Position numbers and translations under genes: made by a program. A DNA stretch of 64,000 bases, taken from the NCBI RefSeq assembly GCF_029763755.1, contig NZ_JARUVM010000009.1, positions 1-64,000 on the forward strand, read 5' to 3'. Position 1 is the stretch's first letter. Every line of letters begins with the position of its first letter. Below, piece by piece: positions 1-64,000 of the stretch. This DNA comes from Luteimonas sp. 8-5. Lineage in GTDB: Bacteria; Pseudomonadota; Gammaproteobacteria; Xanthomonadales; Xanthomonadaceae. The notes under the pieces are model-generated. The model searched no databases. It saw only the letters and a program-made list of their open reading frames with translations, and was not told the DNA's origin.

Positions 1-122
1 ACGGGCGTGGGCATGACCGGCGACCACGCCGCGCCATCGACCTGGCGCAGGCGCGGGCCGGCCTCCGGGTCGCCGGGCAGGTCGCGGACGAAGGCGTTGT
101 CGAAGCGCAGCACGGCATCCAT
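1..122 (-). CDS. selO: SelO-family protein adenylyltransferase, N-terminal fragment
   Basis: The minus strand from the ATG at 122 reads into the left edge and gives about 40 residues beginning [20 protein letters not shown], followed by a [14 protein letters not shown] segment. This is the characteristic N-terminus of the SelO/YdiU/UPF0061 pseudokinase family, which transfers AMP from ATP to Ser, Thr or Tyr of target proteins and is linked to redox stress. The kinase-like core lies outside the window, so its catalytic residues cannot be checked. The start is divergent from dbpA, with 47 bases between the two start codons. An ATG eight bases upstream is in another frame. Identity rests on the N-terminal pattern only. 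Confidence 0.75.
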
Positions 123-169
123 GCCGTCATTTTGCGCGTCCGGGCAGTGATAGCTGCGATCATTGGCAC

Positions 170-1585
170 ATGGACGAACCATTGCCCGTTGCCAGCAGGC
201 CCGCCGCCTCGCCCGTTGAATTCACCGACCTGCCGCTGGCGCCGGCGCTCTTCCAGGGCCTGGACGCCTTCGGCCACACCACCTTGACCCCGATCCAGGC
301 GCAGAGCCTGCCGGCGCTGCTGGCCGGGCGCGACGTGATCGCGCAGGCACCGACCGGCAGCGGCAAGACCGCCGCGTTCGGGCTCGCCCTGCTCCACCAC
401 CTCGACCCGGCCGACATCCGCGTCCAGGCGCTGGTGCTTTGCCCCACCCGCGAACTGGCCGACCAGGTCGGCAAGCACGTGCGCCGCCTGGCCACCGGCA
501 TTCCCAACCTCAAGCTGCTGGTGCTCACCGGTGGCGTCGCGCTGGGCCCGCAGCTGGCGTCGTTGGAACAGCATGCGCCGCACGTGGTGGTCGGCACGCC
601 CGGCCGGGTGCAGGAACTGCTGCGCAAGCGTGCCCTGGACCTGCGCGGTGTGCGCGTGCTTGTCCTCGACGAAGCCGATCGCATGCTCGACATGGGTTTC
701 GAAGAGCCGATCCGGGAGATCGCCAAGGCCACGCCGAAGCAGCGGCAGACGCTGCTGTTCTCGGCCACCTGGCCGGATGCGATCCGCGAACTCGGGCGCA
801 AGTCCATGCACGATCCGCTCGAGGTCTCGGTCGGCGGCGACGAAGCGCCACCGGCGATCGAACAGCTGTTCTTCGAGGTCGAACCGGCGCAGAAGCCGGC
901 CGCGCTCGCCGGCCTGCTGATCGAGCACAATCCGGAATCGGCGGTGGTGTTCTGCAACATGCGGCGCGATGCCGACGACGTGGCGGCCTCGCTTTCGCAC
1001 CTGGGCTTCTCGGCCGCGGCACTGCACGGCGACATGGAGCAGCGCGACCGGGACGAAGTGCTGGTGCGTTTCGGCAACCGCAGCTGCAACGTGCTGGTCG
1101 CCAGCGACGTGGCCGCGCGCGGCCTGGACATCCACGACCTGGGCGCGGTGTTCAACTACGAACTGCCGACCGACCCGGACGTCTACCTGCACCGGATCGG
1201 CCGCACCGGCCGCGCGGGCAAGGCCGGCCTGGCGCTGAGCCTGGTGGCGCCGCGCGAAATGCCCCGCGCGATCGAGCTGGAACGGCGCGGGACCCCGCTG
1301 CGCTGGGCACGGGCCCCGCTGGCCAACCTGCGCAACACCCGCGCCCCGGCCGCACCGATGGGCACCCTGCGCATCGATGCCGGCCGCAGCGACAAGCTGC
1401 GTCCCGGCGACATCGTCGGTGCCCTCACCGGGGAGGCCGGCCTCAAGGCGGACGCCATCGGCAAGATCGACGTCTTCGCCACCCGCAGCTACGTCGCCAT
1501 CGCCCGCGGCCAGCTCGACAAGGCCCTGGCCCGGCTCCAGGCCGGGCGCATCAAGGGCCGCAATTTCAGGGTCCGGAAGCTGTAA
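170..1585 (+). CDS. dbpA: ATP-dependent RNA helicase DbpA
   Basis: A 471-residue DEAD-box helicase. Visible motifs are the Q-motif region (about 23-46), motif I TGSGKT (62-67), PTREL (92-96), TPGR (143-146), DEAD (167-170), SAT (198-200), and the RecA2 motifs with VAARGLDI and [10 protein letters not shown]. The last roughly 75 residues form a DbpA-type RNA-binding domain ([14 protein letters not shown], then IGKIDVF), which in E. coli DbpA recognises hairpin 92 of 23S rRNA; the length also matches that protein (457 residues). It is expected to act in large-subunit ribosome assembly. The gene is divergent from selO and a short GC-rich hairpin follows it. A second helicase with the same type of C-terminal domain lies less than 300 bases downstream. 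Confidence 0.9.
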
Positions 1586-1598
1586 AGGCCACGAAAAC

Positions 1599-1614
1599 GG
1601 CGCCTTCAGGCGCC
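1599..1614 (+). terminator. GC hairpin after dbpA, weak terminator candidate
   Basis: A perfect 6-bp stem, GGCGCC-TTCA-GGCGCC, sits 14 bases after the dbpA stop. No T tract follows, so intrinsic termination is uncertain. It may simply separate dbpA from the small gene that starts at 1655. Confidence 0.35.
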
Positions 1615-1654
1615 ATCGCCTAGACTGGGCCCTGCCCCCACAGGAGAGTTGCCG

Positions 1655-1807
1655 ATGGCAAAGCCCAATTACTCGTTCGAAAAGCGCCAGCGCGAGATCG
1701 CCAAGAAGAAGAAGCAGGACGCCAAGGCCGCAAAGAAACAGGCCGCCAAGGACGCCGCCAACCCGACCTCCGAAGACAGCGAAACCGCCCCGTCCGACGG
1801 CGAGTGA
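1655..1807 (+). CDS. Small lysine-rich conserved protein (50 aa)
   Basis: A 50-residue protein starting MAKPNYSFEKRQREIAKKKK and ending in an acidic tail (SEDSETAPSDGE). The start is supported by an AGGAGA ribosome-binding site at 1642-1647 and a TAGACT -10-like box at 1621-1626. The N-terminal half is a highly basic amphipathic helix and the C-terminal half is Ala- and Asp/Glu-rich, with no signal peptide or membrane segment. Short proteins of this pattern are common in gammaproteobacteria but I know of no demonstrated function. Its position between two RNA helicase genes and its basic head make nucleic-acid or ribosome association a reasonable guess, no more. It is too short for most gene callers to keep, but base composition and signals support it. 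Confidence 0.7.
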   Translation: MAKPNYSFEKRQREIAKKKKQDAKAAKKQAAKDAANPTSEDSETAPSDGE

Positions 1808-1865
1808 GCCGTCCGGCGTAAACTGTGCGGCTGCGTCGGGGTTCTTCCGGCAACGCGAGACCGCC

Positions 1866-3623
1866 ATGACTGAGCAAACCCCCACCCCGACGACCACCTT
1901 CACCGACCTCGGCCTGCCCGCGCCGTTGCTGCGTGCGCTGGCGGACGTCGGCTACGAATCCCCTTCGCCGATCCAGGCCGCGACCATCCCGCCGCTGCTG
2001 GCCGGTCGCGACGTGCTCGGCCAGGCCCAGACCGGCACCGGCAAGACCGCCGCGTTCGCATTGCCGGCCATGGCCCGCCTGGATCCGGCCCAGCACGCGC
2101 CGCAGGTGCTGGTGCTTGCGCCCACGCGCGAACTGGCGATCCAGGTCGCCGAGGCGTTCCAGAAGTACGCCTCGCACATGCCCGGCTTCCGCGTGCTGCC
2201 GATCTACGGCGGGCAGAGCTACTACCCGCAGCTCGAAGCGCTCAAGCGCGGCGTGCACGTCGTCGTCGGCACCCCGGGCCGGGTCATCGACCACCTCGAC
2301 CGCGGCTCGCTGGACCTGTCGCAGCTGCGCTGCCTGGTCCTGGACGAGGCCGACGAGATGCTGCGCATGGGCTTCATCGACGACGTCGAGACCGTCCTCA
2401 AGAAGGTGCCCGAGCAGCGCCAGGTCGCGCTGTTCTCGGCGACCATGCCGGTGCAGATCAAGCGTATCGCCCAGACCTACCTGCGCGATCCGGTGGAAGT
2501 CGCGATCAAGGCGCAGACCACCACTGCCGCCAACATCCGCCAGCGCTACTGGATGGTCAGCGGGATCAACAAGCTCGATGCGCTCACCCGCATCCTCGAG
2601 GCCGAACCCTACGACGGCATGCTGATCTTCGCGCGGACCAAGCTCGGCACCCAGGAACTGGCCGAAAAGCTTGCCGCGCGCGGACTGGCCGCCGCGGCGA
2701 TCCACGGCGACGTCGAGCAGAAGCAGCGCGAGAAGATGGTGCAGTCGCTCAAGGACGGCCGCATCGACATCCTGGTGGCCACCGACGTCGCCGCGCGCGG
2801 CCTGGACGTGGAACGCATCAGCCACGTGCTGAACTACGACATTCCCTACGACACCGAAAGCTACGTGCACCGCATCGGCCGCACGGGACGCGCCGGCCGC
2901 AGCGGCGAGGCGATCCTGTTCGTGGCGCCGCGCGAACGCGGCATGCTCGGCGCGATCGAGCGCGCCACCCGGCAGAAGATCGAGCCGATGCAGCTGCCCA
3001 GCGTGGAGGTGGTCAACGAGCGCCGCGTTGCCAAGTTCCTCGACCGCATCGGCGAGGCGCTGGCCAGCGACAAGGCGCCGATCTTCCGCGAGCTGGTGGA
3101 ACGCTACGAACGGGAACACAACGTGCCCATGGCGGAGATCGCCGCGGCCCTGGCGCAACTGGTCCAGGGCAAGACGCCGTTGCTGCTGCAGCCCCCACCG
3201 CCCCCGCCGCCGCGGATGGAGCGCGAGCGGCCGCCGCGCACCGAACGCGCGCCACGTCCATCGCGCGAGCACGCTCCCCGCGGCGAGGCCGAATTCGCCA
3301 GGGAAACCTTCCGCATCGAGGTCGGCCACCAGCACGGCGTGCAGCCGGGCAACATCGTGGGCGCGATCGCCAACGAGGCCGAACTGGAGGCCCGCTACAT
3401 CGGCCGCATCGACATCCGCGGCGACTACAGCCTGGTGGACCTGCCCGAAGGCATGCCGCCGGAACTGCTGGAGCACCTGAAGAAGGTGCGTGTCGCGGGC
3501 CGCCCGCTGCGCATGGCGCGGGCCAGCGAAGCCGACACCAGCCCGTCGCTGGAACGCCGGCCGTTCGCACCGCGCAAACCGGGCGCCCAACCCGGTTTCC
3601 GCAAGAAGCCGCCACGCAACTGA
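1866..3623 (+). CDS. deaD: DEAD-box RNA helicase DeaD/CsdA-like, with DbpA-type RNA-binding domain
   Basis: A 585-residue helicase from the ATG at 1866, 42 bases after a TAAACT -10-like box at 1819-1824. Motifs seen are AQTGTGKT (54-61), APTRELA, TPGR, DEAD (160-163), SAT, VAARGLD and [10 protein letters not shown]. After the two RecA lobes comes a helical region (about 360-435). It is followed by a disordered linker with a run of seven prolines and many Arg/Glu residues (about 440-475), then a DbpA/CsdA-type RNA-binding domain (about 478-550: QPGNIVGAIANEAELEARYIG) and a basic tail. This order matches DeaD/CsdA, the cold-shock helicase of ribosome assembly and mRNA decay. An upstream extension of the open frame is not needed. 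yaeQ follows after one base. Confidence 0.88.
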   Translation: MTEQTPTPTTTFTDLGLPAPLLRALADVGYESPSPIQAATIPPLLAGRDVLGQAQTGTGKTAAFALPAMARLDPAQHAPQVLVLAPTRELAIQVAEAFQKYASHMPGFRVLPIYGGQSYYPQLEALKRGVHVVVGTPGRVIDHLDRGSLDLSQLRCLVLDEADEMLRMGFIDDVETVLKKVPEQRQVALFSATMPVQIKRIAQTYLRDPVEVAIKAQTTTAANIRQRYWMVSGINKLDALTRILEAEPYDGMLIFARTKLGTQELAEKLAARGLAAAAIHGDVEQKQREKMVQSLKDGRIDILVATDVAARGLDVERISHVLNYDIPYDTESYVHRIGRTGRAGRSGEAILFVAPRERGMLGAIERATRQKIEPMQLPSVEVVNERRVAKFLDRIGEALASDKAPIFRELVERYEREHNVPMAEIAAALAQLVQGKTPLLLQPPPPPPPRMERERPPRTERAPRPSREHAPRGEAEFARETFRIEVGHQHGVQPGNIVGAIANEAELEARYIGRIDIRGDYSLVDLPEGMPPELLEHLKKVRVAGRPLRMARASEADTSPSLERRPFAPRKPGAQPGFRKKPPRN

Positions 3624-3624
3624 G

Positions 3625-4161
3625 ATGGCCGCCAACGCGACGGTATTCCGCGCCGAACTGCAGGTCAGCGACATGGATCGCAACTATTACGCGACCCATG
3701 CACTGACCCTGGCCCGGCACCCATCCGAAACCGACGAGCGCCTGATGGTGCGGCTGCTGGCGTTCGCCCTGCACGCCGACGAACGCCTGGAATTCGCGCG
3801 CGGCGCCGCCGGCGACGACGAACCCGACCTGTGGCGGAAGTCGCTGGGCGGCGAGATCGAACTGTGGATCGACGTCGGCCAGCCGGACGAGTCGCGTATC
3901 CGCAAGGCCTGCGGCCGCGCCGGACAGGTCGTGGTGCTCAACTACCACGGCCGCGCAGCGGACCTGTGGTGGGACAGGGTGCGTCCGCGCCTTGAGCGCT
4001 GCCGCAACCTGACCGTGATCGACGTCGACGCGGAGACGGTGGCCGAGCTGGCCGCGATCGCCGACCGCGGCATGCGCCTGCAATGCATGGTCCAGGACGG
4101 CCAAGCCGAGATCTACGGCGAAGGCGGGAGCATCGCCGTGCGGCAGTCCCGGCGGACGTGA
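3625..4161 (+). CDS. yaeQ: YaeQ family protein
   Basis: A 178-residue protein beginning MAANATVFRAELQVSDMDRNYY. It carries the family landmarks: LTLARHPSETDERLMVRLLAFAL near the N-terminus, then the ELWIDVGQPDE segment and a QCMVQDGQAEIYGEGGSI end. YaeQ adopts a restriction-endonuclease-like (PD-(D/E)xK) fold; its E. coli homologue was first noted as a multicopy suppressor of an rfaH defect, and its true role is unknown. The Asp/Glu residues of the ELWIDVG stretch are the likely active-site remnants. It starts one base after deaD and overlaps the next gene by four bases (GTGA), so the three are probably co-transcribed. There is no signal peptide, so the protein is expected in the cytoplasm. 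Confidence 0.85.
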   Translation: MAANATVFRAELQVSDMDRNYYATHALTLARHPSETDERLMVRLLAFALHADERLEFARGAAGDDEPDLWRKSLGGEIELWIDVGQPDESRIRKACGRAGQVVVLNYHGRAADLWWDRVRPRLERCRNLTVIDVDAETVAELAAIADRGMRLQCMVQDGQAEIYGEGGSIAVRQSRRT

Positions 4162-5342
4162 CGACGACCCACGACGCCATCGTCGTCGGCGGCGGCGCGG
4201 CCGGGTTGATGTACGCGCTCACCGCAGGCCAGCGAGGACTGCGGGTGCTGGTGGTCGAGCACGCGAACAAGGTCGGCAAGAAGATCCTGATGTCGGGCGG
4301 CGGCCGCTGCAACTTCACCAATACCGGTACCACCCCCGCCAACTACCTGTCGGCCAACCCGCATTTCTGCAAGTCGGCGCTGGCCCGCTATACGCCGGCG
4401 CATTTCATCGAACTGGTCGAACGCCACCGCATCGCCTACCACGAGAAGGAGCTCGGGCAGCTGTTCTGCGACGAGTCCTCCAAGCTGATCGTCAGGATGC
4501 TGCTGGACGAATGCGCAGCCGCCGGCGTGCGCATCGAGACCTCCTGCCCGGTCGAAGCCATCGTCCATGGCGACAGCGGCGCCTTCCGCGTGCGCACCGC
4601 CCGTGGCGAGTTCGCGGCGCCGGCGCTGGTCGTGGCTTGCGGCGGGCTGTCGATCCCGAGCATGGGCGCCAGCGGTTTCGGCTACGAACTCGCGCGCCGC
4701 TTCGGCCACGAGGTGCTGCCGACCCGCGCCGGCCTTGTGCCCCTCACCCTCAGCGGCAAGCACCAGGAGCGCCTGGCCGACCTGAGCGGCGTTGCCCTGC
4801 CGGTGACCGCGCGTTGCAACGACGTGGAGTTCAGCAACCACATGTTGGTCACCCACCGCGGCGTCAGCGGCCCTGCGATCCTTCAGGTGTCTTCGTACTG
4901 GCAGCCTGGCGACGAACTGCGGCTGGACCTGCTGCCCGGCAGGGATGCACTGGAAACGCTGCAGGCGCTGCAACGCGAGCGCCCCGCCGCCGAGCTCAGG
5001 ACGGTGCTCGGCGAGCTGCTGCCCAAGCGCTTCGCCCAGCGCCTCTGCGAGCACTGGCTGCCCAGCCGGCCGCTGAAGCAGTACAACCTGCCGCAACTGC
5101 GCGAAGTCGCGGGGGTACTGCAATCCTGGCCGCTGGTCGCCAGCGGCACCGAGGGCTATCGCACCGCCGAAGTCACCCTCGGCGGCGTCGACACCAACGG
5201 CCTGTCGTCGACGACGATGCAATCCCGGCACGTCCCGGGCCTGTACTTCATCGGCGAAGTCGTCGACGTCACCGGCTGGCTCGGCGGCTACAACTTCCAA
5301 TGGGCCTGGGCCTCCGCCCACGCCGCCGCTCTCGCCCTCTGA
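4158..5342 (+). CDS. NAD(P)/FAD-dependent oxidoreductase, YhiN/HI0933 family
   Basis: A 394-residue flavoprotein. The GTG at 4158 is chosen because it overlaps the yaeQ stop as GTGA and places the dinucleotide-binding motif VVGGGAAGL (9-17) at the N-terminus. Further family marks are NKVGKKILMSGGGRCNFTN after the first Rossmann strand, VACGGLSIPSMGASGFGYELA in the middle, and the C-terminal FAD-contacting stretch GEVVDVTGWLGGYNFQWAWASA. The family (HI0933-like, Pfam type) contains uncharacterised reductases; one clostridial relative, BaiN, acts in bile-acid dehydroxylation. The substrate here is unknown. A shorter-branched relative lies at 7211-8467, so the window has two members. It is likely the last gene of a deaD-yaeQ unit, followed by the repeat-flanked hairpin at 5432. 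Confidence 0.85.
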   Translation: MTTTHDAIVVGGGAAGLMYALTAGQRGLRVLVVEHANKVGKKILMSGGGRCNFTNTGTTPANYLSANPHFCKSALARYTPAHFIELVERHRIAYHEKELGQLFCDESSKLIVRMLLDECAAAGVRIETSCPVEAIVHGDSGAFRVRTARGEFAAPALVVACGGLSIPSMGASGFGYELARRFGHEVLPTRAGLVPLTLSGKHQERLADLSGVALPVTARCNDVEFSNHMLVTHRGVSGPAILQVSSYWQPGDELRLDLLPGRDALETLQALQRERPAAELRTVLGELLPKRFAQRLCEHWLPSRPLKQYNLPQLREVAGVLQSWPLVASGTEGYRTAEVTLGGVDTNGLSSTTMQSRHVPGLYFIGEVVDVTGWLGGYNFQWAWASAHAAALAL

Positions 5343-5366
5343 GCAACAAAACAAGAGACAGGCGCA

Positions 5367-5526
5367 GGACGCGGATCAACGCGGATATGAAGAAGCGATC
5401 AACGCGGATAAGGCAATAGTGGGCCAAAGAAAACGGGCGCCACTCTTGGCGCCCGTTCCATGAACCCATTCGATCTTTTGCTTGATCCGCGTTGATCAGC
5501 TTCTCTATCCGCGTTGATCCGCGTCC
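5367..5526. repeat. Nested long inverted repeat of GCGGATCAACGCGGAT units
   Basis: Two pairs of inverted copies face each other across a terminator. The 21-base outer arm at 5367-5387 matches 5506-5526 perfectly as a reverse complement. The 13-base inner arm at 5397-5409 matches 5485-5497 perfectly. Each arm therefore holds two direct copies of the core GATCAACGCGGAT, spaced by about 9 to 20 bases. The whole 160-base element could fold into one long cruciform or RNA stem. It resembles a repetitive extragenic (BIME-like) element lodged between convergent genes. No transposase or target-site duplication is visible. Confidence 0.8.
5432..5457 (-). terminator. Intrinsic terminator between convergent genes
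   Basis: A perfect 11-bp stem (AACGGGCGCCA with a CTCT loop) is centred in the nested repeat. Read on the minus strand it is followed by TTTTCTTT, so it should terminate the serine hydrolase transcript coming from 7154. On the plus strand it lacks a U tract, but it may still stop or protect the flavoprotein mRNA. Confidence 0.75.
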
Positions 5527-5537
5527 CGCGTTTGCTT

Positions 5538-7154
5538 CTAGCCCTTGTCGTCGGGTTCGACGGGAGCGAGGCGGAGGTCCTGGAAGTCGAAGGAGAAGTC
5601 GGTCAGTTCGGAGGCGGGGACGATGCGGGCTTCGCGGATCTTGCCGTCGGGGTCGAGGGCGAAGGTCAGGAACGCGTCGGCGTTGAGCCAGCGCTGGTCC
5701 CAGCGCACCAGGAACGTGTCGTGCTGCCAGTGGCTGAGCGTGCCGAGCAAGTCGGCCGTGTTGGCGAACCGGATCCGCAGCTTGCCGCCCTGCTCGCTGA
5801 CGATCACGTCGCCGTACCAGGGATCGCGATAGGTCTGCGCGTATGCCGACAGCGGCAGGGACGGCTTGCTCTTCGCGTTGCGCGCCGCCTGGTGCTTCTT
5901 CCAGCTTTCGTCGGCCTTGGCTTCCTGCTTCGCCCGCGCCTTGGCGTAGGCATCGGTCCAGTCGTAGTCGGGCAGGCCGAGCATCGCGTCGAGCGCACGC
6001 ATGGTCACGGCGTTGAACGCCGCGCCGGACTCGGCGTTGGTGAGCACGACCACGCCGATGCCCTGGTCGGGCAGCATCGTCACCCGCGAGACCATGCCCG
6101 GCCATCCACCGGTGTGCCACACCAGCTTGCGGCCGCGGTAGTCGCCCAGGTTCCAGCCTTCGCCGTAGCCGCGGAAGATCGGCTGCGCCGGTTCGAGCTC
6201 CGGCACCGACGCCTTGCCCACCGGGATCGGCGTGAGCATGGTCCACATGCTGCGCTGGCGCTTTTCGGGGAACAGGTCGCCACCGCCCGCCAGCTGCAGC
6301 TGCACCCACTTGGCCATGTCGTGCACGCTGGAATAGATGCCGCCGGCGCCGCCGACGTTGGACCAGGTCATGCGCGGCGCGGCGACCATGTCCTTGAAGT
6401 CGGCCTTGGTGTAGCCGGTGGCCACGTTGTCCAGGCCCTGCAGGTGGTCGCTGTTGTAGCGGGTACCGTCCATGCCCAGCGGATCGAAGATGCGCTGCTG
6501 CAGGAAGCGGTCGTAAGGCATGCCCGAGGCTTCCTCGATCACCAGCTGGGCGACGCCGAACAGGATGTTGTCGTAGGCGTACTGCTCGCGGAAACCGCCG
6601 GTGATCGGCACGTCCTTGAGCCGCTCGGCCACTTCGCGGTTGCTGTAGGTGGTAGTCGGCCAGTACAGCAGGTCGCCGGCGCCCAGGCTCAGGCCGCTGC
6701 GATGCGCGAGCAGGTCGCGGATGCGCATCTCGTGGGTGACGTAGGGGTCGGACATGCGGAACCACGGCAGGTGGTCGATGACCCGGTCGGTCATCTCCAG
6801 CTTGCCTTCCTCGGCCAGCATTTCCAGCGATGCGGCGGTGAAGGCCTTGGTGTTGGAGGCGATCGAGAACAGCGTGTGGGCGTCGACCGGCGCGCCGGCG
6901 TCGATGTCGCGCAGGCCATAGCCGCGCTCGAGCACGACCTGGCCGTCCTTGATGATGGCCACGGCGATGCCCGGTACGTCGAAGGTCGAGCGCACGTTCT
7001 CGACGTAGGCGTCGAACTCTTCCAGGGCTGGCGCGACGTAGGGCCGCACCGGTTCGGGCTGCGGGATGGCCTGCGCCGCGGCGCCGTTGGCCAGGCCCGC
7101 GCCGAGCGCGAGCACAAGTGCGGCCGCCAGGGCCGTCGTCCGTTCGAACCGCAT
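5538..7154 (-). CDS. Secreted SxxK serine hydrolase (class C beta-lactamase/esterase fold) with C-terminal extension
   Basis: A 538-residue exported protein. The signal peptide spans residues 1 to about 28 (hydrophobic core TALAAALVLALGAGLA, cleavage after AAA-QA). The PBP/beta-lactamase fold follows, with SNTK (100-103) supplying the nucleophilic Ser and Lys, YDN (194-196) as the second motif and HTGG (347-350) as the third. Residues from about 410 form an extra domain of the DUF3471-like beta type after a charged Lys/Ala-rich linker (KARAKQEAKADESWKKHQAARNAK region). Members act as esterases, D-aminopeptidases or DD-peptidases; the substrate cannot be read here. It is monocistronic, divergent from the flavoprotein at 7211 and ends at a strong hairpin. 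Two further SxxK hydrolases occur in the window. Confidence 0.85.
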   Translation of the reverse strand: MRFERTTALAAALVLALGAGLANGAAAQAIPQPEPVRPYVAPALEEFDAYVENVRSTFDVPGIAVAIIKDGQVVLERGYGLRDIDAGAPVDAHTLFSIASNTKAFTAASLEMLAEEGKLEMTDRVIDHLPWFRMSDPYVTHEMRIRDLLAHRSGLSLGAGDLLYWPTTTYSNREVAERLKDVPITGGFREQYAYDNILFGVAQLVIEEASGMPYDRFLQQRIFDPLGMDGTRYNSDHLQGLDNVATGYTKADFKDMVAAPRMTWSNVGGAGGIYSSVHDMAKWVQLQLAGGGDLFPEKRQRSMWTMLTPIPVGKASVPELEPAQPIFRGYGEGWNLGDYRGRKLVWHTGGWPGMVSRVTMLPDQGIGVVVLTNAESGAAFNAVTMRALDAMLGLPDYDWTDAYAKARAKQEAKADESWKKHQAARNAKSKPSLPLSAYAQTYRDPWYGDVIVSEQGGKLRIRFANTADLLGTLSHWQHDTFLVRWDQRWLNADAFLTFALDPDGKIREARIVPASELTDFSFDFQDLRLAPVEPDDKG

Positions 7155-7210
7155 TGCCGTCCTCCCCGATGGAATGCAGGAACCATACCGAAACAGGCAT
7201 CATCCGTACC

Positions 7211-8467
7211 ATGCCGAACGCCACGATCGCCATCATCGGTGGTGGACCCGCCGGATTGATGGCGGCCGAAACCGCGCGCGACGCCGGGCGCGAAGTCCAT
7301 CTGTTCGAGGCCACGGGCTCGGTCGGGCGCAAGTTCCTGATCGCCGGCAAGGGCGGCCTCAACCTCACCCACTCCGAGCCACGGCCCGGCTTCGATGCGC
7401 GCTATCGCGAACGCAGCGCCGAGGTCGGGCGCTGGCTGGACGGCTTCGACGGCGAGGCGCTGCGCGAATGGGCACGCGCGCAGGGCGTCGACACCTACGT
7501 CGGCAGTTCCGGGCGCGTGTTCCCGATGGACCGCAAGGCCGCGCCGTTGCTGCGCGGCTGGGTCCGGCGGCTGCGCGACGCCGGCGTGCGTTTCCACGTG
7601 CACCATCGCTGGTCGGGCCGGGACGAAGCCGGCGCGCTGCGCTTCGATACGCCCGACGGCGAGCGTCGTTTCGAAGCCGGCGCCGTGATCCTGGCGCTGG
7701 GCGGCGGGAGCTGGCCGCAACTGGGTTCCGACGGCGCCTGGCAGGGGCTGATGCGCGAACGCGGCGTCGATGTCGCGCCGTTGCAGCCATCCAACTGCGG
7801 TTTCGACATGGACTGGAGCCCGTTCATGGCCCGGCGCCACGCCGGCACGCCTCTCAGGCACGTGGTTGCGCACTGGCGCGACGCCGGCGGCAACGAACGT
7901 GCGCGCCAGGGCGAATGCGTGGTCAGCGAGACGGGCGTCGAGGGCAGCCTGGTGTATGCGCTGTCGGCGGACCTGCGCGAAGCCATCGCCCGCAACGGCA
8001 GCGCCTTGCTCGAGCTGGACCTGGCGCCCGAGCGCAGCCTGGACCAGTTGCAGGCCGCCCTCGCCCGCCCCGCCGGCGGCCGCAGCCTCGGCGAGCGCCT
8101 GCGACGGCTGGCCGGGCTGGATGCGGTCAAGGTAGCGTTGCTGCACGAAGTGCTGGACAAGGCACGACTGGCCGATCCCGGCGTGCTTGCCGCGACCATC
8201 AAGCGTCTTCCACTGGAGCTCAAGCGGCCACGCCCGCTGGCCGAGGCGATCAGCAGCGCCGGCGGCGTGCGCCTGGAGGCCCTGGACGACTCGCTCATGT
8301 GCAAGGCATTGCCCGGCGTATGGTGCGCCGGGGAAATGCTGGACTGGGAAGCGCCGACCGGCGGCTACCTGCTCACGGCGTGCTTCGCGAGCGGACGATT
8401 GGCTGCGCTGGGGGCGATCGCGGCTTCTGCCGCTCCCGCGGGTGCTCCTATGGACGGTGACCGCTGA
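7211..8467 (+). CDS. YhiN-like NAD(P)/FAD-dependent flavoprotein (TIGR03862-type)
   Basis: A 418-residue protein from the ATG at 7211. It opens with the FAD-binding motif IIGGGPAGLMAAE (8-20) and then GSVGRKFLIAGKGGLNLTHSEP, which replaces the SGGGRCNFTN of the 4158 paralogue. A middle LALGGGSWPQLGSDGAW segment and the C-terminal GVWCAGEMLDWEAPTGGYLLTACFASG complete the family pattern. It belongs to the same HI0933/BaiN superfamily as the 4158 gene but to the Gly-Gly-Leu-Asn subgroup, whose function is unknown. An upstream open extension is ignored because it lacks the family fold and covers the divergent promoter. The last 20 bases overlap the convergent methyltransferase. Confidence 0.85.
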   Translation: MPNATIAIIGGGPAGLMAAETARDAGREVHLFEATGSVGRKFLIAGKGGLNLTHSEPRPGFDARYRERSAEVGRWLDGFDGEALREWARAQGVDTYVGSSGRVFPMDRKAAPLLRGWVRRLRDAGVRFHVHHRWSGRDEAGALRFDTPDGERRFEAGAVILALGGGSWPQLGSDGAWQGLMRERGVDVAPLQPSNCGFDMDWSPFMARRHAGTPLRHVVAHWRDAGGNERARQGECVVSETGVEGSLVYALSADLREAIARNGSALLELDLAPERSLDQLQAALARPAGGRSLGERLRRLAGLDAVKVALLHEVLDKARLADPGVLAATIKRLPLELKRPRPLAEAISSAGGVRLEALDDSLMCKALPGVWCAGEMLDWEAPTGGYLLTACFASGRLAALGAIAASAAPAGAPMDGDR

Positions 8468-9269
8468 TGACGGGGACCTGCCAGACGGCGTAATCCGGCG
8501 GCGTGCGGATCGCGTCGATCATGCGCTCGAAGTCGGCGCGGACCTCGTCCGGGGTACGGCCACTGGCGGCGGCCAGCGGTTCGGCGTAGCCGTCGCGCCA
8601 GGCGGCGATGATGCCGGCGAAGGTATCGCGGGGCACCCGCAACGTGTCGACCACGACGTAGTCCAACGCGATGTCCGAATATCCGGCGCGTTCGAGCAGC
8701 GCCGGGGTGTGCCGGCCGATGCGACCGTCGCAGCCGATGCCGTGCATGAACGCCACCGCGTTGGCGTTCCAGAAGCGGTCCGGATCGAAGGCAGGATCGG
8801 TGGCGGGAAAATGCAGCATCCCGTAGTCCTCCGACAGCAGGTGCAGCCAGCCGCCCGGCTTCAGCACGCGGGTGATTTCGGCCAGCACCTGCGGAAAGTC
8901 CGGAACCGCCTGCGACATGTGCCGGCATGCGACCAGGTCGAAACTGGCGTCGCCGCACTGCAGTGCGAAGGCATCGCCCTGCGCGTAGAAAACCCGGCCC
9001 GCGCCATCGTCCATGTCGCGGGCACGCGCCAGGTTGGACTCGAGGATGTCGATCCCCAGCAGCGTCGCCTGCGGATAGCGGTCCGCCAGCCGGCGGGTGA
9101 TCTCGCCAGTGCCGCAACCCAGGTCCAGGATCCGCACCGGCCCCTCCAGGCCATAGCGATCGAACAGCCGCTGTTCCTGCGGCCAGATCGCCTGCGCCTG
9201 GTGGGCCAGGTTGCGCGCCATGGACTCGTCGCCCATCTGCTGCGCCTGCGGGTTGCGCGGATCGGTCAC
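8448..9269 (-). CDS. Class I SAM-dependent methyltransferase
   Basis: A 273-residue protein started at the GTG at 9269, which overlaps the stop of the aminopeptidase gene as GTGA. The SAM-binding site is ILDLGCGTGEITRRLADRYP (motif I), followed by GIDILESN (motif II acidic loop), QGDAFAL and SFDLVACRHMSQAVPDFPQVLAEITRVLKPGG (motifs III-IV). This is the UbiE/Methyltransf_25 pattern. The C-terminal 100 residues (DPDRFWNANAVAFMHGIGCDGRIGR) form a lid that should bind the unknown acceptor. An internal ATG 18 codons in is an alternative start. Translational coupling suggests a two-gene operon with the M1 peptidase, although no shared pathway is evident. Confidence 0.82.
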   Translation of the reverse strand: MTDPRNPQAQQMGDESMARNLAHQAQAIWPQEQRLFDRYGLEGPVRILDLGCGTGEITRRLADRYPQATLLGIDILESNLARARDMDDGAGRVFYAQGDAFALQCGDASFDLVACRHMSQAVPDFPQVLAEITRVLKPGGWLHLLSEDYGMLHFPATDPAFDPDRFWNANAVAFMHGIGCDGRIGRHTPALLERAGYSDIALDYVVVDTLRVPRDTFAGIIAAWRDGYAEPLAAASGRTPDEVRADFERMIDAIRTPPDYAVWQVPVISGHRP

Positions 9270-10981
9270 GTCCCTTGTGCCGCCTTCCATTCTTGCCAGG
9301 TCTCGAAGCGCGGTTCGGCGCGCAGCACGCGCGAATGCGGGTCGATGGTGTACAGCGCGTGCGGCTTCATTTCGACGCGGCCGCGGCCACCGGTCATCGG
9401 CACGTCGATGTCGTGGCCGTCCACGCGCACCTGTACCGGCATCGGGAACGGCTTGCCGCCCGGCGCCTTCCACTGCAGCGACAGGCCGGTGGCATCGCGG
9501 GTGGCGACGAGCTCGGGCAGTTCGGCGGAAAACACGTAGACGTCGAAGAACCAGCGGTAGTCCTTGCCGGTGGCCGCTTTCACCGCCTCGATGAAATCGG
9601 CGGTGGTGCCGTAGCGCGGCTCGAAGTTGCCCGGCTCCGGATCGGTGCGCCCGTACACGAGCTGGCGGGTCGCGTCGAAGAACGCGTCGTCGCCGATCAG
9701 CGCGCGCAGCGAGTGCAGCAGCAGCGAGCCCTTGTAGTAGATGTCCAGGCCCGGCCCGGTCTCGTCGCTGTACACGGCCTCCCCGGTCATGCTGTGGCCG
9801 GATACCAATGGCTCGTCGTTGGCCAGGGTGCGGCGCTGGTCGAGCAGCCAGGCCTCGTATTCGCGGTCGCCGTGCAGCCACTGCAGGTACAGCGGCTGCA
9901 TGTAGCTGCCGAAGCCCTCGTGCAGCCACATGTGGTCCCAGTCGTCGTTGGTGAGCTGGTTACCGAACCACTCGTGCGCGAACTCGTGGTTGAGCAGCCA
10001 GTCGTAGCCGAACTCGGTGGGCTTGTAGCCGTTGCCATAGGCGTTGATGGTCTGGTGCTCCATGCCCAGGTGCGGGGTCTCGACCACACCCATCTTCTCG
10101 TCGGCGAACGGATACGGGCCGATCGTGCCCTCGAAGAAGTCCAGCAGCTTCGGGAACTCGGCGAACAGCCCCCGCGCCTTCTCCTCGTTGCCCTTCAGGT
10201 ACCAGAAGCGCAGCGGAATGGTGTTGCCGTAACGGCTTTCGTAGTCGGCCGACAGCAGCTCGTACGGGCCGACGTTGATCGCGATCGCATACGTGTCGGG
10301 GCTGCGTGCGCGCCACCGGTACGTGCGCCAGCCGTCGCGTTCCTCCATGCCCTGCGCGACGCCGTTGCTGGCGGCCACCAGCGGCGCCGGCACCGTGATC
10401 GCCTGGTCGACGAGCAGCGGCTCGCCCATGGGATGGTCGATGCATGGCCACAACAGGTCGCAGCCCTCGCCCTGCATGGCGCTGGCCACCCAGGGCTCGC
10501 CGGTGGGCGCAGTGGCCCACACGAAGCCGCCGTCCCATGGCGCGCGCGTGGCCACGTGCGGCTTCCCGCCATAGACGACGCGCAATCTTGCAGCGTCGCC
10601 GGCGGCGAGCGCGGACGGCAGCGCGACCGTCATCCTGCCTTCCGGATTGCTCCAGGCGCTGGCCGGCAATGCCTGGCCGTCTACCTCCACCGAGGCGATC
10701 GTGTAGTTGCGGTCCAGGTCCACCACCAGGCGCTGCAGCGGCCGGGTCGCGCGGAAGGTCAGGGTCGCGTCGCCGTCGATGCGCTGCCGCGCCGGATCGA
10801 CGCGGAATGCCAGGTCGGCATGCTCGAACACGACCGCTTCCTGCTCCGGTGCGCGCGCCAGGCCGGTCTCGACGGTGGTCTTCGAAAGCGCCGGCTGCTC
10901 GTCCGACGCGAGGGCGGCGGCCCCGGGCCAGCATGCGGCCGCCAGCAGGACGGGCAGCAACGGATTGCGCGACGGTTCCAT
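9266..10981 (-). CDS. Exported M1-family metallopeptidase (aminopeptidase N-like, short form)
   Basis: A 571-residue protein with a signal peptide (1 to about 25). The N-terminal beta-sandwich (about 45-245) is followed by the thermolysin-like domain carrying HEFAHEW (zinc ligands His332 and His336, catalytic Glu333) and the third ligand Glu355 in WLHEGFGSY. The substrate-binding GxMEN motif appears as GMEHQ (306-310). At 571 residues it lacks the large helical C-terminal domain of aminopeptidase N and resembles the leukotriene-A4-hydrolase-like and cold-active short M1 enzymes. It should trim N-terminal residues from peptides in the periplasm. The methyltransferase gene overlaps its stop by four bases. 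Confidence 0.9.
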   Translation of the reverse strand: MEPSRNPLLPVLLAAACWPGAAALASDEQPALSKTTVETGLARAPEQEAVVFEHADLAFRVDPARQRIDGDATLTFRATRPLQRLVVDLDRNYTIASVEVDGQALPASAWSNPEGRMTVALPSALAAGDAARLRVVYGGKPHVATRAPWDGGFVWATAPTGEPWVASAMQGEGCDLLWPCIDHPMGEPLLVDQAITVPAPLVAASNGVAQGMEERDGWRTYRWRARSPDTYAIAINVGPYELLSADYESRYGNTIPLRFWYLKGNEEKARGLFAEFPKLLDFFEGTIGPYPFADEKMGVVETPHLGMEHQTINAYGNGYKPTEFGYDWLLNHEFAHEWFGNQLTNDDWDHMWLHEGFGSYMQPLYLQWLHGDREYEAWLLDQRRTLANDEPLVSGHSMTGEAVYSDETGPGLDIYYKGSLLLHSLRALIGDDAFFDATRQLVYGRTDPEPGNFEPRYGTTADFIEAVKAATGKDYRWFFDVYVFSAELPELVATRDATGLSLQWKAPGGKPFPMPVQVRVDGHDIDVPMTGGRGRVEMKPHALYTIDPHSRVLRAEPRFETWQEWKAAQGT

Positions 10982-11121
10982 GGAAATTCCTGGCAGGGAA
11001 GATGAACGTTGTCTTACGGCGCAGCGCCCGGATACGCAAGTGTCAGATGTCGTTAAGCGCTCTTCACGTTAAGTGGACCCCGGGCAAGCGGACGTGCTTG
11101 CCGACGAACGAGGGCCACGCC

Positions 11122-11856
11122 ATGAAAGTCCAATCCCGCACCCGATCCCTTGCCACGGCGGCACTGGTGGCCTTGCTGGTCGCCAGCTTCGGCGCGGCCG
11201 CCGCACCGCAGCCCCGCGACAACCCTCGCCAGGAGCATCGCGACGATCGCAGGGAGCACCGCAAGGACCATCGCCAGGAACGCCGCGCCGACCACAAGGA
11301 ACGCCGCCAGGAAAAGCGCCAGGACCGCCGCGACCATCGCCAGGCGCAGCAGCGCCAGCGCCAGGCCGAGCGCCAGCGCGAACGCGCCCAGCACCGCTAC
11401 TACCAGCAGCGGCTCGCCCAGCCCCGCGTCGTGCACCACACGCGCGTAGTCCAGCCCCGCGTCGTGCACCACACGCGCGTCGTGCACGTGCCGGCCTACC
11501 GCTACAGCTACGGTGGCCAGTGGCACAGCACCAGCCGTTACGGTGCGGACATGCTGCGCGACGCCGTGCGCCGCGGTTACCAGGAAGGCCTGCGCGCAGG
11601 TCGCGCCGACCGCCACCGCCGCTGGGATCGCGGCTACCGCGACTCGCGGATGTGGATCGACGCCAGCTACGGCTACAACAACGCCTACGTGCGCCGCGCC
11701 GACTACCAGCACTACTTCCGCCAGGGCTTCGACCGCGGCTACCAGGACGGCTACTACGGCCGCCAGCGCTATGGCCGCTATGACGATCGCAGCGACACCG
11801 CGATCATCTTCACCGCCGTGCTGGCCGCGATCCTCGGCCTGCAGGCCATCGGCTGA
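11122..11856 (+). CDS. Exported Arg/His/Gln/Tyr-rich low-complexity protein
   Basis: A 244-residue protein with a signal peptide (about 1-28, cleaved after AAA). The mature protein begins with about 65 residues made almost only of Arg, His, Asp, Gln, Lys and Glu (DDRREHRKDHRQERRADHKERR). An 11-residue tandem repeat QPRVVHHTRVV follows, encoded by a 33-base DNA repeat. The C-terminal half is Tyr/Arg-rich (RRGYQEGLRAGRADRHRRWDRGYRDSR) and the protein closes with a hydrophobic segment AIIFTAVLAAILGLQAI. It could be a metal- or polyanion-binding envelope protein; no family function is known to me. The AT-poor upstream region carries GTTAAG direct repeats, and a strong terminator lies 46 bases after the stop. 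Confidence 0.75.
   Translation: MKVQSRTRSLATAALVALLVASFGAAAAPQPRDNPRQEHRDDRREHRKDHRQERRADHKERRQEKRQDRRDHRQAQQRQRQAERQRERAQHRYYQQRLAQPRVVHHTRVVQPRVVHHTRVVHVPAYRYSYGGQWHSTSRYGADMLRDAVRRGYQEGLRAGRADRHRRWDRGYRDSRMWIDASYGYNNAYVRRADYQHYFRQGFDRGYQDGYYGRQRYGRYDDRSDTAIIFTAVLAAILGLQAIG
11419..11480 (+). repeat. 33-base tandem repeat inside the basic exported protein gene
   Basis: A 29-base block starting CAGCCCCGCGTCGTGC is identical at 11419-11447 and 11452-11480, giving a period of 33 bases and an 11-residue protein repeat. A degenerate third unit follows. It keeps frame, so copy-number change would lengthen the protein without breaking it. Confidence 0.8.
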
Positions 11857-11886
11857 CGAGGCGACGTTTCGGGTCAGTACTTCGAC

Positions 11887-12513
11887 TTACTGTTTTCCCA
11901 GGGCCCGGCGCAGATTGCGCCGGGCTTTTTCTTCCAGCCGCAGGTGGAAGAAGTCGCCCAGGTAAATCCGCTCTCGCGCCAGCAAACCGCGCAGGAAGCG
12001 GCGACGGTTGATGCGGAACAGCCACGCAGGAAGCACGCCTGCGTACTCCTGCGCGATGGCTTGGTCGTAGGCATCGAACACGTCCGGCGCCGCACCCAGG
12101 ATCGCCATGTCGCAATCCAGGAAATTGCGCACGTCGTCGGGCGCCGGATCGGCGTCGAAATCGGCCGGCGCGTGCCGCCCATGCCGGGCGGTGAGCTCGA
12201 TCAGCCAGGCCACGCGCTGCGCATCGATGCCGGCACCGGGCAGCCAGCGCGCGATCTCCCGCACCGCCAGCTGTGCCGAGCGCGCTTCGTTGTCGCCCTT
12301 GCCGGCGATGTAGACCGCGTCGTGGTACAGCACTGCCAGCGCCACCTCCGCCGGCTGCCGCCAGCCGGGACCGGCAGCGACGATCGCGTAGTGGCGCATC
12401 ACCTCGCCCACGTGTCCGAAGTCGTGGTACGCACGCGGCGGTTGCGCGTAGGCGGCGCGCAACGCCTCGAGCTGTCCCGGTGGCAAGGCCAGCGGCAGGC
12501 CGGGCAGGCTCAT
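11887..12513 (-). CDS. HD-domain metal-dependent phosphohydrolase
   Basis: A 208-residue protein of the predicted metal-dependent HD superfamily (COG4339 type). The metal-binding histidines are visible in RAYHDFGHVGEV (His30, His34) and the HD dyad in LYHDAVY (His64-Asp65), followed by the family GDNEARSA segment and a distal LDCDMAILGA Asp. Substrates of this group are unknown; hydrolysis of a phosphoester is expected. It starts 13 bases after the stop of the TRIC channel gene and is read in the same direction, so it is probably co-transcribed with it. Its last codons contain the terminator of the convergent gene. An upstream GTG (12519) is possible. Confidence 0.8.
   Translation of the reverse strand: MSLPGLPLALPPGQLEALRAAYAQPPRAYHDFGHVGEVMRHYAIVAAGPGWRQPAEVALAVLYHDAVYIAGKGDNEARSAQLAVREIARWLPGAGIDAQRVAWLIELTARHGRHAPADFDADPAPDDVRNFLDCDMAILGAAPDVFDAYDQAIAQEYAGVLPAWLFRINRRRFLRGLLARERIYLGDFFHLRLEEKARRNLRRALGKQ
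11903..11933 (+). terminator. Intrinsic terminator embedded in the 3-prime coding end of the HD gene
   Basis: A 10-bp stem, GCCCGGCGCA-GAT-TGCGCCGGGC (11903-11925), is followed by TTTTTCTT. It is correctly oriented to end the 11122-11856 transcript. The same bases encode the C-terminal RRNLRRALGK part of the convergent HD protein, so the site has a double constraint. Confidence 0.85.
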
Positions 12514-12526
12514 GTCCACCGGCCGG

Positions 12527-13144
12527 TCAATGGTCGCCGGGCGCGGCCACCGGCAGGCGCCAGCCGTGGCGGATCGCCATGAAGCGCAGGAAGAACACCA
12601 GCGCCGCGCCGCCGAGCAGGAAGGGTTCGCCAGGCCACTGGAAATGCCAGGCCAGCACCACCACCGCAGCACCGGCCAGCGCCGCCACCGCGTAGAGGTC
12701 GGACTGCAGCACCACCGGAATGCGCATGGCCAGCACGTCACGGGCGATGCCGCCGCCGATGCCGGTCAGCATGCCCAGCAGCAGCGCGCCGACCGGACCG
12801 AGGCCCGCGGCCAGCGCCTTGGTCGCACCGGTGACCGCGAACAGGCCGAGGCCCAGCGCGTCGAACAACTGCACCGGATTGGTCATGCGTTCGACCACGG
12901 CGCCGCGGTAGAAGCACAGCAAGCCGGCCGCGCAGCTCACCGCGAGATAGTTCCAGTTGGCGATCGCCACCGGCGGCGTCGCGCCGATCAGAACGTCGCG
13001 CGCCACGCCGCCCGATACCGCAGCCACGAACGACAGCACCAGCACGCCGAACAGGTCGAAGTGCTTGCGCACGCCCAGGGTCGCGCCACTGATGGCGAAC
13101 GCGAAGGTGCCGAGCAGGTCGAGGATGAAGAGGAAGGTCTGCAT
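12527..13144 (-). CDS. Trimeric intracellular cation (TRIC) channel family membrane protein
   Basis: A 205-residue integral membrane protein with about seven hydrophobic segments and an internal duplication typical of the UPF0126/TRIC family. The repeats are marked by FAFAISGATLGVRKHFDLFGVL with SGGVARDVLIG, and again by LFAVTGATKALAAGLGP with GGGIARDVLAMRIPVVL. Bacterial members form homotrimeric potassium-permeable channels, and the E. coli YicG relative is implicated in glycine uptake. The two conserved GGxxRD loops bend the pore helices. It probably shares a transcript with the HD phosphohydrolase downstream and with the DUF6164-like gene upstream (14 bases away). Confidence 0.87.
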   Translation of the reverse strand: MQTFLFILDLLGTFAFAISGATLGVRKHFDLFGVLVLSFVAAVSGGVARDVLIGATPPVAIANWNYLAVSCAAGLLCFYRGAVVERMTNPVQLFDALGLGLFAVTGATKALAAGLGPVGALLLGMLTGIGGGIARDVLAMRIPVVLQSDLYAVAALAGAAVVVLAWHFQWPGEPFLLGGAALVFFLRFMAIRHGWRLPVAAPGDH

Positions 13145-13158
13145 GCGCGTGCCCTGCC

Positions 13159-13527
13159 CTACGGGCGGTGCAGCATCAACGGCACCAGCGCCAGCAGGGC
13201 GAGCATGCCGATGATGCCCAGCACCGCCAGCAGCACGCGCAGCGGCTCGCGCCTCACCACGTCGGCGAAGGTCTCCGCGGTGCCGTCGCGCAAGGCCGCG
13301 GCGCGCTCGGCGCGGGCGCGGGCGCGGCGCTGCGCCTGGTAGTCGGCCATCAACGCCCTTGCGCGGGCAACGTCGCGCTCGTCGCTGACCCAGATGCCGC
13401 CGAAGGAAATGCCCCAGCGGCTGGGCTGGGTTTCGTACCAGGCGATCTTCGCCTCGTCCAGCATCGCCCGGACCTCGTCGGCCTCGTCGTCGGGCACGTT
13501 GCGCATGTTCAGCAGCAGCTTGGACAT
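13159..13527 (-). CDS. DUF6164-like protein with C-terminal membrane segment
   Basis: A 122-residue protein starting MSKLLLNMRNVPDDEADEVR. The first about 55 residues look like a small alpha/beta domain (LDEAKIAWYETQPSRWGISFGGIWVSDERD). A charged Arg/Ala helix comes next (ARALMADYQAQRRARARAERAA), then a single hydrophobic anchor near the end (VLLAVLGIIGMLALLALVPL). The N-terminal domain resembles the DUF2007-like signal-transducing fold and the whole matches the pattern I know as DUF6164 in xanthomonads. Function is unknown. The cytoplasmic domain would be tethered to the inner membrane. It lies 15 bases upstream of the TRIC gene on the same strand. Confidence 0.7.
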   Translation of the reverse strand: MSKLLLNMRNVPDDEADEVRAMLDEAKIAWYETQPSRWGISFGGIWVSDERDVARARALMADYQAQRRARARAERAAALRDGTAETFADVVRREPLRVLLAVLGIIGMLALLALVPLMLHRP

Positions 13528-13541
13528 GCGCCGATCTTACG

Positions 13542-14549
<1,008 letters not shown>

Positions 14550-14568
14550 GTCCAAGGGAGATGGCGCC

Positions 14569-14856
14569 GTGCACGGGGACTACAAGGTTCCGGGGGGCAA
14601 GCTGGTCGTGGTCGACCTGTCCGTGGACGACGGCGGGCGCATCGCCGAGGGCCAGGTCAGCGGCGATTTCTTCCTCGAGCCCGACAGTGCGCTGGATGCG
14701 ATCAACGCGGCGCTGCGCGGCCTGCCCGCCGATTCCGGCGAAGTGATGATCGCCGCCGCGGTGCGCATGGCACTGGGCCCCGGCGTCGAACTGTTCGGCA
14801 TCACCCCCGAGGGTGTCGCTACGGCGGTACGCCGCGCCCTGGAATCGCAGCCATGA
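14569..14856 (+). CDS. Lipoate-protein ligase accessory (C-terminal domain) subunit, LplB-like
   Basis: A 95-residue protein with [43 protein letters not shown] and [27 protein letters not shown]. This is the pattern of the lipoate-protein ligase C-terminal domain, which in two-component ligases (Thermoplasma LplA/LplB) is a separate subunit needed to form lipoyl-AMP. The GTG start at 14569 has an AAGGGAG site at ideal spacing; an in-frame ATG at 14548 lacks one and lies before the likely transcript start. The stop overlaps the next start as ATGA, so the two subunits should be made together. Confidence 0.78.
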
Positions 14857-15632
14857 TCCGCAGCACCTGGCACGACCACGACTGGCTGCTGCTGCACGAG
14901 GCGCCGCAGTCGCCCGCATTGCACATGGCGCTGGACGACGCGCTGCTGGACGAGGTATCGGCGGGCCGTCGCGCGCCGACCCTGCGGGTCTGGGAATGGG
15001 CCGGGCCGGCCGTGGTGATGGGCCGTTTCCAGTCGCTGCGCAACGAAGTCGACCACGAGGCCGCGCAACGCCACGGCATCGAGGTGGTGCGCCGCATCAG
15101 CGGTGGCGGCGCGATGTTCATCGAGCCGGGCAACACCATCACCTATTCGATCTATGCGCCCGTCGACATGGTCCAGGGCATGAACTTCGAGCAGGCCTAC
15201 GCGTTGATGGACGCATGGGTGATCGCCGCGCTCGGCGATCTCGGCATCCAGGCCTGGTACCAGCCGCTCAACGACATCGCGTCGCCTGCCGGCAAGATCG
15301 CCGGCGCGGCGCAGGCGCGGCGCGGCAACGCCGTGCTCCACCACGTGACGATGGCCTACGACATCGACGCGAACAAGATGCTCGAGGTGCTGCGCATCGG
15401 CCGCGAGAAACTCTCCGACAAGGGCACGACCAGCGCGCAGAAGCGCGTGGATCCGCTACGCAGCCAGACCGGGATGGCGCGCGAGGCGGTGATCGAGGTC
15501 CTGGTCGAAAGTTTCCGCAAGCGCCACGGCGGCCTCACCGCCGATACCCTGCGCGTGCACGAACTCGAACGCGCGCACGAACTCGTCGCCGGGAAGTTCG
15601 GGACCGCGGAATGGACTGCAGTCGTGCCCTGA
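14853..15632 (+). CDS. lplA: Lipoate-protein ligase, catalytic domain only (LplA type)
   Basis: A 259-residue protein of the biotin/lipoyl ligase fold. Visible are RRISGGGAMFIEPGNTITYS (80-99), which holds the lipoyl-AMP binding RRxSGGG, and the catalytic lysine Lys148 in SPAGKIAGAAQARR. It attaches exogenous lipoate to E2 and GcvH proteins via lipoyl-AMP. It lacks the C-terminal adenylation-assisting domain of E. coli LplA; that domain is supplied by the gene immediately upstream, which overlaps by four bases. A LipM-like octanoyltransferase role is the main alternative, but those enzymes use a cysteine and do not need the accessory domain. It converges on a lipoprotein gene 23 bases away. 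Confidence 0.82.
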   Translation: MIRSTWHDHDWLLLHEAPQSPALHMALDDALLDEVSAGRRAPTLRVWEWAGPAVVMGRFQSLRNEVDHEAAQRHGIEVVRRISGGGAMFIEPGNTITYSIYAPVDMVQGMNFEQAYALMDAWVIAALGDLGIQAWYQPLNDIASPAGKIAGAAQARRGNAVLHHVTMAYDIDANKMLEVLRIGREKLSDKGTTSAQKRVDPLRSQTGMAREAVIEVLVESFRKRHGGLTADTLRVHELERAHELVAGKFGTAEWTAVVP

Positions 15633-15655
15633 CCTGAACCCAGGTGCCCCGGGCC

Positions 15656-16207
15656 TCAGGGCAGCAGCCCGCCCTGCGGGCTCACCAGCGACCACTGCCC
15701 CCACTTGTCGCTGACGCCGTGGCCGGCGGTCCGGCCGGCACCGCCATCGGCTGCATACACGTACAGCGGATGTCCGCCGTAGGTGACCTGCAAGCTGCCG
15801 TCGGCACGCTGGATCGTGCCGATGCTGCCGGCGTCCAGGCCCGGCGTGTGGCTGGGCATGGCCGCCTCGACGGTCATCGGCGGCCAGACGCGGGTGCATT
15901 CCTGGTCGCACTTGCTGCCGTCGGTGTCGCCCTGCAGCGTATACAACGCCGAGCCCGCACTGTTGGCGAGATACGGCGCCGGGCCGCCCTCGGTGGCGAC
16001 CAGCAACGGATTGGAACCCGTGGCCCCGGTGTTGCCGGCAACGGGCGTTTCGCCCGGCACGTTGGTGGCGGCCGGATCGACCCGCGCGGCGGCCGCGTCG
16101 TCGCCCGCATCGTCGAGCTGCGAATCGTCGGCGCGATTGCAGGCATTGAGCACGAACGTGGCCAGCAACAGGCCGGCCACGCCGAGGATGGGAGATGGGC
16201 TGCGCAT
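15656..16207 (-). CDS. Lipoprotein with COG4315-type secreted repeats
   Basis: A 183-residue lipoprotein with a signal peptide ending in the lipobox LNAC (Cys23). A low-complexity Asp/Ala-rich linker (about 24-65) leads to a domain with PYLANSAGSALYTLQGDTDGSKCDQECTRVWPPM and a second unit QVTYGGHPLYVYAADGGAGRTAGHG with KWGQWSLVSPQG. Paired Leu/Tyr-T/V-Y-x-x-D units with a Cys-x-x-x-Cys and a WPP motif define the secreted repeat of unknown function (Lipoprotein_15, COG4315). The DQEC Cys pair probably forms a disulfide. The role is unknown. It is transcribed alone and convergent with lplA. Confidence 0.82.
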   Translation of the reverse strand: MRSPSPILGVAGLLLATFVLNACNRADDSQLDDAGDDAAAARVDPAATNVPGETPVAGNTGATGSNPLLVATEGGPAPYLANSAGSALYTLQGDTDGSKCDQECTRVWPPMTVEAAMPSHTPGLDAGSIGTIQRADGSLQVTYGGHPLYVYAADGGAGRTAGHGVSDKWGQWSLVSPQGGLLP

Positions 16208-16284
16208 GCGGGGGCTCCGTGTCGGGTGCGCCTCCGTTATAGGCGCCGGCGCGTGAATGCGCAGTCGCCGCCCGGACCGGAGCA

Positions 16285-16551
16285 TCAGCGCAGCTGGCTG
16301 TCCTTGCTGCCGCGACGGTTGTAGCCCGCCGCCGAGGATTCCTCGCGGTCCAGCGCTTCCTGGCACGGCACGCACAGCCGCACGCCGGGCATGGCCCTGC
16401 GCCGCGCCTCGGGGATCGGCGCATCGCATTCTTCGCAGTGGGACAGGCCCGGGCCCTGCGGCAAGCGGCTGCGCGCGCGCTTGATCGCGTCCTCGACGGT
16501 CGCGTCGATCTGGTCCTGCACTGCGGTGTCGCCAGCCCATCCGGTTGCCAT
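16285..16551 (-). CDS. DksA/TraR-family C4 zinc-finger protein (YbiI-like)
   Basis: An 88-residue protein. Its C-terminal half holds a four-cysteine zinc finger, CEECDAPIPEARRRAMPGVRLCVPC, matching the DksA/TraR C4 pattern CxxC-x17-CxxC. The short N-terminus (MATGWAGDTAVQDQIDATVEDAIKRAR) replaces the long coiled coil of true DksA, as in the phage/YbiI-type members. Such proteins may enter the secondary channel of RNA polymerase or act only as small zinc proteins. With such a short helix, full DksA activity is doubtful. The tail YNRRGSKDSQLR is hydrophilic. It is monocistronic, divergent from the small gene at 16697. Confidence 0.85.
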   Translation of the reverse strand: MATGWAGDTAVQDQIDATVEDAIKRARSRLPQGPGLSHCEECDAPIPEARRRAMPGVRLCVPCQEALDREESSAAGYNRRGSKDSQLR

Positions 16552-16601
16552 GGGCGGATCATAGCGCCGGCATCGTGAACGCACAGCACCTGAACGCGGG
16601 A

Positions 16602-16644
16602 GCGTTAGCCGCTTGCTCACGAAAAATGCGCCGCTGGCTAACGC
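16602..16644. repeat. Inverted repeat upstream of the small Asn/Gln-rich gene
   Basis: GCGTTAGCC at 16602-16610 and its exact complement GGCTAACGC at 16636-16644 flank 25 bases, 53 bases before the next ATG. Spacing and position fit an operator for a dimeric regulator or a leader-RNA hairpin. I cannot tell which. Confidence 0.55.
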
Positions 16645-16696
16645 GCCAGTCGCTAGCTTGGAAGGCGCCCAATCCCGGGCCGCAGGAGAGACGAAA

Positions 16697-16861
16697 ATGC
16701 CGAACAACCAGAAGAAGACTGGCATGCAGGACCAGAAGCGCCAGGACAGCAACCAGAACCAGGGACGCCAGGCCTCCGATCGCAACAATGAACAGGGCAA
16801 GAGCAGCCAGGGCCGCAGCGAAGACCAGCGCAACGCAAGCAACCGCAGCCGCGATCGCTAG
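16697..16861 (+). CDS. Small hydrophilic Asn/Gln/Ser/Arg-rich protein (54 aa)
   Basis: A 54-residue protein starting MPNNQKKTGMQDQKRQDSNQ and ending NASNRSRDR. More than two thirds of its residues are Asn, Gln, Ser, Arg, Lys or Asp, with almost no hydrophobic residues, so it should be intrinsically disordered. The start has an AGGAGAG site at 16684-16690, seven bases before the ATG. An inverted repeat lies upstream and an 11-bp hairpin overlaps the stop codon, so the gene has its own control signals. Similar small stress-related hydrophilic proteins occur in many proteobacteria, but I recognise no specific family. Confidence 0.65.
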   Translation: MPNNQKKTGMQDQKRQDSNQNQGRQASDRNNEQGKSSQGRSEDQRNASNRSRDR

Positions 16862-16883
16862 CGGCTTGATGCCAAGCCGCTAG
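16858..16883. terminator. 11-bp hairpin shared by convergent genes
   Basis: CTAGCGGCTTG-ATGC-CAAGCCGCTAG is a perfect 11-bp stem with a 4-base loop. It contains the stop codon of the 16697 gene and reaches into the last codons of the convergent lipoprotein gene. There is no T run on either side, so it may act with Rho or protect 3-prime ends. Confidence 0.6.
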
Positions 16884-17626
16884 TCGCGGCAGCGGATTCG
16901 CTCCAGGCGCTGGTCGTCGGGCCCGGTGATCACCAGGGTGTCACCCGAGACGGCCAGCGTCTGCTGCGATTCCCATTGCTCGCCTTCGCCGCTGTAACGG
17001 TTGGACAGGCGCACGCTGCCGCCGTCGACGATGGAGACTTCCACCGGAAATGCCATGCTCTCGTGGAAGCGCATGCCGCGGCCATCGATCTCGATGTCCT
17101 CGATGGTCGCCGCGGCATCGGCGCAGCCGGCCGCATCAGGTGCCCAGCGGCCATGGAAATGCGCCGGGATGGCCGGACGCGCACAACCAGTGATCGCTTC
17201 GCCGCCATCGATGGACAACGTGCCGGTCATCGGGAAATCCGCGCCGGACATGCTGTCCTGGCAGGCCAGGTCGGCCACGCGCATTTCCACCTTGCCCGAC
17301 GCATTTGCGGCATTCACCACGCGTACCGCCTGGTCCAGTCCAGACGACTGGATCGGATAACGACGCTCGTCCACGCCGGCGCCCACCAGCGCCAACTCCC
17401 CGCCTTCCACCCACGCCTGCCAGAACGGCTCGTTGGTGGACACGACCACGGCCTCCGGGACGCTGTCCTCCGGAACGACGGGCGCGACCGTGGCTTCCGG
17501 CGCGGCGGCGGCCGAAGACCCGGCGGACGCATCGGTATCGGGTGCCGGCGCATCGGGCTGGCAGGCGGCCACGGTCGCGGCCAGCGCCACGGCGAGGAAA
17601 CAACGGGCGGTCTTGGTCGTGTCCAT
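16880..17626 (-). CDS. Lipoprotein with COG3650-type and META-like domains
   Basis: A 248-residue lipoprotein; the lipobox VAAC places the acylated Cys at 22. An Ala/Pro/Glu-rich linker (about 24-60) is followed by STNEPFWQAWVEGGELALVGAGVDERRYPIQ, the start of a COG3650-like beta domain that continues to DGGEAITGCARP. The last 80 residues (HFHGRWAPDAAGCADAAATIEDIEIDGRGMRFHES) form a second small domain seen in related lipoproteins. Cysteines in LACQDSMSG and GCARP could pair. Location is the periplasmic face of a membrane; no enzymatic motif is visible. It is divergent from the serine hydrolase at 17685, with 58 bases between starts. Confidence 0.75.
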   Translation of the reverse strand: MDTTKTARCFLAVALAATVAACQPDAPAPDTDASAGSSAAAAPEATVAPVVPEDSVPEAVVVSTNEPFWQAWVEGGELALVGAGVDERRYPIQSSGLDQAVRVVNAANASGKVEMRVADLACQDSMSGADFPMTGTLSIDGGEAITGCARPAIPAHFHGRWAPDAAGCADAAATIEDIEIDGRGMRFHESMAFPVEVSIVDGGSVRLSNRYSGEGEQWESQQTLAVSGDTLVITGPDDQRLERIRCRD

Positions 17627-17684
17627 GCGGCACATCGTAGGCGCATTGCGGATGCCAGGCTCGTGAACATGGCAAGATCGGCAC

Positions 17685-18911
17685 ATGCGCATTTATCTCC
17701 GGATCCCCGCCCTCCTTCTCGTCGCGCTGTCCGTGCTTGCCGCCGGCAGCGCCCTCGCCGCCGGACCGGTGGCCAGCGTCCGCGTCGCCTTCGACCGCAA
17801 CGGCGTCACCGACATCCATGTCGAAGGCCTGGCCGATGTCGCCACCGGCCGCAAGGTCACCGCGGGCGACCCGGTGCGCATCGCCTCGATCTCCAAGCTG
17901 GTGACCGCGATTGGCGTGATGCGCCTGGTCGAGGCCGGCAAGCTCGACCTGGATGCGGATGTCTCCGGCTACCTGGGCTGGGAACTTCGCAACCCGGCGT
18001 TCCCGGATGAGCCGATCACCCTGCGCTTGTTGCTCTCGCACCGTTCCAGCCTGACCGACGCCGCCGGCTACTGGCAGACGCCGCTCGGCGGCGAAGTACG
18101 GGACATCCTCGCCGATCCCCGCGCGTGGGAGGGCGAGCACCCTCCCGGGCGGTACTTCCGCTACACCAACCTCAACTTCCCGCTCGTCGCCCAGATCATG
18201 GAGCGCGTCACCGGCGAGCGCTTCGACCTGCTGATGGACCGTCTGGTGCTGGCACCGCTGGGGATCGAGGGCTGCTTCAACTGGGCCAACTGCAACGACG
18301 CTGCCGTGGCACGGGCCGTGGTGATCTACGACGGCGAAGGCAAGCCGGCCAAGGACGACCTGCACGGCGCGCGGCCGGACTGCCCGGTGAACGCGGCCGA
18401 AGACGGAAGCTGCGACCTGGCGCAGTGGCAGCCCGGTCGCAACGGCGGCCTCTTCTCGCCGCAGGGCGGCCTGCGCATCTCCGCCAACGGCCTGGCCCGC
18501 ATCGGGCGCCTGTTGCTGGGCCAAGGCGTGTTCGAGGGCGAGCGCCTGCTCTCCGCCGAATCGGTCCGGGCGCTGGCCACGCCATCGTGGCAATACGCGC
18601 CGGGCCAAGGGCTGACCTACGAAGAAGACACCGGCGACCTGGGCAACGGCTTCTTCTGCCGCTACGGCATGGCGATGCAGACGCTGGCCACGCCGGTCGA
18701 GGGCTGCCGCGACGATCCCTTCGGCGACGGCGTCGCCCGGGTGGGACATTCGGGCTCGGCCTACGGCCTGCAATCGGGACTGTGGCTGGATCGCGACAGC
18801 GGCACGGGCGTGGCCTGGTTCCTCACCGGCATGCCCGGTGAACGCCTGGGCGGCCGCTCCGCCTTCAGCGCGGCCGAGGAAGCGCTGGCGCAACCGCGCC
18901 CTGCCGACTGA
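17685..18911 (+). CDS. Secreted SxxK serine hydrolase (beta-lactamase fold)
   Basis: A 408-residue protein with a signal peptide (1 to about 26, cleaved after ALA). The nucleophile motif is SISK (68-71) within [29 protein letters not shown], the second motif is YTN in [17 protein letters not shown], and the third is HSGS near residue 352. Four cysteines in GCFNWANC and [13 protein letters not shown] probably form disulfides in the periplasm. It is shorter than the 5538 and 29034 hydrolases and has no C-terminal extension, placing it with the EstB/DD-peptidase-like class C proteins. Substrate unknown. It appears monocistronic; the 79-residue gene starts 44 bases later. Confidence 0.85.
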
Positions 18912-18955
18912 CCTGGGTCAATGCGGCCCGCCGCCCCGGGGCGGACACTGGGCCC

Positions 18956-19195
18956 ATGGAGTACCACATCCCTGTCTGCACTCCGCTGGCGGCGTTCGGG
19001 GCCATCGATGACGCCATCCGCGACGCCGATCCCGCGGCACTGGTCGATATCGACCCGGCAGGCACCACACTGCGCATTTCGACCCTGCTGCCCCGGGCCC
19101 GGGTAGCCGGTCTGGTCACGGCCGCGGGCTATCCGGTCGAGCCCGTGCAGGTGCGCCAATTGCCGTCGATCTGCTGTGGCGGCTGCAGCGGTTAA
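18956..19195 (+). CDS. Small protein with C-terminal CCGGC motif (79 aa), paralogue of the 35017 gene
   Basis: A 79-residue protein starting MEYHIPVCTPLAAFGAIDDAI and ending in PSICCGGCSG. Predicted strand-helix-strand-strand-helix order (VDIDPAGTTLRIS, then RARVAGLVTAAGYPVEPV) resembles a heavy-metal-associated ferredoxin-like domain, but the cysteines sit at the extreme C-terminus instead of the first loop. A protein of identical length and architecture, ending STCCGHCG, is encoded at 35017-35256. The Cys-Cys-Gly-x-Cys tail is a plausible site for a soft metal or a thiol relay. Function is unknown. A terminator-like hairpin with five T residues overlaps the stop. Confidence 0.75.
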   Translation: MEYHIPVCTPLAAFGAIDDAIRDADPAALVDIDPAGTTLRISTLLPRARVAGLVTAAGYPVEPVQVRQLPSICCGGCSG

Positions 19196-19219
19196 GTTCC
19201 TGTTAAAACGCAGCTTTTT
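19182..19219 (+). terminator. Probable intrinsic terminator after the CCGGC protein gene
   Basis: GCTGC (19182-19186) pairs with GCAGC (19210-19214), with further GGTTAA/TTAAAAC pairing inside, and TTTTT follows directly at 19215-19219. The stem is imperfect but the T run in this GC-rich context is notable. Confidence 0.5.
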
Positions 19220-19240
19220 CGCCGAATTTACGGGGATTTC

Positions 19241-19269
19241 TTGCGAATTTGCCCTATTTCGCATAACAT
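19241..19269 (+). promoter_or_regulatory. Sigma70-like promoter for the 67-residue protein
   Basis: TTGCGA (19241-19246) and TAACAT (19264-19269) are separated by 17 bases in an AT-rich stretch that stands out from its surroundings. Transcription would start about 40 bases before the ATG at 19316, which has an AAAAGGAGAAG ribosome-binding region. Confidence 0.55.
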
Positions 19270-19315
19270 GGGCGGGCCCCCGGCACTCATACCGGAGCAA
19301 CGCAAAAGGAGAAGC

Positions 19316-19519
19316 ATGTCCCGCAAGACCGCCTCGACCACTTCCAAGGCCAGCCATTCGGCCGACAGCCTCAGCCACGACACCATCGCCAGCGACATCG
19401 CCGCCTTCCGCAAGCGCGGTGGCCGCATCGAAGTCCTCGGCAACACGCCGCTGCGCACCACGGCCCCGGCCGCGTTCCGTTCCAAGAACACCGCCCAGCG
19501 CAAATCCTCGGCGCGCTGA
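19316..19519 (+). CDS. Small RGG-containing protein (67 aa), SutA-like segment
   Basis: A 67-residue basic protein starting MSRKTASTTSKASHSADSLS. The middle reads HDTIASDIAAFRKRGGRIEVLG, an amphipathic helix ending in an RGG(R/K)(I/V)E turn. A comparable segment occurs in SutA, the small RNA-polymerase-binding transcription regulator of slow-growing Pseudomonas, so an RNA polymerase partner is possible; this is a resemblance by eye, not a demonstrated family link. Flanks are disordered (Ser/Thr/Lys and Arg/Ala/Ser). The gene has a strong Shine-Dalgarno sequence and an AT-rich promoter region, implying high expression. It converges on the M14 peptidase gene. Confidence 0.7.
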   Translation: MSRKTASTTSKASHSADSLSHDTIASDIAAFRKRGGRIEVLGNTPLRTTAPAAFRSKNTAQRKSSAR

Positions 19520-19549
19520 TCCGCGCAGCCGCGTCAAGCCACGACGAAT

Positions 19550-20467
19550 TCAGGCAGCGGCGTATTCGATCGCCGCCCGCACCGCCGCCACCTGCGCCGC
19601 ATTGCACTGCGCAGGCGTGGCGCGCGGGCTGTCGGGATAGACTTCGGTGGTAGTGCGGTAGCGCGCATCGGTGATGCCGGCGCACAACCCCAGCTCCCTG
19701 AATGCGTAACGGATGACCCCGGCCGCCACCACCGGCGAGCCGATGATCGTGCCGTCCGGATCCGACGGCGCGATGTGCGTGACCTTCGCCACCGCATCGA
19801 TGATCGCGTCCTGGAATCCGGGCTGCGGCGTGTTCGCGTCGTCCACGAGATAGAACCCGTCCGGGATCGTGCCCGGCTCATGCGGCTTGCCGTCGCGCGC
19901 GGCCAGCGCCGGGCGGAACTCGGTTTCGTCGGTGTCGGTGGTTTCGTGCAGGTCGATGTGCACCAGCACCCGGTCGGCGAACGGCGCCACCAGGCGCATC
20001 AGCGCGGCAGACTCGCCGCAGGGGCTGTCCGCGCGGAAGGAACGGTTGGGATCCAGCGCATCGGGGTTCCAGCGATGGATGCGTTCGTAGGCCCAGGGGC
20101 TCACGCATGGCGCGACGATGACGTTGACCCGGTCGGCATAACCGGCCGCGTGTTCCTCGGCGAACTGCAACGCGCCGTGCACCCCACTGGTTTCGTAGCC
20201 GTGCACGCCGCCGGTGACCAGCGCCACGGGCAGGTCGTCGCGCCAGGCCCGGGTGCGGATCGCGTAGAGGGGGAAGCGGCCGTCTTCGCCGTAATCCAGG
20301 ACGCCGTACTCGTCGACGTCGAAGCGCGCGCGCAGGCGTTCGACGACGGCAAGCACGTCGTCGGCGTAGCTGCGCTGCTTCACCTGCCGTGCGCGCCATT
20401 GCGCGCGTTCACCGGCACCCCAGGGGACGCCCGGCGTGCCGATCGGATATGCGGTCTGGGTGCTCAT
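19550..20467 (-). CDS. M14-family zinc metallopeptidase (cytoplasmic; AstE/MpaA-like)
   Basis: A 305-residue protein without a signal peptide. Zinc ligands are visible as His89 and Glu92 in TGGVHGYETSG and His174 in HIDLHETTDTD; Glu275 in TTTEVYPD is the likely catalytic base, and Asn/Arg in DPNRSFR should bind the substrate carboxylate. The fold family includes MpaA, which cuts the gamma-D-Glu-diaminopimelate bond of murein peptides, and AstE/aspartoacylase deacylases. As the last gene of the TonB receptor-DUF1611-YkvI operon, a role in opening D-Glu peptides or N-acyl-Glu is favoured. It begins 10 bases after the YkvI-like stop. Which bond it cuts cannot be read from sequence. Confidence 0.82.
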   Translation of the reverse strand: MSTQTAYPIGTPGVPWGAGERAQWRARQVKQRSYADDVLAVVERLRARFDVDEYGVLDYGEDGRFPLYAIRTRAWRDDLPVALVTGGVHGYETSGVHGALQFAEEHAAGYADRVNVIVAPCVSPWAYERIHRWNPDALDPNRSFRADSPCGESAALMRLVAPFADRVLVHIDLHETTDTDETEFRPALAARDGKPHEPGTIPDGFYLVDDANTPQPGFQDAIIDAVAKVTHIAPSDPDGTIIGSPVVAAGVIRYAFRELGLCAGITDARYRTTTEVYPDSPRATPAQCNAAQVAAVRAAIEYAAA

Positions 20468-20477
20468 GCCCCCCAGT

Positions 20478-21599
20478 CTACTGCCGGCGCAGCACCAACC
20501 ACAGGCCCCAGGTCAGCAGCGGCAGCACGTAGATGGCCAGGAAGAACCAGGTCAGCGTTCCGTAGCCCCGGGCGATGAGGTCGACCAGGCCCACGGCGGT
20601 CGCTGCGTAGACCGCGAGCAGCATGACGCCGATCGCCAGCGCCGGCCGCAGCGATCGCGGCATCGGCCGCTGCCGTTCGGCCCACGCCGCCGCGACGCGC
20701 TCGTTGACCGCGTGCAGCAACGCCACGCCGGTGTCCACCAGGGTGAGCATCACCGCGATCTGGAACGCCCATTCGAACCACGGCGCATGCAGCCGCGCCA
20801 GCAGGAAGGCCGAGGGCAGCGCCACGTCCGCGATCTCGTGGTAGTAACCCATCATCGCGATGTAGAACACGATGCCCGGCAGCATGCCCAGTGGGCCGGC
20901 GAGCGCGCCGGCCACCAGCGCCTCGCGGCGGCGCGCGAAGTGGCGCACGCAGAACAGCACCGCCGGGATGGTGGCGACGTTGTAGCCGGCATAGGTCACG
21001 CCGGCCGTGAACCAACTTGTGGTGAACCAGCCGCCTTCGACAGGCACCGATGCGAAGTTGGCCTCGATGCGGTCGCCGAACGCGAACAGGCTCCAGGCGA
21101 CGAATACGAAGTACACCAGGTAGAGATATCCGACCGAGGCTACCAGGAACCGCTCGATCCCGGCCGTGCCGAAGAACAGCAGCGCCCCCGTGGCGGCGAT
21201 CATCGCCAGCGAGCCGGCGAGTTTCGGGATGCCGAACAGGCTTTGCGCGATCTCGCCCGCAGCCGCGCCCATCACCGCCATGATCACCAGGATCAGCAGC
21301 AGGTACCCGATCTCGAACGCGAACCAGCCGCGGCCGAGCAGGACCTTGAAGAAGGCGCGGTAGTCGTAGGCGCGATGGATGCGGGCGAGTTCGAAACTCA
21401 CCATCAGCACCGCGCTCCACACCAGCATGCTCACCGCCATGCCGAGCAGGCCGCCCCACGGCCCCGCCGGCAGGAAGAACTCCACCAGTTCGCGGCCGGT
21501 GGCATAACCGCCGGCGATCACCGCGGCCTGGAACACGAAGCCCGGCAGCAGGTAGCGCTGGAACCAGCCCGATGCCGTGTGCGCGCCGCCCGTCGTCAT
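20478..21599 (-). CDS. YkvI-family integral membrane protein, probable transporter
   Basis: A 373-residue protein with about ten hydrophobic segments. It starts FQRYLLPGFVFQAAVIAGGYATGRELVEFF, and has a family-typical broken first helix (GGYATGRE) like the LeuT-fold APC transporters. Other landmarks are TAGVTYAGYNVATIPAVLF and MLTLVDTGVALLHAVNERV. YkvI proteins are uncharacterised members of the APC superfamily, so a sodium- or proton-coupled amino acid carrier is plausible. The start overlaps the DUF1611 stop by four bases (ATGA) and the M14 gene follows after 10 bases, so it belongs to operon 2. In this context it could move glutamate or an N-acyl derivative across the inner membrane. Confidence 0.8.
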   Translation of the reverse strand: MTTGGAHTASGWFQRYLLPGFVFQAAVIAGGYATGRELVEFFLPAGPWGGLLGMAVSMLVWSAVLMVSFELARIHRAYDYRAFFKVLLGRGWFAFEIGYLLLILVIMAVMGAAAGEIAQSLFGIPKLAGSLAMIAATGALLFFGTAGIERFLVASVGYLYLVYFVFVAWSLFAFGDRIEANFASVPVEGGWFTTSWFTAGVTYAGYNVATIPAVLFCVRHFARRREALVAGALAGPLGMLPGIVFYIAMMGYYHEIADVALPSAFLLARLHAPWFEWAFQIAVMLTLVDTGVALLHAVNERVAAAWAERQRPMPRSLRPALAIGVMLLAVYAATAVGLVDLIARGYGTLTWFFLAIYVLPLLTWGLWLVLRRQ

Positions 21600-22600
21600 G
21601 CCAGGCAAGCGGCGACCAGCCGCAACAATTCGGGGCCGCCGCGCATCGGATCGGCGACTGGCAAGCCAAGGCGCTCGCGTTCGGCGGCAAGCACTGCATC
21701 GGCCTCGGCCGGCTGCAGCCTGCCGGTATTGAGGCTGACGCCGGCGCAACGGATCGCGGGGTTGGTGCGGCGACCCAGGCGCAATGTCAATTCGATGGTT
21801 TCCTCGATGCTGCACAGGCGCTGGTCGGGATAGCCAAGCATGGTTTCGCGGCCGTGCTCGTGGCACACGACGAAGACGTCGGGCTGGCTGCCGTGCAGCA
21901 ACGCAAGCGACACGCCGCCGTAGGCCGGATGGCACAACGCGCCCTGCCCTTCGATCACGTCCCAGTGCAGCGGATCGGCATCGGGCGACAGGTGCTCGGC
22001 GGCACCGGCGGCGAAGTCGCCGACCACGGCGTCCATGGGCACGCCCTGCCCCGCGATCAGGATTCCGGTCTGGCCGGTCGCGCGGAAGTCGGCGTCGATG
22101 CCGCGGCGCCGGAATTCGCGCGCCAGGGTCAGTGCCGTGTACTTCTTGCCCAAAGCGCAATCGGTACCGACGGTCAGCAGGCGCCTGCCGCTGCGCTTCC
22201 GCCCCGTCGCCACCGGAATGTCGGGCGGCGGCGTGCGCACGTCGACCAGGCGGCGGCCGAGCTCGACCGCGCGATCGCGCAGCGCGGCGATCCCGGACAG
22301 TCGGGCATGCATGCCGCCGACGAGATCCAGTCCGGCCTCCAGCGCCTGCAGCAACGCGGGCAACCAGGTGGCGGGAATGCGCCCGCCGGGGTTGGCGACG
22401 CCGATCACCATCGACTTCGCCCCCGCGGCATGGGCCTGGGCCGGCGTCAGGAACGCCAACCCCGTGCTGACCCGCACCCCGTCGCAGGCGAATTCGCCGA
22501 TGCAACGTTCGCCTGCCCAGTCGCGCAGGCCGAAGGCGGTCTTGGCGTACGCCGGCTCGGTGATGTCGCCCAGGAACAGCAGGTAGGGCTGCGGCAGCAC
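21596..22600 (-). CDS. DUF1611 family protein (DgcN-like, P-loop)
   Basis: A 334-residue protein from the GTG at 22600, two bases from the TonB receptor stop. The opening LPQPYLLFLGDITEPAYAKTAFGLRDW, the SMVIGVANPGGRIPATWLPALLQALEAGLD block and the atypical P-loop VGTDCALGKKYTAL (144-157) are hallmarks of DUF1611. EGQGALCHPAYGGVSLALLHGSQPD carries the distal nucleotide-site residues. A member named DgcN has been described as a D-glutamate N-acetyltransferase working with an epimerase-family racemase DgcA. The epimerase-like gene of operon 1 (28025) is the natural partner here. Whether this copy acetylates D-Glu or activates it otherwise is inference. It is coupled to the YkvI gene by an ATGA overlap. 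Confidence 0.83.
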   Translation of the reverse strand: MLPQPYLLFLGDITEPAYAKTAFGLRDWAGERCIGEFACDGVRVSTGLAFLTPAQAHAAGAKSMVIGVANPGGRIPATWLPALLQALEAGLDLVGGMHARLSGIAALRDRAVELGRRLVDVRTPPPDIPVATGRKRSGRRLLTVGTDCALGKKYTALTLAREFRRRGIDADFRATGQTGILIAGQGVPMDAVVGDFAAGAAEHLSPDADPLHWDVIEGQGALCHPAYGGVSLALLHGSQPDVFVVCHEHGRETMLGYPDQRLCSIEETIELTLRLGRRTNPAIRCAGVSLNTGRLQPAEADAVLAAERERLGLPVADPMRGGPELLRLVAACLA

Positions 22601-22601
22601 G

Positions 22602-24947
22602 TCAGAACCGGTAGTCCACTTCCAGCCCGAAGGTGCGCGGCTGGATCGGGACGCCACTCCAGTGGTCGGTCACGCCGGTGAGCGCGCTGTTGATCGGCGA
22701 GATGATCGACCAGGCGCGCTCGTCGGTGACGTTGTTGACGTAGGCGCGCACGGACCAGTGGTCCCATTCGATCCCCGCGTACAGGTCCACGGCGTGGTAT
22801 GCGTCGAGCTCGATCGGCGCGGTCAGCACTTCGTCCAGGATCGTCGATGCATCGCCGGGCATGGTGATGCGCTGGCGCTCGGTGGTGTCGTTCAAGCGCT
22901 CGCCCATGCCGCGCAGCACGGCGCCGACCTGGCCCTGCACGCGGCCAATGTCGAACAGGTACTCTGCGGTCGCCGACCACGCCAGCTTCGGCACGTAGGG
23001 CAGGCGGTCTCCGGCCAGACCAGTGTTGAGGATCACGTCGAAGCCCGGTTGCGGGATCACCGTCGACTCGAAGTCGCTCTTCACCGTCGCATCGGTGTAG
23101 GTCGCGTTGAGCCCGAGTTGCAGGCGGTTGGTCGGACGCAGGAAGGCCGACAGTTCGACGCCCTCGCTGGTGGCTTCGCCGCCGTTGATCAGGCCGCCGA
23201 TGCCATTGAACTGCGCCGCGACCTGGATGTCGTCCCAGTCGATGCGGAAGGCGGCCAGGTCGAGCTGCACGCGGCGGTCGGCGAACTGCGTCTTCAGGCC
23301 GACCTCGGCGCTGCGCAGCATCGACGAGTCCACGCTGGGCGGCATGCCCGGCAGCGCGACGTTGGGGCCGCCGGGCTGGTAGCCGGTGGCGACGCGCGCA
23401 TACACCATGGTGTCCTCGGAGAACTGGTACTGCGGCGCCAGGCTCCAGGTGGAGACGTCTTCCTCGGATTCGCCGGGTACGTCGCCGATCGGCGCGAGCA
23501 CGCCGGCGGGCACGTTCTGGCTGAACCACTGGTCGTTGCGCGCCTGGCGCAGGCCGGCGTCGATCTTGAAGCGCTCGCCCACGCGCAGCGAACCGTTGAC
23601 GAACAGCGCCGTCTCCCGGTACTCGCTGGGCAGGTCGATCACCGCCAGCACGCCGAACATTTCGTCGAACGGCGCCGGCAGCGGTGAGCCGTCGCGCTGC
23701 ATCAGCGGCACGAACTGGCTCTGGATCGCGTCCTCGCGGCTGTGGAACACACCGGCCTGCCATTCGAAACGGCCTCCGCTCTTCGAGCTCAGCCGGAATT
23801 CCTGGGTGAATTTCTCCAGATCCAGGGTGTAGCGGACGTGCGAGGCGCCTGCTTCGGGCAGGCCGAGCTGCAGGTTGGCGAACTCGCCGAACTGCACCGA
23901 GGCGTCGAGCTGGTACATCGTGTCGGTGTTGGACCAGCCGGTCGCGGACACGAAGTCGCCCCAGCCCAGATCCCAGTCGAGCGTCAGCGAGTACAGGTCC
24001 AGGTCCTTGGTGAAGGGCTGCGGCTGCCACGAACGCCCCTCGAAGTCGCCGCCGATCGGCGCGCCAGTGGCCGGGTCGAGGGCGACCGAAGCGGAGGTGT
24101 CGCTCTCCATGCCCTGGTGCAGCGCTGCCAGCTTCACGTCGACCGACTCGCCTTCCCACAGCAGCGCGGCGCGGGCACTGGTCTGGCGGGCGCCGTTGAT
24201 GTCGCGTTCGCCGTCGACCATGTTGTCGGTGTAGCCGGGAACCTCGTTGCGCGCATAGCTCAGGCGCAGGCCCAGGCGATCCTGCTGCAGCGGCAGGCTC
24301 GCGCCCAGGCGCACGTTCCAGCCCTGGTCGCCTTCCTGCACCGACGACAGTCCCGCGCCGACGCGGAACTCCGTCGCCGACAGGCTCGGCTCGCGGGTGA
24401 CGTACTTGAGCAGGCCGCCGATGGCGCCGGCGCCGTACAGCGTGCCCTGCGGACCGCGCAGCACCTCGATGCGGCTGATGTCGTAGGGCAGCAGGTCGAG
24501 GTTGAAGATGTTCGCGGCCTGGTACACGCCGCTGGAGCCCACCGGCACTTCGTCGACGTAGGTGGAGACGGTGGCGCCGGAGGAGATCGCGGCGATGCCG
24601 CGGATCGAGATCGAGGTCATGCCGGCGGTGCCGTTGTCCTGCACCTGCATGCCCGGCACCAGGTCGGCGTAGTCGGCCAGCGAGTTGGCGCCGATGTTCT
24701 CCAGTTCGCGCTCGCCGATGACGCTGATCGCGGCGGCGACTTCGCGCACGTTCTCCACGCGCTTGTTGGCGGTCACCACCACGGTGCCCAACTCGGTGGC
24801 TTCCTCGTCGGCCTGGGCCGACTGGCCCTGGGTCGCGGCCTCCTGGGCCATGACGGGCGCGGTGGTCGCGCAGGCGAGCGCGGCGGCGATGGCCAGCGCA
24901 AGCCGCGTGCGCGGGCGGGTAGTCGGATTCAACGGGATCGCGTTCAT
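22602..24947 (-). CDS. TonB-dependent outer membrane receptor
   Basis: A 781-residue receptor with a signal peptide (1 to about 35, cleaved after VMA). A plug domain (about 60-180: VREVAAAISVIGERELENIGANSLADYADLVPGMQVQ, ISIRGI, IEVLRGPQGTLYGAGAIGGLLKYVTREP) precedes a 22-strand barrel ending in the signature DYRF. The TonB-box region is near GTVVVTAN (about 54-61). Barrel repeats such as VYARVATGYQPGGPNVALPG and AEVGLKTQFADRRVQLDLAAFRIDWDDIQV are typical of the siderophore/oligosaccharide/peptide receptors of xanthomonads. It is the first gene of operon 2 and has a GGGGAGG ribosome-binding site. The substrate is inferred to be a D-amino-acid-containing peptide from its neighbours. Confidence 0.9.
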   Translation of the reverse strand: MNAIPLNPTTRPRTRLALAIAAALACATTAPVMAQEAATQGQSAQADEEATELGTVVVTANKRVENVREVAAAISVIGERELENIGANSLADYADLVPGMQVQDNGTAGMTSISIRGIAAISSGATVSTYVDEVPVGSSGVYQAANIFNLDLLPYDISRIEVLRGPQGTLYGAGAIGGLLKYVTREPSLSATEFRVGAGLSSVQEGDQGWNVRLGASLPLQQDRLGLRLSYARNEVPGYTDNMVDGERDINGARQTSARAALLWEGESVDVKLAALHQGMESDTSASVALDPATGAPIGGDFEGRSWQPQPFTKDLDLYSLTLDWDLGWGDFVSATGWSNTDTMYQLDASVQFGEFANLQLGLPEAGASHVRYTLDLEKFTQEFRLSSKSGGRFEWQAGVFHSREDAIQSQFVPLMQRDGSPLPAPFDEMFGVLAVIDLPSEYRETALFVNGSLRVGERFKIDAGLRQARNDQWFSQNVPAGVLAPIGDVPGESEEDVSTWSLAPQYQFSEDTMVYARVATGYQPGGPNVALPGMPPSVDSSMLRSAEVGLKTQFADRRVQLDLAAFRIDWDDIQVAAQFNGIGGLINGGEATSEGVELSAFLRPTNRLQLGLNATYTDATVKSDFESTVIPQPGFDVILNTGLAGDRLPYVPKLAWSATAEYLFDIGRVQGQVGAVLRGMGERLNDTTERQRITMPGDASTILDEVLTAPIELDAYHAVDLYAGIEWDHWSVRAYVNNVTDERAWSIISPINSALTGVTDHWSGVPIQPRTFGLEVDYRF

Positions 24948-24984
24948 CGGTGCCTCCCCAGGCGACGGGCCGGATTCCTGATCA

Positions 24985-24998
24985 GGGATAATGATCCT
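24985..24998. promoter_or_regulatory. Operator site A (GGGATAATGATCCT)
   Basis: A 14-base near-palindrome, half-sites GGGAT and ATCCT around AATG, that covers the -10 box of the TonB receptor promoter. It matches 12 of 14 bases of site B (31089) and site C (31151). A repressor bound here would block RNA polymerase. Confidence 0.7.
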
Positions 24999-25015
24999 AA
25001 TCAGAAAATTGTCAA
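24988..25015 (-). promoter_or_regulatory. Promoter P2 of the TonB receptor operon
   Basis: On the minus strand a perfect -35 TTGACA (25015-25010) is followed after 16 bases by -10 CATTAT (24993-24988). This gives a leader of roughly 35 bases before the ATG at 24947. The 30-base block 24987-25016 matches 26 of 30 positions with the block at 31091-31120 before operon 1. Confidence 0.8.
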
Positions 25016-25024
25016 CTCATTCAG

Positions 25025-25043
25025 AAAAACGCGCCCAGGGCGC
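25025..25043 (-). terminator. Intrinsic terminator at the end of operon 1
   Basis: On the minus strand GCGCC-CTG-GGCGC (25043-25031) is followed by G and five T residues (25029-25025). It begins just after the D-aminoacylase stop codon and ends ten bases before the P2 -35 box. It separates the two operons. Confidence 0.7.
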
Positions 25044-26741
25044 TCATTCGGCGGGTTGCCAGCCCGGCCCGCGCACGAACCGGCCCGGCGTGGCGCCGGT
25101 GTGTTCGCCGTCGCGCAGCACCTGGACGCCGTTGACGAACACGTCGTCGACGCCGGTCGCGTAGCGCTGCGGCGCGTCGTAGGTGGCGTGGTCGGCGATG
25201 GCGACCGGGTCGAACACGACGATGTCGGCAAAGCAGCCGGCCTGCAGGCAGCCGCGATCGCGCAGCTTCCAGTTGGCCGCCGGGAGTCCGGTCAGGCGGT
25301 GGATGCCCTCCTCCAGCGGCATCAGCCCGCGGTCGCGCACGTAGCGGCCGAGGAAGCGCGCGACGTTGCCGTAGGCGCGCGGATGGGTGCTGGCCTTGAG
25401 GAACACGCCTTCGGGCGCCGACGACTCGGCGTCGGAACCCAGGCTGACCCACGGCTGGCGCAGCCCGAGCTCCACGTTCTCCTCGCTCATCAGGAAATAC
25501 GCCGCGCCCACCCGCGAGTCGTCCTCGACGATCAGGTCGATCAGGGTTTCGGCGCCTGACTTGCCGCGCTCGGCGGCCACGCTCTGCAAGGTGCGGCCGG
25601 TCAGCGGCTTGAGCGCCGGATTCCTGAAGTCGAGCAGCAGCAGGCGCTCGTCGGAGCCTGCGAGCAGGCGCAGGTTCTCCCACTCGACGTCGGGGTCGGC
25701 CATCTCGGCGAGCACGCGCTCGCGGATCGCGGGGTCGCGCAGGCGCTCCACCATCGCGGCATGGCCGTCGGCCTGCACCCACGGCGGCAGCGCCGCGGTC
25801 AGTCCGGTCGCGCCGGCGGTATAGGCGTACATGTTGGCGCTGACCTTCAGGCCTTCGCCGCGCGCTGCTTCGACCCGTTCGATGGCCTGCGCCATCTTCG
25901 GCCAGTTCTTCTCGCCGGCCGCCTTGAAATGGTAGACCTCGGCGCGCTCTCCGGTGGCGCGGGCGATGGCGATGGTTTCGTCAAGCGCATCCAGGAAACG
26001 GTCGGCCTCGCTGCGCATGTGGCTGATGTAGCCGCCACCGGATTCGGCCGCGGCCTGCGCCAGCGCCACGATTTCCCCAGGCTCGGCGAAGGCCGCCGGC
26101 GGATAGATCAGCGAGGTGCCGACGCCCAGCGCGCCCTCGGCCATGGCCGCGCGCACCAGGTCCTGCATTTGCGCCAGCTGTGCGGCATCGGGGTCGACAT
26201 CGGCTTCGCCGAGCACGTTCATGCGCACCGTGGTCGCGCCGACGAAGGAAGCGACGTTCGGGGTGATGCCGCGGGTCTCGAGGAATTCGAGGTACTCGCC
26301 CAGCGTGGTCCACTGGATGGGATAGCGGATGTCGCCCTGCTGGGCCACGGCGTCGGCCTTCATGCGCTCGTCCAGCGGCCCCATCGACCAGCCCTCGCCG
26401 AAGATCTCCAGGGTGACGCCTTGCTTGGTGTCGCTCATGCCACGCCCGTCGACGATGAGCGAATCGACCGCCCAGCTCAGGGTGTTGATGAAGCCGGGCG
26501 CGACCGCGCGACCGCTCGCATCCAGTACCTGGCGTGCACTCGCTTTACTGCCCGGCGGCAGCAACGCGGCAATGCGGTCGCCTTCGACCGCCACGTCCAC
26601 GCGCCGCGGCGCGGCACCGCTGCCGTCGTAGACCAGGCCGTTGCGGATCAGCACGTCGTAGGACGCCACTGGCGCATCAGCAGCAGGCGTGGCGGCGCAG
26701 GCAGCCAGTGCGAGTGTGAGCAGGGCAATGGGCATGCGCAT
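25044..26741 (-). CDS. D-aminoacylase-like amidohydrolase lipoprotein lacking the HxH metal motif
   Basis: A 565-residue lipoprotein (lipobox LAAC, Cys15). The amidohydrolase fold is clear: VYDGSGAAPRRVDVAVEGDRIAAL for the beta-sandwich, GYISHMRSEADRFLDALDE and VYHFKAAGEKNWPKMAQAIERV for the barrel, then SLGSDAESSAPEG and THPRAYGNVARFLGRYV as in N-acyl-D-amino-acid deacylases. However, the place where the family has GFIDxHxH reads PGFINTLSW (82-90), so both N-terminal metal histidines are replaced by Leu and Trp. I have a general memory of a subfamily with this pattern, so it may be a stable variant and not a dead gene. It is the last gene of operon 1, anchored in the envelope. An intact paralogue lies at 37252. 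Confidence 0.83.
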   Translation of the reverse strand: MRMPIALLTLALAACAATPAADAPVASYDVLIRNGLVYDGSGAAPRRVDVAVEGDRIAALLPPGSKASARQVLDASGRAVAPGFINTLSWAVDSLIVDGRGMSDTKQGVTLEIFGEGWSMGPLDERMKADAVAQQGDIRYPIQWTTLGEYLEFLETRGITPNVASFVGATTVRMNVLGEADVDPDAAQLAQMQDLVRAAMAEGALGVGTSLIYPPAAFAEPGEIVALAQAAAESGGGYISHMRSEADRFLDALDETIAIARATGERAEVYHFKAAGEKNWPKMAQAIERVEAARGEGLKVSANMYAYTAGATGLTAALPPWVQADGHAAMVERLRDPAIRERVLAEMADPDVEWENLRLLAGSDERLLLLDFRNPALKPLTGRTLQSVAAERGKSGAETLIDLIVEDDSRVGAAYFLMSEENVELGLRQPWVSLGSDAESSAPEGVFLKASTHPRAYGNVARFLGRYVRDRGLMPLEEGIHRLTGLPAANWKLRDRGCLQAGCFADIVVFDPVAIADHATYDAPQRYATGVDDVFVNGVQVLRDGEHTGATPGRFVRGPGWQPAE

Positions 26742-26765
26742 GGCGGTACTCCTTGCGATGGACGG

Positions 26766-28028
26766 TCAGGAAAGCGAACGGATCGGGCGATCGAGCCACC
26801 ACAGCAACGCGGCTGCGGCGACTGCCAGGCCTGCGAGCAGCAGGAAGAAGCCCGAATGGCTGGCACTGGACCACAGCGCGCCGACCAATCCTGCAAGCAG
26901 GCTACCGCTGAAGATGGCCAGGAACCACGAGGCGACCGTGGTCGCGCCGAGCCGCGGCGGCGCCAGTTTCGCGAACAGGCCCAGGCCGGTCGGCAGGATG
27001 TGCAGTTCGCCGAACGTGAGGATGGCGAAGAACGCCACCACCCACAGCCAGCTCGCGCGCGCCTCGCCGGACAGCGCGGTGACCAGCGCCAGCATCAGGT
27101 AGGCCGCGGCCACGATCAGCGCGCCGGCGGCCATGCGCATCGCGGGCGGGGTATCGCCGCGCAGGTCGCTGCGGCGCCGCCAGTACCAGAGCAGGAACGG
27201 CGTCATGGCGATGACCAGCAGCGGGTTGAGCGACTGGAACCAGGTCATGGGTATGACCGAACCGGCCCACGCGCGGTCCACGCCGGTATCGATCCACAGC
27301 GGCAACGTGTTGCCGACCTGTTCGTAAGCGCCGCGGAAGATCGTGGCAGCGATGCCCACGCCCAGCAGCAGGAAGAAGACCTTGCGCCGGTCGCTGCGCT
27401 CGCCGCCCAGGGGCGTGGCGGGCACGGCGCGGCGCTGCAACTCCGGCGGCAGGTAGTTGCGCCCGAGCAGGTAGATCACCAGGCCGGCGAACATGCCGAT
27501 GCCCGCGGCACCGAAGCCGTAGTGCCAACCGTAGAGTTCACCAAGCGTGCCGCACACCAGCGGCGCCATGAACCCGCCGATGTTCAACCCGACGTAGTAG
27601 ACGTTCCAGGCGCGGCCGCGGCGCGGATCGCCCGGTGCATACAGGTCGTTGATCTGGCTGGGCAGGCTCGGCAGGAACAGGCCGTTGCCCAGCGCGATCG
27701 TGCCCAGCGCAAAATAGAACATCGGCTCGAAGGCCATGGCGAAATGCCCGAGCGCCATGATGCCGCCACCGATCACCACCGCGTTGCGCTTGCCCAGCCA
27801 GCGGTCGGAGATCGCGCCGCCCAGGATCGGCGTGAAGTAGGCCATCGCGGTGTAGGCGCCGTAGATGAAGGACGCCTTCTCCTGCGCAAACAGCAGCTCC
27901 TTGGTCATGTAATAGACCAGCAGCGTGCGCATTCCGTAGTAGGAGAACATCTCCCACATCTGGGTCAGGAACAGGATCGTCAGGCCGCGCGGCTGGCCGA
28001 ACCAGGTCCTGTCCGCCACGGCGTTCAC
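26766..28028 (-). CDS. POT/PTR2-family proton-coupled peptide transporter
   Basis: A 420-residue MFS protein with about 12 membrane segments. The POT signature is visible in FLTQMWEMFSYYGMRTLLVYYMTKELLF and in YTAMAYFTPILGGAISDRWLGKRNAVVIGGGIMALGHF. The usual ExxERFxYYG reads WEMFSYYG, so the Arg after the second Glu is replaced by Met, a change near the proton-coupling site. The GTG at 28028 overlaps the epimerase stop as GTGA and is preferred over a second GTG four codons later. The protein should import di- and tripeptides across the inner membrane, feeding the epimerase encoded directly upstream. It lies third in operon 1, 24 bases before the D-aminoacylase homologue. Confidence 0.86.
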   Translation of the reverse strand: MNAVADRTWFGQPRGLTILFLTQMWEMFSYYGMRTLLVYYMTKELLFAQEKASFIYGAYTAMAYFTPILGGAISDRWLGKRNAVVIGGGIMALGHFAMAFEPMFYFALGTIALGNGLFLPSLPSQINDLYAPGDPRRGRAWNVYYVGLNIGGFMAPLVCGTLGELYGWHYGFGAAGIGMFAGLVIYLLGRNYLPPELQRRAVPATPLGGERSDRRKVFFLLLGVGIAATIFRGAYEQVGNTLPLWIDTGVDRAWAGSVIPMTWFQSLNPLLVIAMTPFLLWYWRRRSDLRGDTPPAMRMAAGALIVAAAYLMLALVTALSGEARASWLWVVAFFAILTFGELHILPTGLGLFAKLAPPRLGATTVASWFLAIFSGSLLAGLVGALWSSASHSGFFLLLAGLAVAAAALLWWLDRPIRSLS

Positions 28029-29023
28029 GTACGCGGCCCCCAGACCGCGTCGTTGCAATCGATGCAACCGCCGGCGTAACGCACCGTCGGCTCGCGATCG
28101 TGGGCCAGGAAGATCGGCCCGTCGAGGTCGACGACATCGCAATGCTGTCCGAGCACGAATGCAGGCGCCATCGCCAGGCTGGTGCCGCACATGTTGCCGA
28201 CCATCACCTGCTTGCCCAGTTCACGGGCGCGCGCGGCCATCATCAGCCCCTCGGTCAGGCCGCCGCACTTGTCCAGCTTGATGTTGACCACGTCGAAGTT
28301 GTGGTGCCGCGCCTCGAGTTCGGCCAGGTCGAGGATGCTTTCGTCGGCGGCGAATGGAACGACGCGCTCGATCCCGTCCAGTTCGTGTTCGCGGCCGCGC
28401 GCGCAGGGTTGCTCGAGCAGCGATACCCGCGCCTCGAGCAATGCCGGTAGCAGCGCCGGCAAGCTGCCGGCCGCATACCCCTGGTTCGCGTCCACGCCGA
28501 TCCACGGATCGGGGCAGCGCGCGCGCACGGCGCGCACCCGCGCGATGTCGAGGTCGAGCTCGCCGGTGAGTTTCAGCTTGAGTGCGCGCGCGCCGGTGAA
28601 CGCGGCAGCGCGTTCGGCCATGGTCTCCGGGTCGTCGGCACCGATGGTGAAGGTGGTGACCAGCGGGCGCACTGCGTGCAGCCCCGCCAGCTTCCAGACC
28701 GGCAAGCCGCTTCGTTGCGACTCGAGCTCCCACAGCGCGCAGTCGAGCGCGTTGCGTGCGCCGCCGGCGGGCAGCAGCTCGCGCAGTGCCTGCCGGTCGA
28801 TGCCGGCCTCGATCTCGTCGCGCAAGGCTTCCAGAGTGGCGAGCATGGTGTCGGGGCCGTCGCCGGTGTAGTACACACCGGCTGCCTCGCCGCGCCCGGT
28901 GTACTTGCCTTCGCGCAGCGTCGCGATGGTAGCGGGCATCGCCTCGAAGACGTGCCCGGCGATCCGGAACGGAGCCGCCAGTCGCAGCGGCTCGTTGTGC
29001 AGCTCCAGGACCAGACGCCCCAC
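28025..29023 (-). CDS. Enolase-superfamily dipeptide epimerase (L-Ala-D/L-Glu epimerase/DgcA-like)
   Basis: A 332-residue member of the muconate-lactonizing subgroup. The active-site lysines are KLK (Lys149, Lys151) and Lys249/Lys252 in VNIKLDKCGG; metal ligands are Asp178 (VDAN), Glu204 (LEQP) and Asp227 (ADES). A C-terminal D-L-D (Asp299, Asp301) corresponds to the DxD that binds the dipeptide ammonium group in L-Ala-D/L-Glu epimerases such as YcjG. That favours a dipeptide epimerase; the DUF1611 gene in operon 2 raises the alternative of an N-acetyl-D-Glu racemase (DgcA). The GTG at 29023 has a GAGG site; a GTG at 29047 overlapping the upstream gene is possible. It overlaps the transporter gene by four bases. 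Confidence 0.85.
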   Translation of the reverse strand: MGRLVLELHNEPLRLAAPFRIAGHVFEAMPATIATLREGKYTGRGEAAGVYYTGDGPDTMLATLEALRDEIEAGIDRQALRELLPAGGARNALDCALWELESQRSGLPVWKLAGLHAVRPLVTTFTIGADDPETMAERAAAFTGARALKLKLTGELDLDIARVRAVRARCPDPWIGVDANQGYAAGSLPALLPALLEARVSLLEQPCARGREHELDGIERVVPFAADESILDLAELEARHHNFDVVNIKLDKCGGLTEGLMMAARARELGKQVMVGNMCGTSLAMAPAFVLGQHCDVVDLDGPIFLAHDREPTVRYAGGCIDCNDAVWGPRT

Positions 29024-29033
29024 GGCGCCGCCC

Positions 29034-31058
29034 TCAGTAGTTCGCACCGAAGCCCATCAGGTGGTTGGCGAAACCAATCCACAGCGTGAACAGGCAAGCC
29101 AGGGCCAGCAACACCGCCCACAGCTTCGCCAGCCAGCGGCGGCGACCGCGCAGCACGACCCATGCATTCCAGACACCGATGGCGGCGGCCACCGGCAAGG
29201 CCACCAGCGCGAACAGGCGCAGTGCCACGATCAGGCCGTCGCTGTCGGGACTGGTGAGCGCCAGGTCGTTGAACATCGACAGCACCAGGGCGAGCACGCC
29301 ACCGACCGCCAGCAGCGCCAGCAGCGCCGCGATGCGCACCAGCCGGTGCGCGCGCGCATCGATGCCCGACAGCCGGTACGGCACGCCGTAGTAGCGGCGC
29401 ACCAGCGCGGAGACCGGCCAGGCCAGCAGCGTCAGCAACAGGATTGCCAAGCTCGCGACCAGCAGCGGCATGGCCAGCGCGTCCCACGCCGACAGGCGCT
29501 GGAACACCATGATCGGCGCGAACGGCTCCAGGGTGAAACGCGTGACCTGGCCGTCGACGACGTCGGCCGCAAGGCGGTCGGCACCAGCCACGTCCTGCCA
29601 CACATACGGCGACACTTCGCGCCACTTGCGCGGCACGCCGTTGGCGCCCAGTGCCAGCGACACGCTGATCGTGCCGTCCTCGTTGGCCAGTACCTTGATC
29701 GGCCCGAGCAGGTTGGCCAGCGACATGAACGTGGTTTCGGGGCGGCGGCTGCTGGTGTAGGTGCCGGCGATCTGCGCGGCATGCTCCCTGGCGACTTCCT
29801 CGGACACGCCCTGCGCCGTCTCGGCCGTGCCCGGCAGGTAGCGGTCGGCGAAGTTGCGGACCAGCGCATTGCGCACATGCCCGGTCGCGCCCTCGCGGCC
29901 GGAACTGTTCATCGACACGAAGATGCCGATGCCGTCGTCGGGGAACAGTTGCAGGTCGCTATGGAACCACTGCGTGTCGCCGCCGTGGGCGATCGCGCGA
30001 TGGCCGTTCACCGAGGTTTCGTAGAAGCCGAGCATCATCCGGTTGAGCGGCCCCACCGACGCCTGGCCGGTGGTGTGCATCATGCGCGCGGTGTCGGCGC
30101 CGAGGATGCGCGCGTCGCCGTAGGCGCCGCCCTGCAGGTGGGCGAGCATGAAGCGGGCCATGTCCGCGCCGGTCGAGGCCAGGCTCCCGGCCGGGGCCAG
30201 GCTGATGTACTCGTACTCCTTCGCTTCGCCCTCGGAGGCGCGCGCGTAGCCCTTCGACATGCCGGCAAGCAATGCAGGCGGCAGCGGCTGCCTGAAACTG
30301 GAATGGGCCATCCCCAACGGCTCGAAGATGTGCCGGTCGATGTAGTCGTCGAAGGATTCGCCGGACACGCGCTCGACGATGTAGCCGGCCAGCGCGGTGG
30401 CGTAGTTGGAATAGGCCGGCGTGGTCCCGGGCTCGTGGATGCGCTCGGGCACCCAGTGCTTCAGCGCCTCGCCCAGCGGGGTGATCTCCGAGTCCTTGGC
30501 CGTGATCAGCGCGCGGATCTGCTCTTCCATGCCCGTGGTGTGGGTCATGATCTGCCGCAGCGTCGCCGGCTTGCCGTCGCGCTCGGGCACGGTGAAGTCG
30601 ATGTACTGGTTGACGTCGGCGTCCAGGTCCAGCTTGCCCTGCTCCACCAGCTGCATCACCGCCGTCCAGGTGAACAGCTTGGAGATCGAACCGGGGCGGA
30701 ACAGCGTGGCTTCCGGATCCACCGGCGACCGCGTGGCCAGGTCCGAGTAGCCGTAGCCCTTCTGCAGCAGCACCTGGCCGTCATCGACGACCACCACGAC
30801 GGCGCCTGCGATGTCGCCGGTGGCCAGCGCATAGGGGACGAATCCGTCGAGCCAGGCTTCGACATCGTCGCGCGTCAGCACGGGCACGCCGTCGGCCGGC
30901 GCCGGCGGCACCAGGTCGCCGGCTGCGGCCGGATCGGCGGGAATCGTCGCCGGCGGCAAGGATGCCGGTGCGCCCGTCGTTTCCTGGGCGGAAACCTGGC
31001 CCAGGCCGGCCACCGCGGCCATCAGCAAACCACACAACATCCCCGGAATCGCGCGCAT
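29034..31058 (-). CDS. Membrane-anchored SxxK serine hydrolase (beta-lactamase fold plus four C-terminal membrane helices)
   Basis: A 674-residue protein, first gene of operon 1. It has a signal peptide (1 to about 24), a Pro/Ala-rich spacer, then the SxxK fold with SISK (124-127), YSN (216-218) and AHGGDTQ as third motif. A beta-rich linker domain (about 430-530) leads to four hydrophobic helices (about 540-665: LAMPLLVASLAILLLTLL, IAALLALLAVGGVLALVL, ALRLFALVALPVAAAIGVW, LWAVLLALACLFTLWIGF). The catalytic domain faces the periplasm. It could be a DD- or D-amino-peptidase that trims D-residue peptides before uptake by the POT carrier. The promoter P1 and operator B lie 30-60 bases upstream of the ATG. 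Confidence 0.87.
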   Translation of the reverse strand: MRAIPGMLCGLLMAAVAGLGQVSAQETTGAPASLPPATIPADPAAAGDLVPPAPADGVPVLTRDDVEAWLDGFVPYALATGDIAGAVVVVVDDGQVLLQKGYGYSDLATRSPVDPEATLFRPGSISKLFTWTAVMQLVEQGKLDLDADVNQYIDFTVPERDGKPATLRQIMTHTTGMEEQIRALITAKDSEITPLGEALKHWVPERIHEPGTTPAYSNYATALAGYIVERVSGESFDDYIDRHIFEPLGMAHSSFRQPLPPALLAGMSKGYARASEGEAKEYEYISLAPAGSLASTGADMARFMLAHLQGGAYGDARILGADTARMMHTTGQASVGPLNRMMLGFYETSVNGHRAIAHGGDTQWFHSDLQLFPDDGIGIFVSMNSSGREGATGHVRNALVRNFADRYLPGTAETAQGVSEEVAREHAAQIAGTYTSSRRPETTFMSLANLLGPIKVLANEDGTISVSLALGANGVPRKWREVSPYVWQDVAGADRLAADVVDGQVTRFTLEPFAPIMVFQRLSAWDALAMPLLVASLAILLLTLLAWPVSALVRRYYGVPYRLSGIDARAHRLVRIAALLALLAVGGVLALVLSMFNDLALTSPDSDGLIVALRLFALVALPVAAAIGVWNAWVVLRGRRRWLAKLWAVLLALACLFTLWIGFANHLMGFGANY

Positions 31059-31088
31059 CGGATGACCCCCAGCGTTTATCCTGATTTG

Positions 31089-31102
31089 GCGATAATGATC
31101 CC
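31089..31102. promoter_or_regulatory. Operator site B (GCGATAATGATCCC)
   Basis: A 14-base near-palindrome (one mismatch from GGGATAATGATCCC) that overlaps the -10 box of promoter P1. It shares AATGATCC with site A and ATGATCCC with site C, and lies about 100 bases from the start codon of the divergent XRE-cupin regulator. Confidence 0.7.
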
Positions 31103-31119
31103 AATTGGAGAATTGTCAA
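31092..31119 (-). promoter_or_regulatory. Promoter P1 of the epimerase-transporter operon
   Basis: On the minus strand -35 TTGACA (31119-31114), a 16-base spacer and -10 CATTAT (31097-31092), identical in geometry to P2 at 24988-25015. Transcription would begin about 25-30 bases before the ATG at 31058. Confidence 0.8.
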
Positions 31120-31150
31120 CCCGCCACCCTTCCCTCCCCGCCCTCCGGAA

Positions 31151-31164
31151 GGGATGATGATCCC
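31151..31164. promoter_or_regulatory. Operator site C (GGGATGATGATCCC) before the regulator gene
   Basis: Perfect GGGAT/ATCCC half-sites around GATG, 29 bases before the ATG of the XRE-cupin regulator. Its position suits autoregulation, or looping with site B 49 bases away. No good -35 box for the regulator was found beside it. Confidence 0.7.
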
Positions 31165-31193
31165 GGACAGGACAGAACAAAGGTTCCCCACGG

Positions 31194-31880
31194 ATGACTG
31201 CGCAACACCCCACGATCGGAGCGCTCCTGCGTTCGCTGCGTTCGCGCCGGGGCTGGACGCTCAAGCAGATGAGCGAACACTCCGGCATCCCCCTCTCGAC
31301 CCTGTCCAAGGTCGAACACGACCGCCTCACCCTGACCTACGACAAGCTGCTGCAGCTCAGCCAGCGCCTGCAGCTGCGCATGTCCGAGCTGTTCGCCGAG
31401 CAGGACGACACGCCCGAGCCACCGGTCACCGCGCGCCGCAGCATCGGCCGCGTCGACGACTCCATTCGCGTCACCACCGCCAACTACGACTATTACTACC
31501 TGTGCCCGGAACTGCGCCACAAGCGCATGATCCCGGTGCTCACCCGCGTGCGGGCCAGGAGCATCGAACAGTTCGGCGAACTGGTGCGCCACTCGGGCGA
31601 GGAATACATCCACGTCCTCGAAGGGCGCATGGAAGTGCACACCGAGTTCTACGACCCCATCGTGCTGGAGGCCGGTGAAGGGGTGTACATCGACTCGAAC
31701 ATGGGACACGCCTACATCGTGGCCGAGGGCTGCAAGGAGGCGCTGCTGTTGGGCGTGTGTTCGAGCGCCGACGAACAACTGATGGAGTCGTTGCTGACCC
31801 TGCATGGCGACGGGACCACGGCGCCCCCGGCCCGCAAGCCTGCCAAACGACTGACGAAGAAGAAAACCGCAGCGAGGTAA
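31194..31880 (+). CDS. XRE-family transcriptional regulator with C-terminal cupin domain
   Basis: A 228-residue regulator. Residues about 8-64 form an HTH_3 domain ([48 protein letters not shown]). A linker is followed by a cupin_2 barrel (about 105-190: [54 protein letters not shown]) that probably senses a small-molecule ligand; the tail is Lys-rich. XRE-cupin proteins commonly control amino acid, polyamine or peptide catabolism. It is divergent from operon 1 and three copies of GGGATNATNATCCC lie at the promoters of operon 1, operon 2 and itself, so it is the obvious candidate to bind them. The PQQ-type dehydrogenase gene starts five bases after its stop. Confidence 0.87.
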
Positions 31881-31885
31881 CCCCC

Positions 31886-33052
31886 ATGCCACGCGTTGGA
31901 AACCCGGTGTTGCTGGCCCTGTGCGCAGGCCTGCTCGCGGCCTGTGGCGACATGGGCAACAAGGACGCCACGGCCGCCACGACGACGACACAGGCGGCCG
32001 AGCCGGAAACCGCGACCGGTTTCGCTACCACCGAACTGGCGCGCTTCGATTCGCCCTGGGCGATGACCTTCCTGCCGGACGGCCGGCTGCTGGTGACCGA
32101 GATGGGCGGCACGCTGAAGCTGTTCGACCCCGGAAGCGGGAAGACGGGATCAGTGCCAGGCGTGCCATCGGTCGTCCATCGCGGCCAGGGCGGGTTCGGC
32201 GACGTGGTCCTGCATCCGCGGTTTGCCGACAACCAGCTGCTCTACATCAGCTACGTCGAAGCCGGCGACGGCGGGACCGGCTCGGCGGTCGCCCGCGCAC
32301 GCCTGGCGCTCGACGATGCCGGCGGCGGCGCGCTGGAAAACCTGCAGGTGATCTGGCGCCAGGAGCCGAAGACGGGCGGCAACGGACACTACGGCCAGCG
32401 CATCGCCTTCGGCCCGGATGGCATGCTCTACATCAGTTCCAGCGAGCGCCAGAAGTTCGACCCCGCCCAGGACATGTCGATGAACCTGGGCAAGATCGTC
32501 CGGCTCAACGACGATGGCACTGTTCCGGCCGACAACCCGTTCGTTGCACAGGGTGGCGTGGCCGCGCAGGTGTGGACGCTGGGCCACCGCAACGTGCTGG
32601 GGCTGGCCTTCGACGGCAACGGGCAGCTGTGGGCGCACGAGATGGGTCCGCGCGGCGGCGACGAGCTCAACCGCATCGAGAAGGGCACGAATTACGGCTA
32701 CCCACTGGTCTCCGAAGGCAACCACTACAGCGGCCTGCCGATTCCCGACCACGACACCCGGCCGGAATTCCGCGCCCCCGTGATTGCCTGGACGCCTGTG
32801 ATCTCGCCGGCGGGGCTGGTGTTCTACGACGGCGACCTGTTCCCTGCCTGGAAAGGCGACGCCTTCATCGGCGGCCTGTCGTCGCAGTCGCTGGTGCGCA
32901 TCGAGTTCGACGGCAACGGCGCACGCGAGGCGCAGCGCTTCGATATGGGTCGGCGCGTCCGCGAAGTCGAGCAAGGCCCGGACGGGGCGCTGTGGCTGCT
33001 CGGCGACGGCAGCGACGGCCCGCTGCTGAAGCTGGTGCCGCGCGAGCCCTGA
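31886..33052 (+). CDS. PQQ-dependent sugar dehydrogenase-like lipoprotein (Asd/GSDH beta-propeller)
   Basis: A 388-residue lipoprotein (lipobox LAAC, Cys20) of the soluble-glucose-dehydrogenase beta-propeller family. Landmarks are [50 protein letters not shown], the catalytic-His segment [21 protein letters not shown], and [42 protein letters not shown]. The family oxidises aldose hemiacetals with PQQ and calcium in the periplasm, as in E. coli YliI. Its GCGAGG ribosome-binding site overlaps the regulator stop, so the two are co-transcribed. A link to D-amino-acid peptides is not obvious; oxidation of a muropeptide sugar is one guess. Confidence 0.86.
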
Positions 33053-33058
33053 CGGCGA

Positions 33059-33970
33059 TCAGTCCACGGCGGGAGGCAGTTTCAGGAAGCGCGCCGCGTT
33101 GTCGTGGAAGATCGCGCGCTTCTGCGCCGGCGTCAGGAAGCTCGCGCTGTCCACGCCTTCCACCGCCAGGCTGATCGCTTCGGGCCAGATCATCTGGTCG
33201 GAACCGAACATCAGCCGGTCGCCGAAACCGGCGGTCATCAGCGCCTGCAGGTAGTCGTGGAATTCCTGGCGCGGGATGATCCAGTCGATCACCGACACGT
33301 CCGCATGCAGTTGCGGATACATGTACAGCAACGCCTTGGTTTCCTGCAGGTACGGCCAGCCGGCGTGCATCAGCCACAGGCGCAGTTTGGGGTGGCGCTT
33401 GAGCACCGGCTCGAGCAACTTGGGATTGCCCAGTTCGACGCTGAAATCCGGGCAGCAGCCATATGGCGTCCCGGGAGGTGCCAGGCCGGTATGGATCCCG
33501 ACGGGAATGTCGAACTCCTCGGCCAGCGCCAGGTAAGGCTCGAACCAGGGATCGCCGGGGTCCAGCCCGTGGTACTGGGCGCCGATTTCGCCCATCACCT
33601 TCAGTTCCCCGCTTTCGAAAGCGGCGCGGAGCACCTCCGGCGGCGGCAACGTATTGTGTCCGTCGTCCAGGAATGCGCCTGCCCAGATCGCGTCGCCCCC
33701 AGCCTTGCGCATGCTGGCCATGTAGGCGTCCGGCCCGCTGACCAGGCCAAGCACGATGCCGTGCTTGCGCATGCGTTCCAACGTCAGGCGTTCGCGGTCG
33801 GCGTCGGTGTTTGCCGTAGTCGGCTCCCCGGTAGCCGGGTTGGGTGCGCCTGGCGCCGCTGCGCCCACGTGCAGGTGGACGTCGATGATCGGTCCGGAAT
33901 ATGGCTGGGCACCGGCGGCAAAGGCCGCCAGCGTCGACGCGAGGAACAGGCAGCTCAAGGCAAGGCGCAT
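33059..33970 (-). CDS. Exported amidohydrolase_2-family metal-dependent hydrolase
   Basis: A 303-residue protein with a signal peptide (1 to about 21, AGAQ). The TIM-barrel amidohydrolase pattern is IIDVHLHVG (HxH metal ligands), HTGLAPPGTPYGCCPD, LWLMHAGWPYLQETKALLYMYP (His ligand) and MFGSDQMIWPEAI (catalytic Asp). These resemble amidohydrolase_2 decarboxylases and lactonases. The GxGCCPD insertion with adjacent cysteines is unusual. It ends seven bases from the convergent dehydrogenase stop and starts upstream of the next minus-strand gene end (14 bases), so it may be co-transcribed with the coiled-coil protein at 33985. The substrate is unknown. Confidence 0.8.
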   Translation of the reverse strand: MRLALSCLFLASTLAAFAAGAQPYSGPIIDVHLHVGAAAPGAPNPATGEPTTANTDADRERLTLERMRKHGIVLGLVSGPDAYMASMRKAGGDAIWAGAFLDDGHNTLPPPEVLRAAFESGELKVMGEIGAQYHGLDPGDPWFEPYLALAEEFDIPVGIHTGLAPPGTPYGCCPDFSVELGNPKLLEPVLKRHPKLRLWLMHAGWPYLQETKALLYMYPQLHADVSVIDWIIPRQEFHDYLQALMTAGFGDRLMFGSDQMIWPEAISLAVEGVDSASFLTPAQKRAIFHDNAARFLKLPPAVD

Positions 33971-33984
33971 GGGAGTCTCCAGGT

Positions 33985-34626
33985 TCAGCCTGCGGCGTTG
34001 CACCCCACCACGAACGAGGCGGTGCCGGTTTTTGCGTCATTGAACGAGACCATCGATACCTTGCAGTCCGCACCGGCCTCGCTGCGGAACGGCACCGATT
34101 CGCCCGGCCCCAGGAACCGCGACGACGGACGTTCCGCGCCGGCGTGAGTGAGGTTCACGCGCGCACCGCGCTCGCTCACGTAGTCCACGCCAAGAACGGT
34201 GTCGCGGTCGATGCGCACGCCCGCGTTCTCGGCGAGGATGAAATCGTAGCCGCCGGAGACGCCTGCTTTTTCCTGCGTGATGCGGCGCAGCGTCTCGTTC
34301 TCCTGCTTGGCCAGCACCAGCTGCTGGATCAGGCTGGAGTTGGTGCGTTCGATGCCCTCGATCGAGTCCTTCACCTGGGCGAACGCCTGGCGATCCCCGG
34401 ACTCGATGGAAGCGCCGATCTGCCTGAGCTGGTCGTTGATGTCCTTGAATTCCTGCTCCTGCTTTTTTGCCAGGTCCTGCAGGTAGTCGGGCTTGTCCAT
34501 CGCCGCATCGCGCGCCCAGGCCAGGGCCTCGTTCAACATGAAACCGGCCACGCCGAGCAGGATCCAGCCACCTACCTTGGCCGCGCGGGCGGCGAACCCG
34601 GGTTTGGGTTTGGCTGCTTCAGTCAT
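33985..34626 (-). CDS. Membrane-anchored coiled-coil protein of unknown function
   Basis: A 213-residue protein from the ATG at 34626, with a GGGAGAAG ribosome-binding site. One membrane segment (about 17-38: AKVGGWILLGVAGFMLNEALAWA) is followed by a coiled coil (about 50-120: LAKKQEQEFKDINDQLRQIGASIESGDRQAFAQVKDSIEGIERTNSSLIQQLVLAKQENETLRRI). A C-terminal beta domain comes last (GYDFILAENAGVRIDRDTVLGVDYVSERGARVNLTHAG and GPGESVPFRSEAGADCKVSMVSF). Two cysteines there may pair if it is periplasmic. I recognise no family. It may share a message with the amidohydrolase downstream. Confidence 0.7.
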   Translation of the reverse strand: MTEAAKPKPGFAARAAKVGGWILLGVAGFMLNEALAWARDAAMDKPDYLQDLAKKQEQEFKDINDQLRQIGASIESGDRQAFAQVKDSIEGIERTNSSLIQQLVLAKQENETLRRITQEKAGVSGGYDFILAENAGVRIDRDTVLGVDYVSERGARVNLTHAGAERPSSRFLGPGESVPFRSEAGADCKVSMVSFNDAKTGTASFVVGCNAAG

Positions 34627-34762
34627 GCTTCTCCCCTTTTGACAACATCTGGACGAACGGGGCCCCCGCCCCGGCTCGGCCAAATTAGCACGCGCCGCAC
34701 CAGGTCCAGCAGGCCTGATCCAGGTCATGGCGACGCATGCCCCGCGCGACCAGACTGCGACC

Positions 34763-35020
34763 ATGGGCAACCCCATTCCAATCGAGCTCAATCCCGTCAA
34801 CGAAGTGGCGGTGGACGCCGCCCTGGTGGCCGCGGGCCTGGGGCTGGAAGTCGCCGAGTTCCGGCGCCTGATGGACCACCGCAAGATCACCGTGCTGTGC
34901 GAGCGCGGCACGGGCCCGGATGCGGGCCTGTACCGCGCCAGCTTCTACTACCAGGGCAAACGCGTGCGCCTGGTCGTGGATCGCGACGGCAACCCGGTGC
35001 CTGGACGAGAAGACGCCTAA
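34763..35020 (+). CDS. DUF6522-like small protein (85 aa)
   Basis: An 85-residue protein: MGNPIPIELNPVNEVAVDAALVAAGLGLEVAEFRRLMDHRKITVLCERGTGPDAG, then LYRASFYYQGKRVRLVVDRDGNPV. The order (short strand, helix, KITVLCERG turn with one Cys, beta hairpin) matches what I know as DUF6522, small proteins of unknown role often beside respiratory or metal genes. The ATG at 34763 is preferred over upstream in-frame starts because the family begins there. Its last four bases overlap the convergent CCGHCG protein gene, so the pair is packed tail to tail. No regulatory element is clear. Confidence 0.62.
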   Translation: MGNPIPIELNPVNEVAVDAALVAAGLGLEVAEFRRLMDHRKITVLCERGTGPDAGLYRASFYYQGKRVRLVVDRDGNPVPGREDA

Positions 35021-35256
35021 CCGCAATGACCGCAACAGGTACTGCCGCCGCTGATGTGGACTTCCTGTTCCAGCGGGCGCGCGACCCAGCCGATCGATTC
35101 GAGGACGTTGAGCACCTGCACCGTGGTGGCGGAGGTCAGTACCTCCAGGCGACCGCGCGCGGCGTCCAGGGCAATGCGCGCGTCGGGGTCGATCGGGCGC
35201 AGGGCCGAGGCCAACCTGGCCGCGTCGGGGTCGGGGGTGGACAGCTGGAACTGCAT
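35017..35256 (-). CDS. Small protein with C-terminal CCGHC motif (79 aa), paralogue of the 18956 gene
   Basis: A 79-residue protein starting MQFQLSTPDPDAARLASALRPIDPDARIALDAARGRLEVLT and ending HISGGSTCCGHCG. The predicted strand-helix-strand-strand-helix-strand order is that of ferredoxin-like heavy-metal-associated domains (RGRLEVLTSATTVQVLNVLESIGWVARPL), but the only cysteines are in the last five residues. The same length and tail type occur at 18956-19195, so the two are probably paralogues of one uncharacterised family. A metal-handling role is suggested by the tail and nothing else. It converges with the DUF6522-like gene with a four-base overlap. Confidence 0.75.
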   Translation of the reverse strand: MQFQLSTPDPDAARLASALRPIDPDARIALDAARGRLEVLTSATTVQVLNVLESIGWVARPLEQEVHISGGSTCCGHCG

Positions 35257-35366
35257 GGAATCGCTCCGGTGGCGCCGGGCGTTTCCCGGCCGCGCCATCA
35301 TCCGCGCGCCGCGAACCGGGGTTCTTGATCCGGATCAACCGGACTGCCGGAAGCTACAATGCCGGC

Positions 35367-35771
35367 ATGGAAAACACCCTGGCCCTGATCCGCGAGTACT
35401 ACGCCGCCTTCAACCGCGGCGACCGGGAATCCATGCTGGCGCTGCTGGCAGACGACGTCGCGCACGACCTCAACCAGGGCGTGCGCGAAACCGGCCGCGA
35501 GGCGTTCCGCGTGTTCATGCAGCGCATGGACCGCAGCTACGCCGAGCAGCTGCACGACGTGGTGGTGATGGCCAGCGCCGACGGCCGCCGCGCCGCGGCC
35601 GAGTACGTGGTGCACGGCACCTACAAGGCCAGCGACGAAGGCTTGCCGGAAGCCCGCGGGCAACGGTACGTGCTGCCCGGCGGTGCTTTCTTCGAGGTCC
35701 GCGACGGACGCATCGCCCGGGTGAGCAACTACTACAACCTGGAAGACTGGATCGCGCAGGTCTCGGGCTGA
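35367..35771 (+). CDS. NTF2/SnoaL-like ketosteroid-isomerase-related protein
   Basis: A 134-residue cone-shaped NTF2-fold protein: LALIREYYAAFNRGDRESMLALLADDVAHDLNQGVRETGREAFRVFMQRMDRSYAE, then RRAAAEYVVHGTYKASDEGLPEARGQRYVLPGGAFFEVRDGRIARVSNYYNLEDW. The match to the ketosteroid-isomerase-related subgroup is good; its ligand is unknown. A TACAAT -10-like box at 35355-35360 lies only six bases before the ATG, so the message may be leaderless. The gene is followed after one base by the GNAT gene and then by the nitrilase gene, so the three form a tight operon. Confidence 0.82.
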   Translation: MENTLALIREYYAAFNRGDRESMLALLADDVAHDLNQGVRETGREAFRVFMQRMDRSYAEQLHDVVVMASADGRRAAAEYVVHGTYKASDEGLPEARGQRYVLPGGAFFEVRDGRIARVSNYYNLEDWIAQVSG

Positions 35772-35772
35772 G

Positions 35773-36372
35773 GTGGACGCGGTCTTGCGCACGCAGGTAT
35801 TGCGCGGGGCGGACATCGCCCCCTGGCTCGACGCGGTCGCGCGCCTGCGCATCGCCGTGTTCCGCGAGTTCCCGTATCTCTACGACGGCGATACCGCCTA
35901 CGAAGCGCGTTACCTGCAGGCCTACGTCGACACTCCCGACAGCGTGTGCGTCCTGGCCCTCGACGGCGAGCGCGTGGTCGGCGCCTCCACCGCACTGCCG
36001 CTGGACGACGAGGAAGACGCGTTCAAGGTGCCCTTCCGCGAGCGCGGCATCGACACCGCCAGCGTGTTCTATTGCGCCGAGTCCGTGGTCCTGCCCGGGT
36101 ATCGCGGCCGCGGCCTGGGCCATCGCTTCTTCGACGCGCGCGAAGCGCACGCGCGGGAGCTGGGGCGATTCGATTGGACCGCCTTTGCCGCCGTCGATCG
36201 CGACGCCGGCGATCCGCGCCGTCCCGAAGGTGCGCGCGGCAACGACGCCTTCTGGACGCGCCGCGGCTACGCGCGCCAGCCCGGGATGACGATGCACCTG
36301 TCGTGGAAGGAGATCGGTGAAGCCGCCGAAAGCGCCAAGCCGCTGACGTTCTGGCTGCGCCCGCTGCGATGA
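35773..36372 (+). CDS. GNAT-family N-acetyltransferase
   Basis: A 199-residue protein from the GTG at 35773, one base after the upstream stop. It has the GNAT acetyl-CoA loop in AESVVLPGYRGRGLGHRFFDAREAHARELG (about 104-133, with the R/Q-x-x-G-x-G/A pattern RGRGLG) and a preceding GERVVGASTALPL strand. The gene overlaps the following nitrilase-type gene as ATGA. In many other bacteria these two domains form one bifunctional GNAT/carbon-nitrogen hydrolase protein, so here the fusion is split. The acceptor is unknown; a small amine or its amide is plausible because the partner cleaves C-N bonds. Confidence 0.82.
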   Translation: MDAVLRTQVLRGADIAPWLDAVARLRIAVFREFPYLYDGDTAYEARYLQAYVDTPDSVCVLALDGERVVGASTALPLDDEEDAFKVPFRERGIDTASVFYCAESVVLPGYRGRGLGHRFFDAREAHARELGRFDWTAFAAVDRDAGDPRRPEGARGNDAFWTRRGYARQPGMTMHLSWKEIGEAAESAKPLTFWLRPLR

Positions 36373-37247
36373 AGCTAGCCGCCGCCAAGTACCGCATCGA
36401 GGCCCCGGCCGATTTCGAGGCGTTCGCCAACCGCCAGCGTGCCATGCTGGGCGAGATCGCGCGCAAGTGCGTGCAGCTCGCATTGCTGCCCGAGTACCTG
36501 TCGCTGGAACTGGCGGCGTGGCAACCGGCGCAGGTCCGCGCGGACCTGCCCGCCTCACTGGCCGCCCTGCAGGCGCTGGAACCGCAATGGCATGCGCTGT
36601 ACGCGTCGTTGGCGCGCGAGACCGGCATGGCCATCCAGGCCGGCACCTTCCTTACCGCCACCGGCGACGGGCGCTACCGCAACCGCGCATGGTGGTACGC
36701 CCCCGACGGCAGCCGCCTGTTCCAGGACAAGCTGCAGCTCACCGGTTTCGAGAAGCAGCTTGGCGTCATCGAAGGCGGCGATGCGCTCGAGGTCTTCGAA
36801 GCGCAGCCGGGCCTGCGCGCCGGCATCTCGATCTGCTACGACAGCGAGTTCCCGCTGCCGGTGCGCGCACAGGCCGAAGCCGGTGCGCGCCTTCTGCTGG
36901 TACCCAGTTGCACCGATACCGAGGCGGGCGCCACGCGCGTGCGCACCGGCTGCCTGGCGCGCGCATTGGAAAACCGGATGTTCGTCGCGCAGTCGGTGAC
37001 CGCCGGCGAGGCGCCGTGGAGCCCGGCGCTCGACGTCAACACCGGCGAGGCCGCGATCTACGCACCAATGGATGCCGGACTTCCTGCCGACGGGATCGTC
37101 GCAACCACGCGCGGCGACGAGGCGTGGGCCATCGCCGACCTGGACTTCGACGCGCTGGACGCGAGCCGTGCGCACGCCCAGGTCGCCAACGACCGCGATT
37201 GGAATGCCCAGTTGAAACCCGGCCTGCGCCGGGCCCGCGTGCGCTGA
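36369..37247 (+). CDS. Carbon-nitrogen hydrolase (nitrilase superfamily)
   Basis: A 292-residue protein with the catalytic triad visible: Glu42 (LLPEYLS), Lys121 (FQDKLQLTGFE) and Cys156 (GISICYDSEFP). The flanking strands (AGTFLTATGDGRYRNRAWWYAPDGS, LLLVPSCTDTEAGATRVRTGCLARALENRMFVAQSVT) fit the amidase branches of the superfamily. It probably hydrolyses an amide in the cytoplasm. It overlaps the GNAT gene by four bases and the two correspond to the halves of bifunctional proteins seen elsewhere. It ends five bases before the convergent D-aminoacylase stop. Confidence 0.86.
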   Translation: MKLAAAKYRIEAPADFEAFANRQRAMLGEIARKCVQLALLPEYLSLELAAWQPAQVRADLPASLAALQALEPQWHALYASLARETGMAIQAGTFLTATGDGRYRNRAWWYAPDGSRLFQDKLQLTGFEKQLGVIEGGDALEVFEAQPGLRAGISICYDSEFPLPVRAQAEAGARLLLVPSCTDTEAGATRVRTGCLARALENRMFVAQSVTAGEAPWSPALDVNTGEAAIYAPMDAGLPADGIVATTRGDEAWAIADLDFDALDASRAHAQVANDRDWNAQLKPGLRRARVR

Positions 37248-37251
37248 AGGC

Positions 37252-38826
37252 CTAGGCGCCGCGACGCAACAGGCGCCCGGCACGTGCGGCCGACTCGCCG
37301 TTCTCGTACGCCGGCTGTCCGTTGACCAGGACCAGGTCGAAACCCTCGGCCATCGTCTTCGGATGCACGTAGTCGGCGCGGGCGCGCACCTTCGCCGGGT
37401 CGAACAGCAGCATGTCCGCCTTCGCGCCTTCGCGAATGGAGCCGCGGTCGGCGATGCCGAGGATCGAGGCCGGCAGGGATGTCGCCTTGCGCACGGCTTC
37501 CTCGATCGGCAGCAGCGGCCTGGCGACGACGAACTCCTGGATGAAGCGTGCGAACGTCCCCGCAGAACGCGGGTGGCTGCCGCCGGGCGAACCGTCGCTA
37601 CCCAGGGCCACGAACGGCGCCAGCAACAGGCGGTCCTGCAAGGCGCGGTCCATCACGAAGTGCGCGGCCTGGCCGCCACCGGGACCGATGTCGAGCAGCA
37701 CGTCGGGCCAGGCCTTGCCCTGCTTTGCCGCCACCTGCGCCAGGGTCTCGCCGGCATGCGGGCCAGTACCGAACAGCAACGCCTCCGGCCCGTTGCGCTG
37801 TTCCACGCGCTGCTGAAGGTGGGCACGCAGTTCGGCGCCGCGTTCGCGGCGGACGCTGTCGTAGTCGCTGGGTGGCAGCGCCCATTCCGGGAACACGATC
37901 GCCACGCCGGTGTAGCTGGCTTCGTAGGGATAGGCGTCGGCCGTCAGCGCCTTGCCGCCGTCGCGCAGGCCGCGCAGGAAGTCGAGCAGGTCATCCGCCG
38001 CGGCCTCGCCCTTGCCGTAGACCATCTTCAGGTGCGAGACGTGGGCACGCGCCGGACCGCTCGCCTCGACGAGCTCACGGATCGAGTCTCGCACCGAGCC
38101 GGCATCCTCGTTGCGCATGTGGCTCATGGCCACGCCGTCGTGGCGCGCGATCACCGGGCCGAGGCTGGCGAGCTCGCGCATTTCCGCATAGCGTCCCGGC
38201 ACGTATTCCAGGCCGGTGGACATGCCGAACGCACCCGCGCGCAAGTCCGCGTCGAGGATCGCCTGCAGGCGTTCGAGTTGCGCATCGGTGGGCTTGCGGG
38301 TGCCGTCGTCGATGCCGGCACGGCGGCGCAGCGCGCCATGGCCGGACAGCGTGGCGACGTTGACGTCGGGGTTGGCCGCCGCCACCGCATCCATCCATGC
38401 CGGCAAGCTGTCGGCGGCGCGACCGGAGTCGCGCAGCGCGGGGCTGCCGCCGTCCTGGCCGAGCAGCACGGTGGTCACGCCCATGGCCAGGTACTGGGTG
38501 TAGGCCGACTGCAAGGGATCGCCATGGGTATGCAGGTCGATGAAGCCCGGCGCCAGCACGCGCCCGCCGCCATCGACCACGCGCAGGCCGCGCGCGTCTC
38601 CGGTGCCGATCCGTCCGATGCGCTCGATCCGGTCGCCGCGCACCAGCACATCGGTGCGCAAGCCGGGCCGGCCGCTGCCGTCGACCAGCAGCACGTCGCG
38701 CAGCACCACGCCGGCGACCGCATCGCTCGCCAGCCCGGCGGCCAGCAACCGCGGCGCCATGCCGCACGCTCCCCCGGCCGCCATCGCCGCCAGGAATTCC
38801 CGCCTCGACCAGCCTTGACTCCCCAT
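37252..38826 (-). CDS. Tat-exported N-acyl-D-amino-acid deacylase (D-aminoacylase)
   Basis: A 524-residue protein with a twin-arginine signal (SRREFLAAMAAGG at 7-19). All metal-site motifs are intact: APGFIDLHTHGDP (HxH), AMSHMRNEDAG, ARAHVSHLKMVYGKG and LGSDGSPGGSHPRSAGTF (catalytic Asp). It should release D-amino acids from N-acyl or N-terminally blocked D-residues in the periplasm with zinc. Unlike the lipoprotein homologue at 25044 it keeps both His of HxH. It starts at the ATG at 38826, monocistronic and far from operons 1 and 2, and no GGGATNATNATCCC site was seen before it. Confidence 0.87.
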   Translation of the reverse strand: MGSQGWSRREFLAAMAAGGACGMAPRLLAAGLASDAVAGVVLRDVLLVDGSGRPGLRTDVLVRGDRIERIGRIGTGDARGLRVVDGGGRVLAPGFIDLHTHGDPLQSAYTQYLAMGVTTVLLGQDGGSPALRDSGRAADSLPAWMDAVAAANPDVNVATLSGHGALRRRAGIDDGTRKPTDAQLERLQAILDADLRAGAFGMSTGLEYVPGRYAEMRELASLGPVIARHDGVAMSHMRNEDAGSVRDSIRELVEASGPARAHVSHLKMVYGKGEAAADDLLDFLRGLRDGGKALTADAYPYEASYTGVAIVFPEWALPPSDYDSVRRERGAELRAHLQQRVEQRNGPEALLFGTGPHAGETLAQVAAKQGKAWPDVLLDIGPGGGQAAHFVMDRALQDRLLLAPFVALGSDGSPGGSHPRSAGTFARFIQEFVVARPLLPIEEAVRKATSLPASILGIADRGSIREGAKADMLLFDPAKVRARADYVHPKTMAEGFDLVLVNGQPAYENGESAARAGRLLRRGA

Positions 38827-38944
38827 GCCGTGCCCCTTGCTTCGGTCGACGCAGGTTACATGACCATCCGCACCCTGCCCTGTGGCACTCGTCCTGCCTG
38901 GCCCCTCGCCGTGGAATCCCACGACCCCCTTTTTGGAACGCCCC

Positions 38945-39730
38945 ATGCTCACCACTTTCGTCCTTGCAACCGCATTGTCCACGGTGGCGCCCGCCGACCT
39001 CCACGTCGAACGCCTGCATCCGGGCACCGCGACCTACCTGGTCTACTTCCATGGGGCACCCGGCACCGGGATCAGCAAGGCGATGCTGGCCACGTCCACC
39101 GTCAGCCGCGAGCAGGTGGACGGCGAGGACGCCTGGGTGATCGAGCAGCACTGGGAGAACGAAACGGGCATCGCGCACACCGCGCGCACCGTCCATGCTG
39201 TGGAGGATCTATCGACGCTGTCCCAACTCTCCACCTGGCACCGGCCCGGCGCCAGCATCACCACACGCGTCGTCCCCGCCGAGGGCCAGGGCACGATCGA
39301 AGGCGAACTGCCTGCCGACCGCCGCGAGCGCATGGAGCAGGGATTTGCGGCGATGGACGATGGCTGGTGGCTCAACTGGCATTCCGACCTGGCGCTGCTG
39401 CCGTTGCTGCCTTACGAGCGCGGGGGCACCTTGCGCGTGCGCCTGTTCGATGTCGGCATGCCGGCGCCGATGGATGTCGACTACACCGTGATCGGCGAGC
39501 GTACGCTGCAGGGGGGCGATGGCACCACCCGGTACGACTGCTGGCTGGTCGAGACCGAAAGCGGTAGCCCCGGCAGCGGCAACTACCAGCGCTTCTGGAT
39601 CGACAAGGAGCGCCGCATCGTGGTCAAGGAAGAGGACGTGTTCAACGGCCAGTACCGCTCCAAGGTCCTGCTCGGGGTGCCGGCGGTCGTGGAGTTTGCC
39701 CTCCCCGGCTCCGCGACCGCCGCACCCTGA
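38945..39730 (+). CDS. Exported protein of unknown function (261 aa)
   Basis: A 261-residue protein with a short N-terminal hydrophobic signal (MLTTFVLATALSTVAPA). The mature part is beta-rich, for example DLHVERLHPGTATYLVYFHGAPGTGISKAMLATSTVSRE, then GWWLNWHSDLALLPLLPYERGGTLRVRLFDVGMPAPMDVDYTVIGERTL and NYQRFWIDKERRIVVKEEDVFNGQYRSKVLL. The late region resembles DUF3108-type envelope proteins, which form lipocalin-like barrels, but I am not sure of the family. It is divergent from the D-aminoacylase and converges with the M13 peptidase. No catalytic residues are apparent. Confidence 0.68.
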   Translation: MLTTFVLATALSTVAPADLHVERLHPGTATYLVYFHGAPGTGISKAMLATSTVSREQVDGEDAWVIEQHWENETGIAHTARTVHAVEDLSTLSQLSTWHRPGASITTRVVPAEGQGTIEGELPADRRERMEQGFAAMDDGWWLNWHSDLALLPLLPYERGGTLRVRLFDVGMPAPMDVDYTVIGERTLQGGDGTTRYDCWLVETESGSPGSGNYQRFWIDKERRIVVKEEDVFNGQYRSKVLLGVPAVVEFALPGSATAAP

Positions 39731-39740
39731 CCGGAGGGCG

Positions 39741-41780
39741 TCACCAGATACGGACTCGATCCTCGGGGGCAATGTACAACGCGTCGCCCTCGGTGACGTG
39801 GAACGCGTCGTACCAGGCATCGATGTTGCGCAGCGGCGCGAACGCGCGGATGTGGCCCGGCGAATGGGTGCCGTTGACGAGCTGCTGGCGCAGCGCATCG
39901 TCGCGCCACAGCGTGCGCCACACCTGCGCCCAGCCCATGAAGAAGCGCTGCTCGCCGGTGAAACCGTCGATCACCGGTGCCGGCTTGCCGTCGAGCGAGC
40001 GGCGGTAGGCCTCCAGGGCGATGGTCAGGCCGCCGAGGTCGCCGATGTTCTCGCCCATCGCGACCTTGCCGTTGATGTGCATGTCCGGCAGCTGCGGGAA
40101 CTCGTAGCTTTCGTACTGCGCCCCGAGCTTGGCCGCCTCGGCTTCGAACTGGCGCGCGTCTTCCGCGGTCCACCAGTCGCGCAGCAGGCCGTCGCCGTCG
40201 GACTTGCGCCCCTGGTCGTCGAAGCCGTGGATGATCTCGTGGCCGATCACGCCGCCGATGCCGCCGTAGTTCACCGCCGGGTCGGCGTCGGGATCGAAGA
40301 ACGGCGGCTGCAGGATCGCCGCCGGGAACACGATCTCGTTCTTGACCGAGGAGTAATAGGCGTTGACCGTCTGCGGGGTCATGCCCCACTCGCCCTTGTC
40401 CACCGGCTTGCCGATGCGTGCGCGACGGTAGTCCCACTCGAACGCGGACGCGCGCTGGATATTTCCGGCCACGTCGCCGTTGCGGATCTCCAGCGCGGTG
40501 TAATCGCGCCAGGTATCCGGATGGCCGATCTTGAGGCCGAATCCGGCCAGCTTCTTCGCCGCCTCGGCCTTGGTTTCCGGGCTCATCCACGCCAGCTGCT
40601 CGAGGCGTGCACCCATCGCCGCCTTCACGTTGGCGACCAGGTCGTCCATCTTGGCCTTGGCGTCGGCAGGGAAATACAGCTTCACGTAATCGCGGCCGAT
40701 CGCCTCGCCCATCGCCGACTCGGCGAAGGCGACGGCGCGTTTCCAGCGCGGGCGTTCCTCCGGCTGGCCGGACAGGAACTTGCTGCGGAATTCGAACCTG
40801 GCCTCGACGAAAGCCCTGGACAGGTAAGGCGCGGCGTTGTCCGTCGTCCGGAACGCCTGCCAGGCTTTCAGCGTGTCCAGGCCGGTGTCGGCAAACACCT
40901 TTGCGATGCGCGGGAAGGCGCTGTCCTGGCGGACCACCGCGCGATCCGCGTGGTCGATGCCGGCTGCCTTGAAGAACGTCGCCCACGGAAAGCCGGGCGC
41001 GGCCTGCGGCAGTTCAACCAGCGCGATCGGGTTGTAGGTCTTGTCGCGGTCGCGGCTCTCGGCGCGGGTCCAGTGCGCCTGCGCGATCTTCGTCTCCATC
41101 GCCATGATCGCATCGGCGTTGGCCGCGGGCGCCTCCCAGCCGGCCAGCTCCAGCATCTGCGCGATGTACTGCACGTAACGCTCGCGTTGCGGCGCGAACT
41201 TCTCGTCGAGGTACATCTGCCGGTCGCCCAAGCCCAGGCCGGACTGGCTCAGGTAGAGCGCGTACGTGTCCGGGTTCTTCTGGTCATCGGAGACATAGGC
41301 GCCGAAGAAGCTGCTGCCGAAGCCGGCGTTGCCCTGGCCCATCAGCGCGGCGATGGCGTCCTTGTCGCCGGCGGCGCGAATGGCGTCGAGGTGCGGCTGC
41401 AGCGGCGTGGCGCCCAGCGCCTCGATCGCCGCCTCGTCGAGGAAGCCGTTGTACAGCGCCGCGATCTTCGCCGCGTCGCCGCCGGTGGCCGGGTCGCCGG
41501 CCTCGTAGCCTTCGAGCAGCTTGCGCACCCGTTCCTCGGACAGGTCGCGCAACACCAGGAACGAGCCGTAGCTCGAACGATCGGATGGAATCTGCGTGTT
41601 CGCGGCCCAGGTGCCGCTGACGTAGCCGAAGAAGTCCGTGCCCGGATCGACGGTGGTATCCATGCCCGCGGTGTCGACGCCCCAGGTGCCGAAGCGGACG
41701 GCATCGTCGGCGGCGATGGCGGGGCTCGCGAACAGGGCCAGCGCAGCGGCAGTGGCGGCCCAAAGCAGGGTCTTCTTCAA
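39741..41780 (-). CDS. M13-family metallopeptidase (neprilysin/PepO-like)
   Basis: A 679-residue exported protein (signal peptide to about residue 23, AIAADD). Zinc ligands lie in HEIIHGFDDQGRK (around residue 510) and the third ligand Glu in MGENIGDLGGLTIA; the M13 substrate signature NAYYSSVKNEIVFPAAILQPPFF (Asn-Ala-Tyr/Phe) precedes it. The C-terminal GDALYIAPEDRVRIW gives the expected CxxW-like end without the cysteine. It should degrade oligopeptides in the periplasm, in keeping with the many secreted peptidases of this genome. It is monocistronic and convergent with the 38945 gene, 10 bases apart. Confidence 0.9.
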   Translation of the reverse strand: MKKTLLWAATAAALALFASPAIAADDAVRFGTWGVDTAGMDTTVDPGTDFFGYVSGTWAANTQIPSDRSSYGSFLVLRDLSEERVRKLLEGYEAGDPATGGDAAKIAALYNGFLDEAAIEALGATPLQPHLDAIRAAGDKDAIAALMGQGNAGFGSSFFGAYVSDDQKNPDTYALYLSQSGLGLGDRQMYLDEKFAPQRERYVQYIAQMLELAGWEAPAANADAIMAMETKIAQAHWTRAESRDRDKTYNPIALVELPQAAPGFPWATFFKAAGIDHADRAVVRQDSAFPRIAKVFADTGLDTLKAWQAFRTTDNAAPYLSRAFVEARFEFRSKFLSGQPEERPRWKRAVAFAESAMGEAIGRDYVKLYFPADAKAKMDDLVANVKAAMGARLEQLAWMSPETKAEAAKKLAGFGLKIGHPDTWRDYTALEIRNGDVAGNIQRASAFEWDYRRARIGKPVDKGEWGMTPQTVNAYYSSVKNEIVFPAAILQPPFFDPDADPAVNYGGIGGVIGHEIIHGFDDQGRKSDGDGLLRDWWTAEDARQFEAEAAKLGAQYESYEFPQLPDMHINGKVAMGENIGDLGGLTIALEAYRRSLDGKPAPVIDGFTGEQRFFMGWAQVWRTLWRDDALRQQLVNGTHSPGHIRAFAPLRNIDAWYDAFHVTEGDALYIAPEDRVRIW

Positions 41781-41931
41781 GGCGGTTCTCCGGTCGGGAC
41801 GATGCGGTCGATGGGGAAACCGATGGTTCTACCCGATTCCGTCCCTCCCGGGGGAGTGCCGAAAGCTGCCTGCCGCCTGGGCCGGGAATGCGACAATGGC
41901 AAGCCTCGTTCCGTCTCCGAAGGCCGAAGGC

Positions 41932-42687
41932 ATGATCCTGCGTTGCACCGCCCTCCTCCTCGTGCTGCTCGCGTCCCTGCCCGCCAGCGCCCAGTTCAAG
42001 TCCAATTCCAGCCTGGCGCCGCCGCGCGACGGCAAGATCGACGAAGGCTGGAGCGGCAAGGGCGAGCTCGGCATTGCCCTGTCGCGCGGAAACACCGAGA
42101 GCGAGAGCCTGATCGGCAAGGTCGACGTCGGCTTCAGCAGCCAGCGGCGCAAGTTCGCCGCAGGCGCCTGGGGCCAGTACGCTAGCACCGACGGCGTGGA
42201 GAGCGCGCGCCGGTTCGGCAGCCACCTCACCAGCGGCTGGCGCCTGGACGAGCGACGCTATCTCTACGGCTCGCTGCGCAGCGAACGCGACGCCTTCGGC
42301 ACCTACGAGTACCAGTGGACGGCCACGGCCGGCTACGGCTACGAAGTGTTCCGTACCGACACCCATCGCCTGTTCTTCGAAGCCGGCCCGGGCTACCGCT
42401 ATGCCAAGGACCAGGGAGCGCGCGTCCATCACAGGGAAGGCATCGGCCGCGCCCTGGTCGACTGGAGCCTGAAGGTCACGGACACCGCGACGCTCACCGA
42501 TACGCTGCTGGTCGAAGCCGGCCGCAAGAACACTTTCGCCCGCAACCTGTTCGGCGTGCAGGTGGCGGTCAACAAGAAGCTGGCGATGAAGGCGGGCCTG
42601 GAGACGCGCTACAACAGCGATGTCGAACCCGGCATCGTCAGGACCGACAACCTCACCACCGTCAACCTGGTCTACAGCTTCAAATAG
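41932..42687 (+). CDS. DUF481 (YdiY-like) outer membrane protein
   Basis: A 251-residue protein with a signal peptide (1 to about 21, ASAQ). The mature part alternates short strands typical of an outer membrane beta barrel: GWSGKGELGIALSRGNTESESLIGKVDVGFSSQRRKFAAGAWGQY, RYLYGSLRSERDAFGTYEYQWTATAGYGYEVF, DTLLVEAGRKNTFARNLFGVQVAVNKKLAMKAGLETRYNSDV, and a terminal aromatic NLVYSFK. This is the DUF481 family, whose E. coli member YdiY is acid-induced and otherwise uncharacterised. The ATG at 41932 is preferred to one 36 bases upstream because the signal peptide begins there. It is divergent from the M13 peptidase. Confidence 0.86.
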   Translation: MILRCTALLLVLLASLPASAQFKSNSSLAPPRDGKIDEGWSGKGELGIALSRGNTESESLIGKVDVGFSSQRRKFAAGAWGQYASTDGVESARRFGSHLTSGWRLDERRYLYGSLRSERDAFGTYEYQWTATAGYGYEVFRTDTHRLFFEAGPGYRYAKDQGARVHHREGIGRALVDWSLKVTDTATLTDTLLVEAGRKNTFARNLFGVQVAVNKKLAMKAGLETRYNSDVEPGIVRTDNLTTVNLVYSFK

Positions 42688-42804
42688 CAAATGGTTTAAA
42701 CGTTCGCGCCCGCAGTGACGACAGTCATGGGCGCGGACGGCATATTTACCTCCCCGGTCGCCGTCCCCCATCGTGTGCGCAACCCAATGCCGCATGGAGG
42801 CGTG

Positions 42805-43692
42805 ATGAGCAAGTTGCTGCACGATCGGAATGGCCAGCTGCGCAACGGCTGGTGGATGCTGGTTTTCATCGTGGTCTTCCTGGCCAGCCAGCTGGTCTAC
42901 CGCCCGGTGTCCAAGGGCCTGCAACTCCTGGGCGTGGAGCCGTCATGGTTCGGCCCGCTGCCCGTCGCCTTCCTGCTGCTGGCCACCTGGCTGTGCATGC
43001 GCCTGCGACGCCAGCCATTGTCGGCGATCGGCCTCAAGCTGGACGCCTCCTGGTTCCGGCAGCTCGCCGCCGGCGTCGGCCTGGGCTCTGCGTTGATGCT
43101 GGTCGTGGGCGCATCGATCATGGCGATCGGCGGCGTGCGTTTCACGATGGATCCGGCCGGGGGCCTGGCCGCCCTGGCCTACGGCACCTGGTTCTTCGTG
43201 TGGGTCGCCCTGCTCGAAGAGTTGCTGTTCCGCGGCTTCTTCTTCCAGCGCTTCGTCGACGGCGCGGGTGCGCCGATCGCGCTCTGGGTCATGGCGCTGC
43301 TGTTCGCCCTTGCCCACTGGGGCAATCCCGGAATGGAAGGCAGCACCCTGGTCATGGCCACCATCGACACGATGTTCGCTGCGTTGCTGCTCGGCCTGGC
43401 GTATCTGCGTACGCGCAGCCTCGCGTTGCCGATCGGCATCCACTTCGGCTGGAACTGGCTGCAGGGATCGGTGCTGGGCTTCGGCGTCAGCGGCGTGGAC
43501 CAGGCAGGCCTGCTGCTGCCTCAGTTGCTCGACAAGCCGCAATGGATGACCGGTGGTGAGTTCGGTCCGGAGGCCAGCGTGTTCGCCCTGGTGGTGGATG
43601 GACTGGCGGTGCTGGCGATGTGGCGCTGGCGTCGTGCCGGGGCTACATCTTCTCGCCAGGCAGCTTGCTTGCCTGCTTCACCCAGTCCTTGA
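42805..43692 (+). CDS. CPBP-family intramembrane glutamic endopeptidase (Rce1-like)
   Basis: A 295-residue protein with about eight membrane segments. The active-site motifs are present: EELLFRG (Glu138, Glu139, Arg143), ALAHWGNP (His171) and IHFGWNW (His213). CPBP proteins include Rce1-type prenyl-protein proteases and bacteriocin-immunity proteins. The start at 42805 follows a GGAGG box (ATGGAGGCGTG), two codons before the alternative 42808-type reading. The last 50 bases overlap the convergent DUF1801 gene, where the tail (SSRQAACLPASPSP) is low-complexity and is probably non-conserved. Substrate unknown. Confidence 0.85.
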   Translation: MSKLLHDRNGQLRNGWWMLVFIVVFLASQLVYRPVSKGLQLLGVEPSWFGPLPVAFLLLATWLCMRLRRQPLSAIGLKLDASWFRQLAAGVGLGSALMLVVGASIMAIGGVRFTMDPAGGLAALAYGTWFFVWVALLEELLFRGFFFQRFVDGAGAPIALWVMALLFALAHWGNPGMEGSTLVMATIDTMFAALLLGLAYLRTRSLALPIGIHFGWNWLQGSVLGFGVSGVDQAGLLLPQLLDKPQWMTGGEFGPEASVFALVVDGLAVLAMWRWRRAGATSSRQAACLPASPSP

Positions 43693-44059
43693 ACTGCTTT
43701 TCGTCCAAATCGTCGTCCTCGTGGATGTCGAGGTAGCGCACGTGTTCGTGCTTCGACTCGCCCGGCGGCTTGGGCTCGAGCGAGTCGCCGCGCAGGAATG
43801 CGACCTTCACGTACCTGGTGAAGCAGTGGAAATTGAGGAACCACCCTTCCCCGCCCTTCGCACCGTAGAACGGGGAGTTCCACTTCACGGCCTTGCGCAC
43901 GCCGGGCGCGGCGCCTTCGATCAGCTTGTCCAGGCGCTTGCCGACCGCCCGCTTCCAGCCGGGCATCGCCGCGATGTAATCCTGGACGGGGCCGTCGCCC
44001 TCGCCCTTGGGAATCTGCGGGTTGCCGCCCGCTAGGAGCTTGACCTGCTTCTTGACCAT
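43643..44059 (-). CDS. DUF1801 domain-containing protein
   Basis: A 138-residue protein: VQDYIAAMPGWKRAVGKRLDKLIEGAAPGVRKAVKWNSPFYGAKGGEGWFLNFHCFTRYVKVAFLRGDSLEPKPPGES, ending LDEKQFKDWVKQASKL. The KWNSPFYG and FHCFTRYVKVAFLRG segments are typical of DUF1801 (YdhG/YjhX-like), small single-domain proteins related to the frataxin-like and iron-binding YdhG group but without a proven activity. It is cytoplasmic. The 3-prime end overlaps the CPBP gene by 50 bases, an unusually long convergent overlap for this window. Confidence 0.82.
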   Translation of the reverse strand: MVKKQVKLLAGGNPQIPKGEGDGPVQDYIAAMPGWKRAVGKRLDKLIEGAAPGVRKAVKWNSPFYGAKGGEGWFLNFHCFTRYVKVAFLRGDSLEPKPPGESKHEHVRYLDIHEDDDLDEKQFKDWVKQASKLPGEKM

Positions 44060-44111
44060 GGCCGGAGGCTAGCCTCTCGCCCGTTAACGCCAGGCAAAAG
44101 AGGACCCGAAC

Positions 44112-44684
44112 ATGCGTACCTGCGCTGCCCTGGCACTGTTGCTGGTTTCCGGAGCGGCCAATGCCGAGGTGCTCGACTACGACTATGTCTACCTGAGCAG
44201 GAACGGTACCGAGTCCGACGGCAACGGCTCGGGCGGCGGCTTCAAGAGCTTCGGCGGCCATACCCACGTCTTCGCCTCTTACGACGACACCGCGTTCTAT
44301 GCCGGGCGCCACGACGACTGGGACTACGACCTGCAAACCCTGCGGGTCGGCGCGGGCGGGCATTACCTCATCGGCGAGCGCACCATGATCGCGCCCTCGC
44401 TATCGGTGTTCCGCAGCCGCGGCGAAGCCAAGGCGCCCTCGTGGGACGAGCCGCGCGAGCTCGAGGGCACCGGCTACATCGCCCAGTTCGACCTGCGCCA
44501 CGCGGTGACCGACTGGCTCGAGATCACCGCCGCCGCACGCCTGACCCGGTTCGATGGCGATTCGGCCACCGAGATGGTCGGTGGCGTGATGTTCCATGCC
44601 ACCGACAACTGGGCGTTCGGCGCGCTGTACCACCACCGCGACGGCGGCGACACGACCGAACTGACCGTGCGCTACTACTACTGA
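44112..44684 (+). CDS. Exported beta-barrel-like protein (190 aa), outer membrane candidate
   Basis: A 190-residue protein with a signal peptide (1 to about 18, ANA-EV). The mature chain is built from about eight amphipathic strands: VLDYDYVYLSRNGTESDG, FKSFGGHTHVFASYDDTAFYAGRHDDWDYDLQTLRVGAGGHYLIGERTMIAPSLSVFRSRG, TGYIAQFDLRHAVTDWLEITAAARLTRFDGDSATEMVGGVMFHATDNWAFGALYHHRDGGDTTELTVRYYY. The terminal Tyr-rich strand ending in an aromatic residue fits an outer membrane barrel signature. I recognise no family name. It overlaps the convergent slyD gene by seven bases. Confidence 0.72.
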   Translation: MRTCAALALLLVSGAANAEVLDYDYVYLSRNGTESDGNGSGGGFKSFGGHTHVFASYDDTAFYAGRHDDWDYDLQTLRVGAGGHYLIGERTMIAPSLSVFRSRGEAKAPSWDEPRELEGTGYIAQFDLRHAVTDWLEITAAARLTRFDGDSATEMVGGVMFHATDNWAFGALYHHRDGGDTTELTVRYYY

Positions 44685-45142
44685 GCAGCGCGCCCGAGCT
44701 GCTTCTCTTCTTCCGAAGCCTCGCGCACACCGGCCACTTCGATATCGAAATGCAGGGTGCGGCCCGCCAGCGGGTGGTTGCCGTCGATAGTGACGTTCTC
44801 GTCGGTGGCTTCGACCACCGTGACCATCACCGGCCCGTTCTGGGTATTGGCACGGAACTGCATGCCCGGCTCGACCTTGTCCACGCCCTGGAACGCCGTG
44901 CGCGGCACTTGCTGGACCAGCGAATCGTTGCGCAGGCCGTAGCCCTCTTCAGGCTTGACGTCGACCTTCAGCGTATCGCCGGCCTTCTTGCCGGCCAGGG
45001 CCTTCTCCAGCCCCGGCACGATGTTGCCGGCGCCGTGGAAATAGGCCAGCGGCTGAGCTTCCGGCGACTTGTCGATGACCTGGCCGGCATCATCGGTGAG
45101 GGTGTAGTGGATGGTGGCGACACGCGCATCGGCGATCTCCAT
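44678..45142 (-). CDS. slyD: FKBP-type peptidyl-prolyl isomerase SlyD, without the metal-binding tail
   Basis: A 154-residue protein: ARVATIHYTLTDDAGQVIDKSPEAQPLAYFHGAGNIVPGLEKALAGKKAGDTLKVDVKPEEGYGLRNDSLVQQVPR, then an insert-in-flap domain (VEPGMQFRANTQNGPVMVTVVEATDENVTIDGNHPLAGRTLHFDIEVAGVREAS). The FKBP-IF-FKBP order is that of SlyD. The C-terminal histidine- and cysteine-rich tail used by E. coli SlyD for nickel is absent; the chain ends EEEKQLGRAAQ. It should retain prolyl isomerase and chaperone activity but not nickel delivery. It is monocistronic. Confidence 0.9.
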   Translation of the reverse strand: MEIADARVATIHYTLTDDAGQVIDKSPEAQPLAYFHGAGNIVPGLEKALAGKKAGDTLKVDVKPEEGYGLRNDSLVQQVPRTAFQGVDKVEPGMQFRANTQNGPVMVTVVEATDENVTIDGNHPLAGRTLHFDIEVAGVREASEEEKQLGRAAQ

Positions 45143-45243
45143 GGGGCCTTCCTTCTGTCATGAATGGGGAGCGTGGCGAGACTGGCATCGGGATACGCAC
45201 GATGCGACATGGGGCCACGCCTTCCACCATAACACTTCGACGC

Positions 45244-46317
45244 TCAGTCCACCCGGAATACGGGCTCCAGCATGCGGAAGCTGCCCGCGTCGGCGTCCAT
45301 CTCCACCATGCCGCCATGCGGGACGATGAACTGCTCGCGGATGTGGCCGATCATCGCCCCGCGATAGGCCGGAATGCCCAATGGCCTGATGTGATCGTCG
45401 AAGATCTGGTCCAGCGTGAGCGAGCCGAAACCTTCGCCCGGATCGCAGTCCGTGCATTCGCCGAAGATGAATCCGGCGATCCGGTCGAGCGCGCCCATGA
45501 GCTTGAGCGTGGTGAGCATGCGGTCGATGCGGTACGGCGCCTCTTCGACGTCCTCCAGGAACAGGATCCTGCCGTCGAAGTCCGGCACGTATTTCGAACC
45601 AGCCAACGCCGTCAGCACCGTCAGGTTGCCGCCGACCAGTTCGCCGCGGGCCTTGCCGCCGGCGATGGTCAGCGTGCGGTGCTTGCGCGGGACCAGTTCC
45701 TCGCCGACATCGACGGTGTTGCGGTACTGCATCAGTTCGCGCTGGAAGAACAGGCGCCTGAACTGGTCCACGTTGAACTGATTCCAGCTGCCCGACCCGA
45801 TCGGGCCGTGGAAGGTCACCAGGCCCGCCTGCGACAGGATCGCGCTGTGCAGCGCGGTGATGTCGGAATAGCCCAGCAGGACCTTGGGATTGGCACGGAT
45901 CGCGTCGTAGTCGAGCAGCGGCAGCAGGCGCGCAGCCCCGGAACCGCCACGCACGCAGACGATGGCCTTGACCTCGTCGTCGGCGAACATCGCGTTGAGA
46001 TCGCCTGCGCGCTGTGCGTCGGTTCCCGCCAGGTGGCCGTAGCGCGACGCATAGTGGGCGCCGGTCCTGACCTTGAAGCCCAGGGCCTGCATCGCCTCGC
46101 GCGCGAGCTGCAGGTCGATGCGTTCGGCCGTGGCCGCGGAAGGACTGACCAGCGCCACGGTGTCCCCCGGGTTCAACGGAGCCGGCAGCAGGCGCCGCCC
46201 CGCGACCGGAACCGCGCGGGCCGGAACCGCGCGGGCCGGAGCCGCCGCGGTGGCACTGCCGACGAACGGCAGCAATCCGGCCAATGCCGCGCTGCCGATG
46301 AAATGCCGCCTGTCCAT
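45244..46317 (-). CDS. S66-family LD-carboxypeptidase, exported
   Basis: A 357-residue protein whose catalytic triad is visible: Ser151 in LGYSDITALHSA, Glu255 in ILFLEDVEEAPYR and His325 in AMIGHIREQFIVPHG. S66 LD-carboxypeptidases remove the terminal D-Ala from murein tetrapeptides. Unlike cytoplasmic LdcA, this one begins MDRRHFIGSAALAGLLPFVGSATAAAPA, a twin-arginine-like export signal, so it should act in the periplasm. That fits the D-amino-acid theme of the window, although the gene is 14 kb away from operon 1 and faces away from the DUF1579 gene. An upstream frame extension is not used because the signal begins at this ATG. Confidence 0.84.
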   Translation of the reverse strand: MDRRHFIGSAALAGLLPFVGSATAAAPARAVPARAVPVAGRRLLPAPLNPGDTVALVSPSAATAERIDLQLAREAMQALGFKVRTGAHYASRYGHLAGTDAQRAGDLNAMFADDEVKAIVCVRGGSGAARLLPLLDYDAIRANPKVLLGYSDITALHSAILSQAGLVTFHGPIGSGSWNQFNVDQFRRLFFQRELMQYRNTVDVGEELVPRKHRTLTIAGGKARGELVGGNLTVLTALAGSKYVPDFDGRILFLEDVEEAPYRIDRMLTTLKLMGALDRIAGFIFGECTDCDPGEGFGSLTLDQIFDDHIRPLGIPAYRGAMIGHIREQFIVPHGGMVEMDADAGSFRMLEPVFRVD

Positions 46318-46439
46318 GCCGTCGCCTCCGGATCGATTGCGGCCAGAGTAGCGGAGGCGGCATCTGGCGTCCGCCCATCCAATGGCACATAGTCCGCGCA
46401 CCGGCGCCCGCCCGGGGCGCCTTTCACGGAGGAACAGCC

Positions 46440-47039
46440 ATGATCCGTACGGCCGTCGTCACCCTGTCCATCGCCACCGCCTGCGCACTGCCGGCCGCGC
46501 TCGCACAGGAAGCACAGCAAGCGGAAATGACCCCCGAGCAGGCCGCGATGATGCAGGCCTACATCGCTGCCGGCACGCCGGGCGCACAGCACGCGCAAAT
46601 GGCCTCGACCGCCGGCGAATACGATCTTGCGATCCGCAACTGGGATGCACCCGGCGCGCCGCCGAGCGAGGAAAGCGGCACCGCCACCCGGCGCATGGTG
46701 CTCGGCGGACGGGTGCTGGTCGAACAGGTCTCCGCGCAGATGCACGGGCAATCGTTCGACGGCCACGGCATGACCGGCTACGACAACGTCAGTGGCAAGT
46801 GGTGGAGTACCTGGAACGACAGCATGTCGACCGGGCTGATGGTCAGCTCCGGCGAGTGCGACGACGCCGGCGCATGCACTTTCACCGGCAGCTGGATGGA
46901 TCCGGTGAGCAAGCAGGAGACCAGCGCGCGCTTCACCACCCGCTGGACCAGCCCGAGCACGGAAGTCTTCGAGATGTACGGCCCCGGCCCCGACGGCGCG
47001 GAGTACAAGATGATGGAGATGACCTACACCAGGCGCTGA
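46440..47039 (+). CDS. Exported DUF1579-family protein
   Basis: A 199-residue protein with a signal peptide (1 to about 22, ALAQ). After a helical region with MTPEQAAMMQAYIAAGTPG, the DUF1579 pattern follows: TAGEYDLAIRNWDAPGAPPSEESGTATRRMVLGGRVLVEQVSAQMHGQSFDGHGMTGYDNVSGKWWSTWNDSMSTGLMVSSG, ending ARFTTRWTSPSTEVFEMYGPGPDGAEYKMMEMTYTRR. The lipocalin-like family usually measures or binds a small ligand; its role is unknown. The ATG at 46440 is preceded by GGAGGAAC. It is divergent from the LD-carboxypeptidase and converges with the DUF3228 gene. Confidence 0.82.
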   Translation: MIRTAVVTLSIATACALPAALAQEAQQAEMTPEQAAMMQAYIAAGTPGAQHAQMASTAGEYDLAIRNWDAPGAPPSEESGTATRRMVLGGRVLVEQVSAQMHGQSFDGHGMTGYDNVSGKWWSTWNDSMSTGLMVSSGECDDAGACTFTGSWMDPVSKQETSARFTTRWTSPSTEVFEMYGPGPDGAEYKMMEMTYTRR

Positions 47040-47045
47040 ACCGGG

Positions 47046-47600
47046 TCAGCCGCGCCAGTTGGCGTGGTTGCGCCAGAACTCGACGCTGCGACGGTAGGCG
47101 TCGCGGTCGATGGGCACGCCGGACCCGCCCTCCTCCACGCCCATTGCGTTTCGCAACATTGTGATCGGCGCCATCGGCGTCTCTTCCGGCTCGGCGGTAT
47201 ACATGCACCCGACCACGCCCCAGTCGGCGTCGGTCGGCGTGCCTTCCTTGGCCAACTGATCGCGGCTGTAGAGGATCACGATCAGGTATTCCGCCACCGG
47301 CGGCTCCAGGCCCTCGAACCAGCGCACCAGCACCGGGAGTTCATCGGGCGTGCGCGCTTCGTAGTCCGAGCGCAGCAGGTGCCGGTTGGCGTCGGTGATC
47401 GGCACCGCCAGGCAGCGCGTCGACGTCCAGTTGCGATGCACGTGCAGCTTGCAGAACGGCGCGTAGCCGTCCAACACCTTCAAGGCCGGATGCTCGTTGA
47501 GATGCCGCTCGAACTGCTCCGGCGTGATGTCCTGGATGGTGTTCCGTCGGTTGGCGCGGAACAGGCGGCTTCGGGCGAATTCTGTGAGGATGACGGACAT
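47046..47600 (-). CDS. DUF3228 family protein
   Basis: A 184-residue protein: MSVILTEFARSRLFRANRRNTIQDITPEQFERHLNEHPALKVLDGYAPFCKLHVHRNWTSTRC, then ITDANRHLLRSDYEARTPDELPVLVRWFEGLEPPVAEYLIVILYSRDQLAKEGTP and DWGVVGCMYTAEPEETPMAPITMLRNAMGVEEGGSGVPIDRDAYRRSVEFWRNHANW. The KLHVHRNWTSTR and GVEEGGSGVPIDR segments are the family landmarks. Function unknown; conserved Cys and His residues could bind metal. It starts six bases after the stop of the membrane-anchored gene at 47606. Confidence 0.83.
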   Translation of the reverse strand: MSVILTEFARSRLFRANRRNTIQDITPEQFERHLNEHPALKVLDGYAPFCKLHVHRNWTSTRCLAVPITDANRHLLRSDYEARTPDELPVLVRWFEGLEPPVAEYLIVILYSRDQLAKEGTPTDADWGVVGCMYTAEPEETPMAPITMLRNAMGVEEGGSGVPIDRDAYRRSVEFWRNHANWRG

Positions 47601-47605
47601 GGTGT

Positions 47606-48031
47606 TCAGCAGCGAATGGTTCCGATATCCATTGCAGGTTGACCGCCACGATGGCGCTGGACCCGGAGGGACTGCCCCGCCAGGGATGAGCCAAGCATTC
47701 TCGCCGCTTGCCTGCAGATGGTCGGCGTTGCTTCGTCGAGCGATGCTTGCTCGAGCCTGACGATGGCAATGGGTCCATTCCGGTTGGGCGCAGTCCCTAC
47801 GACACTGACCTTGGCGATGCGTGCCTTGCGCGCCTGCTCCTTCATTCGTGCGTTCTCCGCCTCCAGCTGCTGGCTGAAAGCTTCGCCGGCGCGTGCCACG
47901 TCTCGCGCCAGCAGTCGGGTCTGGACCCAATATGAGTAGAAGGGATATGCCGCTGCGACCAGCAGGAAGACGATCAATCCCATCCAGAACCTGCCGCCCG
48001 CACCATCGTCGCCCGAATCGTAACGCCCCAT
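47606..48031 (-). CDS. Membrane-anchored protein of unknown function (141 aa)
   Basis: A 141-residue protein starting MGRYDSGDDGAGGRFWMGLIVFLLVAAAYPFYSYW, so a cytoplasmic acidic head is followed by one membrane helix (about 16-34). A coiled-coil stretch (RLLARDVARAGEAFSQQLEAENARMKEQARKARIAKV) and a small periplasmic domain with two cysteines (TICRQAARMLGSSLAGQ and the C-terminal GTIRC) follow. No family is recognised. It is upstream of the DUF3228 gene with five bases between and probably co-transcribed. The upstream region to 48153 holds a TTGACA box but no convincing -10. Confidence 0.68.
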   Translation of the reverse strand: MGRYDSGDDGAGGRFWMGLIVFLLVAAAYPFYSYWVQTRLLARDVARAGEAFSQQLEAENARMKEQARKARIAKVSVVGTAPNRNGPIAIVRLEQASLDEATPTICRQAARMLGSSLAGQSLRVQRHRGGQPAMDIGTIRC

Positions 48032-48152
48032 GCCTGCCCCTGGTTCTGGTTACGCATCTGATGATGCACCAAACACCGTTTCGGTCGTTAGTCACATTGA
48101 CAATGCGCGGGCCCCCTCCGAGCATGCGGCGTAACCCAATCGGGATATCGCC

Positions 48153-49457
48153 ATGCCCCGCACTTTCTTGCCGGCCCTGCTCTTGCTCTGCCTGCTTGTG
48201 CCCAACCTCTCCGTCGCCCAGGAATCCCCGACCATGCCCTCGCCTCCTGCCTGGCTGGAAGAACTCGATGCCCTCTACGATGCCGACCTCCGCGTCGCCG
48301 GGCTGGAGGAGCGCGACTTCCAGCCGGAACAATGGTGGGACGTGGCGTTGCCGCTGGCCGCTGAAGGCAAGGGCTTCCACGTCGAGGAGATCGGCCGCAG
48401 CGTGGAGGGCCGGCCGCTGCGCCACGTCTCGTGGGGCAAGGGCAAGACGCGGGTCTTCCTGTGGTCGCAGATGCATGGTGACGAGAGCACGGCGTCGATG
48501 GCGCTGGCCGACCTGTTCCGTTTCCTCGGCGAGCACCCCGACCATCCGCTGGTGCAGCGCCTGCGCGAGCGCACCAGCCTGCACTTCATGCCGATCGTCA
48601 ATCCCGACGGCGCGGCCCGCTTCCAGCGCCGCAACGCGCAGGGCGTGGACGTCAACCGCGACGCACGTGCCCTGGCGACGCCGGAGGGCCGCGCCCTGCA
48701 CGACCTGCGCGAGCGCCTGAAGCCGGATTTTGGCTTCAACCTGCACGACCAGGACGTCGGCACGCGTGTCGGCGACAGCGATCGCGGCACGGCCATCGCC
48801 CTGCTCGCCCCGGCCTACAACGAAGCCCGCGAGGTGAACGCGCTGCGTGCCCGCGCGATCGAAGTCTCGGTCGCCATCCGCGCGGTGCTCGAGCCCTACA
48901 TCAGCGGCCGTATCGCCAAGTGGGACGACACCTTCAACCCGCGCGCGTTCGGAGACCTGACGTCCAGGGCCGGCGTCTCCACGATCCTGATCGAGTCCGG
49001 CGGCATCGAAGGCGACCTGCAGAAGCAGCAACTGCGCAAGCTCAATTTCCTGGCGCTGGCCGGTGCGCTCGACGCCATCGCCACCGGCTCGTACGCGGGC
49101 CTACCGCACACGCTCTATACCGACCTGCCCGAGAACGGTCGCACCTGGGCCGACCTGCGCGTCAGCGGCGGCACCCTGGCCATCCCGGGCAAGCCGCAGG
49201 CAAAGGTCGACGTGCTGGTGGAGTTCGAGCGCAAGCTGCTGGAGCGCAACGGACGCATCGTCGAAATCGGCGACCTGGACGACATGCCAGCGCGCCGCAG
49301 CATCGATGCCAGCGGGCTGTACATCGTGCCGACGAAGACCTTCGGCAGGCACGAACCGGCCTGGTTCAACCTCAGCCGCGACCCTGAAGGCCGCGACGTG
49401 GTGTGGACGCTGGCCGGCGATGTCGATCCGGCCAGCCCCGTTCCGGCAAAGCGCTGA
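48153..49457 (+). CDS. Exported M14-family zinc carboxypeptidase
   Basis: A 434-residue protein with a signal peptide (1 to about 22, SVAQ). Zinc ligands are visible in SQMHGDESTASMALADLF (HxxE) and the distal FNLHDQDVG; the catalytic base Glu lies in TILIESGGIEGDLQKQQLRK. The DVNRDAR motif (Asn-Arg) in GVDVNRDARAL binds the substrate carboxylate. A C-terminal beta domain of about 120 residues completes it. It differs from the cytoplasmic M14 protein at 19550 and probably acts on extracellular peptides. Monocistronic; the divergent promoter region spans 48032-48152. Confidence 0.87.
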   Translation: MPRTFLPALLLLCLLVPNLSVAQESPTMPSPPAWLEELDALYDADLRVAGLEERDFQPEQWWDVALPLAAEGKGFHVEEIGRSVEGRPLRHVSWGKGKTRVFLWSQMHGDESTASMALADLFRFLGEHPDHPLVQRLRERTSLHFMPIVNPDGAARFQRRNAQGVDVNRDARALATPEGRALHDLRERLKPDFGFNLHDQDVGTRVGDSDRGTAIALLAPAYNEAREVNALRARAIEVSVAIRAVLEPYISGRIAKWDDTFNPRAFGDLTSRAGVSTILIESGGIEGDLQKQQLRKLNFLALAGALDAIATGSYAGLPHTLYTDLPENGRTWADLRVSGGTLAIPGKPQAKVDVLVEFERKLLERNGRIVEIGDLDDMPARRSIDASGLYIVPTKTFGRHEPAWFNLSRDPEGRDVVWTLAGDVDPASPVPAKR

Positions 49458-49464
49458 ACCTGGC

Positions 49465-49926
49465 TCAGCCCTTGCGCGCGGGCTTGTAGTACCCGCCGAT
49501 AGTGCGTGCCGCGATGTTGATCCGGTTCCAGCCGTTGATCGCGACCACCAGCAGGGTCAGGTCGACGAGTTCGGCTTCCTCGAAGTGCTCGCGCGCCTGC
49601 TGGTAGAGCGCGTCGGGCAGCGCCTCGGGCGAGGCCAGCTCGGTCAGCTCCTCGGCCCAGTGCAGCGCGATGCGCTCGCGTTCGTTGAACAGTCGGGTCT
49701 CGCGCCAGGCCGGCAGCACGTACAGCCGCTGCTCGGTTTCGCCTGCAGCTCGCGCATCCTTGCTGTGCATGTCCAGGCAATAGGCACAGCCGTTGATCTG
49801 GGAGACTCGCATCAGCACCAGTTCGATCAGCGCCGGTTCCAGGCGCCCGGCTTCGTGGATCTGCTGGTTCAAGGCCAACAGCGGCTGCACGGACGCGTAA
49901 TGGGTCTGGAGGTTGAAGCGTTGCAT
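49465..49926 (-). CDS. Carboxymuconolactone decarboxylase/AhpD-like protein
   Basis: A 153-residue alpha-helical protein with the AhpD-type active site ELVLMRVSQINGCAYCLDMHSKDARAAGE, where the CxxC (GCAYC) and a downstream His are the redox residues. The rest (RLYVLPAWRETRLFNERERIALHWAEELTELA, then VDLTLLVVAINGWNRINIAARTIGG) is typical of the alkylhydroperoxidase branch. It is immediately downstream of an ECF41-type sigma factor, whose regulon usually consists of such a gene. It probably reduces peroxide or a related oxidant. The sigma factor gene is 38 bases upstream. Confidence 0.87.
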   Translation of the reverse strand: MQRFNLQTHYASVQPLLALNQQIHEAGRLEPALIELVLMRVSQINGCAYCLDMHSKDARAAGETEQRLYVLPAWRETRLFNERERIALHWAEELTELASPEALPDALYQQAREHFEEAELVDLTLLVVAINGWNRINIAARTIGGYYKPARKG

Positions 49927-49964
49927 GGGGGTCCTCGCTTGCTCGCGGCCGGAGATCGGCCGCT

Positions 49965-50882
49965 TCAATGCAAGGACGGGCCAGCCTCCCCTTTTGTGAC
50001 CGGCATGCTCGTGACCGGCATGAGGTGGGCCAGCTTGGCCGGATGCCGCAGGGCGTGGATGGCCGTGATGCGGTCGCCCTCGCACTCGATCCACATCGCC
50101 GAGCTCACCGTTTTCCCGTCGTGCAGCAGCAGCGCCGGCGCGCCGTTGAGCATCACAAGCTCGTGGTGGAACAACGGCTCGCGGAAGTGCCTGGCCAGTT
50201 GCAGGTACAGCCGCGCCAGCCGCTCGGCGCCGTGCAGCGGCCGCAAGGTCGCGCGGACCACGCCGCCGCCGTCGCTGAGGTGGATCGCATCCTCGGCGAA
50301 CAGCGCACGCAGGGTATCCAGCGTCGGCTCGGCCATCGCCTCGACGAAGCGCTGCAGCATGCGGCGCTGCGCCGCATGGTCGACGCTGAAGCGCGGCCTG
50401 TCCTCGCGCAGGCGGCGACGGGCACGATGCACGCGCTGGCGGCAGGCGTCCTCGGCAATGCCCAGGATCGCCGCCGCCTCGGCGTGGCCGTAGTCGAACA
50501 CGTCGTGCAGCAGGAACGCCGCGCGCTCCTCCGGCCCCAGGCGTTCGAGCAGGAGCAGGAACGACAGGGTCAGCGATTCCTCACGTTCGGCCGTGGCGTC
50601 GGGCCGGTCGGCTTCCGGAGCCAGCGGCTCCGGCAGCCAGGGCCCGGTGTACTGCTCGCGCTCGACCTTCGCCCGGCGCAACCGGTCCAGCGCCAGCCGG
50701 GTGGTAACGGTGACCAGCCAGGCCTCGGGATCGTCCAGCGCGGCCGGATCCTGCTCGTTGAGCCGCAGCCAGGCGTCGTGCAATACGTCCTCGGCATCGG
50801 CCGGGGTCCCGAGCATTCGATAGGCCAGCCCGAACAGGCGCGACCGGTGGCGTTCGAACAGGGCGGTGCCAGCGTCCATCAT
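49965..50882 (-). CDS. sigJ: ECF41-type RNA polymerase sigma factor (SigJ-like) with SnoaL-like C-terminus
   Basis: A 305-residue sigma factor with sigma2 (about 8-72: YRMLGTPADAEDVLHDAWLRLNEQD), the ECF41 linker motif WLPEP (82-86), sigma4 (about 107-160: RLGPEERAAFLLHDVFDYGHAEAAAILGIAEDACRQRVHRARRRLRE) and a C-terminal NTF2/SnoaL domain (about 172-285). That extension carries DGGG (204-207) and HPAKL (280-284), the counterparts of the DGGG and NPDKL motifs that restrain ECF41 factors instead of an anti-sigma. The ATG at 50882 has a GGAGG site. The gene is followed by a carboxymuconolactone decarboxylase gene, the classic ECF41 partner. Confidence 0.9.
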   Translation of the reverse strand: MMDAGTALFERHRSRLFGLAYRMLGTPADAEDVLHDAWLRLNEQDPAALDDPEAWLVTVTTRLALDRLRRAKVEREQYTGPWLPEPLAPEADRPDATAEREESLTLSFLLLLERLGPEERAAFLLHDVFDYGHAEAAAILGIAEDACRQRVHRARRRLREDRPRFSVDHAAQRRMLQRFVEAMAEPTLDTLRALFAEDAIHLSDGGGVVRATLRPLHGAERLARLYLQLARHFREPLFHHELVMLNGAPALLLHDGKTVSSAMWIECEGDRITAIHALRHPAKLAHLMPVTSMPVTKGEAGPSLH

Positions 50883-50909
50883 GGGATTGTCCTCCACCTT
50901 CACGACAAG

Positions 50910-50936
50910 GACGCACCGGCTCGGCAAAATGTGACT
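50910..50936 (-). promoter_or_regulatory. ECF41-type promoter before the sigma factor gene
   Basis: Minus strand: AGTCACA (50936-50930), 16 bases, CGTC (50913-50910), 28 bases before the ATG. The published ECF41 consensus as I recall it is TGTCACA, 16 bases, CGTC, so the match is six of seven plus four of four at exact spacing. It implies autoregulation of the sigma factor and its partner. Confidence 0.8.
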
Positions 50937-51008
50937 TGAAACCCCACCGGGGAATCCCTAAGTGCGGCTCCGGCGTTATTCCCACCAACCAATGTCGTGG
51001 AGCAGGAC

Positions 51009-51287
51009 ATGGACAATTGGCGCGAAGAAGCGGCGACCATCAAGGCCCGCCTTGCGGTACAGCACCTGGCGCTCAAGGCCCTGGTGCAGAGCCACCCGGA
51101 TCCGGCCCGCCTGCTCGACGCCTGGCGCAGTCTCCAGGCCGACAGCGTGACGGCTGCTTACGCGCCGCCAGCCGATCCCCGGAGCAGCGAATGGCTGACC
51201 GCCAAGGTGCAGGTCCTGGCCGAGGAATGGACCGAGGAACTCGAGCGGCACCGCTCGGCCTGCCTGGCCGGCGTCGAACAGGCCTGA
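51009..51287 (+). CDS. Small hypothetical alpha-helical protein (92 aa)
   Basis: A 92-residue protein from the ATG at 51009 (a GTG 12 bases upstream is possible but the GGAGCAGG site suits the ATG). The chain is nearly all helix: MDNWREEAATIKARLAVQHLALKALVQSHPDPARLLDAWRSLQADSV, then RSSEWLTAKVQVLAEEWTEELERHRSACLAGVEQA. It is acidic-amphipathic without a membrane segment. I recognise no family. It sits between the sigma factor promoter region and the convergent DUF72 gene, and is probably expressed on its own. Confidence 0.6.
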   Translation: MDNWREEAATIKARLAVQHLALKALVQSHPDPARLLDAWRSLQADSVTAAYAPPADPRSSEWLTAKVQVLAEEWTEELERHRSACLAGVEQA

Positions 51288-51291
51288 CCGG

Positions 51292-52035
51292 CTACAGCAA
51301 CGCCTGGAGGCGGGCCGCGTCGGCCATGGCGTGGCCGTGGGCCGTGTTGTCGAAGATGCACCAGGCAGGCGTCCGCGCCCGGGCGGCTTGCGCCAGTTGC
51401 GCTGCCAACGCCTGCAGTGCCGCCGGCTCGTAGCTGCTGTAGTACATGCGCGGAGAGCCGTGCCAGCGCCAGTAGGTCCATCGCGCGCCCGCGCCGCTGC
51501 CACCGGGTACGGCTGCCTCCGGCACCAGCGCCGGATCGGCGGTGACGCGGGCCACGGCGTAGCGGCTGAGTACCACGTCCGCCGCGGGCGTGAACCAGCT
51601 CGGATGCCGCGGCTCGAAGGCAACGCGGGCACTGGCGCGTCGCCTCAGCATCGCGAAGAAGCGGTCCGCCAGGCGCGCCTCGAACACCAGGCTCGGCGGA
51701 AGCTGCACCAGCACGCCGCCGAGCTTCGGCCCCAGGCCGGCGACGTCGGCGAAGAATGCGGTCAGCGCGTCGCCCGTGGCATGCAGCCGGGCGTCATGGG
51801 TGATCGCCTTGGGCAGCTTGACCGAGAACCGGAACGCTGCCGGCACGGTTGCCGCCCAACGCTCGAACGTGCGCGGCTGGTGCGGCCGGTAGAAGGTGCT
51901 GTTGATCTCGGCCACGTCGAAGCGCGTCGCGTAGCGCGCCAGATGGCTGTCGCCGTCGCCGAACAGGTGCGCGTGACGCGACGGGATCGACCAGCCGGCG
52001 CAGCCGATGCGAATGCGCTTTTGCGTGGGAGGCAT
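51292..52035 (-). CDS. DUF72 (YecE-like) family protein
   Basis: A 247-residue TIM-barrel-like protein: IRIGCAGWSIPSRHAHLFGDGDSHLARYATRFDVAEINSTFYRPHQPRTFERWAATVPAAFRFSVKLPKAITHDARL, then GGVLVQLPPSLVFEARLADRFFAMLRRR and VAFEPRHPSWFTPAADVVLSRYAVARV. The GxxGWS, EINSTFYRP and KLPKAITH motifs define DUF72, a widespread family of unknown function whose conserved polar cluster suggests an enzyme. The tail RMYYSSYEPAALQALAAQLAQAARARTPAWCIFDNTAHGHAMADA closes the barrel. It is divergent from the PNPOx-like gene at 52142. Confidence 0.87.
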   Translation of the reverse strand: MPPTQKRIRIGCAGWSIPSRHAHLFGDGDSHLARYATRFDVAEINSTFYRPHQPRTFERWAATVPAAFRFSVKLPKAITHDARLHATGDALTAFFADVAGLGPKLGGVLVQLPPSLVFEARLADRFFAMLRRRASARVAFEPRHPSWFTPAADVVLSRYAVARVTADPALVPEAAVPGGSGAGARWTYWRWHGSPRMYYSSYEPAALQALAAQLAQAARARTPAWCIFDNTAHGHAMADAARLQALL

Positions 52036-52141
52036 GCGGCCAGTATCGGGCCCGCCCCGTCAACGCCGGATCGCGACCGGCTCACCGCCCGATCACGACG
52101 ACCCCGCTAGAAAGTCGGTCCGACCGCAGCGGAGACGCCGG

Positions 52142-52621
52142 ATGACCGACCGCCAGCAACTCGAATCCAGGTTCTGGAAGCACCTCAACGACGACCGCAC
52201 GGTCATGCTCGGCTCGGCCGGCATCGCGCCGCGGCCGATGACCGCCATCGCCGAGGACAACCGCGCGCCGCTGTGGTTCTTCACCGCCGCGGACACCGAC
52301 CTGGGCAAGGTGGCCGACGCCTCGCATCCGATCGACGCCATGGCCACCTTCTCTTCGAAAGACCACGACCTGTTCGCCACCGTCGCCGGGCGGCTGGTGC
52401 TGGACAACGACCGCGACACCATCGACCGGCTGTGGAATCCCTTCATCGCCGCCTGGTTCGAGGGTAAGGACGATCCGAAACTGCGGTTGCTGCGCATGGA
52501 TGCGGCCGACGCCCACGTCTGGCTCAACGAGAACAGCATGCTGGCCGGCATCAAGCTGCTGCTGGGCGCGGACCCCAAGCGCGACTTCCGCGACAAGACC
52601 GGCGACGTGAGCCTGCGCTAG
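52142..52621 (+). CDS. General stress protein 26-like pyridoxamine 5-phosphate oxidase family protein
   Basis: A 159-residue protein with the split-barrel flavin fold: QLESRFWKHLNDDRTVMLGSAGIAPRPMTAIAEDNRAPLWFFTAADTDLGKVADASHPIDAMATFSSKDHDLFATVAGRLVLDNDRDTIDRLWNPFIAAWFEGKDDPKLRLLRMDAADAHVWL. The RPMTAI start and LWNPFIAAWFEGKDDP segment are typical of the GSP26/COG3871 branch, thought to bind FMN or F420-like cofactors and to be stress-induced. Catalytic activity is unproven. It converges with the YihY-like gene, with the CTAG shared by both stops. Confidence 0.85.
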   Translation: MTDRQQLESRFWKHLNDDRTVMLGSAGIAPRPMTAIAEDNRAPLWFFTAADTDLGKVADASHPIDAMATFSSKDHDLFATVAGRLVLDNDRDTIDRLWNPFIAAWFEGKDDPKLRLLRMDAADAHVWLNENSMLAGIKLLLGADPKRDFRDKTGDVSLR

Positions 52622-53502
52622 CCGCGCCGCTTCCGGACACGTTCGTCCACGACCGCGGTAAGCAACGCGCCGACGAAGACGATCAGCGCGGCGTAATAGA
52701 TCCAGACGATGGCCAGGATGATGGTGCCCATCGAGCCATAAGCCGACGCCGCGCCCGGATTGGAGCTGCCCAGGTACCAGGCGATCGCGGCGCGCCCTAG
52801 CAGGAACAGCAACGCCGTCGCGGCACCGCCTCCCAGTGCCAGCTTCCAGCCGACCGAGCGGTCCGGAAGGTAGTGGTACATGAACGCGAACGCGAGCGCG
52901 TAGACCAGCCACGTGGCCGCGGTCACGGCCAGCGGCAGCATCCACTCCACCCGCGCGAACATTAGTTCCAGCACGGTGCTGACGGTCATCGACACCACCA
53001 GCAGGAAGCCCACCGCCAGCACCAGGCCCAGCGAGAACACGCGCTTGCGCAGCCATGCCAGCATGCCCGGCAAGGCCGTGGCGTCGGTGCGGAAGATCTT
53101 GTTGAGCACGTTCTGCAATTGCGCGAATACGGTGGTCGCGCCGACCAGCAACAGGCCGATGCTCCACCAGCCCGCGATCGAGCCGGTGTCCGGATGCGCG
53201 CGGGCGTTGTCGATGATGGTCCGGGCCACCTGTTCGGCCTCGGCGCCGCCGAGCTGGGCGATCTGCTGCATCAGCGCCTCGCGCGCGCCGGGCAGGACCG
53301 CGCTGGTCAGCCAGACCAGGATCAGCAGCAGGGGCGCCAGCGAGAGGATCGCGTAGAGCGCCAGCGCCGCGGATTGCGACAGGAGTTCGGCATCGATGAA
53401 ACGCCGCAGGAGCGCGGCCGGCAGGCTGCCGCGGGCGCGCCGGACGATGGTTTCGATCCGGGCGCGGGACGCGGTAGGCTTGGTCGGGTCCAGGTCGGCC
53501 AT
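52618..53502 (-). CDS. YihY/BrkB-family inner membrane protein
   Basis: A 294-residue protein with six membrane helices, opening with a cytoplasmic head (MADLDPTKPTASRARIETIVRRARG). The family pattern is SQSAALALYAILSLAPLLLILVWL, the middle GWWSIGLLLVGATTVFAQLQNVLNKIFRT, and the C-terminal YGSMGTIILAIVWIYYAALIVFVGALLTAVVDERVRKRRG. Members named BrkB or YihY were once called RNase BN; they are now regarded as transporters or exporters of unknown substrate. Monocistronic and divergent from the VOC gene at 53566. Confidence 0.86.
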   Translation of the reverse strand: MADLDPTKPTASRARIETIVRRARGSLPAALLRRFIDAELLSQSAALALYAILSLAPLLLILVWLTSAVLPGAREALMQQIAQLGGAEAEQVARTIIDNARAHPDTGSIAGWWSIGLLLVGATTVFAQLQNVLNKIFRTDATALPGMLAWLRKRVFSLGLVLAVGFLLVVSMTVSTVLELMFARVEWMLPLAVTAATWLVYALAFAFMYHYLPDRSVGWKLALGGGAATALLFLLGRAAIAWYLGSSNPGAASAYGSMGTIILAIVWIYYAALIVFVGALLTAVVDERVRKRRG

Positions 53503-53565
53503 GTACCAGCAATAGCCGATTGGGCGTGAAATCCGGATAGCGCAGGACCCACCAGGAGCCGCCAG

Positions 53566-54045
53566 ATGATCCCGAAGAACACGATCTGCCTGTGGTACGA
53601 CAACGACGCGCTCGGCGCCGCCACCTTCTATGCCGAGACCTTTCCCGACAGCTCCGTGGACGCGGTGCATCGCGCGCCCAGCGATTTCCCCGGCGGCAAG
53701 GCCGGCGACGTCCTCACCGTCCAGTTCACCGTGCTGGGCATCCCCTGCGTCGGCCTGAACGGCGGGCCGGTGTTCAAGCAGACCGAAGCGTTCTCGTTCC
53801 AGGTCGCCACCGACGACCAGGCAGAGACCGATCGCTACTGGAACGCCATCGTCGGCAATGGCGGCCAGGAGAGCGAATGCGGCTGGTGCAAGGACCGCTG
53901 GGGCCTGTCGTGGCAGATCACGCCGCGGGTGCTGACCGAAGCATTCACCAGCCCCGACCCCGCCGTGGCCAAGCGCGCGTTCGACGCCATGATGACCATG
54001 CGCAAGATCGACGTGGCTGCGATCGAGGCAGCGGTCCGGGGTTGA
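53566..54045 (+). CDS. VOC-superfamily protein (PhnB/3-demethylubiquinone methyltransferase-like)
   Basis: A 159-residue protein with the betaalphabetabetabeta module: ICLWYDNDALGAATFYAETFPDSSVDAVHRAPSDFPGGKAGDVLTVQFTVLGIPCVGLNGGPVFKQTEAFSFQVATDDQAETDRYWNAIVGNGGQESECGWCKDRWGLSWQITPRVL. The WYDNDALGAATFYAETFP and ECGWCKDRWGLSWQITP segments define the PhnB-like VOC branch, whose real substrates are unknown. A 24-base-region AGGAGCC site precedes the ATG. The stop overlaps the trmY start by one base (TGATG), so the two are translationally coupled. Confidence 0.84.
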   Translation: MIPKNTICLWYDNDALGAATFYAETFPDSSVDAVHRAPSDFPGGKAGDVLTVQFTVLGIPCVGLNGGPVFKQTEAFSFQVATDDQAETDRYWNAIVGNGGQESECGWCKDRWGLSWQITPRVLTEAFTSPDPAVAKRAFDAMMTMRKIDVAAIEAAVRG

Positions 54046-54635
54046 TGCGAACCTTCGTCCTGCGCGCCCGCGCCGCACCCACCGACAGCCGCAAGCTGCT
54101 GGCCTCCATCGGCCAGGAAGCGCACCCGGAGATCCTGGCGCACACGCTGATGAATGCCATCTTCGTGGCCCAGTCGCACCGGCCCGACGTCGTCGTGCAC
54201 CTGGTGCTGGAAAGCACCCAGGACTACTCGCGTGCGATCCGCTTCGAGGTCAACGCGATGCACGACATCGGCGGCTTCGACGAGCGCACACTGTTGGGCA
54301 AGATCGCCAGGGCCCTGGACGCCTCCGTGGGCATGGGCAAGGAGCAGGAACGCCCCGTCGAATCCGGCGTGGCCGTGCGCACGATCAGCTTCGAGCGGCT
54401 GGTGCAGGAACTGGCCGTGGACCACCAGCTGTTCGTGATGGACCGCAAGGGCACGCCGATCGGCGAGCAGGCCTTCGCCGACAACCCCTGCTTCCTGCTC
54501 ACCGACCACATCCCCATGCCGAAAAAGACCTTCAACAGCCTGGAGCGGTTGGGTACGAGGAAGATCTCGCTGGGACCGAAGATGCTGTTCGCCTCGCAGT
54601 GCGTGGTGCTGATCCACCACGCGCTGGACCGGTAA
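54045..54635 (+). CDS. trmY: tRNA (pseudouridine(54)-N1)-methyltransferase TrmY-like SPOUT enzyme
   Basis: A 196-residue SPOUT-fold protein: MRTFVLRARAAPTDSRKLLASIGQEAHPEILAHTLMNAIFVAQSHRPDVVVHLVLEST, later SFERLVQELAVDHQLFVMDRKGTPIGEQAFADNPCFLLTDHIPMPKKTFNSLERLGTRKISLGPKMLFASQCVVLIHHALDR. The knotted SAM-binding end (FLLTDHIPMPKKTFNSLERLG with ISLGPKMLFASQC) matches the UPF0217/TrmY family. In archaea TrmY makes m1-pseudouridine at tRNA position 54; bacteria normally carry ribothymidine there, so the bacterial target is open. Coupled to the VOC gene; the GST gene starts nine bases on. Confidence 0.83.
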   Translation: MRTFVLRARAAPTDSRKLLASIGQEAHPEILAHTLMNAIFVAQSHRPDVVVHLVLESTQDYSRAIRFEVNAMHDIGGFDERTLLGKIARALDASVGMGKEQERPVESGVAVRTISFERLVQELAVDHQLFVMDRKGTPIGEQAFADNPCFLLTDHIPMPKKTFNSLERLGTRKISLGPKMLFASQCVVLIHHALDR

Positions 54636-54644
54636 CGAACCGCC

Positions 54645-55307
54645 ATGCCGACCATCACCGCTTTCGAACGCTCCCCGGATCGCGGCCGCGGCCTGGCCCG
54701 CGACATGCGCGTGCGCTGGGCGCTGGAGGAAACCGGCCAGGATTACGACGTACGCCTGCTGTCGTTCGAGGCGATGAAGCAGCCGCAGCATCTCGCCCGC
54801 CATCCGTTCGGGCAGATTCCCACGTACGAGGACGGCGACCTGGTGCTGTTCGAGTCCGGTGCGATCGTGTTGCACCTGGCCGTGCGTCATGCCGGCTCCG
54901 GCCTGCTGCCGGAAGACCCCGACGCCCGGGCACGGGCGATCGCCTGGATGTTCGCCGCGCTCAACACCGTGGAGCCGCCGATCGTCGAGCTCTCGATGGC
55001 AGGAATCCTGGAGCGCGACAAGCCCTGGTACGAAGCGCGCCTGCGGATGCTCCGGGACCGCGTACGTACACGGCTGGAACAGTTGTCGAATCGGCTTGGC
55101 AAGGACGAATGGCTCGACGGCGCGTTCAGTGCCGGCGACCTGATGATGATCGCCGTGCTGCTGCGCCTGCGCAGCTCCGGCCTGCTCGAAGAATTCGACA
55201 ACGTCGCCGCCTATGTCGCGCGCGGCGAGGCCCGCCCCGCGTACCAGCGCGCCTTCGCAGCGCAGCGTGCGGTGTTCCAGGGGCTGGACGCGCCCGATCG
55301 GAATTAA
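54645..55307 (+). CDS. Glutathione S-transferase
   Basis: A 220-residue protein with the thioredoxin-like N-domain (MPTITAFERSPDRGRGLARDMRVRWALEETGQDYDVRLLSFEAMKQPQHLARHPFGQIPTYEDGDLVLFESGAIVLHLAVRH, including the HPFGQIPTYEDGD and ESGAI glutathione-binding stretches). The C-terminal helical domain follows from about residue 90 (DARARAIAWMFAALNTVEPPIVELSMAGILERDK, then LSNRLGKDEWLDGAFSAGDLMMIAVLLRL). No catalytic Tyr/Ser is obvious at the very N-terminus; Ser9/Arg13 may serve. It probably shares a transcript with trmY. It overlaps the convergent DUF418 gene by four bases. Confidence 0.87.
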   Translation: MPTITAFERSPDRGRGLARDMRVRWALEETGQDYDVRLLSFEAMKQPQHLARHPFGQIPTYEDGDLVLFESGAIVLHLAVRHAGSGLLPEDPDARARAIAWMFAALNTVEPPIVELSMAGILERDKPWYEARLRMLRDRVRTRLEQLSNRLGKDEWLDGAFSAGDLMMIAVLLRLRSSGLLEEFDNVAAYVARGEARPAYQRAFAAQRAVFQGLDAPDRN

Positions 55308-56521
55308 GGAGCCGCCGCCCCGTACGTCCATCGCCGCCACAAGGCTTCCATCGGGCCCTGTGCATGCCGCGCCAGCCACCAGCGCGAGAACAGTATCTGG
55401 ACCACGAACAGCGCGAGGGCGAACGCGTATGCCTGGACGAAGGACACGCGGCCGACCAGGCCGAAGCCCACGCCCAGGAATGCAATGCCGCAGACCACCG
55501 ACTGTGCAAGGTAATTGGTGAGCGCCATCCGTCCCGTTGCTGCAAACATGTCCAGCCACCGCCGCGCCCTCGGCCACGCGAGCAAGAACGCCGCGGCATA
55601 GGCCAGGCCCAGCGGAACCGTGCCGACCTGCGAGGCCCAGCTGTCCTGCTGGTGGCCCGGCATCTGTGCATACACCACGCTGGCGGGCACGCCGATCGCC
55701 AACCCGGCGAGCAGCACCGACCACAGCAGACGCCTGTCGCTGGGCAGCCCGCCCGCAGCCAGTCGCCGCCCGGCCCATAGCCCCAGCAACATGATCCCCA
55801 GCACCTTGGGGATCCGCCACGATTCGATTCGCGTGCCCCAGTTGAACGGCGGGCCGCTGGCGGCGAAGGCGATCCGCGCATACCAGTCCTCGCGTTGCAT
55901 CCAGGGCAGCACGTACTCGGGCGACTGGTCGATGCCGAAGGCTTCGCCGATCGCAATGCCGACGGCGTAGAACGCGTTCTGCGGCGCCCAGCCCAGGGCC
56001 GCGAACAGCATCTTGCCCAGGAACGGCACCGCGAACACCAGCGCGACCGCAGCGCACAGCAGCGCTGCATCGCGCCATCGATGGAACAGGGGCAGCAGCA
56101 GTCCCAGCAACGCGTACAGCACCAGGATGTCGCCTTCCCAGATCACCCACGAATGCACCAGGCCGATGGCGAGCAGCACCAGCACGCGTCGGCGGTAGAT
56201 GGCGATACCGTCGTGTCCGCGCCGGGCCAGCCGCGACAGCTGCATCGCAAAACCCGCACCGAACAGCAGCGAGAACAGCGTGTAGAACTTGCCGTCCACC
56301 AGGAACGCGTGCCACCAGTGCTGGATCGACATCGCTTCGGCACCGAACGTGGCCAGGCGCTGTCCCTCCGTCATCATCACGAAGCCGCACCAGTAGAGAA
56401 TGTTGGCCAGCAATACCCCGAGCAACGCGAAACCCCGCAGGGCGTCAACGACGTCCAGGCGATCGGTAGAGGGGGCCGCGGGTTCGCGGAGCGGGACGGC
56501 TTGGGCGGTGGTCGGGTCCAT
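55304..56521 (-). CDS. DUF418 (YeiB-like) membrane protein
   Basis: A 405-residue integral membrane protein with about ten helices. The family opening RLDVVDALRGFALLGVLLANILYWCGF (acyltransferase-3-like) is clear, as are RMALTNYLAQSVVCGIAFLGVGFGLVGRVSFVQAYAFALALFVVQILFSRWWLARHAQGPMEALWRRWTYG and FSLLFGAGFAMQLSRLARRG. DUF418 is fused to a heparan-alpha-glucosaminide acetyltransferase-like half in some proteins, so transfer of an acyl group across the inner membrane is a reasonable guess. It is divergent from the small gene at 56670. Confidence 0.86.
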   Translation of the reverse strand: MDPTTAQAVPLREPAAPSTDRLDVVDALRGFALLGVLLANILYWCGFVMMTEGQRLATFGAEAMSIQHWWHAFLVDGKFYTLFSLLFGAGFAMQLSRLARRGHDGIAIYRRRVLVLLAIGLVHSWVIWEGDILVLYALLGLLLPLFHRWRDAALLCAAVALVFAVPFLGKMLFAALGWAPQNAFYAVGIAIGEAFGIDQSPEYVLPWMQREDWYARIAFAASGPPFNWGTRIESWRIPKVLGIMLLGLWAGRRLAAGGLPSDRRLLWSVLLAGLAIGVPASVVYAQMPGHQQDSWASQVGTVPLGLAYAAAFLLAWPRARRWLDMFAATGRMALTNYLAQSVVCGIAFLGVGFGLVGRVSFVQAYAFALALFVVQILFSRWWLARHAQGPMEALWRRWTYGAAAP

Positions 56522-56669
56522 TGGGGGAAATGAACGCAGGACAGGTGCCCTGGCGGCCTCGTACCCGCCCGAGCTTGACCTGGCTCAGGTAACCGCCAGT
56601 TCTTGCTGGAGACTCCACCGGCAATGGCGTATGTATGGATGTGCCCGATCCCCTTCGAGGAGGTCATAC

Positions 56670-56834
56670 ATGAACGCGAAACAGCTCGAACGGCCCGAGG
56701 ACCTGCTGGAAAGGCACGACCACGACGACAGCGGCCACTTGGACGACGACGAGCTGGTCGACATGGAAAGCGACCAGAGCTTCCCGGCCAGCGATCCGCC
56801 CGGCTGGACCCTGGGCATCACCCGGACCGATTGA
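56670..56834 (+). CDS. Small acidic conserved protein (54 aa) with SFPASDPPGW motif
   Basis: A 54-residue acidic protein: MNAKQLERPEDLLERHDHDDSGHLDDDELVDMESDQ, ending in SFPASDPPGWTLGITRTD. The SFPASDPP(G/A)W motif is found in many small proteobacterial proteins, usually next to stress or sulfur genes, but I know of no function. The GAGGAGGTC site gives a strong start at 56670. It lies two bases upstream of the cysteine-synthase-like gene and is probably co-transcribed with it. Confidence 0.72.
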   Translation: MNAKQLERPEDLLERHDHDDSGHLDDDELVDMESDQSFPASDPPGWTLGITRTD

Positions 56835-56836
56835 CG

Positions 56837-57775
56837 ATGCGCTACGCCGGTATCTCCCGTTCCATCCTCGACGCCATCGGCGACACGCCGCTACTCGAGA
56901 TCGACGGCGTGTTCGCCAAGCTCGAGTTCATGAACCCGTCCGGCTCGATCAAGGCGCGGATCGCTTGGTACATGATCGAAAAGGCCGAACAGCAGGGATT
57001 GCTCAAGCCTGGCGACACCATCGTGGAGGCGACCAGCGGCAATACCGGCAACGCCCTCTCGATGGTGGCCGCGGTGAAGGGCTACAAGATGCTGGTGGTG
57101 ATGCCCGAAGGGCTGTCCAACGAACGCGTGGCCATTTCGCGCGCCTATGGCGCGGAGATCCGCTTCGTCGGCCACTTCCACGTCAACGGCGCGCTGGAGG
57201 AAGCGCGGCGCCTGGGCGAACAGGCCGGATACTTCGCCCCTGCCCAGTTCGAGTCCGAATACAACGTCGAGGAGAACCGTGAAATCCTCGGTCCCGAAAT
57301 CCTGGCGCAACTGCAGGGCCGCCTGCCCGACGCGCTGGTGATGGGCGTGGGCACCGGCGGCACCCTGATCGGCGTCGGCCAGGCCTTCCGCAAGGCCAAC
57401 CCGGAGGTGCGGCTGTTCGCGATGGAGCCGTCGGAGTCGCAGACCATCCTCTGCGGCGAAGTCAGCACGCATCACATCGAGGGCATTTCCGACGGTTTCG
57501 TGCCGGGCATCTTCGCCCGCCATTCCGAGCTGGTGGACGCAACCCTGTCGGTCTCCAGCGAGGAAGCCATCGCCGAGATGCGCCGCCTCGCCCGCAAGCA
57601 CGGCCTCCTCTGCGGCCCCAGCTCCGGCGCGCACCTGATCGCCGCACGCCGCGTGCGCGAGCAGCATCCCGAACTCGCGACCGTCGTCACGCTTTTCTGC
57701 GACGAAGGCGAGAAATACCTGCAGGACCACTTCAGCCAGCCGGATGCGGATATCGTCGGTGACGCGTTCATCTGA
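56837..57775 (+). CDS. Cysteine synthase-family PLP enzyme (fold type II)
   Basis: A 312-residue enzyme with the PLP lysine Lys39 in FMNPSGSIKARIAWYMIEKAEQQG, the phosphate-binding ATSGNTGNALS, and GVGTGGTLIGVGQAFRKANPEVRLFAMEPSES. Cysteine synthase A, cystathionine beta-synthase-like and arginine-/O-phosphoserine-type members share these motifs; the NPSGSIKAR (not NPSSSVKDR) suggests a subgroup different from classical CysK. Downstream GPSSGAHLIAARRVREQHP is the usual C-terminal helix. It is coupled with the small acidic gene two bases upstream. Exact substrate not readable. Confidence 0.84.
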   Translation: MRYAGISRSILDAIGDTPLLEIDGVFAKLEFMNPSGSIKARIAWYMIEKAEQQGLLKPGDTIVEATSGNTGNALSMVAAVKGYKMLVVMPEGLSNERVAISRAYGAEIRFVGHFHVNGALEEARRLGEQAGYFAPAQFESEYNVEENREILGPEILAQLQGRLPDALVMGVGTGGTLIGVGQAFRKANPEVRLFAMEPSESQTILCGEVSTHHIEGISDGFVPGIFARHSELVDATLSVSSEEAIAEMRRLARKHGLLCGPSSGAHLIAARRVREQHPELATVVTLFCDEGEKYLQDHFSQPDADIVGDAFI

Positions 57776-57846
57776 CCGGGCTTCGATTTTGCCGCGACCA
57801 GTGTTGTAATCGGCTTCTGCCGGGGACGAGCAAGCTGGGGAACCTG

Positions 57847-59787
57847 ATGAAGCACTTCAATGCCGCCGCGCTCGTCGTGGCCTTCGTGATGGCTGCGGTC
57901 GCCGGGGCCGCAGATGCAGCCGAACGGGTACCCATCGAGGCATTCGCCATTTCCGACGCGCTCAGCTCGCCGCGCCTCTCGCCCGATGGCAAGCACATCG
58001 CGGTGTCCGCCGACATGAGCGACGGCCACCACGCCATCGTCGTTTACCAGGTGGACGGCATGCAGCAGACCTCGCTGCTGCGGCTGCCGCGCTACCAGAT
58101 GCCGATGGAAGTGCACTGGGCGGACGACGAACGACTGCTGGTGGCGACCGGCCGCAAGATCGGCGCGCGCGAAAAGCCCGTTCCCACCGGCGACATCATC
58201 GCCTCCGACTACGACGGCAAGAACCAGCGATTCATCTTCGGCTGGGACGTGATCCGAGCCGGCATAGATCGCGGCTGGGGCGTAATCGAGCAGATGCCGC
58301 GCGTGCGCAACGGCCATTTCTTCATGCGCCACATCACACCCAACAGCAACCGCACCATGCTCTACGACATGGACACCATCCGCTCGCAGCGGCTGGTGGG
58401 CGACATCGGCGCCAGGGACATGGATTTCGTGCTCGATCCTTCGGGCACGCCACGCTTCGCCTGGGGCTGGACGGACTTCAACACCTTCGCGGTGCACGAA
58501 ACCAAGGACGGCGGCAAGACCTGGATGCCCGCCACCGCTAACCAGCTCGACGGCCAGTTCGTGCCATATGCCTTCTCGGCCGACGGGAAGCAGGTCTACG
58601 CCACCTGGAGCCACGGCGGCGGCCCGTCGTCCCTGGTGCGGGCGGACCCGTCCGGTGCCAACCTCACTACCCTGGCAAGCGACGAGTTCGGCAGCGTGGG
58701 CGAAGTCGAATGGAACACGGCCGGCGAGCCGTTCGCCGCCACGCTGTTCCACGGCAGGCCGCAGATGGTGTATTTCGACGAGACCGCGCTGGAATCCAGG
58801 GAACACAAGGCGCTGAGCTCCAAGTTCCCGGGCCTGTATCTCACCTACGTCAACCATACCTCCGACGGCAACGCGACCCTGCTGTATGCGTACAGCGACC
58901 GCGATCCCGGCGCGTGGTACCTCTACGACAGGGCGAAGCGTACGGTCGCCAAACTGATGGCTTCCCGCAGCCGGATCGATCCCGCCCGCATGGGCGAGCG
59001 GCGTTATGTCCGCTTCCCCGCCAGCGACGGCCTGGCACTGGACGGCTATCTGACCCTGCCCGCCGGCGTCCAGGATCCCCGGAACATGCCGATGGTGCTG
59101 CTGCCGCACGGCGGCCCGCACATGCCCGGCGACACCTGGGCCTTCGACAACGATGCGCAGTTCCTGGCCAGCCGCGGCTACATCGTGTTGCAGGTCAATT
59201 TCCGCGGCGGCGAAGGTCGCGGCTACAACTTCAAGAGCGCCGGTTACCGCCAGTGGGGCACGCGCGTGCAGGACGACCTGGTCGATGGCGTGCGCTGGGC
59301 GGTCGCCCAGGGCTATGCCGACCCGCAGCGCATCTGCAGTTTCGGCGGCAGCTTCGGCGCCTATTCAGCCCTGATGGTGACCGTCCGCGCGCCGGGCCTG
59401 TTCCGCTGCGCCGTCGGCCAGTCCGGCCTGTACGACCTGGAATCGCTGGCGGAAGACAGCGACGCCGCGACCTCCCGGCTCGGCCCCAGCTACATCTCGC
59501 GCGTCATCGGCGACGACCAGGCGGTGTGGCGCGCCAACTCCCCGCTCCATCTCGCCGACAAGATCAAGGTGCCGGTCTTCCTGGCGCATGGCGAGATCGA
59601 CAAGCGCACTCCGTACAAGCAGGCCGTGGCGATGAAGAAGGCACTGGAACGGGCCGGCAATGCCCCGCAGTGGCTGTCCGTGCCCGGCGAAGGCCACGGC
59701 TTCTACAAGGACGAGAACAACGTGGAGTTCTACACCCGGCTGGAGGCGTTCCTCGCAGCGCACATAGGCGCAGGCGCCGCGCCCTGA
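57847..59787 (+). CDS. Exported S9-family prolyl oligopeptidase/acylaminoacyl peptidase
   Basis: A 646-residue protein with a signal peptide (1 to about 24, ADAAE). The beta-propeller (about 30-370) is followed by the alpha/beta-hydrolase with Ser502 in SFGGSFGAYSALM, Asp585 in HGEIDKRTPYKQ and His617 in GEGHGFYK. The VLLPHGGPHMPGDTWAFDNDAQFLASRGYIVLQVNFRGGEGRGYNFKSAGYRQWG segment shapes the oxyanion side. It should cut short peptides in the periplasm. A TGTAAT -10-like box at 57805-57810 with a weak TTCGAT at 17-base spacing precedes it. Monocistronic. Confidence 0.88.
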   Translation: MKHFNAAALVVAFVMAAVAGAADAAERVPIEAFAISDALSSPRLSPDGKHIAVSADMSDGHHAIVVYQVDGMQQTSLLRLPRYQMPMEVHWADDERLLVATGRKIGAREKPVPTGDIIASDYDGKNQRFIFGWDVIRAGIDRGWGVIEQMPRVRNGHFFMRHITPNSNRTMLYDMDTIRSQRLVGDIGARDMDFVLDPSGTPRFAWGWTDFNTFAVHETKDGGKTWMPATANQLDGQFVPYAFSADGKQVYATWSHGGGPSSLVRADPSGANLTTLASDEFGSVGEVEWNTAGEPFAATLFHGRPQMVYFDETALESREHKALSSKFPGLYLTYVNHTSDGNATLLYAYSDRDPGAWYLYDRAKRTVAKLMASRSRIDPARMGERRYVRFPASDGLALDGYLTLPAGVQDPRNMPMVLLPHGGPHMPGDTWAFDNDAQFLASRGYIVLQVNFRGGEGRGYNFKSAGYRQWGTRVQDDLVDGVRWAVAQGYADPQRICSFGGSFGAYSALMVTVRAPGLFRCAVGQSGLYDLESLAEDSDAATSRLGPSYISRVIGDDQAVWRANSPLHLADKIKVPVFLAHGEIDKRTPYKQAVAMKKALERAGNAPQWLSVPGEGHGFYKDENNVEFYTRLEAFLAAHIGAGAAP

Positions 59788-59870
59788 AAGCCGGCAGCCA
59801 CGGCATCGGCCGGCGCCGCCCGGACCAGTGCTAAAGTCGGTGCCGGATTCAGGGCCAGGGGGCCTGACCA

Positions 59871-61775
59871 ATGCCGAAAACCAGTTTGTTCGCCTGGCTC
59901 CTTGCCGGCGCCTTCTCCGTGGGCGCCGTCCTCGCACAGCCCGCCGACCCTGCCTATCCGCAACATCGGGAAGAGCTGCGCGCGCGGATCGCCGAACTGT
60001 CGCAATCGGCCAGCCAGGCCGAGGTCCTCGAGGCAATGCAGCAGCTCCGCGAACTGGCCCAGGCCGCGGGCGACACCGACACCGTCAACCTGATGGATAT
60101 CCGCCGCATCTACATGACCCATGAAGATGCGTCCATCGATGCCAGCCTCGACGCGATGCATGCCGTGCGCGCCCGCGTCACCGACAGCGCCTCGCTGGAA
60201 GTACGCGAAATGCTGGCCCGCGCCTACGGCAACATGTACTTCGACGCGGGCAATTTCCACAGCGCCCTGCGCCACCAGCTGCAGGCGCTGGCGCTGGAGC
60301 GCGACCTGCCGCCCGACCCGCTCGTCGCCCAGCTCTACCGGCTCGGCACCATCGCCGACCTGTACATCGCGATGGGCCTGCCCCAGGAAGCGCTGGACAG
60401 CGTGGCGCGCGCCGAGGCCCTGGGTGGCGCGTCGATGCAGCACGACAACCGCATGCAACTGCTGACCACCAAGGCGATGGCGCTGCGACAGATCGGTCGG
60501 TTGGAAGTGGCCGCCCACACCCTGGATGCGGCCGAAGCGCTGGTCGCCGGGTCCGGCTCGGCCCTAAATCGCATTCGCCTGGAAGCAGCGCGCGCGGCCA
60601 TGCTGCTTTCGCAGGCACAACCTGCCCGCGCACTGGAGTCCATCGCCGCGATGGACGCCTACGCCGAGGCCAACGACAGCGCCTACTTCCGCTTGCGTGC
60701 GCAACTCCTGCGCGGACACGCGCTGATCGAGCTCGGCCAGGCCGAGCGCGGCTTGCCGCTGATGGAGCAGGCCAACGCCGGCTTCCTGGAAAGGGGCCAG
60801 ATGGTGGAACTGCTCGATGGCCTGTCGCGCCAGGCCGAAGCCCTGGAGGACAGCGGCGATCCGGTGGGTGCGCTGGCGGCCACGCGCCGGCTGCAGGCGC
60901 TGCGCGAAACCCTGTTCCGCAGCGAGCACGCACGCGCGATCGCGGAACTGGAAGCCGCCGGCAAGGCCTCGGAGCTCGCCCATCGCGCCGACACGCTGTC
61001 CACCGAAAACCGACTGCAGGACGCACAGTTGCGCAGCGAACGCCTCGCCCGCTGGCTTGCGATCGGCTTCGCCCTGGCCGCCCTCGCCACGGTGGTCTGC
61101 CTGTTCCTCGCAATCAGGCGCACCCGCCGCGAGCGCGACCGCCTCGCCTTCGCCGTCCGCCGCGACCCGCTGACCGGCGCGTTGAGCCGTTATCAGTTCG
61201 ACCAGCATGTCGGCCCGCTGCCACCGTCCGGCGACACTGCGGCGACGGCCTGCGTGCTGCTCGACCTCGACCATTTCAAGGACGTCAACGACCACCACGG
61301 CCACGCCGCCGGCGACGCGGTATTGCAGGCGGTAGTCGAGCGTATGCAGCGCCTGCTCGGCAACGCCGGCGAACTGTACCGGTGGGGCGGCGAAGAATTC
61401 CTGCTGGTCCTGCGCGGCAACAGCACCGAGACCATCGAAGCCCGGCTACAGATGCTGGTCGATTCGCTGGAATCGCGCCCCGTGCCCTGGGGCGAGACAT
61501 CGATCCAGGTCACGGTCTCGGGCGGTGCCGTGTTCCATCCGTTCGCAGGCGACCCGGATGCGCCGTTCGCCGACGCCGTGCGCTGGGCCGATACGGCGCT
61601 GTACCACGCCAAGCACGAAGGGCGCCGGCGCATCGAAGTGATCGACGTGACCGAGGGGGGCGAACTGGCCGTGCGCGGCAAGCGGCCGACCGACCTTCGG
61701 GAGTTGTTGACGTGGCGGCGCATGGATTGGATCCGTTTGCGCCGCCTCGGCGACGATGCAGGCGTCAGAACGTAA
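59871..61775 (+). CDS. Diguanylate cyclase (GGDEF) with periplasmic TPR-like sensor domain
   Basis: A 634-residue protein. It has a signal or first membrane segment (1 to about 20), a periplasmic helical-repeat domain (about 30-385, TPR-like: LRHQLQALALERDLPPDPLVAQLYRLGTIADLYIAMGLPQEALDSVARAEAL), one membrane helix (about 390-412: LAIGFALAALATVVCLFLAI), and a cytoplasmic GGDEF domain with RDPLTGALSRYQFDQ, LLDLDHFKDVNDHHGHAAGDAVLQAV and GGEEF (506-510). The signature is active; an RxxD inhibitory site is not evident. It makes c-di-GMP in response to an unknown signal. TAAAGT lies at 59832-59837. It overlaps the convergent VOC gene by 11 bases. Confidence 0.89.
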   Translation: MPKTSLFAWLLAGAFSVGAVLAQPADPAYPQHREELRARIAELSQSASQAEVLEAMQQLRELAQAAGDTDTVNLMDIRRIYMTHEDASIDASLDAMHAVRARVTDSASLEVREMLARAYGNMYFDAGNFHSALRHQLQALALERDLPPDPLVAQLYRLGTIADLYIAMGLPQEALDSVARAEALGGASMQHDNRMQLLTTKAMALRQIGRLEVAAHTLDAAEALVAGSGSALNRIRLEAARAAMLLSQAQPARALESIAAMDAYAEANDSAYFRLRAQLLRGHALIELGQAERGLPLMEQANAGFLERGQMVELLDGLSRQAEALEDSGDPVGALAATRRLQALRETLFRSEHARAIAELEAAGKASELAHRADTLSTENRLQDAQLRSERLARWLAIGFALAALATVVCLFLAIRRTRRERDRLAFAVRRDPLTGALSRYQFDQHVGPLPPSGDTAATACVLLDLDHFKDVNDHHGHAAGDAVLQAVVERMQRLLGNAGELYRWGGEEFLLVLRGNSTETIEARLQMLVDSLESRPVPWGETSIQVTVSGGAVFHPFAGDPDAPFADAVRWADTALYHAKHEGRRRIEVIDVTEGGELAVRGKRPTDLRELLTWRRMDWIRLRRLGDDAGVRT

Positions 61776-62193
61776 TCCTGACCGACGCCGCGCTGCGCGT
61801 CGCCTCGCCGTGGTACGCGGCTTCGATGTTGTTGCCGTCCGGATCGAGCACGAACGCGGCGTAGTAGCCGGGATGATATGGCCGCTCGCCGGGCGCTCCG
61901 TTGTCCGTGCCGCCATTCGCAAGCGCCACCCGGTGGAACGCCTGCACCATTTCCTGGTCGGCGGCCTGGAAAGCGACATGGCTCGGCCCGGTCGGCCTGC
62001 CCTGCGACGCCGGGCTGTCGATCGCCGACACGCAGAACTCGTCGGCCCAGAAGAATCCTTCCATGTCGCCGCCCAGGGGCACGCCCAGGACTTCGAAGAT
62101 CGCGGTGTAGAAGGCGCGGCTTGCCTCCAGGTCGCGGACGACGATCTGGACGTGGTCGATCAGGCGGCCGCGGTGCAGTTCATTGGTTTCCAT
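61765..62193 (-). CDS. VOC-superfamily protein (glyoxalase/dioxygenase fold)
   Basis: A 142-residue protein: METNELHRGRLIDHVQIVVRDLEASRAFYTAIFEVLGVPLGGDMEGFFWADEFCVSAIDSPASQGRPTGPSHVAFQAADQEMVQAFHRVALANGGTDNGAPGERPYHPGYYAAFVLDPDGNNIEAAYHG. Two VOC half-modules supply the metal residues His (DHVQIVV), His (SHVAFQA) and Glu (NNIEAAY). The YYAAFVLDPDGNNIE end is typical of the small soluble glyoxalase-like group. It overlaps the DUF6151 gene upstream by 14 bases, so the two are co-transcribed. Substrate unknown. Confidence 0.85.
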   Translation of the reverse strand: METNELHRGRLIDHVQIVVRDLEASRAFYTAIFEVLGVPLGGDMEGFFWADEFCVSAIDSPASQGRPTGPSHVAFQAADQEMVQAFHRVALANGGTDNGAPGERPYHPGYYAAFVLDPDGNNIEAAYHGEATRSAASVRITF

Positions 62194-62761
62194 GGGGGCT
62201 CCTTTTCACGATCTCGGGTACGCGGATCGGCTTGCCGGTGGATGCATCGAAGAACGGCGACTCGCGGCGACCGCGCAGCTTCGCGCCGGCAAGCCCGATC
62301 ACTACCCGCAGGATGCCCCAGGCCGTGGTGAAGGGCCGTTTGCGTACGGTTGCCGTGGCCGTGCCGGTACTGATGAGGCAACGCCGTGGTAGGCCGAATG
62401 CGTCGTCCACGGCTGCGCCGGCACCCTCCAGGCAAGCGCTGGACACGCCCACGTAATGCACGCCAGGATCCCGCGGCGTGTTGCCCAGCGGCGTCCGGCA
62501 GCAGGACGCGTACCAGCGATAGATCCCGCGCTCGCTCCACGACATGCAGACGATCCGGTCCCGGCCTGCGGTGAAGCGCAGGTCCGTCGGCGCCATCGTC
62601 ACCACATCCACCCCGCCCACTTCATCCAGTAGCCCGGGAACGCCAAGCCACTGCGCGTAGGCGCGGCAGTCCGTGCAGTAGCAGGTGGCACGCGTGTAGG
62701 TGTGGGCGGTGCCGACCTCGCCCTGGACCTGGCCGCAGCGGCAGCGGAGCGGGATGGGCAT
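62180..62761 (-). CDS. DUF6151-like zinc-binding protein (GFA-type fold)
   Basis: A 193-residue protein with a GFA/CENP-V-like cysteine pattern: LRCRCGQVQGEVGTAH (CxC), RATCYCTDCRAYAQWLG (CxCxxC) and YASCCRTPLGNTPRDPGV. This is the pattern I know as DUF6151. The CRCG, CYCTDC and CCR cysteines should hold one or two zinc ions. The remainder (VDVVTMAPTDLRFTAGRDRIVCMSWSERGIYRW) forms the beta frame. A glutathione-dependent formaldehyde-type chemistry is a family guess only. It precedes the VOC gene with an overlap of 14 bases. Confidence 0.78.
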   Translation of the reverse strand: MPIPLRCRCGQVQGEVGTAHTYTRATCYCTDCRAYAQWLGVPGLLDEVGGVDVVTMAPTDLRFTAGRDRIVCMSWSERGIYRWYASCCRTPLGNTPRDPGVHYVGVSSACLEGAGAAVDDAFGLPRRCLISTGTATATVRKRPFTTAWGILRVVIGLAGAKLRGRRESPFFDASTGKPIRVPEIVKRSPHGNQ

Positions 62762-62771
62762 GGCCGTATCT

Positions 62772-63368
62772 TCAGTTCAGTGTGCGGTTGGGCGGTTCCG
62801 GAATGGCCTGCTCAGGCCCACGCTCGAGCGCTTCCACCCTGGCCAGCCGATCCTGCAGTTCGGCATCGTCCAGCGCGCCCTCGCGATGCAGCCAATTGAA
62901 GCGGTTGCGGAGCTGGCCGGGGCTTTCGCCCTCCGGGAAGAAGTCGTACTCCTGCCGGAACTGCGCCGCGCGCCGCTGCTCGATCTCCGCTTCGATGCGG
63001 GCACCATCTGCACCGTGGTCCAGGACCAGCAGGTTGCCCTTCTCGCTGGGCAAGAGCTTGTACTTCGTCGGATACGCGTAATAGGCCGCCAGGCAGCCGA
63101 TGCCCAGGACCAGCCAGAGGCTGCCCTTGGCCCCGCTGCCCTCGTTCAGAGATATCGACAGCAGCAACACCCCCAGTGCCGTCCAGAAATACCCGGCATT
63201 GCGCAACCAGACATTGCGTTCGGTCAGGGTCTGGCGGTCGCGGCTGATGTCGACATAGCGGACGGAGAAGCCGCGGCTCCCCGAGCTGTCCTTCCAGGAA
63301 TAGTCGAGCCGATCGTCGTGGAAGGTATAGGCGGTACGGGCGCTGCTGCGCTTCTGCGAGATTTCCAT
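62772..63368 (-). CDS. Membrane protein of unknown function with two membrane helices
   Basis: A 198-residue protein starting MEISQKRSSARTAYTFHDDRLDYSWKDSSGSRGFSVRYVDISRDRQTLTER. It has two hydrophobic segments (about 62-80: FWTALGVLLLSISL; about 90-106: LWLVLGIGCLAAYYA). The C-terminal part is a charged helix pair (IEAEIEQRRAAQFRQEYDFFPEGESPGQLRNRFNWLHREGALDDAELQDRLARVEALE), which looks like a short SHOCT-like tail (REGALDDAELQDRL). No family is named with confidence. It is upstream of the DUF6151 gene and divergent from the D-amino-acid enzyme at 63453. Confidence 0.7.
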   Translation of the reverse strand: MEISQKRSSARTAYTFHDDRLDYSWKDSSGSRGFSVRYVDISRDRQTLTERNVWLRNAGYFWTALGVLLLSISLNEGSGAKGSLWLVLGIGCLAAYYAYPTKYKLLPSEKGNLLVLDHGADGARIEAEIEQRRAAQFRQEYDFFPEGESPGQLRNRFNWLHREGALDDAELQDRLARVEALERGPEQAIPEPPNRTLN

Positions 63369-63452
63369 GGGCCAATTCGACGACAGGACGGGGCTGAACG
63401 CAAGGCGGAGGGCCTGCTCGCGGTAAAGTCTGCCGATCCCAGGTTCCAAAGG

Positions 63453-64000
63453 ATGACCGTGTTCTCAGCTCTCGACACCCCCACCGCCCTCATCGATATC
63501 CGCCAGATGCAGGCCAACATCGCCCGCATGCAGGCGCGGATGGATGCGCTGGGCGTGAAGCTGCGGCCGCACGTCAAGACCAGCAAGAGCCTGCCCGTGG
63601 TGCAGGCGCAGCTCGAAGCCGGCGCGCGCGGGATCACCGTGTCGACGCTGAAGGAGGCGGAGGAATTCTTCGCCGCCGGTATCGACGACATCCTCTACGC
63701 CGTGGGGATTGCCCCGAACAAGCTGCCCCGGGCACTGGCACTGCGGCGGAAGGGCTGCGACCTGAAACTGATCACCGACAACGTCGCCGGCGCGGAGGCC
63801 GTGGCGCGCTTCGGCCGCGAGCACGGCGAGACGTTCGAGGTCTGGATCGAGATGGATGTCGACGGTAACCGCTCCGGGATTCCACCCGGGTCCGATCTCC
63901 TGCTCGACGTCGGGCGGGCCTTGCACGAAGACGGTGTCAGGCTCGGCGGGGTCATGACCCACGCAGGCGGCAGCTATGCCTTCGACACGCCTGCAGCGCT
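63453..64000 (+). CDS. DSD1/D-threonine-aldolase-type PLP enzyme, 5-prime part
   Basis: The gene begins at the ATG at 63453 and runs off the right edge, giving 182 residues. It opens FSALDTPTALIDIRQMQANIARMQARMDALGVKLRPHVKTSKSLPVVQAQLEAGARGITVSTLKEAEEFFAAGIDDILYAVGIAP. The PLP lysine is in RPHVKTSK and the alanine-racemase-like N-terminal barrel is clear. These DSD1-family enzymes include D-threonine aldolase and D-serine/D-threo-hydroxyaspartate dehydratase and usually need a divalent metal bound in the missing C-terminal domain. A TAAAGT box at 63424-63429 precedes the start. It adds another D-amino-acid enzyme to this window. Confidence 0.82.
   Translation, partial: MTVFSALDTPTALIDIRQMQANIARMQARMDALGVKLRPHVKTSKSLPVVQAQLEAGARGITVSTLKEAEEFFAAGIDDILYAVGIAPNKLPRALALRRKGCDLKLITDNVAGAEAVARFGREHGETFEVWIEMDVDGNRSGIPPGSDLLLDVGRALHEDGVRLGGVMTHAGGSYAFDTPAA

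Follow-up and report, generated by a model that had tools for sequence, protein, structure and literature searches.

Can a protein with the fold of a D-aminoacylase remain a metal-dependent hydrolase once its HxH motif has been lost, and if so, on what might it act? The question is raised by a gene in a 64,000 bp stretch of DNA from Luteimonas sp. 8-5 (contig NZ_JARUVM010000009.1, positions 1 to 64,000; hereafter the window), the features of which are listed in Table 1. Public plasmid records label related proteins 'D-aminoacylase' or 'amidohydrolase family protein', yet these proteins lack residues that are essential in PpOngB, a GlcNAc1A deacetylase of the same fold. According to the motif found where D-aminoacylases have GNCG, we distinguish Cys-type (GNCG-like), Asp-type (GxDG) and Glu-type sequences, and the window protein is of the Glu type.

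Table 1. Genes and active-site features located in the window
Feature	Position	Strand	Basis
D-aminoacylase-fold lipoprotein, Glu type, 565 aa	25044..26741	minus	translation, PF07969, AF2 model, VIA
Lipobox-like LAAC (residues 12-15), putative lipidation site	26697..26708	minus	predicted from translation
GFINTLSW, residues 83-90, with Leu88/Trp90 where the HxH pair is expected	26472..26495	minus	sequence; after model strand 84-87
Glu116 of GEG (115-117), beside or replacing the Cys metal ligand of GNCG	26394..26396	minus	80/80 relatives; putative ligand
Ala169, where Cys-type relatives have a conserved His	26235..26237	minus	residue counts
His241, predicted metal ligand (SHMRSE from S240)	26019..26021	minus	80/80; end of model strand 237-241
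His271 (predicted metal ligand) and Lys273 (predicted carboxylate anchor); YHFKAAG from Y270	25923..25931	minus	80/80
Asp437, predicted catalytic base/acid (GSD; GSDAESS from G435)	25431..25433	minus	80/80; after model strand 432-434
Serine hydrolase, beta-lactamase (S12-like) superfamily	29037..31058	minus	PF00144 217 bits; best NCBIfam AmpH 89.9 (cut-off 266 not reached)
DgcA-like (N-acetyl-D-Glu racemase)/dipeptide-epimerase-like enolase-superfamily protein	28028..29023	minus	NF042940 352.9 (cut-off 400); NF011708 203.1 (cut-off 343)
POT-family peptide symporter	26769..28028	minus	TIGR00924 270.3 bits (cut-off 130.2)
TonB-dependent outer-membrane receptor	22605..24947	minus	PF00593, PF07715
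DgcN-like (DUF1611)	21599..22600	minus	PF07755 240.4 bits; NF041892 432.6 (cut-off 480)
Hydrophobic membrane protein	20481..21608	minus	no family in Pfam or NCBIfam
AstE/AspA-like deacetylase	19553..20467	minus	PF24827 31 bits (cut-off 25); NF052223 44.9 (cut-off 400 not reached)
Paralogue, Asp type (HxH kept, GQDGG), outside the cluster	37252..39027	minus	34% identity to the Glu-type protein

Fold and active-site residues of the window protein

The reading frame is intact from its ATG start, with zero internal stops, and the N-terminus of the 565-residue product (MRMPIALLTLALAACAATP) contains a lipobox-like LAAC. The protein scored 63.8 bits against PF07969 (Amidohydro_3; gathering cut-off 29.7) and 185.3 bits against NCBIfam NF006560 (PRK09061), below the curated cut-off of 340; its nearest match in a PDB sequence search was D-aminoacylase (E=2e-72). 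An AF2 model made from a 64-sequence alignment (mean pLDDT 94.4, pTM 0.92) was compared with known structures using VIA, resulting in a best match to 1v4y with a Z of 54.6 and an rmsd of 1.9 over 467 residues, and the TM score against 1m7j was 0.78 by query and 0.92 by target. The nine top VIA chains (Z 53.7-54.6) are all D-aminoacylase, N-acyl-D-Glu deacylase, N-acyl-D-amino-acid deacylase or PpOngB, and the tenth lies far below them at 33.7. The D-aminoacylase-type (beta/alpha)8-barrel was found over the whole chain.

Amidohydrolase metal sites are located at barrel strand ends, and in the model the site residues lie at or just past the ends of strands 84-87, 109-114, 237-241, 267-269 and 432-434. 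The HxH found on strand 1 of subtype V amidohydrolases is replaced by Leu88 and Trp90 in GFINTLSW, and the later motifs SHMRSE, YHFKAAG and GSDAESS are all present, so that the original prediction of a lost HxH in an otherwise preserved fold holds. That the change is confined to HxH does not. The beta-site Cys ligand is missing as well, GNCG being replaced by GEG, one residue shorter, as in all 105 HxH-less sequences collected, and a further His has become Ala169; this position is Ala in 97% of 97 Glu-type sequences and His in 18/18 Cys-type sequences that keep both beta-site His.

The rest of the catalytic set is largely retained. Both beta-site His and the catalytic Asp are present (His241, His271, Asp437), here and in all 80 of the best relatives, and the substrate anchors Lys254, Tyr194, Tyr285 and Arg379 of PpOngB, whose equivalences were assigned through alignment with D-aminoacylase, have counterparts in Lys273 (80/80 best relatives) and in Tyr213, Tyr305 and Arg455 (each in 97/97 Glu-type sequences). 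The anchor Ser291 is the exception, with Ala311 in its place; among 97 Glu-type sequences the residue here is Ala in 71 cases and Ser in 14, and Ser is found in 12 of 18 sequences of the Cys type.

Glu116 may take the place of the Cys ligand, as its longer side chain could reach the metal from one residue earlier; the weak point of this predicted ligation is that both HMMER and hhalign leave a gap opposite the Cys and align Glu116 with the Asn that precedes it. That the enzyme binds two metals, its alpha-site having been rebuilt with residues such as Glu112 or Glu116 instead of HxH, seems to us very improbable. Glu112 does occur in 93/97 Glu-type proteins where 13/18 Cys-type proteins have Val, but it is also found in 3 of the 18 Cys-type proteins, which retain HxH, the residues in the place of the alpha-site, Leu and Trp, are bulky and non-polar, and one metal is described as sufficient for PpOngB in the accessible text of PMC12017989.

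Conservation and branching of the Glu type

Relatives were collected from genome_contigs using the patterns QGVTLE.. and HPR.YG.., which exclude the site positions, although one ends adjacent to Glu116. At least 591 relatives were found and the best 80 examined; all 80 have Glu116, His241, His271, Lys273 and Asp437, 78 have Leu88 and 79 have Trp90. In the 64-sequence alignment these five catalytic-set columns all fall within the 69 invariant ones (chance about 3e-5). The 80 span about nine phyla (Pseudomonadota, Acidobacteriota, Gemmatimonadota, Verrucomicrobiota, Planctomycetota, Bacteroidota, Chloroflexota, Ignavibacteria and KSB1), and Glu-type members from Deinococcota and Actinomycetota were found on plasmids, where 67 records matched and 12 of the 30 matches listed were used.

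The LxW variant is accordingly a conserved clade, and a mutation, assembly fault or sequencing error limited to this one genome has a practically negligible probability: it would agree with the zero matches of the Glu type in the other eight same-genus genomes searched, but the altered site is common to all 80 relatives, with single-residue exceptions, and the frame is intact. We regard that explanation, which the original prediction had named among those that would overturn it, as refuted. Because relatives in so many phyla share nearly the same residue swap, the Glu type looks like a stable, uncharacterised enzyme variety rather than a broken copy.

The same conservation bears on function. 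It was also originally suggested that the protein may be a D-residue binding protein or a periplasmic chaperone for peptides, and a pseudoenzyme of this sort would explain the loss of HxH, the Cys ligand and the further conserved His, all the more as a His-to-Ala change at either HxH position is described as killing PpOngB (PMC12017989, in the text accessible). The suggestion is a poor fit with the invariant metal His, catalytic Asp and most anchor residues; the beta-site His pair, the Asp and the anchor Lys persist in 80/80 relatives from about nine phyla, unlike a decayed site, and we consider it improbable. A mono-metal enzyme, the third of the original suggestions, is the best of the three, although the loss of HxH cannot be read as a switch from two metals to one, PpOngB being described as a single-zinc enzyme already (PMC12017989).

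A set of 150 sequences was then assembled from the scan relatives, further genome searches and the 12 plasmid matches, with duplicates removed; state counts leave out L043, in which the N-terminal motif is missing, and count L032 and L094, the same gene, once. HxH is present in 24/24 Cys-type and 21/21 Asp-type sequences and absent from 105/105 Glu-type sequences, in all of which the Cys motif is replaced by the Glu motif. The Glu-type variants are 92 LxW, 5 LxH, 5 MxH, 1 LxQ, 1 MxW and 1 HxW. Four of the 24 Cys-type sequences have neither beta-site His. The paralogue in the window keeps its HxH, as originally noted (GFIDLHTHG), and is itself non-canonical, with GQDGGS where D-aminoacylases have GNCG.

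Two trees were made by a quick method with the site columns excluded, from 80 of 138 rows and from 75 of 150, and on both the Glu type forms one side of a branch (SH-aLRT 92 and 95, respectively). The coupling of HxH loss to the Cys-to-Glu change is therefore most likely a single ancient event, retained since, rather than a series of separate ones. The second His is kept in Glu-type proteins from Deinococcus (MSH), Embleya and Rhodococcus (both LSH), which branch outside the LxW core, and this suggests a stepwise loss, the first His having gone with the Cys-to-Glu change and the second having become Trp later. Two LxH members (L034, L125) sit inside the LxW core and show that, on these trees, the second step would not be strictly one-way. 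The combinations HxH with Cys, LxH or MxH with Glu, and LxW with Glu are all present in living species.

Judged by its residues and its position on the trees, the LxW protein belongs to a large Glu-type branch of the D-aminoacylase fold that is as yet uncharacterised. Since neither HxH nor the Cys ligand was found, it is a variant of the D-aminoacylase kind in which the fold and the greater part of the catalytic set are preserved, and it should properly be named D-aminoacylase-fold, Glu type, and not D-aminoacylase until assayed. No member of the clade was among the 11 matches of the PDB sequence search, which are canonical D-aminoacylases, relatives and other amidohydrolases, and no HxH-less D-aminoacylase was apparent in the literature by titles and abstract openings, a search that is not proof of absence. 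A viral origin was also considered and rejected, 32 viral_contigs stretches having matched a pattern and zero having contained a relative by tblastn.

If Glu-type proteins are active, a metallo-hydrolase can go on functioning after losing the HxH hallmark along with its Cys ligand and one more His. If they are inactive, they represent a remarkably conserved pseudoenzyme.

Gene neighbourhoods and the probable substrate

The gene was originally placed in a peptide operon, which is right, and the cluster additionally holds DgcA-like and DgcN-like genes. In same-strand order it consists of the serine hydrolase, the DgcA-like protein, the POT symporter, the Glu-type protein, the TonB receptor, the DgcN-like protein, the membrane protein, which is possibly YkvI-like, and the AstE/AspA-like deacetylase. 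The DgcN-like and DgcA-like proteins score below the curated cut-offs of NF041892 and NF042940 (432.6/480 and 352.9/400, respectively), which are still their best-scoring NCBIfam models. An irreversible racemization pathway that handles acidic D-amino acids and their amides is described with DgcN as its key gene (PMC12363236), and the DgcN-DgcA route is reported to turn D-Glu into L-Glu (PMC10845958); DgcN-like and DgcA-like genes are likewise clustered here, and the accessible text of the two papers makes no mention of a D-aminoacylase-type partner.

Flanking genes of the 80 relatives were called with a codon-model caller. Dgc-type clusters, reordered or divergent, were found at 8/80 loci (L060, L061, L070, L096, L100, L113, L118 and L136), which belong to gammaproteobacteria, alphaproteobacteria and Verrucomicrobiota, the contig of L060 ending before DgcN; two further relatives (L165, L177) are also flanked by such clusters. 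The other 72 loci show no such cluster, 44 of the 80 loci being cut on a side; it is present in 5 of the 36 loci with both flanks longer than 9 kb. A Croceicoccus locus has a TonB receptor, DUF1611, a hypothetical gene, a serine hydrolase and the Glu-type gene. Genome G022 has the Dgc cluster without a Glu-type gene.

Among near relatives, with the window's own genome excluded, DgcN is found in 7/11 genomes that have a Glu-type gene and in 2/48 that do not (p=3e-5, a value that ignores kinship). Across phyla, where 50 of the 80 locus genomes were compared with 199 genomes of Pseudomonadota, the window's own included, DgcN-like proteins of at least 420 bits were not significantly commoner in carriers (13/50 vs 31/199, p=0.098), and any DUF1611-type match was present in 22/50 carriers vs 32/199. 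Given the minority of Dgc loci, the null result across phyla and the scores below cut-off, the tie to D-glutamate may be limited to a subset.

Other neighbours recur as well. M19 enzymes can split L-D dipeptides, and an M19 dipeptidase is fused to the Glu-type protein in two Planctomycetes (L110, L115). Using the M19 of L110 as query, M19 genes were found less than 1.5 kb away in L107 and L120, and L113 and L118 have one at 3.7-3.8 kb; the 672 kb of flank lying farther out than 4 kb yielded none. Serine hydrolases, with queries from L089, L136 and L186 and the window's own not among them, numbered 11 in the 226 kb of flank up to 1.5 kb from the gene, 3 in the 341 kb at 1.5-4 kb and 8 in the 672 kb farther away; the difference between near and far (p=0.002) is biased towards 'near', the queries having been near neighbours themselves, and L089, L110 and L136 contribute their own query genes to the near counts. 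Neighbour scans covered 53/56 upstream proteins (three short ones excluded) and 45/45 downstream proteins, and no family exceeded 6 upstream (n=53; DUF3471 6, Beta-lactamase 5, Peptidase_M19 2) or 3 downstream (n=45). ABC-transporter genes, a serine hydrolase, the Glu-type gene and a MurR/RpiR regulator lie on one strand in 3/4 Deinococcus plasmids, and the fourth plasmid examined is without that arrangement. On the D. ficus plasmid another serine hydrolase and a membrane dipeptidase are interposed. An HxH-bearing haloarchaeal relative adjoins genes for diaminopimelate decarboxylase, NlpC/P60, a dipeptide epimerase and a serine hydrolase.

What the neighbourhoods have in common is a connection with D-amino acids within peptides, including those of cell-wall stems, and the M19, serine hydrolase, peptide symporter and DgcA/DgcN-like neighbours all fit it. 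The recurrence of the M19, serine hydrolase and DgcA/DgcN-like genes argues against an active single-metal hydrolase of some other amide (an N-acetylated sugar, an L-acyl-amino acid or a lipid amide) to which the Dgc linkage would be incidental. That alternative, which we find rather doubtful, draws on the reported shift of the fold to carbohydrates in PpOngB (PMC12017989, in the text accessible), on the 72/80 loci outside a Dgc-type cluster, on the 24/80 loci with no same-strand neighbour of at least 120 aa within 250 bp, and on the C-terminal Laminin_G_3 domain of L032.

We favour, with a probability of roughly 0.55, a cell-envelope hydrolase with a single metal at the beta site that would release D-amino acids from precursors of the N-acyl or peptidyl kind. 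A single divalent metal, probably zinc, would be held by His241, His271 and most likely Glu116; Asp437 would activate the metal-bound water and then protonate the leaving amine; Lys273, Tyr305 and Arg455 would hold the carboxylate and acyl part of the substrate, and Leu88 and Trp90 would fill the former alpha-site. N-acylated or peptidyl D-amino acids would enter via the TonB receptor, the protein would free the D-amino acids, and the POT symporter and a DgcN/DgcA-type pathway would take up and convert the products, such as D-glutamate. It is possible, and we propose this only tentatively, that the Glu type forms a separate catalytic class, with a Glu/His/His single metal and a second-metal pocket packed by Leu and Trp, its specificity having shifted from acetyl groups to the peptide bond preceding a D-residue. 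It would then act as an L-D peptidase or D-peptide amidase and, alongside M19 dipeptidases, serine hydrolases and the DgcN/DgcA route, salvage D-amino acids from D-peptides, those of the cell wall among them. D-amino acids are a slowly degraded part of bacterial debris; an active Glu type would add a secreted step to their salvage, and many annotations would be corrected.

Comparison with D-aminoacylases, NagA and PpOngB

The D-aminoacylases 1m7j (presumably from Alcaligenes), 1v4y and 1rjp and the N-acyl-D-Glu deacylase of Bordetella (3gip) have the same whole fold as the Glu-type protein; for 1v4y, 1m7j and 3gip the Z values are 54-55, and 34-36% of residues are identical over a length of 467-468. 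D-aminoacylases likewise have the two beta-site His, the catalytic Asp and the Lys/Tyr/Arg substrate anchors. They differ in having HxH, GNCG and the conserved His where the Glu-type protein has LxW, the shorter GEG and Ala; the latter also has a lipoprotein-like N-terminus and, relative to the Cys-type profile, extra residues at about 315-366 and 441-447.

The metal ligand set of E. coli-type NagA is Glu/His/His, with the Glu coming from another strand, and Glu116, His241 and His271 are candidates only for a NagA-like set of this kind. NagA belongs to a different family and has a different substrate; within the superfamily it is a precedent for a one-metal enzyme without HxH, the enzymes of E. 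coli and V. cholerae being described as having QxN instead, and in mycobacterial NagA a QxN mutant is reported as active and an AxA mutant as dead (PMC6016474). The window protein has LxW and not QxN. The NagA precedent consists of polar residues, unlike the non-polar Leu and Trp, and so counts against assuming that activity survives the latter. Metal-dependent bile salt hydrolases were considered as relatives and rejected, as they are a different amidohydrolase described as having both His and a carboxylated Lys (PMC13081902); a study of bile salts in Caenibius mentions induced D-aminoacylases, without sequences in its accessible text (PMC12882949).

PpOngB (9kb1, 9kb3 and 9kb4; Z 53.8-54.4) has the same fold, moved to a carbohydrate substrate. 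As described in the accessible text of PMC12017989, it binds one beta-site zinc on Cys97, His222 and His252, has maximal activity near 1:1 zinc and uses Asp368 as both base and acid; neither His68 nor His70 is a ligand, and the two are thought to aid the Asp, yet H68A or H70A abolishes activity. The Glu-type clade is without Cys97, His68 and His70, and because these PpOngB mutants and the AxA mutant of NagA are dead, a non-polar Leu/Trp pair should be harmful unless the site has adapted anew. The counterpart of Ser291 is mostly missing in the Glu-type branch, and those of His222, His252, Asp368, Lys254, Tyr194, Tyr285 and Arg379 are kept. If our reading of the site holds, a single beta-site metal and an Asp base would be common to PpOngB and the Glu type.

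Glu-type and Asp-type copies

Asp-type proteins (GxDG and HxH) number 21 among the sequences seen, including the paralogue in the window. The stretch SRREFLAAMAAGG in the N-terminal part of this paralogue resembles a twin-arginine signal. Glu-type copies (HxH absent, GEG replacing the Cys motif GNCG) and Asp-type copies are close neighbours within one genome in three cases: back to back at L117, about 6 kb apart at L174 and about 10 kb apart in the window.

Other variants and added domains

In the alignment, the relatives L044, L057, L059 and L119 (second copy) retain HxH and the Cys but have an altered Asp motif and other residues in place of the two beta-site His, with Gln at the His241 position and Pro, Leu or Val at the His271 position, a mirror image of the Glu-type change. 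Some Glu-type proteins carry an extra domain (table), and the one at L032 is encoded by a gene that L094 also contains, as the same gene.

Features of the window and of related loci (L-numbers)
Feature	Position	Strand	Remarks
Asp-type paralogue	37252-39027	(-)	GQDGGS, HxH kept
Conserved multi-helix membrane protein	20481-21608	(-)	cluster member
DgcN-like protein	21599-22600	(-)	score below curated cut-off
DgcA-like protein	28028-29023	(-)	score below curated cut-off
Glu-type, M19 membrane dipeptidase domain fusion	L110:10001-12835		Planctomycetes
Glu-type, M19 membrane dipeptidase domain fusion	L115:10001-12880		Planctomycetes
Glu-type, C-terminal Laminin_G_3 domain	L032:862-3171 (P0002)		54.1 bits, cut-off 27.6

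Other genes of the window cluster

The membrane protein has no family match in Pfam or NCBIfam, is grouped by clustering across 7 loci (window counted) and is a candidate transporter. The DgcA-like and DgcN-like proteins of the window may represent a distinct sub-branch of the D-Glu pathway enzymes.
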